Virus record (IMG/VR): IMGVR_UViG_3300032294_002757
Span: 1-20,276 of that record
Reading direction: 5' to 3' (one strand)
DNA: 20,276 bases
Source of the DNA: a virus
In this document: positions 1 through 20,276 of the stretch, piece after piece
How positions within the stretch are numbered: position 1 is the stretch's first letter
Layout: the number at the start of each line of letters is the position of its first letter
Program-made: the position numbers and the translations under genes
The notes under the pieces: generated by a model
Database searches by the model: none
What the model was told of the DNA's origin: nothing
What the model saw: only the letters and a program-made list of their open reading frames with translations

Positions 1-3000
1 ATATATTGTCATAGTTGGTGCTGAAGTTTTGTAAAATTGAATTGTCATAATACTCCACCTCAAACCCTTTTACAGCAATCAAATCTCCAATCTGAAACGA
101 GTGCTGATCTGTGAATTGCAGTTGTGCAAAATCATCCAACACATAGGTCAGAGTTGTGGCGCTGACATTTGTTTCTGTCACACGATACACATTCCATTGT
201 CCGTCTGGATCCTTGGCTGTCCAAATTTTGATTCCACCACCCACGTCAAAGTTTTGATTATACGTGGTAATATCAAACACTGTTGCATCAGCATCATCTA
301 AATGTACGTAACCAGCAGTAGGCAGATCTTCCATGTAAAAATCTTTGTTTCTGTTGCCATACAGGGTGGTGCTGACATTAAACAAGTCGTTGGAATTATA
401 CACATTTGACACGACCAAATTGGCATTGGCCTGTAGATTCACAATTATGTTTCCAGTGCTGTATGTGTTGCCTAGAGTAAATGCCACAGGATTGGTGTTG
501 AATACCGACTGATCTAAAATAAATTCCTTGAATTGATTGCCATCCAGGTCTCCGTATTCGCCAACCTTGAATGCCCACTCCTCAAACAGTGCAATGTTAC
601 CCGACACGTTGTCAAAGTTGCCCTTGGTCAGTGCTGTGATGCTGTTGAGAGTTCCTTTTTCTTTGATCAGGCCTTGATAGAATTTGGTTTGATTTGGTAT
701 GCTGATACCAAGATCGGTCAAATAACTTCTTGGACGGAAACCAATTAGGCCAGCACTGAATAATTGTAGTGTTTCGTTGCTGGGCGGTTGATCAACGTTG
801 TAGATATCCTGTGATTGCTGTGCCAACAGCCCAAGACTTGGTAAAAGTCCTGTTTTGATTTCAGATTCCTGAATCTGTATCCAGTCTGATATGTTGAATT
901 TTGCCGTGGCAGTGATAGCGTTAGGCGCTGTATAATAGTTGTTGTTGAATGTGACAATGTCTCCAACTTGATAATCGGTGTTTGGTGTCCAGTCTCTAAT
1001 GTTTGCAGTGCTGTAAATATATCCGCTGGCACTGAGAGCACCGGTCCATCCTCCTGTTTTGGATCCAGACAACTTTAATCGGAACTGTCTTAGTCCCTGT
1101 GAAGGCACATAAATGATGTCTCCAAAATCACTTTGATTGTCAAAGATCAACACATGCTCAAACTGAATCAGATTCAATCGGGCAAAACATATACCTGTTC
1201 CGTTGAGCGTGGTAATACCAAATCGATTTCCATTGGCAAAATTTTCGGCTCTAACAAGATTAAAATTGGTGTTTTTGATGGGCAAGAAGTTTTGATCCAA
1301 CAAACGTCCCGACATACTGGTGTTGCCAATTTCATCCACCACAGATCCATTGGTCTGTAGTGCAAGTCTACTGGAAGTTGGATTCAACACAATAATGGTG
1401 CCAACGTCCCACCCTTGTTGACTCCAGTATAAAAATTCTCTTACACTGGTTCTAAAATTTCTAACGGCCTGTAGGTCTCGATCAAACTCTTCAAAAACAA
1501 ATCCTGTTTTTTCAAGATAACGTTCGTAACTGATTAAAAAATCACCCAGTTGTTGTATAGTTGCATAGGTGGTGCCGTACGGTACCAGTAGTTCTTTGTT
1601 TGTGGTATCTTGATACAGATTAACCGACACATCTTCCACAGTCACTTGCTCGGCTCTACTGTTGGCAATGCTTGGTAAGATTGTAAAAAACGGGTTGGTA
1701 GTATCATACCCAACCACGCTGTAGCCAGTGGCAGTTCGTTGAACTATTACTGCGCTGTATGTGGCTGTACTGACAGGCACAGATTTATTTAGATAAATGT
1801 GATAATTGTTGTCGGGAACCACAATACCTGCTCGAGTTGCCCCTGGAGTGGTTTGCTCGGCTGTGACTGTGAGAATATTTTTGTCAGTGAATCCAGCAAC
1901 TTTGTAATTTAATTTTACTTCTAAATTGTCTAAATATCCAGTGATCTTTTCAACAGGATCTATTCCCAAATTTTTAATATAATCAGCAATCCAGTTCACA
2001 TAACCGCTGGTGCGTGTCACTGTGCCGGTGGTGCTGTCTCCGTTGACTGACAACAAGGCTGGACTAATTTTTGCGTTGTTTAAATTGTTAAACTGTCCAG
2101 TGATGTCGTTGACATAAAACTGTGATGTATCGTATTGTGTGCCAAAGTAACTGGCTGGTTTGGCCAAGGCCAGGGCCATTTGAACAGCATAAGGATAATC
2201 ACTACTGCGGCGCCAGGCTGTTTCTACTGGACCTTCCTGTCCAACAGTGTAATTGTTGCCACCAGCAGTCAGGTTATATTGTTTGATTATGTTGACATCT
2301 GTGGGTGGCAACAGGTTACCTGCATTGTCTACAGGAATAAAATTGGTCAATCCGGGTCTAGCAAAACGCTCATCTGTGTAGGGTACACCGTTGTTCCAAA
2401 CATACCCGGCTTCAAGGTCTTCCCACAATGTGAAATTGCCCCGAGTGTAAGGAGCTGGTCCATAACGTGTTTGCCACCAGGCAGGTTCAAATCCAAAACC
2501 CAACATTTCCCATGGTGCCAAATTGGGCCTGTCGGTATCGTACCAGTATTTGTAAATGGCACGCCACGATCCCTGCAAGGGCTCATCATTCACAGTGTCT
2601 GTGAATTTTTCATAGTTCCAGGTCCAGGCATTGTTAGCGTCGTACCAGACATTGGTAGTGTAATCCACATTGTTTGTGCCCGACCACTGCAAAAAGTTAC
2701 GTGATAAAATTTGTATAAACTCATTGCGGGTGTATTCAGTGGTTCTAAAACGTCCAGGTACAATGTCATACAGGTTAATGATGTTTTTGCTGTAGTCTGC
2801 TTTGATGTTGTTGTAGATGCGTTTTTCAAGTTCTAATATATAGTCATCACGGAAGTCACCAAATGCTGGCATTACCGATCCGTCGTGGCCGCGTATGACG
2901 TTGGTGGGTGTTTGATAGGTAGTGTCTTCAAATATCAGTGGTTCACTCTTGGGGTACAGTCCCAACTTAGTTGGTGTTTCAGGAATAAAATTTCCGTCGG

Positions 3001-6000
3001 TGTTGAAGTAATCTCTAATCAGTATGGTGTCACCAACTGTGAGTGCAATTGAAAATATCACTGCAGGTACGGTGTTGCTAAAAACATAGTCTCGCCCAGC
3101 AACTAACTGCACTCCGTTGAGCCAGATCAATACTGCGCGATTGCTGAGTTGTGTGTCGTTAAAGATTGTGCTAATTTCGTAGTTGGTCTGCCGAGCATTA
3201 AGTACTGTGTAGTTGATTGCAGTGTAATTGCCGCCCTGTGGCACCATGTCAGAATAGTACCAAGGAAAACTGTTGTTCTTGACAGCATTGATGTTTTGTA
3301 AGATTGCATCTACACCACTGATAGAATCTGCGTAATTGAGTCCAGGCAGTGTGGTGCAAAGGCTTATAAACTTGTTTTTAAAACGACTGTATTCTTTTTT
3401 GGCCAAATCAATGCCATTGACAAAATTGACCACAGGATCATTCAAGAATGTCATGGCATAAATCAACGAAGCACTGTGTTGATTTAACGTTCCATTTTGC
3501 TTTTTAAAATAGGTGTCCTGAACAGGTCGGTTGTTGATAGTGGTGTTTTCCAACAACTTGTTGTAGTGTGTTCTAATTTGTCCCAAAGCAATGGTAGAAA
3601 AATTTTCATTCAAAGGATTTTGACTGAGATTTTTAGGAATCTCATAATAGGCCAGTTTGCTGACACTGTTGCTGTATATTGCTATGTCAAGTTTGTCGCC
3701 CACTGCTGGATCAGACAAAAAGATTATGACGTTGTATTCGCCATATGTGGTCAATTCATAATCTGTATTTTCAACCAACAAAATATTGTTTTTATAAACT
3801 TTGAGATGCGGAATTGATCTTGTGTTTGCTGGCAACACGTCAATTTGCACAAATGCACGATTGACACCATTGATTTGAATCACTCGACCATCAAAAAACT
3901 TGGTAAAGTTTTGATACTGACTGCTGGGCTCTGTTCCCTCCACCCAAGCATTCAATTTCTGTTGTGTGTTCAAACTTGTATTTTTGCCAAGGTATCCAGT
4001 GTTGCAATCGACGGAAGACATGGTTCCAGTGGCCATGTTTGTGACATAGTCAAACGTTTCTGTGTCATAGTGGTTGTCAAACACTATGTCGCCGATGTTG
4101 TTGAAATTTTGATAGCGAAGTGGGAAACCCAAAATAGGATCATTGTTGCCAGTTCCAACACGATAACCAAAAATTTTACTGCCTGTAAAGGTCGATTCAG
4201 GATATGCTGTGGCATCACCAAAACTGTATCCATTGGCATCAAATAAATCAAACAGCGGTGGCTGGTTTATTCCTGTTTTGGCCTGTGCTTCAAACCAATT
4301 GGTGCCATCAAAATAATAAGTTTTTCCAGCATTGTCACCTTCTGTGACTAAGGCATTTTCGCCAGGCAACACAGGATTGTCGTTGGTGGCCACTAGATTG
4401 ATGTAATTTGCTTCAGGTTCTCCGGGCAGTGCTAGTCCTGGAATTTCTGTGACTTCCCAGATTTTGTTTCTGACATTGACATCATAGTCATTGGCAAATA
4501 TTACTCTGTGACCTGGTGCCAAAGTCCTGCCATCTACCACAGCAGTGACCTGTCCTTGTACTCGTGTGGCTGGTATAGTTACACCAAATGCATCTGTTTC
4601 TGCAAAAGAAACCAGATCCACACTGTTTTTGGCTTGGCGTCCAAAATTAAACAATTGTAGGTCTGGCTCAAATTCAATTATGGGTCTGCGACCGGGCAAG
4701 TTGGGACCGTAGTTGGCTGCTGTGTTGTTGTACTGGGCTGTGTTGGTGATTACATCTTTATGGAACCAGCGATTGCTACGACTCCAGGGATTACGGTCTC
4801 GACTGCCGCGATTGACAACAATATAATCAGGCGTGGTGTCTAATAGATCTCCGTATTGTTCCGGCACAACAGTCTGTCCCACAGGCACTAGATTAATAGC
4901 CGTACCAACACCCTCCACATACCACTCTCTGATTCTATAGCCGGTGGTGCCATTCCATTCTCCCACCAACTGCTCGTTTTTGTAGGCCACAGCCGTTCCA
5001 CTGGTGCCTGTGACTGTGGCCCCCATGTCTTCAAGTGCCTTGCTCCAGGTGCTGTAATTGACATAGTCAAATTTGTAATAACTGGCCGGTGTTACTAAAC
5101 TGTCAAATTGAATTTTTAATCCATTGGTAAACACCACACCATTGGGGCTGGTATATCCTACTCGGCCAATAATTTCTGTGTCAACTCTAATTGGATCAGA
5201 TGTATTGTCTATCAGTCTGATCTCACCAACAAATCCTGCATCTCTGCTGTCTTGATAGTAGAGTGTGTCTGTGTTTGCTGTGACAGCAGGAACTATATTA
5301 TAGTTTAGATTGTCATTCAACCAAAATTGATTGGAAGCATAAGTCTTACCTGAACTGATAAACACTTTTTGTCTAGGAGATATTGCAGTCTCAGGAGAAA
5401 GTTGTATGATATAGTCTGTGCCGTCTGCATCAATTGAAACTAGATTGATTTTCCAGGTGCCGGTGCGAACAGCATCTGCGATTACATCTCCAGGACGAAT
5501 GCTAGACACATCTAAACCGGCATACAAAGGGTTTACAGCAGGTGTAGTCCAGTAGGTGTCGTCCTCATCGTTGCCAGTAAAAATTAATGTTTTGTTCTGT
5601 AACTGATTGTTGATTCCGTCAACGCCATCAGTGTATTGATTCAAGAAATCACTGAGCAGGCGATTTTGTATATCAGTGTATTTGAGTGTGATTGCTGCAT
5701 CTACTGTGGCACTGATAGGCATCAAGATATAAAAATCTTGTGCATTATACAAAGGAACACGAAAGGTAACTGTGCCTGTTTCGGCGCCATTACCAGAGAC
5801 TCCAAACACGTCTCTGGTACTGACTGTGGGAAGATTGGGGTCTACTCCGGTCACACCTGGAGCACTTTGTATCCAAAAATTGCTGCCTGGTTGATCCAAG
5901 GTAAATGTGTAGGTTCCGCCACGTACCAGAGTCAGTTGTGTGTTGGGTTGATAGCCAGTGCCAGTAAAGGTGTATCCGCCCACTGCTGAGTTTTTGACCA

Positions 6001-6469
6001 CAGTGTAGTCGGCATTGTAAGGTGCTTGATTTCCATAAACAACTATGGTGTCTGGACCGTCGGGCAACCAGTAATAGTTGAAATAATTTACAAATTTATC
6101 GTAATCAAAATGACCGTCCCAATTGTACATTTCACTGCCAAACAAGCGTTGTTGATTGTCAATCAGTCCACCGTAATTTTGTATGTTTTTTAATAAATCA
6201 ATATAACCAGTGTTGAATTCTATTTCGCCACTTTTGTTGGTTACCACCACACTGGGTTCCATTTGATAATTTTTTCTTAACGCATCCGGCTCAGGCACAT
6301 AATTATCACCTGTTTTGTACGTGGGTGCAAATGTACGTCCTATGTAACCGTTAACAGGTGTGTTGATAGCGTCGGACGCCAATTGATCCATGGTGGCGCC
6401 AAGAAATCGACGGTTGGTGGGAGTACGGAATACTCTAGGTAAAAAGTTAATTGTGTTGACTATGGCCAT
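1..6469 (-). CDS. Giant virion structural protein at the gp7 position (baseplate wedge or fibre-like), C-terminus cut by window edge
   Basis: The frame is open from the ATG at 6469 to the left edge, giving at least 2156 codons. I translated long stretches and spot-checked lines elsewhere and found no in-frame stop. The start overlaps the gp6 stop by one base (TAATG), so translation is coupled. Recognisable segments are NFLPRVFRTPTNRRFLGATM (about residues 8-27), a Trp/Tyr-rich stretch with FNYYWLPDGP (about 130-140), NYGPNLPGRRPIIEFEPD (about 583-600), QPPLFDLFD (about 735), GHDGSVMPAFGDFRDDYILE (about 1190-1210), and WRAIYKYWYDTDRPNLAPWE (about 1298-1318). A carbohydrate-binding-like segment sits near 1825-1863. 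From memory, such segments recur in very large structural proteins of environmental T4-like phages; I cannot name the family with certainty. T4 has gp7 (a wedge protein of about 1030 residues) in this place, so a wedge role is inferred from position. A tail-fibre or adsorption role is the alternative. Confidence 0.7.
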   Translation of the reverse strand, partial: MAIVNTINFLPRVFRTPTNRRFLGATMDQLASDAINTPVNGYIGRTFAPTYKTGDNYVPEPDALRKNYQMEPSVVVTNKSGEIEFNTGYIDLLKNIQNYGGLIDNQQRLFGSEMYNWDGHFDYDKFVNYFNYYWLPDGPDTIVVYGNQAPYNADYTVVKNSAVGGYTFTGTGYQPNTQLTLVRGGTYTFTLDQPGSNFWIQSAPGVTGVDPNLPTVSTRDVFGVSGNGAETGTVTFRVPLYNAQDFYILMPISATVDAAITLKYTDIQNRLLSDFLNQYTDGVDGINNQLQNKTLIFTGNDEDDTYWTTPAVNPLYAGLDVSSIRPGDVIADAVRTGTWKINLVSIDADGTDYIIQLSPETAISPRQKVFISSGKTYASNQFWLNDNLNYNIVPAVTANTDTLYYQDSRDAGFVGEIRLIDNTSDPIRVDTEIIGRVGYTSPNGVVFTNGLKIQFDSLVTPASYYKFDYVNYSTWSKALEDMGATVTGTSGTAVAYKNEQLVGEWNGTTGYRIREWYVEGVGTAINLVPVGQTVVPEQYGDLLDTTPDYIVVNRGSRDRNPWSRSNRWFHKDVITNTAQYNNTAANYGPNLPGRRPIIEFEPDLQLFNFGRQAKNSVDLVSFAETDAFGVTIPATRVQGQVTAVVDGRTLAPGHRVIFANDYDVNVRNKIWEVTEIPGLALPGEPEANYINLVATNDNPVLPGENALVTEGDNAGKTYYFDGTNWFEAQAKTGINQPPLFDLFDANGYSFGDATAYPESTFTGSKIFGYRVGTGNNDPILGFPLRYQNFNNIGDIVFDNHYDTETFDYVTNMATGTMSSVDCNTGYLGKNTSLNTQQKLNAWVEGTEPSSQYQNFTKFFDGRVIQINGVNRAFVQIDVLPANTRSIPHLKVYKNNILLVENTDYELTTYGEYNVIIFLSDPAVGDKLDIAIYSNSVSKLAYYEIPKNLSQNPLNENFSTIALGQIRTHYNKLLENTTINNRPVQDTYFKKQNGTLNQHSASLIYAMTFLNDPVVNFVNGIDLAKKEYSRFKNKFISLCTTLPGLNYADSISGVDAILQNINAVKNNSFPWYYSDMVPQGGNYTAINYTVLNARQTNYEISTIFNDTQLSNRAVLIWLNGVQLVAGRDYVFSNTVPAVIFSIALTVGDTILIRDYFNTDGNFIPETPTKLGLYPKSEPLIFEDTTYQTPTNVIRGHDGSVMPAFGDFRDDYILELEKRIYNNIKADYSKNIINLYDIVPGRFRTTEYTRNEFIQILSRNFLQWSGTNNVDYTTNVWYDANNAWTWNYEKFTDTVNDEPLQGSWRAIYKYWYDTDRPNLAPWEMLGFGFEPAWWQTRYGPAPYTRGNFTLWEDLEAGYVWNNGVPYTDERFARPGLTNFIPVDNAGNLLPPTDVNIIKQYNLTAGGNNYTVGQEGPVETAWRRSSDYPYAVQMALALAKPASYFGTQYDTSQFYVNDITGQFNNLNNAKISPALLSVNGDSTTGTVTRTSGYVNWIADYIKNLGIDPVEKITGYLDNLEVKLNYKVAGFTDKNILTVTAEQTTPGATRAGIVVPDNNYHIYLNKSVPVSTATYSAVIVQRTATGYSVVGYDTTNPFFTILPSIANSRAEQVTVEDVSVNLYQDTTNKELLVPYGTTYATIQQLGDFLISYERYLEKTGFVFEEFDRDLQAVRNFRTSVREFLYWSQQGWDVGTIIVLNPTSSRLALQTNGSVVDEIGNTSMSGRLLDQNFLPIKNTNFNLVRAENFANGNRFGITTLNGTGICFARLNLIQFEHVLIFDNQSDFGDIIYVPSQGLRQFRLKLSGSKTGGWTGALSASGYIYSTANIRDWTPNTDYQVGDIVTFNNNYYTAPNAITATAKFNISDWIQIQESEIKTGLLPSLGLLAQQSQDIYNVDQPPSNETLQLFSAGLIGFRPRSYLTDLGISIPNQTKFYQGLIKEKGTLNSITALTKGNFDNVSGNIALFEEWAFKVGEYGDLDGNQFKEFILDQSVFNTNPVAFTLGNTYSTGNIIVNLQANANLVVSNVYNSNDLFNVSTTLYGNRNKDFYMEDLPTAGYVHLDDADATVFDITTYNQNFDVGGGIKIWTAKDPDGQWNVYRVTETNVSATTLTYVLDDFAQLQFTDQHSFQIGDLIAVKGFEVEYYDNSILQNFSTNYDNI
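881..994 (-). other. Carbohydrate-binding-like module (CBM5/12-type pattern) inside the giant structural protein
   Basis: Translated on the minus strand, this segment has the pattern D-W-x-P-x-x-x-Y-x-x-G-D-x-V-x-x-x-x-x-Y-Y-x-A and ends in S-D-W (about residues 1825-1863 of the giant protein). The spacing of Trp, Tyr, Gly-Asp and Tyr-Tyr resembles the short aromatic-lined chitin/cellulose-binding modules (CBM5/12) often found in phage fibres and secreted hydrolases. Only the pattern is visible here. Sugar binding is inferred, and a fortuitous match within a Trp/Tyr-rich protein is possible. Confidence 0.4.
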
Positions 6470-9400
6470 TAATATGTCCCAATCAAGGTATTGCCCAAAT
6501 TCAATTGGGCCGCGGTAATGGCTGAAATTATTTCAACGTCGTTGACTGTGGCGGCACTGGTGATGATTTCCCAGGGTTCACAGTTGATTTGAAAGTAGTT
6601 ACCAAACACCAGGTTGTTGTTGGCCGGCACAATCAACACACTGCTAATGTTTGGCGCCAGTGTGCTGTGTAAGTATGCAGCCAACTCACTAAAATAAAAA
6701 GTTTCTCCAAAGTCCCAGTTGCTGACATCAAAATATCGATTGACTGCGTTGATCACCTGGCTCTTGATCTCGTTGTCGGTAATGTTGGCACTGGGGTTTT
6801 TTACCACCTGAAATCTGGCACGTAGATTTTCAACAGCCTTGGTACCAAACAACGGCTTGAATTTGGCTGGATTATAGATCAGTGTGTCGCTGACTGTTTT
6901 GTAGTTGTCCAGATCATTGTAGGCTGTTTCTAAACTGGTGCTGGTGGGCAAATCTGGTTCCATTACTGTTCCTGTTAAATCTCTGAGATAGTTGGTGTAA
7001 TCAGTGGCATAGGTCGAAGTCAACATGTACACATCAATAATATTGACTGGTGTTGGATTGATTCTACTGCGCCCTGGAACGTTGTGTTTGTATTGAAAAT
7101 ACAGATTGTCTTTGTATCCAAGAGCAACATTGGCAGAAGTAGCAAACAAGTCAGGATTGTCAGGTATCAATTCAGACTGTGTGCTGGGCACACGAACCAA
7201 GACCTTGTTTTTGTCCACGTAGCCGTCAGCGGCAGTGATAGTGTTGTATATCTGCCATATCAGGTCGTCGTCCAAGGAATCAACTGTGTTGGGTTTGGTA
7301 TTAATTTTTAAGATTTTAACAATGTCGTTGATATTGGTTCCGGTGGAAGAATTGTACACACGCACCATGGGATCAAAATAAAACTTGGTATTTCCAGCAC
7401 TGCTAAATGTGTATTCAATGGTTCTATAGTTGATGGTGTACAGACCTTGATTGTAAGTAAATTTCAATATCCAGTCTGTGCTGCTTCCAATGTCAGCCGG
7501 AGCAATGTTTTGCCACACTCCGTATGGACCATAGGTACCATCTTCATATTGAACTCTTACCGCGGTGTTGTATTTTAATCCAAAATTCAACAGGGTCTTG
7601 ATCTGTGTGATTATGGTTGTGATCAATCCAGTGCTGAGATCATTTTTATAAGGCGGAACAATGGCTTCGGCACCGGCCAAACTCACATTGCCAAGTACGG
7701 CACCAGTGGGAACCACAGTGCCAAATGTAATTTTGTCTGCCACACGGTCTGTTACCACAGCGTAAAAATTCAATGTGTCCCCAATGTTGGTCAGTGTGTT
7801 GCCCAACTGCAATTGATGTTCGCTGTCAAATCTATAGCCCACAGGTGCACTGAACTGCAACACAGCACCAGGATCAACATAACGCAGATTATGACTCACG
7901 TCGCCGCCCACTTGTAACGCAACATTGCTGACCACGTTGGCCAAAAATCCTGTACTGGAACCTGTGCTCACAGTGTTTTGATTAAATTTAATATTTCCAC
8001 CAGCGACAGTGTTGGTGTTGCCACTGAATCGCGGAAACACTGCGGTGTTGCCGTAGTAGTAATTTCTAACTTCAACACTGTTGATGGTTGGAATGATCTG
8101 ATTGTACACTGCTGAGAAAATGTCATTGTCGGTTAAAAAATCAAATTGTCTTGATCCAATTTTGTTGTTGGCCGAAATGATACCATCGTCACCAAAAATA
8201 TTGGTACTTGAAAAACTACCAGTGGGATCCAAGGCATCAAGATACAAACTCACTCCCGAACTGGTGCGATTGACTGCTTTGATCTTTTGTATGCTACCAT
8301 AATTGGTCTGCGGGAAGATATTGTAATCTTCTGCTGTGACCATGCGGTTTTGTGTGTAATACTGTTGTGGTGCTGATGCCTTAATACTGCTGAGACTTGG
8401 TGCTGCATTGGCATTGGTCACTGTGTAGTTCAAACTGGCTGTGATAGTCAGAGTCTCCACACGATTGTTTTTGCTGATGTAACTGAATGCTACACTCACC
8501 GAAGACATGTCATCGGGCGTGATACTGTAGGTGGTTCCGTTGCTGGTGCGATAATAAAAACGAAAACTGCCTTGTGGTATGTTACTGAAACTGCCGTCAC
8601 CAAACACCAGATCCACTTGATCATTGGTTCGTGTGTTGATCTGATAGAGATTTTTTTGTGCCAGTTGATTGTAAATCACATTGACACCGCCAATGGCAGG
8701 AACTTTGGTCCATGACTGGTTGATGTTTCTGTTGACGTCCAGACTGTACAGCCATTGGTCTGTGTTGTTGATGTTGTTGGTAGCAACAGTCACAAAGTTG
8801 TTGGGTATAGCATTGACAATGTTGAATTCTGTGCTATTCAGTTTGCCCTGTTTAAAATACAGGAAAAAGCCAGTGTTGTTTGATCCATTGCCGTTGTTGT
8901 CATTACGGTAAAGAATATTGAATCGGCCAATGGCAGTTGGATCTGCTTCGTATAGATAATTTTCACCTACACTGGTGGCACTGACTGCTTCAAATGCCAC
9001 TGTGCTGCCTTGTATGGTTGTGCTGAATGCACCAATTGGCAAGGTGTTGGTGTTTAAATTGATGGTGTATTCTTCAGTTTTGATGTTGTTGATGGCTTGA
9101 CTGTTACCGGGCTTGCCCACAGCCTGGCTGCTGATCAGGGCTGCATTGATCACAGTGGTAAACTGTTCCAACCAGTTATCGTTGGTTAGGTCATTCCAGT
9201 GTACAGTGGCATTGCTGAGATTAATTCCCGAACTGTCAGTCAGCGATTCTGTGGTGCGCACACTTTCTACTTTGAGTAGCCCACTAGCACCTGTGTTGCG
9301 TTGTGGGTTGTAACTGAGCATGCGTGCCAGTTTCAGTATGCTGTCTCTGCGTTGTGCTGTGTCAATGAAGTTTTCTCTGGCATTTAAATCGGCACGAAAT

Positions 9401-9627
9401 GCCAAACTTTGCCCTAAGAAAGCAATCATGTCAATCAGGGCCAGATATTCTGAACTTTCTAAAAAGTCGTTGAATGTTTCTGGGTAGTATGTCTTCAAAT
9501 ACGTGATCATACTGTTACGCAGGGTTTCAAAGTCGTAACTGGTAAAATCAGCGTTGGTAAACGTTTGATAGATCTTGGTCCAGTCTTGCTGTACTAAGAG
9601 GTTGGTTTGACGTGTGGTTTGTGCCAT
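6469..9627 (-). CDS. 6: Baseplate wedge subunit gp6 (baseplate J-like), enlarged
   Basis: A 1052-residue protein. The N-terminal 120 residues carry strong gp6 features: SYDFETLRNSMITYLKTYYP, then ESSEYLALIDMIAFLGQSLA, DLNARENFIDTAQRRDSILK and SYNPQRNTGASGLLK. A baseplate J-like middle section includes MVTAEDYNIFPQTNYGSIQK near residue 430. The C-terminus has VNRYFDVSNWDFGETFYFSE and NISSVLIVPANNNLVFGNYF, followed by a segment ending in EIISAITAAQLNLG, like other gp6 tails. In T4, gp6 dimers form the iris-like ring that joins wedges around the hub. It follows gp25 and is joined to the next gene by a TAATG overlap, matching the T4 order 25-6-7. T4 gp6 is about 660 residues, so roughly 390 extra residues lie mainly in the middle. 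A late promoter box ends about 18 bases upstream; the Shine-Dalgarno sequence is weak. Confidence 0.93.
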   Translation of the reverse strand: MAQTTRQTNLLVQQDWTKIYQTFTNADFTSYDFETLRNSMITYLKTYYPETFNDFLESSEYLALIDMIAFLGQSLAFRADLNARENFIDTAQRRDSILKLARMLSYNPQRNTGASGLLKVESVRTTESLTDSSGINLSNATVHWNDLTNDNWLEQFTTVINAALISSQAVGKPGNSQAINNIKTEEYTINLNTNTLPIGAFSTTIQGSTVAFEAVSATSVGENYLYEADPTAIGRFNILYRNDNNGNGSNNTGFFLYFKQGKLNSTEFNIVNAIPNNFVTVATNNINNTDQWLYSLDVNRNINQSWTKVPAIGGVNVIYNQLAQKNLYQINTRTNDQVDLVFGDGSFSNIPQGSFRFYYRTSNGTTYSITPDDMSSVSVAFSYISKNNRVETLTITASLNYTVTNANAAPSLSSIKASAPQQYYTQNRMVTAEDYNIFPQTNYGSIQKIKAVNRTSSGVSLYLDALDPTGSFSSTNIFGDDGIISANNKIGSRQFDFLTDNDIFSAVYNQIIPTINSVEVRNYYYGNTAVFPRFSGNTNTVAGGNIKFNQNTVSTGSSTGFLANVVSNVALQVGGDVSHNLRYVDPGAVLQFSAPVGYRFDSEHQLQLGNTLTNIGDTLNFYAVVTDRVADKITFGTVVPTGAVLGNVSLAGAEAIVPPYKNDLSTGLITTIITQIKTLLNFGLKYNTAVRVQYEDGTYGPYGVWQNIAPADIGSSTDWILKFTYNQGLYTINYRTIEYTFSSAGNTKFYFDPMVRVYNSSTGTNINDIVKILKINTKPNTVDSLDDDLIWQIYNTITAADGYVDKNKVLVRVPSTQSELIPDNPDLFATSANVALGYKDNLYFQYKHNVPGRSRINPTPVNIIDVYMLTSTYATDYTNYLRDLTGTVMEPDLPTSTSLETAYNDLDNYKTVSDTLIYNPAKFKPLFGTKAVENLRARFQVVKNPSANITDNEIKSQVINAVNRYFDVSNWDFGETFYFSELAAYLHSTLAPNISSVLIVPANNNLVFGNYFQINCEPWEIITSAATVNDVEIISAITAAQLNLGNTLIGTY

Positions 9628-9645
9628 GTTATAGTGTCCGTATCA

Positions 9646-9655
9646 AGTATTTATC
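9646..9655 (-). promoter_or_regulatory. T4-type late promoter for gp6
   Basis: The minus strand reads GATAAATACT, one base from the T4 late box TATAAATA, with the same CT extension as the two other boxes in this window. It lies in the 48-base gap between gp25 and gp6. With T4 geometry (+1 six bases past the last A of the box) transcription would start near 9642, leaving about 15 bases before the gp6 ATG. It should respond to the gp55 sigma factor encoded nearby. Confidence 0.65.
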
Positions 9656-9675
9656 GTACGGAATAATATGGTCTG

Positions 9676-10050
9676 TTAATTAGTGACTAATCTGTTGTTG
9701 GCTCGATCAAAATTCAATGCAATGGTTTCTGTTTGATCTGTGGGTATGTAACTCACAATGATTTCTATCAAGAATCCTGTGTCTTGTTCAGTCACTGCCA
9801 CTTGTTGTACTGCAAGTCTAGGGTCATAACTTATAATACGTGTGATATCATTGGTAATGATTTGTTTGGTATCTTCTGTCAAGGGTTCAAACAACATGTC
9901 CCAGATTATGCTGCCAAATGCAGGATTCATAAGTTTTTCACCTTTGCGTATTTCAAAGTGATTGATCATGTCTTGTTTGGCCAACTGAAAATCAGTCACA
10001 CTGTATTTTTTGGCATTGAGTCTGGTGCTGAATCCGCGATATATTGTCAT
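9676..10050 (-). CDS. 25: Baseplate wedge subunit gp25
   Basis: A 124-residue protein of the gpW/gp25 family. The start chosen is the ATG at 10050 (MTIYRGFSTRLNAKK...). A longer frame from 10137 would run into the upstream hydrolase gene and adds residues unlike gp25. The family signature KGEKLMNPAFGSIIWDMLFE (about residues 36-55) is followed by PLTEDTKQIITNDITRIISY and a C-terminal beta-rich part (GFLIEIIVSYIPTDQTETI). T4 gp25 is 132 residues, so the length fits. gp25 joins gp53 and gp6 in the wedge core and triggers sheath assembly; its fold is related to type VI secretion TssE. It sits just before gp6, as in T4. There is no Shine-Dalgarno sequence. Instead a late promoter box ends four bases before the ATG, suggesting a leaderless late transcript in addition to read-through from upstream. 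Confidence 0.93.
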   Translation of the reverse strand: MTIYRGFSTRLNAKKYSVTDFQLAKQDMINHFEIRKGEKLMNPAFGSIIWDMLFEPLTEDTKQIITNDITRIISYDPRLAVQQVAVTEQDTGFLIEIIVSYIPTDQTETIALNFDRANNRLVTN

Positions 10051-10053
10051 AGT

Positions 10054-10063
10054 AGTATTTATT
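10054..10063 (-). promoter_or_regulatory. T4-type late promoter for gp25, abutting its start codon
   Basis: The minus strand reads AATAAATACT, then ACT, then the gp25 ATG. The box overlaps the last codons of the upstream hydrolase gene (stop at 10059-10061). Applying T4 late-promoter geometry, +1 falls on position 10050, which is the A of the gp25 start codon, so a transcript from here would have no leader. The first box base differs from T4 (A for T); the rest is identical. Confidence 0.6.
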
Positions 10064-10706
10064 TGCTGAGAATCACCACAGCGTACCTGCCAGCAGCATA
10101 GTAACTGTTTCCAGCACCCACGCCAAAATAACGCCAAGCATAGGCACCTGTGCCCGCAGAATTGTCTGCACTAGGTGGTGTGCCCACGCCCAATTGCCAG
10201 GCCACATACAACATGCCAGCAATCATGTCGGCAGTGTCGGTGGTACGCACAGCACCAATTCTGATGCAACTGTTGTACAGATCTATCAAACGCTGATATG
10301 ACAGCAATTCTTGTGCTGAAGAGTTGTTTAAAAATTCTGTAACATTGTTTACTTCGGTCAGGTATTCGGCATAGGAATTAACAGGTGCTCGCCAACAGTG
10401 TTGATAGTTCACGCAATCTGTGCCGTAACTGACATTTGAGCCGGCAGTCAGTAGTCCATAGTTTTCCAGGATTTCGGCGCTGACCTGGTATCTACCCAGT
10501 TCATTGTTGGCGCCAATTTTTTTATAGTCCCAATTAGAAGACACATAGGCTATTTGTGCCAGTAAACATTGTTGTTGTACAGCGGATAACTGTGCTATGC
10601 TGGACCAGTCCGGGGCGGCTGGTGTTGCATCTGCACGTCCCAACCAACTCAGCGGCAAAGGCGCTGGCGGTGCTGTGCGTGTGGCCAGTTGTATTCCTGT
10701 GTCCAT
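10059..10706 (-). CDS. Baseplate-associated peptidoglycan hydrolase (transglycosylase-like), separate from gp5
   Basis: A 215-residue protein that begins inside the gp5 stop (TAATG), so the two are translated together. A proline/alanine-rich N-terminus (about 10-32) leads to a helical domain with IGANNELGRYQVS. Here Glu69 followed by Leu-Gly-Arg-Tyr-Gln resembles the catalytic Glu and Gly-x-x-Gln pattern of lytic transglycosylases. Later come YGTDCVNYQHCWRAP (about 106-120), SAQELLSYQRLIDLYNSCIR, MIAGMLYVAWQLGVG and GTGAYAWRYFGVGAGNSYY, which I associate with lysozyme-like proteins of environmental T4-like phages. T4 gp5 carries its cell-wall lysozyme internally, whereas the gp5 here does not, so this is probably the enzyme that opens the wall during injection. 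No signal peptide or membrane segment is seen, consistent with a virion part rather than a host-lysis enzyme. Catalysis is inferred. Confidence 0.65.
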   Translation of the reverse strand: MDTGIQLATRTAPPAPLPLSWLGRADATPAAPDWSSIAQLSAVQQQCLLAQIAYVSSNWDYKKIGANNELGRYQVSAEILENYGLLTAGSNVSYGTDCVNYQHCWRAPVNSYAEYLTEVNNVTEFLNNSSAQELLSYQRLIDLYNSCIRIGAVRTTDTADMIAGMLYVAWQLGVGTPPSADNSAGTGAYAWRYFGVGAGNSYYAAGRYAVVILSK

Positions 10707-12103
10707 TATTTTCTAGGTCTCTTTCCGTTGGAGTCGAGCCAGGGTTCGTGTGCTGGTGCCACTGTGCAACCGGTCATGATCACTCCGCCCGACTGCCATA
10801 ATCCGCCCGACAGTTTGGTGTCTGTTTTTGGTGTCACTGTGGGTGGCGTCACTGGGAAAGGAATGCCAGGCTTGCCCGAGTTCAACAACAGCATGCCACC
10901 AAACACACTGGTCTTTAACGCACTTGACAGATCCAACAAGCCGCCGGCTGTTAAACTGGCCTTGCCAAGAGCACTCAAGGTCATCATGGCATTGCATTTC
11001 AAACTGGCTGTGCCCACTGCTGACGCACTAAAATTGCCCGACGTAGCCATGCTGATTGATCCCAATGGTACTTTGTCGTTGCCCACAGCAGTCATTTTGA
11101 TATTGGGTGCGCTGAGATTCATCAGCACATCACTGTGTAGATTCAATACGCCTTGAGTACGCAGATTAAAACCTGCGGCTGCGTACACATTGACCTGTCC
11201 GTTGTTGCTGAATTCCAACCACTGGTTTCCTGACGCAGATGCTATGTACAGTACCTGCTCTGAGTCGTTCATGAGTATTTGATGTCCGCCTGCAGTTCGC
11301 AAGCGCATGAGTTGATCTTTGCCATTTTTGTCGCCATCGTCCATGACAAACTGATGTCCGCCAGTTCTTGCATACACCACTTGCGGTGCACCGGCTACCT
11401 GATCATCTTTGCTGACCTTGCGACCCGGTGTACTAATACCATACACATTGCTGGGTGCTTCTCTCATACTGCTGGAACTGATGGCTCCGCGTATGGGATC
11501 TCTATCCAGTCCCTGACGTACCAGTAGTATAGATTGATATTCGTGTGGGTAACGTGGTGTGTTGGTCAGTCCGTCGGCATCAAACGCAGTGGCTTCTTTG
11601 GTGCTGTATTCTACCACTGGCAACACACTGCTACCGCTGACCGGCACACTTGTGGGAGTGCGAGTGTAATTTGCACCACCAATGGCACGACTGATGCCAG
11701 GCACCATGTGATGACTGCTGGAATCGTAGATGCAACCAATCCAGTACCAGTTGCCACTGGGAGTGCAAATTACCAAGACCTTGTTGCCAATGTCGGGTGG
11801 CACCATCCACATGCCATAACTTTGTCCTGCTGTGAATGGCCCATCGGGCAACTGCTGTTGATCTGTGCCGTAGGTGGTACCATAAAATGGACTGCAATAA
11901 CTGGCTGTCACTGTGTCGTCAATGTTGTCTTGTGTGAGAACACCAGTCAGTTCAGGTATTTTGACTCGCAGTTGCCCCAGGCGATTGCCTTCCACATGAC
12001 TGACAACCACTGCTTCAAATGGTCCCGAGTTCATGGCGGATGTTTTGCTGTCGTAGACCGCTGTTGAATTTGGGCCGGATTTTCTAATCTGTTCTGTTGC
12101 CAT
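10706..12103 (-). CDS. 5: Baseplate hub/tail spike gp5-like (OB-fold plus beta-helix, no lysozyme domain)
   Basis: A 465-residue protein. Residues about 29-54 (FEAVVVSHVEGNRLGQLRVK and following) begin an OB-fold of the gp5/VgrG/gpV type, continuing through YCSPFYGTTYGTDQQ and MWMVPPDIGNKVLVICTPSG to about residue 135. Further on, GGHQFVMDDGDKNGKDQLMR and RTAGGHQILMNDSEQVLYIA are VgrG-like. From about 300 to 400, short alternating Ser/Ala/Leu repeats (LNLHSDVLMNLSAPNIKM, SLTAGGLLDLSS) suggest the intertwined beta-helix of the membrane-piercing spike. T4 gp5 is 575 residues with a lysozyme domain between OB-fold and helix; that domain is absent here and a hydrolase is encoded directly downstream. 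Upstream is the hub-like 722-residue protein, fitting a gp27-gp5 complex. A possible ribosome site (AAGGA) lies about 14 bases before the ATG, which is far. Confidence 0.85.
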   Translation of the reverse strand: MATEQIRKSGPNSTAVYDSKTSAMNSGPFEAVVVSHVEGNRLGQLRVKIPELTGVLTQDNIDDTVTASYCSPFYGTTYGTDQQQLPDGPFTAGQSYGMWMVPPDIGNKVLVICTPSGNWYWIGCIYDSSSHHMVPGISRAIGGANYTRTPTSVPVSGSSVLPVVEYSTKEATAFDADGLTNTPRYPHEYQSILLVRQGLDRDPIRGAISSSSMREAPSNVYGISTPGRKVSKDDQVAGAPQVVYARTGGHQFVMDDGDKNGKDQLMRLRTAGGHQILMNDSEQVLYIASASGNQWLEFSNNGQVNVYAAAGFNLRTQGVLNLHSDVLMNLSAPNIKMTAVGNDKVPLGSISMATSGNFSASAVGTASLKCNAMMTLSALGKASLTAGGLLDLSSALKTSVFGGMLLLNSGKPGIPFPVTPPTVTPKTDTKLSGGLWQSGGVIMTGCTVAPAHEPWLDSNGKRPRK

Positions 12104-12121
12104 GCTGTTTAGTTGATTCCT

Positions 12122-14290
12122 TTATTGTCTAGGGTTGGCATTGACTTCTATAGCCCATGGCAACAAAGACTCTCTGTCTATTGGAATGTTTGTGTCAACA
12201 ATAGGCATAGGTTCGTTGCTGACATTGTCAGGATCATAATCGCCAAGTGGGCGGCTTGGATTGGTCAACACCAGTTCTGTATCATTTTCAATGCCTATGC
12301 TGACAGGATCTGGACTGTTTTCACGACGTGCGCCGGCATTGGTTGCTTGGTTATAGGCATTTGGTGCTTCGTCATTCATGATTCTGACCAAGTTCAATAC
12401 CTGTTCAAACTTTCCATTGGCAAATCGATTATTGATCTGCACAATTATGTACTGTCCACTAAACAGGCTTTGACTGTATTTGGGTTGCGGGAATGCCAGG
12501 CCTTGGTTGCCACCCGGCTGATCAAGATCCATGTCCACTGGAGAATTTATATTTACATGTACCACAACCTGTCCGCGATCCATGGGTATGTGTCCGTGTG
12601 CCTGAGCATAGTCAAAACTGGAAATGCTCCAGTCGTTGAATTCTGCTGCCTTGGCCGGATCAGGTATGTACAACCAATCATCCTGTTTGATCAACGTGGG
12701 GTCACCTACTATGGTCATTTGCAGGCTTAACATTTCTTGATTTTGTGCTGTGTATATAGATTTCAACACATCAGCGGCCACCTGTGCTGCCGGTCTGTCC
12801 AGTATGTTCATGTTTCTGGTCACATTGACATCATTGGTCAAAAATCTGTACTGTATGGGGGTAACTGTGGGTATGCTGGCCAACTGTGGATTTATTTTAG
12901 AAATAATTGCTGGATTGATACTGACCGGATTGGAACCGCCCAGTTGTTGCAACTCATACTCAGTGTCTTGTGTGCTGTCCTCGGATGCCTTGGCTGTGGT
13001 AAATGCCATAATGGCTGTGTAATAGGTGCTGTCAAAATTTATTTTGAGATCAATGATGTCGGTGTTTTGTCCGGTGTACAGATAGTTGTAGTATTTTTGA
13101 GTGTAGGGATTGCTGTTTACATAGAAAGAATTCACTGCTGGATGTCGTGCTGACCACATGGCGTACTGCATGACGTTGTAGGTCACAATTTTGGAATAAC
13201 GATTGGTTCTTAGATCAATGGCCGGTGCTTGTCTTTGTCCGTTGATGTCTATACCGCCGTATTCTACCTTGGTTGTGGTTTTGAACGAGTTGAATATGGC
13301 AGTTTGATCTGCCTTGGCAGCATTTTCATAAGCACCTTCTTCAAGTTTCAGTTGCTTTTGTATCAGAAACTCACTGTGAGACATGACATTGTTTACAATG
13401 TCCAAGATTGGCGTGCCCATGGCTATGGTAAAGGTATTTTTGTTTAATTGTATATTTTTGACCTTGGGATTGGCCTTGGCCAAAGACAGTTTGCTTTCAT
13501 TTACAATTTTGCTGTTGGCAATCTCTGGATCAATGTTAAAAAATATTCCATCGGCAATAGTTGCATTATTTTTACGTATGAGATTGTTGTTGAACACAGC
13601 AAATTTTTCTTCTAGTTCTTTGAAAAATTCTTTGACTGTTCCGGCTGTGATTGTGAATATTTCAGGTGTGCTGTTGAAGTTTCCGGCCAACAGGGCCTGG
13701 CCACCAGTGGGCACAAAATCTATCTTGTATTCAGTACCGCGTGTGGTCACTTCCACCTTCATGGTCAACAGTTTGATAGGAAATCGTTTGATGTAAGTGA
13801 TTGGATTACTGTCAGTCTGAGATATTTCATCACCGTTGTCGTTGTATCCTTTGAATTCCAACTGCAACATGTAGGGATTGTCTGTGTAGTTGTTGTATGT
13901 GGATCCGTTCCAGGAAGCAGCCACCAAAGTGTCAATCAAGGTCACACCGTAAGGCTCTAGTATGGTCATGTTGCCACGAATCATGTTGCTGCTCTTGGTG
14001 GTTTTGTTAGGTGCTATTATGCTGTCAAACTGCACATTTTGTATGTGATAATTCAGTCCCAAGGTGCCGGGCTGTCTGCGCTCAGGATATCGTCCACCAT
14101 CCTGAGCCACAACAAAACTGTTGGGACTGACTGGCTTCCAGGTCATGGCGTCTTGTGCGCTCATTGAATCCATCAACCTGTTAAAGTCATCTACCTGCAA
14201 CCACCATAAACTCCAAGAATAGGTGTAGGATGCAAATTGATGCAGGGGATTGGGTATGGTGTCGGTGTCTACTGGAAGTTTGATGGCCAT
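12122..14290 (-). CDS. Baseplate hub-like structural protein, position of gp27
   Basis: A 722-residue protein starting two bases after the gp53-like stop and ending 18 bases before gp5. The N-terminus has NPLHQFASYTYSWSLWWLQV, which looks like the start of a virion structural protein. Middle segments include TRGTEYKIDFVPTGGQALLA and MGTPILDIVNNVMSHSEFLI. The C-terminal third contains TIVGDPTLIKQDDWLYIPDP and SGQYIIVQINNRFANGKFEQ followed by VLNLVRIMND, a pattern seen in hub proteins of the gp27/gpD class, where a beta domain supports the spike. Its place immediately upstream of gp5 favours the trimeric hub collar that holds the spike. T4 gp27 is only 391 residues, so this would be nearly twice as long. 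I do not recognise the family by sequence; the hub role rests on context and the C-terminal pattern. Confidence 0.6.
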   Translation of the reverse strand: MAIKLPVDTDTIPNPLHQFASYTYSWSLWWLQVDDFNRLMDSMSAQDAMTWKPVSPNSFVVAQDGGRYPERRQPGTLGLNYHIQNVQFDSIIAPNKTTKSSNMIRGNMTILEPYGVTLIDTLVAASWNGSTYNNYTDNPYMLQLEFKGYNDNGDEISQTDSNPITYIKRFPIKLLTMKVEVTTRGTEYKIDFVPTGGQALLAGNFNSTPEIFTITAGTVKEFFKELEEKFAVFNNNLIRKNNATIADGIFFNIDPEIANSKIVNESKLSLAKANPKVKNIQLNKNTFTIAMGTPILDIVNNVMSHSEFLIQKQLKLEEGAYENAAKADQTAIFNSFKTTTKVEYGGIDINGQRQAPAIDLRTNRYSKIVTYNVMQYAMWSARHPAVNSFYVNSNPYTQKYYNYLYTGQNTDIIDLKINFDSTYYTAIMAFTTAKASEDSTQDTEYELQQLGGSNPVSINPAIISKINPQLASIPTVTPIQYRFLTNDVNVTRNMNILDRPAAQVAADVLKSIYTAQNQEMLSLQMTIVGDPTLIKQDDWLYIPDPAKAAEFNDWSISSFDYAQAHGHIPMDRGQVVVHVNINSPVDMDLDQPGGNQGLAFPQPKYSQSLFSGQYIIVQINNRFANGKFEQVLNLVRIMNDEAPNAYNQATNAGARRENSPDPVSIGIENDTELVLTNPSRPLGDYDPDNVSNEPMPIVDTNIPIDRESLLPWAIEVNANPRQ

Positions 14291-14292
14291 GA

Positions 14293-14592
14293 TTAAATGC
14301 CTAGTTGTTGTTGAATCACAGCCTTGGTAGGAACATAAATTATGGTGCCTGTAACAAAATTCAACAGGGGATCAGACAACACATCTGGATTACGCACAGC
14401 AAACACCCACCACAGGCTGCTGTCTTGATATATGTCGTTGGCCAGGAGGTCGGGACGTAGATTGTATATTTGATCAATTTGATATATGGCATCTGTCACG
14501 TGTGCTGGTATGGTCTTTCCCGGCCATACGTCAAGGAATTTGCCCCAGGTCTGAGTTCCTGCGTAAGGGCTAGTTCGTGAATATGTGACCAT
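14293..14592 (-). CDS. 53: Baseplate wedge subunit gp53-like (LysM-type)
   Basis: A 99-residue protein whose ATG overlaps the upstream stop by one base (TAATG). The core reads IYQIDQIYNLRPDLLANDIY, QDSSLWWVFAVRNPDVLSDP, then LNFVTGTIIYVPT. This is the pattern I know from gp53 of T4-like phages: R-P-D-L-L-A, a Leu-Trp-Trp-V-F-A box, and a LysM-like ending T-G-x-x-I-Y-V-P. gp53 clamps neighbouring wedges together in the inner baseplate with gp25 and gp6. T4 gp53 is 196 residues, so this is about half length and corresponds to little more than the LysM-like module. It lies with the hub and tube-cap genes in one leftward operon. Confidence 0.75.
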   Translation of the reverse strand: MVTYSRTSPYAGTQTWGKFLDVWPGKTIPAHVTDAIYQIDQIYNLRPDLLANDIYQDSSLWWVFAVRNPDVLSDPLLNFVTGTIIYVPTKAVIQQQLGI

Positions 14593-15602
14593 TATAGGAA
14601 TCCACCATTCTTGATGTTGTTGACATTCTTGGTGGGTTGTGTGGCACCAAATGCTGAAGCCGGTTTGCCAGCACCCACTGGATTGATCAAGGCACCTCGA
14701 GCAAAATCCTCCAAACTGAAACCTTGGCTCTGTGCCAGGCGACTGTACACAGGTTGTAAACTTAGGCTCATTTGGCTGGTAGTAGGCATGCGTGTGCTGT
14801 TGAGTCTGGGATTGAGTCCTTGGCTGCCTCTGGTGACACTGGGCTCAGGAATGTCCATGTAGTCTACATCTGCGGGCATGGTGTGACTGAAACTGGTGAC
14901 CACACAAGGTACATTGGGCAAGTAATATTGTCCATAACCATTGAGATACACAATGGGCGGAGGATTGCCTGCGGCTGGGCCAGCACCAAAAAACATCTTG
15001 GTGGCACTTCTAAAAAAGTATATGGCGGCCATCAGGTACTGACCTTCATTGATGTTTTGAACAGTAAAATCTGCGTTCAAGATGATAGCAGACACTTCAC
15101 TGTTGTCGTAAAAATACTGCGCATAATTGCTGTGTGTGAGTTTTTGCGGAGTGTAACTGGCTGTGTGCTGTATGGTCACTGTGGGAGTATATGGGAACAC
15201 CACACCAATTCGTTTGGTTCCACCCAACCCAGACAGTTGTCCCAATGCAGCACCAATGGGGTTGTCGCTGCCGCCACCGCTTTCGGTGACCAGTGGACTC
15301 ATCAATGCGTTGCCGGGATCGTTGTAAAAATACTTGCTGTTGGGTGCCAAACTTACTCGCACACGCCAGTCAGCATCGGCTGACGGAAACGATGGGTACA
15401 CAAATCTGGGTGCAGGCCCTATTGTTCTACTGCTGTATCTAAACATGTCAGCCACATTTTGGCGGCTACTCATGCCATTGGGCGCCAGTCCCACTGCGCC
15501 AGTTAGACCATTGCTGATGCTTTGTCCCAGTTGTGCGCCAAAAGATTGCTGTGATCCGTTGAGCGGACTGCCTGGTAGTTGTGCGTTGGATAAAACTGGC
15601 AT
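14592..15602 (-). CDS. Baseplate tail-tube cap / tube initiator, gp48 or gp54-like
   Basis: A 336-residue protein, first gene of the leftward operon. A Ser/Gly/Gln-rich N-terminus (1-60) precedes DADWRVRVSLAPNSKYFYND. The middle carries VVFPYTPTVTIQHTASYTPQ, HSNYAQYFYDNSEVSAIILN, ADFTVQNINEGQYLMAAIYF and RSATKMFFGAG. These are followed by PPPIVYLNGYGQYYLPNVPC and SFSHTMPADVDYMDIP. That region looks like the tube-protein-like fold of T4 gp48/gp54, which seed tail-tube polymerisation on the hub. The length (T4 gp48 364, gp54 320) suits either, and I cannot decide between them. The ATG at 15602 has an AGGA ribosome site at 15609-15612, six bases away, and a perfect late promoter box further upstream. 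Confidence 0.65.
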   Translation of the reverse strand: MPVLSNAQLPGSPLNGSQQSFGAQLGQSISNGLTGAVGLAPNGMSSRQNVADMFRYSSRTIGPAPRFVYPSFPSADADWRVRVSLAPNSKYFYNDPGNALMSPLVTESGGGSDNPIGAALGQLSGLGGTKRIGVVFPYTPTVTIQHTASYTPQKLTHSNYAQYFYDNSEVSAIILNADFTVQNINEGQYLMAAIYFFRSATKMFFGAGPAAGNPPPIVYLNGYGQYYLPNVPCVVTSFSHTMPADVDYMDIPEPSVTRGSQGLNPRLNSTRMPTTSQMSLSLQPVYSRLAQSQGFSLEDFARGALINPVGAGKPASAFGATQPTKNVNNIKNGGFL

Positions 15603-15621
15603 ATGATTTCCTGTGTTATAC

Positions 15622-15631
15622 AGTATTTATA
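15622..15631 (-). promoter_or_regulatory. T4-type late promoter at the head of the baseplate operon
   Basis: The minus strand reads TATAAATACT, an exact match to the T4 late consensus TATAAATA. T4 geometry puts +1 near 15618, leaving a leader of about 16 bases that contains the AGGA ribosome site. It drives the tube-cap gene and probably the whole leftward set to gp5 and beyond. There is no -35 element, as expected for gp55-dependent promoters. Confidence 0.85.
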
Positions 15632-15657
15632 GGATATAATTAACGGCCCAGATAATG

Positions 15658-15674
15658 TTTTGATATTTTCAAAA
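15658..15674. repeat. Short inverted repeat in the divergent control region
   Basis: TTTTGA and TCAAAA are perfect 6-base arms around a 5-base loop. The dyad lies between the leftward late promoter and the rightward -35 box, six bases upstream of the latter. It could be a protein-binding site. It is short and AT-rich, so chance is possible. Confidence 0.35.
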
Positions 15675-15679
15675 TTAGG

Positions 15680-15709
15680 TTGACAAGACCAAATTAAATA
15701 TGTTAGTAT
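15680..15709 (+). promoter_or_regulatory. Sigma70-type early promoter for gp55
   Basis: A perfect TTGACA (15680-15685) is followed after 17 bases by TTAGTA, or after 18 bases by TAGTAT, as the -10 element. Predicted +1 is about 15715-15716, giving an 18-19 base leader with an AAAGGA site before the GTG start. A host holoenzyme promoter for a phage sigma gene fits early or middle expression. It is back to back with the late promoter on the other strand. Confidence 0.7.
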
Positions 15710-15717
15710 GTGCTAAC
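15702..15717. repeat. Inverted repeat overlapping the gp55 -10 element and start site
   Basis: GTTAG and CTAAC form a perfect 5-base dyad with a 6-base spacer. It covers the -10 element and predicted +1, where a bound repressor would block transcription. The arms are short, so an operator role is a suggestion only. Confidence 0.4.
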
Positions 15718-15721
15718 TTTA

Positions 15722-15726
15722 AAGGA
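15722..15726 (+). promoter_or_regulatory. Ribosome binding site that decides the gp55 start
   Basis: AAGGA lies seven bases before the GTG at 15734. The alternative in-frame GTG at 15710 overlaps or precedes the predicted transcription start and has no ribosome site, so the downstream GTG is preferred. Confidence 0.7.
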
Positions 15727-15733
15727 ATTACAG

Positions 15734-16624
15734 GTGCGCCATAATTATCTCAACAACAAAGACATTCTCAAAGAAATACACAAAAGCAAAACAACCTACT
15801 GTTCATATGTTGACCCAAAACACGCCGACTATGACATGATTTTGCCAGATGTCAGCAAAATAAACAAAAAAAATATCATGCAGGGACGACGCAATCGTGC
15901 CGAACGCCTGGCCAAATTGGCACACGAAGCCGCTACGGTAGATGGGGTCAAGCGCAAGTTGGATGAATTTGAAGTCAAACTCAAAGACGTCAAAGACACT
16001 GATGTGGTGTTTAGAATCATGACCTGGGATCATATTCCTATTGATGATGTCAAAAGCCGCAAGGCCGCTGTAAAAGCACTGGAAGAAGAAGAAGGTGCTG
16101 TGCCGCGCAGCGAATACGACGACGACGATCTGGACCTGGCTGGCAATACCAAGTATGTCAAATGCAATTTTCCACCGTTTCAACACTACATGGTCGACGA
16201 AGCAGGAGAACCTGTGTGCGTGGGCAAGAGTCACTGGAAGGGCGATTTGGAAAAAGGCTCGTTCAATCGTGAACACGGCAAGATGACTCCAAAATTGGCC
16301 AACATGTTTATCAAACTATGTGAACGCTATGCCACAAGATCAAACTGGCGCGGTTACACCTACAATGACGAAATGCGCAGTCAGGCTTTGTTACAGTTGA
16401 GTCAAATTGGCCTGCAGTTCGACGAAGCCAAGAGTCAAAATCCGTTTGCCTACTACACCGCGGCCATTACCAATTCATTTACTCGAGTGCTCAACATTGA
16501 AAAACGCAATCAAAATTTGCGTGATGATATTTTAGAAATGAACAACTTGACTCCAAGTTACACACGTCAGGGCCTGAAAATTTCCACCGGTGGTGGTGGC
16601 AGCGATGGTGGCTACGACGATTGA
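15734..16624 (+). CDS. 55: Late-transcription sigma factor gp55
   Basis: A 296-residue protein starting with GTG (RHNYLNNKDILKEIHKSKTT...). The N-terminal segment LNNKDILKEIHKSKTTYCSY recurs, from memory, in gp55 of environmental T4-like phages. An acidic patch (EEEEGAVPRSEYDDDDLD, about 115-133) separates it from the sigma part: FNREHGKMTPKLANMFIKLC (from about 177), then NPFAYYTAAITNSFTRVLNI and EKRNQNLRDDILE (about 236-268), which match the core-binding and promoter-opening sigma region 2 as kept in gp55. gp55 binds host core polymerase and reads the TATAAATA box; three such boxes lie in this window. T4 gp55 is 185 residues, so this form is about 110 longer. The C-terminus is Gly/Asp-rich (STGGGGSDGGYDD) instead of the hydrophobic-acidic clamp-binding tail known in T4. 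It is the first gene of the rightward set. Confidence 0.85.
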   Translation: MRHNYLNNKDILKEIHKSKTTYCSYVDPKHADYDMILPDVSKINKKNIMQGRRNRAERLAKLAHEAATVDGVKRKLDEFEVKLKDVKDTDVVFRIMTWDHIPIDDVKSRKAAVKALEEEEGAVPRSEYDDDDLDLAGNTKYVKCNFPPFQHYMVDEAGEPVCVGKSHWKGDLEKGSFNREHGKMTPKLANMFIKLCERYATRSNWRGYTYNDEMRSQALLQLSQIGLQFDEAKSQNPFAYYTAAITNSFTRVLNIEKRNQNLRDDILEMNNLTPSYTRQGLKISTGGGGSDGGYDD

Positions 16625-16636
16625 GCAAATCGCCAG

Positions 16637-16665
16637 TTGATATTGCGCACACAATAGTATATACT
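16637..16665 (+). promoter_or_regulatory. Sigma70-type promoter for gp47
   Basis: TTGATA (16637-16642), 17 bases, then TATACT (16660-16665), each one base from consensus at ideal spacing. It fills the 48-base gap after gp55. Predicted +1 is about 16672, one base before the gp47 ATG, so the transcript would be effectively leaderless. No Shine-Dalgarno sequence is visible for gp47. Confidence 0.72.
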
Positions 16666-16672
16666 GTTCACT

Positions 16673-17692
16673 ATGACTAACCTTTTTAAAAAGGCAGCTG
16701 TTTTTACGGACATACACTTTGGTCTTAAAAGCAACAGCCAACTACACAACGAAGACTGTCTTAATTTTGTAAAATGGGCCACTGCCAAAGCCCAAGAAGA
16801 AGGATGCGAAACTGCCATGTTCTTGGGTGATTGGCACAACAATCGTGCGTCCATCAACATTGTCACACTCAACTATAGTCTGCGTGCCTTGGAGCATTTA
16901 AATGCTAATTTTGAAAACACTTACTTTATCCCTGGCAACCACGACCTGTACTATCGCGATAAAAGAGATGTACAATCAGTTGAATGGGCAAAACATCTCT
17001 CTAACATCCATATATGTAATGACTGGACTAGCCACGGCGATGTTACTATTGCGCCTTGGTTGGTAGGCGATGACTTCAAGCGTCTTAAGAAGTTAAAAGG
17101 CAAATACCTATTTGGGCACTTTGAACTGCCCGGTTACCTAATGAATGCCATGGTGGCCATGCCCGATCATGGCGACATTGATGCTAAAAGCGACATGGCC
17201 GGATTTGAGCATGTGTTCAGCGGACACTTTCACAAACGACAGACCAAGGGCAATATCACTTACTTGGGCAATTGTTTTCCACACAACTATGCCGATGCCG
17301 GTGATGACGATAGAGGCATGATGATCCTAGAATGGGACAAACCGCCGGTGTATCATGCCTGGCCCGATCAGCCCATGTATCGTGTGTTTCAACTGAGTGA
17401 TGTGCTTAAACACACAGAAGTCATGCTGAAACCCAACATGCATGTGCGTGTGAACTTGGACATTGACATCAGTTACGAAGAAGCCACGTTTATCAAAGAA
17501 ACATTTATAGACACCTACAAACTGCGTGAGATTACCTTGATTCCTGCCAAGGTCACTGATCTGACTGAATACGAAATACAAGGCAACATTGCATTTGAGA
17601 GTGTAGATCAAATTGTATTTGGTCAATTGAGCAGTATTGAAAGCGAACAATTTAACAAAAATTTGTTGTTGGATATCTATAGAAACCTATGA
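16673..17692 (+). CDS. 47: Recombination nuclease subunit gp47 (Mre11/SbcD-like)
   Basis: A 339-residue metallophosphoesterase, the same length as T4 gp47. Metal-site motifs appear in order: Asp13-x-His15 (TDIHFG), Gly52-Asp53 (FLGDWHNNR), Gly88-Asn-His-Asp91 (IPGNHD), Gly148-His149 (FGHFE) and Gly184-His-Phe-His187 (FSGHFHKR). These bind the two Mn ions of Mre11-type nucleases. With gp46, it resects DNA ends for recombination-dependent replication and helps degrade host DNA in the cytoplasm. The C-terminal 100 residues lack clear motifs and probably contact gp46. It ends in an ATGA overlap with the next gene. In T4, genes 47 and 46 lie close together with only small reading frames between; here about 1.66 kb of other genes separate them. 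Confidence 0.95.
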   Translation: MTNLFKKAAVFTDIHFGLKSNSQLHNEDCLNFVKWATAKAQEEGCETAMFLGDWHNNRASINIVTLNYSLRALEHLNANFENTYFIPGNHDLYYRDKRDVQSVEWAKHLSNIHICNDWTSHGDVTIAPWLVGDDFKRLKKLKGKYLFGHFELPGYLMNAMVAMPDHGDIDAKSDMAGFEHVFSGHFHKRQTKGNITYLGNCFPHNYADAGDDDRGMMILEWDKPPVYHAWPDQPMYRVFQLSDVLKHTEVMLKPNMHVRVNLDIDISYEEATFIKETFIDTYKLREITLIPAKVTDLTEYEIQGNIAFESVDQIVFGQLSSIESEQFNKNLLLDIYRNL

Positions 17693-18057
17693 CCCAGACT
17701 GATGTTATCACAGAACTGGAACAACAATATCAAATAATCAGCACTATCAATTTGATTGAGTTCGACACGTTGCCGACTGGGCGTTTGTATACTTGTGTGC
17801 GACAGGCACGCAAAGAATGTTTTAATGACAACGAACGCATTGTGGTACTGGCACCCAATGGTCTACAAAAAACCTATGCAGACCAACCACACGACATAAT
17901 TGTGCAGTTGGAAAAATATTTGCAACATCACGACATTTCCCATTATTTTATTGTTGTGGTGACCAACATTGTTGGATTGCCCGATGAACTGGCACAGGTA
18001 CATGCGCTGTACAATCCACGCGAATCACACCAATTACAATGCAGGTTCTATCAATGA
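17689..18057 (+). CDS. Unknown 122-residue protein, coupled to gp47 and the radical SAM gene
   Basis: I do not recognise this protein. It starts at the ATGA overlap with gp47 and ends at an ATGA overlap with the radical SAM gene, so translation is coupled on both sides. It alternates helices and strands: an N-terminal helix (TDVITELEQQYQII), a basic segment (YTCVRQARKECF, about 35-46), a strand (ERIVVLAPNGLQKTY, about 50-64), a helix (HDIIVQLEKYLQHH) and a hydrophobic strand (SHYFIVVVTNIVG, about 84-96). Three cysteines (two near 36 and 44, one near the end) do not form a CxxC pair. There is no signal peptide, and the hydrophobic strand is too short for a membrane anchor. The length and alpha/beta pattern suggest a small folded domain. 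A partner or substrate-presenting role for the enzyme is guessed from coupling alone. Confidence 0.75.
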   Translation: MTQTDVITELEQQYQIISTINLIEFDTLPTGRLYTCVRQARKECFNDNERIVVLAPNGLQKTYADQPHDIIVQLEKYLQHHDISHYFIVVVTNIVGLPDELAQVHALYNPRESHQLQCRFYQ

Positions 18058-19346
18058 CCAACAAGGTATTCCCCATACAAAACCAATCTGCCTGCTTGTT
18101 GAAGTGGGCCTGGAGTACCATTTATTTCAACAGCGGAACATCTGCAAGTTGTCATCGCACACAAAAATATGCCATAGACCCCAAGGACTTTGACAATTTT
18201 CACAATTTACCAGACAAAGTTTCTGCCAGAGAGTTGATGCTCAACAGTCAATGGCCCGGTGCCGGCTGTGAATATTGTCGAAACGTAGAGGATGCCGGTG
18301 GTGTCAGTGACAGGCAAAATACCTTGGCACAGGACAACGGCTGGTTGGTACCACCCGAATTGGCACACGACCCCGTGACCACTTCTGCAACTCCCACCAT
18401 ACTGGAAGTCTACTTCCGTAACACCTGCAACATGGCCTGTGTGTATTGTGGTCCACATCACAGCAGTTTGTGGGAAGAGGAAAATCGAAAGTTTGGCAAT
18501 TCGTTTCATACCAGAACATTTGATATCAAACAGGCACAGCACAACAGTGACTATGATACCATGGTCTCAGGACTATGGCGCTATTTGGATCACGAACAAC
18601 GTTACAAAACAATCAAGCGATATCACATCTTAGGCGGGGAGCCGTTTTTGATGCCGGAACTGGATGACAGCATTGAATTTTGGCGCACTCACGCCAATCC
18701 TGATTTGATTTTTAGTGTAGTGACCAATTTAAACATACCCACTGCACGATTTGAAAAATATCTTTCGCAGTTTAAAAAATTAGTCTTGTCGAACAAAATA
18801 TGGAAACTGCAAATCACTGCCAGTTTGGATTGCTGGGGCTCAGAACAAGAATATGTACGCTACGGTCTTGACTTGGATCTGTGGCATCGTAACTTTGAGT
18901 TGTTGTTGAATCAACCTTGGATATCATTGAGCATCAACAGTGCCATATCGGCACTGACTATCAAATCCTTGCCCTTGTTGTTGGAACGCATCAACGAGTG
19001 GAACACCAAACAAATTGCCACAGCCTCATGGTTTCAACGTGCATGGGCAGCAGAACCCATTATTCACAGTTTCAACACGTCTGGAGAATTTGATAATCCT
19101 TATCTGTTTGATGGTAGTGTATTTGCCCAAGACTTTGAACGAATATTGACATTAATGCCAACTGGCACACCAATACAACAGGCACAACACACGGCCATGC
19201 AAGGTATTGCCACTGCAAGTCTGGCATGCAAAAACAACATTGACCAAATTAACAAATTGAAAACATACTTGACTGATTTAGATCAACGGCGCAACACCAG
19301 TTGGCCTAGCCATTTTGCTTGGCTAAACAAAGATTTTAGTGTATAA
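18054..19346 (+). CDS. Radical SAM enzyme with N-terminal SPASM/twitch-like cysteine motif
   Basis: A 430-residue protein. I chose the ATG at 18054, which forms ATGA with the upstream stop; an earlier in-frame ATG at 18039 lies inside the upstream gene. The radical SAM cluster motif is Cys125-x3-Cys129-x2-Cys132 (FRNTCNMACVYCGP), and the SAM-binding GGEP motif is at 194-197 (HILGGEPF). N-terminal to this are Cys14, Gly28 and Cys33, fitting the C-x(9-15)-G-x4-C start of SPASM/twitch modules, and Cys72-x2-Cys75, which could hold an auxiliary Fe-S cluster. This placement matches what I recall as the N-twitch radical SAM family, known from phages and bacteria with unknown substrate. Such enzymes cleave SAM to a 5'-deoxyadenosyl radical; peptides, sugars or nucleotides are possible targets. 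Its location within the gp47-gp46 operon suggests early or middle expression. Confidence 0.88.
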   Translation: MTNKVFPIQNQSACLLKWAWSTIYFNSGTSASCHRTQKYAIDPKDFDNFHNLPDKVSARELMLNSQWPGAGCEYCRNVEDAGGVSDRQNTLAQDNGWLVPPELAHDPVTTSATPTILEVYFRNTCNMACVYCGPHHSSLWEEENRKFGNSFHTRTFDIKQAQHNSDYDTMVSGLWRYLDHEQRYKTIKRYHILGGEPFLMPELDDSIEFWRTHANPDLIFSVVTNLNIPTARFEKYLSQFKKLVLSNKIWKLQITASLDCWGSEQEYVRYGLDLDLWHRNFELLLNQPWISLSINSAISALTIKSLPLLLERINEWNTKQIATASWFQRAWAAEPIIHSFNTSGEFDNPYLFDGSVFAQDFERILTLMPTGTPIQQAQHTAMQGIATASLACKNNIDQINKLKTYLTDLDQRRNTSWPSHFAWLNKDFSV

Positions 19347-19347
19347 T
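19319..19347 (+). promoter_or_regulatory. Sigma70-type promoter for gp46, nested in the end of the radical SAM gene
   Basis: A perfect TATAAT (19342-19347) overlaps the radical SAM stop codon. TTGGCT (four of six consensus bases) lies 17 bases upstream at 19319-19324. Predicted +1 is about 19354, two bases before the gp46 ATG, so again nearly leaderless. It would let gp46 be expressed apart from the cassette. Confidence 0.55.
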
Positions 19348-19355
19348 AAACATCC

Positions 19356-20276
19356 ATGTTTAAAATAAAAGACCTTACTGTTAAAAACTTTATGAGTGTG
19401 GGCAATACCACACAGGCTGTTGATTTTGATCGCAGAGATCTTACTCTAGTCCTGGGAGAAAACTTAGACCTGGGCGGCGACGATTCGGGTGCTAGAAACG
19501 GCACAGGCAAGACCACCATTATCAATGCCCTCAGTTATGCCCTGTACGGCAACGCACTCACAAACATCAAAAAAGACAATCTGATCAACAAGACCAACGG
19601 CAAAGGCATGATGGTCACTATTGATTTTGAAAAGGACGGCATCAACTATCGCATCGAGCGTGGGCGCAAGCCAACCACAATGAGGTTTTGGGTAGGTGAC
19701 CAAGAAAAAGAAATTACCGATGATGCGCAAGGTGATTCAAGAGAAACTCAAGCCGAAATAGAACGCATGCTGGGCATGAGTCACGACATGTTCAAACACA
19801 TAGTGGCTCTCAATACCTACACAGAACCGTTCCTGGCACTTAAAGCCAATGATCAACGCACCATCATTGAACAACTCTTGGGCATTACCTTGCTGAGCGA
19901 AAAGGCAGATCGACTAAAAGAAACAAATAAAAACACCAAGGATGCCATTACCAAGGAAGAGTTTAGAATCAAGGCCGTGGGTGATGCCAATCAACGAATA
20001 CAAGAACAAATTGAAGCGTTGAAACGTAGACAAACTTTATGGATCAACAAGCATGCAGAAGAAACGCAAAAGTTACAGACGGGACTCCAAGAACTACAGA
20101 GAATTGATATCGAGGCCGAGGTACAGGCACACAAAGATCTTGCGACGTGGGATCAACTTAGAAAGGACCTCAATGAGCTTTCGTCGGCGATCGGTCGTGC
20201 GAAACTGGACCTGGGTCGCGAAGAAAAAACCATTGAACGCTTATCAAAAGATATCGTTTCGTTGGAAAATCATACG
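19356..20276 (+). CDS. 46: Recombination nuclease ATPase subunit gp46 (Rad50/SbcC-like), 3' end cut by window edge
   Basis: 307 codons of an open frame from ATG (FKIKDLTVKNFMSVGNTTQA...). The Rad50-type nucleotide site is RNGTGKTT at 47-54, within GENLDLGGDDSGARNGTGKT. Next come INALSYALYGNALTNIKKDN and NKTNGKGMMVTIDFEKDG, then RMLGMSHDMFKHIVALNTYT and EPFLALKANDQRTIIEQLLG (about 140-180), which resemble the signature region before the coiled coil in T4 gp46. From about 185 onward the sequence is charged and heptad-like, the start of the long coiled coil. The second ATPase half lies beyond the edge (T4 gp46 is 560 residues). It pairs with gp47 as the end-processing nuclease. No Shine-Dalgarno sequence precedes the ATG. 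Confidence 0.95.
   Translation, partial: MFKIKDLTVKNFMSVGNTTQAVDFDRRDLTLVLGENLDLGGDDSGARNGTGKTTIINALSYALYGNALTNIKKDNLINKTNGKGMMVTIDFEKDGINYRIERGRKPTTMRFWVGDQEKEITDDAQGDSRETQAEIERMLGMSHDMFKHIVALNTYTEPFLALKANDQRTIIEQLLGITLLSEKADRLKETNKNTKDAITKEEFRIKAVGDANQRIQEQIEALKRRQTLWINKHAEETQKLQTGLQELQRIDIEAEVQAHKDLATWDQLRKDLNELSSAIGRAKLDLGREEKTIERLSKDIVSLENHT

Follow-up and report, generated by a model that had tools for sequence, protein, structure and literature searches.

The window analysed here is a 20,276-base IMG/VR virus record, in which five plus-strand genes follow one another in the order gp55-gp47-p122-rSAM-gp46. The locus is anchored on the left by a gp55-like late sigma factor gene (15710..16624; phrog_12791, E 1.5e-81), followed by gp47, encoding the SbcD/Mre11-like nuclease subunit (16673..17692; phrog_100, E 2.4e-60, with a Metallophos match above the Pfam cut-off). 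Two genes separate it from gp46, which encodes the SbcC/Rad50-like ATPase and is still open at the window end (19356..20276; phrog_77, E 3.7e-58): p122, for a protein of 122 residues (17689..18057), and rSAM1, for a 430-residue N-terminal-twitch radical SAM enzyme (18054..19346). ATGA overlaps join gp47 to p122 at 17689 and p122 to rSAM1 at 18054. The start of rSAM1 was set at 18054, the position at which its relatives begin; the start given by the ORF caller, 18039, makes it longer. Four other contigs, each from a different metagenome, show the same gene order (L002, 14.6 kb; L003, 357 kb; L004, 220 kb; L005, 34 kb), which rules out an assembly accident. The gp47-p122-rSAM1-gp46 arrangement is real and conserved, and the original prediction of two genes joined by ATGA between gp47 and gp46 holds.

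A promoter of its own had also been proposed for gp46. Promoter-like hexamers (TTGGCT-N17-TATAAT, 10/12 match) are present 5' of gp46 on the plus strand at 19319-19347, and TATAAT is held at the same place in six relatives (L002, L004, L005, L006, L009, L010). The site overlaps the rSAM1 stop codon, however, and promoter-like sites in the region are not above chance (11 vs 9.4 in shuffles), so that a separate gp46 promoter is only suggestive. The sole perfect T4-type late promoter box in the window (TATAAATA) lies at 15624-15631 on the minus strand, just 5' of a minus-strand structural gene starting at 15602. Further left, a minus-strand frame of at least 2156 codons (2-6469) runs off the left end and adjoins a 1052-aa gene; it probably encodes a giant baseplate protein.

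The radical SAM enzyme rSAM1

rSAM1 matches NF033640 (N_Twi_rSAM, twitch domain-containing radical SAM protein) with 196.2 bits over positions 2-395 of 398, above the curated cut-off of 170 bits. Seven cysteines and a GGE motif at 194-196 are invariant across 24 homologues. Judged by the motifs, C14/C33/C72/C75 are the N-terminal twitch cysteines for a predicted auxiliary [4Fe-4S] site and C125/C129/C132 (CX3CX2C) would bind the SAM cluster, followed by GGE as in the parent family. Since all seven cluster cysteines and GGE are invariant, rSAM1 should be catalytically competent. It does not belong to the prokaryotic viperins, scoring 25.3 bits against NF038283 (cut-off 180).

Within the parent family, which has no assigned function, rSAM1 represents a viral subfamily with sharp bounds on its own profile: members score at least 496 bits, two intermediates 413-428 and the rest at most 264. 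Hundreds of matches were found in viral contigs, and the bacterial genome collection gave only two that span the greater part of the enzyme (36% and 27%). A bacterial origin was considered and rejected, as these two matches are distant and one lies on an 8-kb MAG contig. By its distribution the rSAM1 group is a phage subfamily. Searching INPHARED by tblastn with rSAM1, p122 or a cluster enzyme gave no match; a uvsX-type copy of rSAM1 matched two Vibrio phages only, at 27%.

A search of PDB sequences found nothing with rSAM1 alone and weak matches only with its profile. The AlphaFold model of rSAM1 (pLDDT 89) has DesII (Z 12.1) and BlsE (Z 11.9) as its best structural neighbours, together with SkfB, anSME and ChlB (Z 11.5-12.0). 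DesII, BlsE, anSME and SkfB share the radical SAM barrel with the model (VIA Z about 12 over 215-240 residues), but identity is 11-17%, mainly the barrel superposes, and the twitch domain of rSAM1 is N-terminal. As mostly the barrel is aligned, the sugar-type enzymes DesII and BlsE tie with the peptide maturases, and the comparison does not separate sugar from peptide chemistry.

p122 and the N-dom of related phage enzymes

The original prediction described the product of p122 as unknown, and no family match was found in Pfam, NCBIfam or PHROGs. Because four relatives keep it (45-51% identical to that of the window) and dN/dS is low (NG86, 0.13-0.17 where computable, with dS saturated), p122 is a real gene. 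It diverges much faster than the adjoining genes (51% vs 82-93% identity). An HMM built from p122 only matched the N-terminal ~110 residues of an NF033640 enzyme of 505 aa in L017 (E 1e-4), and the iterated profile collected about 50 proteins with this domain (N-dom), most of which carry it fused N-terminal to the twitch domain (some 45 phage enzymes). Judged by these profile matches p122 is the stand-alone form of a domain that some related phage enzymes carry fused in front of their twitch domain, which gives the supposedly unknown protein a kinship. The best conserved N-dom positions are R50, D82, I83 and F87 (p122 numbering).

The p122 model (pLDDT 72.5) shows a small domain with a predicted alternating beta/alpha fold. 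Foldseek/VIA searches with it gave no match at E<=0.001; the best Z, 6.9, was to P-loop ATPase domains and is taken as a common alpha/beta arrangement of the predicted fold. The N-dom profile gave weak matches only among PDB sequences, and these were to designed or knotted proteins. Neither the N-dom nor the gp47|gp46 slot was found described in the literature searched.

Fusions of the N-dom occur in more than one N_Twi clade, the tree needing 3-4 changes, and the fused enzymes are mostly encoded at gp55/47/46 or gp32|uvsX. In L017 and L136 the gene of an N-dom enzyme stands directly 5' of an rSAM1-family gene; in L129 a single short gene separates the two. The fusions to N_Twi enzymes suggest, by the domain-fusion argument, that the N-dom works with such enzymes in general, and they are good evidence for a partnership of this kind. 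The case for a partnership of p122 with rSAM1 in particular is weaker: in L276 and L279 a stand-alone N-dom gene has no N_Twi gene next to it, so the N-dom does not have to act with the enzyme encoded beside it. The stand-alone N-dom genes in L276 (6116-7190), L279 (5521-6587) and L176 (1831-3035) adjoin a gene of 173-188 aa that contains a VVTETV...SEK motif and by eye has the look of a glycosyltransferase half, without Pfam support. Loss of the N-dom to p122 by the 443-aa cluster enzyme of L064 was also considered but is doubtful as to direction, since other members of its orthologue group are likewise without an N-dom.

Twitch/SPASM enzymes often modify peptides, and a peptide is the main chemical rival to a sugar, glycan or small molecule as substrate. 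In such a RiPP-like modification rSAM1 would mature a peptide and p122 would either serve for recognition or be the substrate, in line with the small size of p122, its position 5' of rSAM1 and the presence of SkfB, anSME and ChlB among the nearest folds. p122, however, is predicted to be a 110-residue alpha/beta domain, normally fused to an enzyme, and not a leader-core precursor; it has no PqqD/RRE match in Pfam, and genes for carbamoyl-, sulfo- and methyltransferases are among the cargo nearby. These features make peptide maturation doubtful.

Cargo slots and genomic places of rSAM1-family genes

The gp47|gp46 junction was surveyed in 80 loci gathered by gp47 alone, so that radical SAM content did not steer the choice. 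Among the 76 loci in which gp46 is visible, the junction was empty in 32 and loaded in 44, with cargo ranging from SGNH-like DUF6071, other radical SAM, AMP-binding (adenylating), Methyltransf_24 and sulfotransferase-like genes to unknown ones. Fused N-dom enzymes were present in five of these junctions and p122 with rSAM1 in two. The nearest relative by gp47 (L239, 94% identical) has gp47 and gp46 joined with no insert; the two genes are also directly joined in Paride, and two other genes lie between them in Phosso. T4 itself carries two small genes in this junction, 46.1 and 46.2, with 4-bp overlaps with gp47 and gp46. They resemble the insert in number, place and overlaps but are annotated as DUF5487 (46.1) and hypothetical (46.2), and Pfam gave no such match for p122 or rSAM1. 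Since the junction is often empty or filled with many unrelated genes, it is a permissive, non-specific slot for cargo in general.

Of the 104 rSAM1-family genes whose places we compared, 43 are neighbours of uvsX, 19 belong to the gp55-47-46 locus and share its strand, 5 run convergent to gp46 and 28 are found elsewhere; the other 9 are without context. Within the locus the gene occupies gp55|gp47 in L012, L015, L017 and L077-L080 and gp47|gp46 in the remainder. p122 accompanies 5 of the 19 (window, L002-L005), and in L006 and L017 the locus also encodes a fused N-dom enzyme; the other 12 copies have neither p122 nor a fused N-dom enzyme nearby. These numbers contradict a fixed cassette, and the places contradict a pair found always between gp47 and gp46, as the enzyme also occurs in gp55|gp47, convergent to gp46 and by a carbamoyltransferase gene, with a paralogue between uvsX and uvsY. 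The enzyme is usually alone and in unrelated positions, the finding that the original prediction had named as speaking against a pair, and it does so for a fixed pair. What is left of the proposed functional pair is a partnership suggested by domain fusion elsewhere, but no conserved pairing.

The copies linked to uvsX usually have a short acidic gene on their 5' side and, in most cases, a UvsY-like gene on their 3' side. Genes of the same subfamily lie between uvsX (with the short acidic gene) and the UvsY-like gene in L065 (8566-5524, minus strand), L098 (4683-7693) and L032 (4692-7693), and this insertion was seen in many contigs. L065 has more radical SAM genes on both sides of uvsX. Of the 95 scorable rSAM1-family loci, 67 are within 3 kb of gp55/47/46 or uvsX. 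Gene place follows clade on the rSAM1 tree, with 13 changes vs 52 in shuffles. One or two extra radical SAM-like genes (CxxxCxxC) were often observed 3' of gp46 (L246, L250, L253, L260, L296), which makes the gp55-gp46 locus a radical-SAM-rich region in this phage group.

The large relatives G001, G002 and G004 (the records of L003, L004 and L006) have 14-16 NF033640 matches per genome, of which about six share one cluster with a carbamoyltransferase gene (Pfam Carbam_trans N and C) and SGNH-like genes. The large T4-like pattern of multiple radical SAM, carbamoyltransferase and SGNH-like genes was also observed for L064, L068, L076 and L136. In both G001 (G001:C1:211291-212181) and G002 (G002:C1:54198-55088) a twitch radical SAM match is broken by one TGA and one TAG. 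An amidinotransferase reading of a cluster gene in L084 was dropped, as family searches gave no support.

The carbamoyltransferase was found at 66% identity or more in 12 records. Six of them have an rSAM1-family gene at a distance of 3-700 bp from it, and two have one elsewhere inside the cluster; in G008, G020 and G028, which have rSAM1 by the carbamoyltransferase gene, gp47 is 45-49 kb distant. The remaining four records (G001, G002, G004, G012), including the two largest relatives of the window phage, have rSAM1 at gp47/46, about 46-50 kb from the carbamoyltransferase gene, and no copy beside the latter. A supported branch (SH-aLRT 97) joins a clade mainly from the carbamoyltransferase cluster with the gp47/46 clade, and the uvsX clade stands apart. 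The simplest reading is that one gene lineage changed place between the carbamoyltransferase cluster and the gp47/46 locus.

Radical SAM gene cassettes have been described in T4-like environmental phages: PMC5332604 reports a T4-like marine genome with 12 such genes, and PMC7029224 places radical SAM cassettes in the host-recognition island of pelagimyophages. As here, many radical SAM genes per large genome vary among close relatives; the gp47|gp46 slot, the N-dom and the split N-dom are not named in the accessible text of either paper.

The gathering of rSAM1 and N-dom enzymes at recombination genes goes beyond random scatter and counts against reading them as cargo. They might recur by gp46/47, uvsX, uvsY and gp32 because they act on the recombination or replication machinery or on DNA, for example by modifying a recombination protein or a base. 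The 67 loci close to gp55/47/46 or uvsX, the main places of the N-dom enzymes and the UvsY-like gene 3' of the uvsX-linked copies all fit this. Location is inherited by clade, however, which means few independent arrivals; many unrelated genes fill the gp47/46 slots; sister genes of rSAM1 adjoin the carbamoyltransferase gene, far from gp47; and other N_Twi genes of the same genomes lie in clusters or at other loci. A recombination role is thus possible given the striking repeated neighbourhood, but we regard it as improbable. The more specific version, in which N-dom and rSAM1-type enzymes are dedicated partners of the gp46/47 and gp32-uvsX-uvsY loci, their target being a recombination protein, a nucleotide or DNA and p122 being a split domain that acts in trans, seems very improbable. 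As the gp55/gp47/gp46 junctions are cargo slots, adjacency to repair genes should not be taken as a sign of a repair function.

Function of the insert

It is likewise very improbable that p122 is a decaying and now functionless remnant of a fused N-dom enzyme: such enzymes exist in the same slot (L164, L165, L168, L173-L175) and p122 evolves faster than its neighbours, but it is intact in four relatives with low dN/dS, keeps R50, D82, I83 and F87 as in the fused domains, and lies outside the 27-row clade of the same-slot N-doms (97/92), so that the N-dom tree, which shows a monophyletic p122 clade (97/95) with no supported place among N-doms, gives a remnant no support.

We favour, with somewhat better than even confidence, the view that the insert is a relocatable tailoring cargo consisting of rSAM1 and the detached accessory domain p122, which probably acts on a glycan or small molecule and not on DNA ends. 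The two genes would then be a chemical-tailoring module probably parked in a permissive junction of the gp55-gp47-gp46 locus and not a part of the nuclease. The insert would retain the translation coupling of gp47 and leave gp46 intact; gp46 is indeed intact in the junction, as expected of the auxiliary module first proposed, which has no connection in sequence with end resection.

As part of such a cargo, rSAM1 would be one of up to 14-16 N-terminal-twitch radical SAM enzymes per genome in this phage group and would belong to the tailoring repertoire of multiple radical SAM, carbamoyltransferase, SGNH and sulfotransferase genes. The enzyme would reduce SAM at the C125/C129/C132 cluster to yield a 5'-deoxyadenosyl radical, with the twitch cluster serving substrate binding or electron transfer. 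Its substrate is most likely a sugar, glycan or small molecule and less likely a peptide; the same target may also be decorated by the other cargo enzymes (carbamoyl-, sulfo- and methyltransferase), and the modification would change the infected cell, presumably to the benefit of the phage. p122 would probably supply in trans to rSAM1, or to another N_Twi enzyme, what the fused N-dom gives in cis, for example substrate or partner binding.

The enzyme family and this kind of cargo slot were already known; as far as the literature was searched, p122 as a split N-dom, the cargo spectrum of the slot and the link of rSAM1 to the multi-radical-SAM cluster are new. In large environmental T4-like phages a dozen or more genes serve radical SAM chemistry, and the locus offers a small experimental handle on it, with one enzyme, one detached accessory domain, a relative with an empty slot and a link by descent to the carbamoyltransferase cluster.
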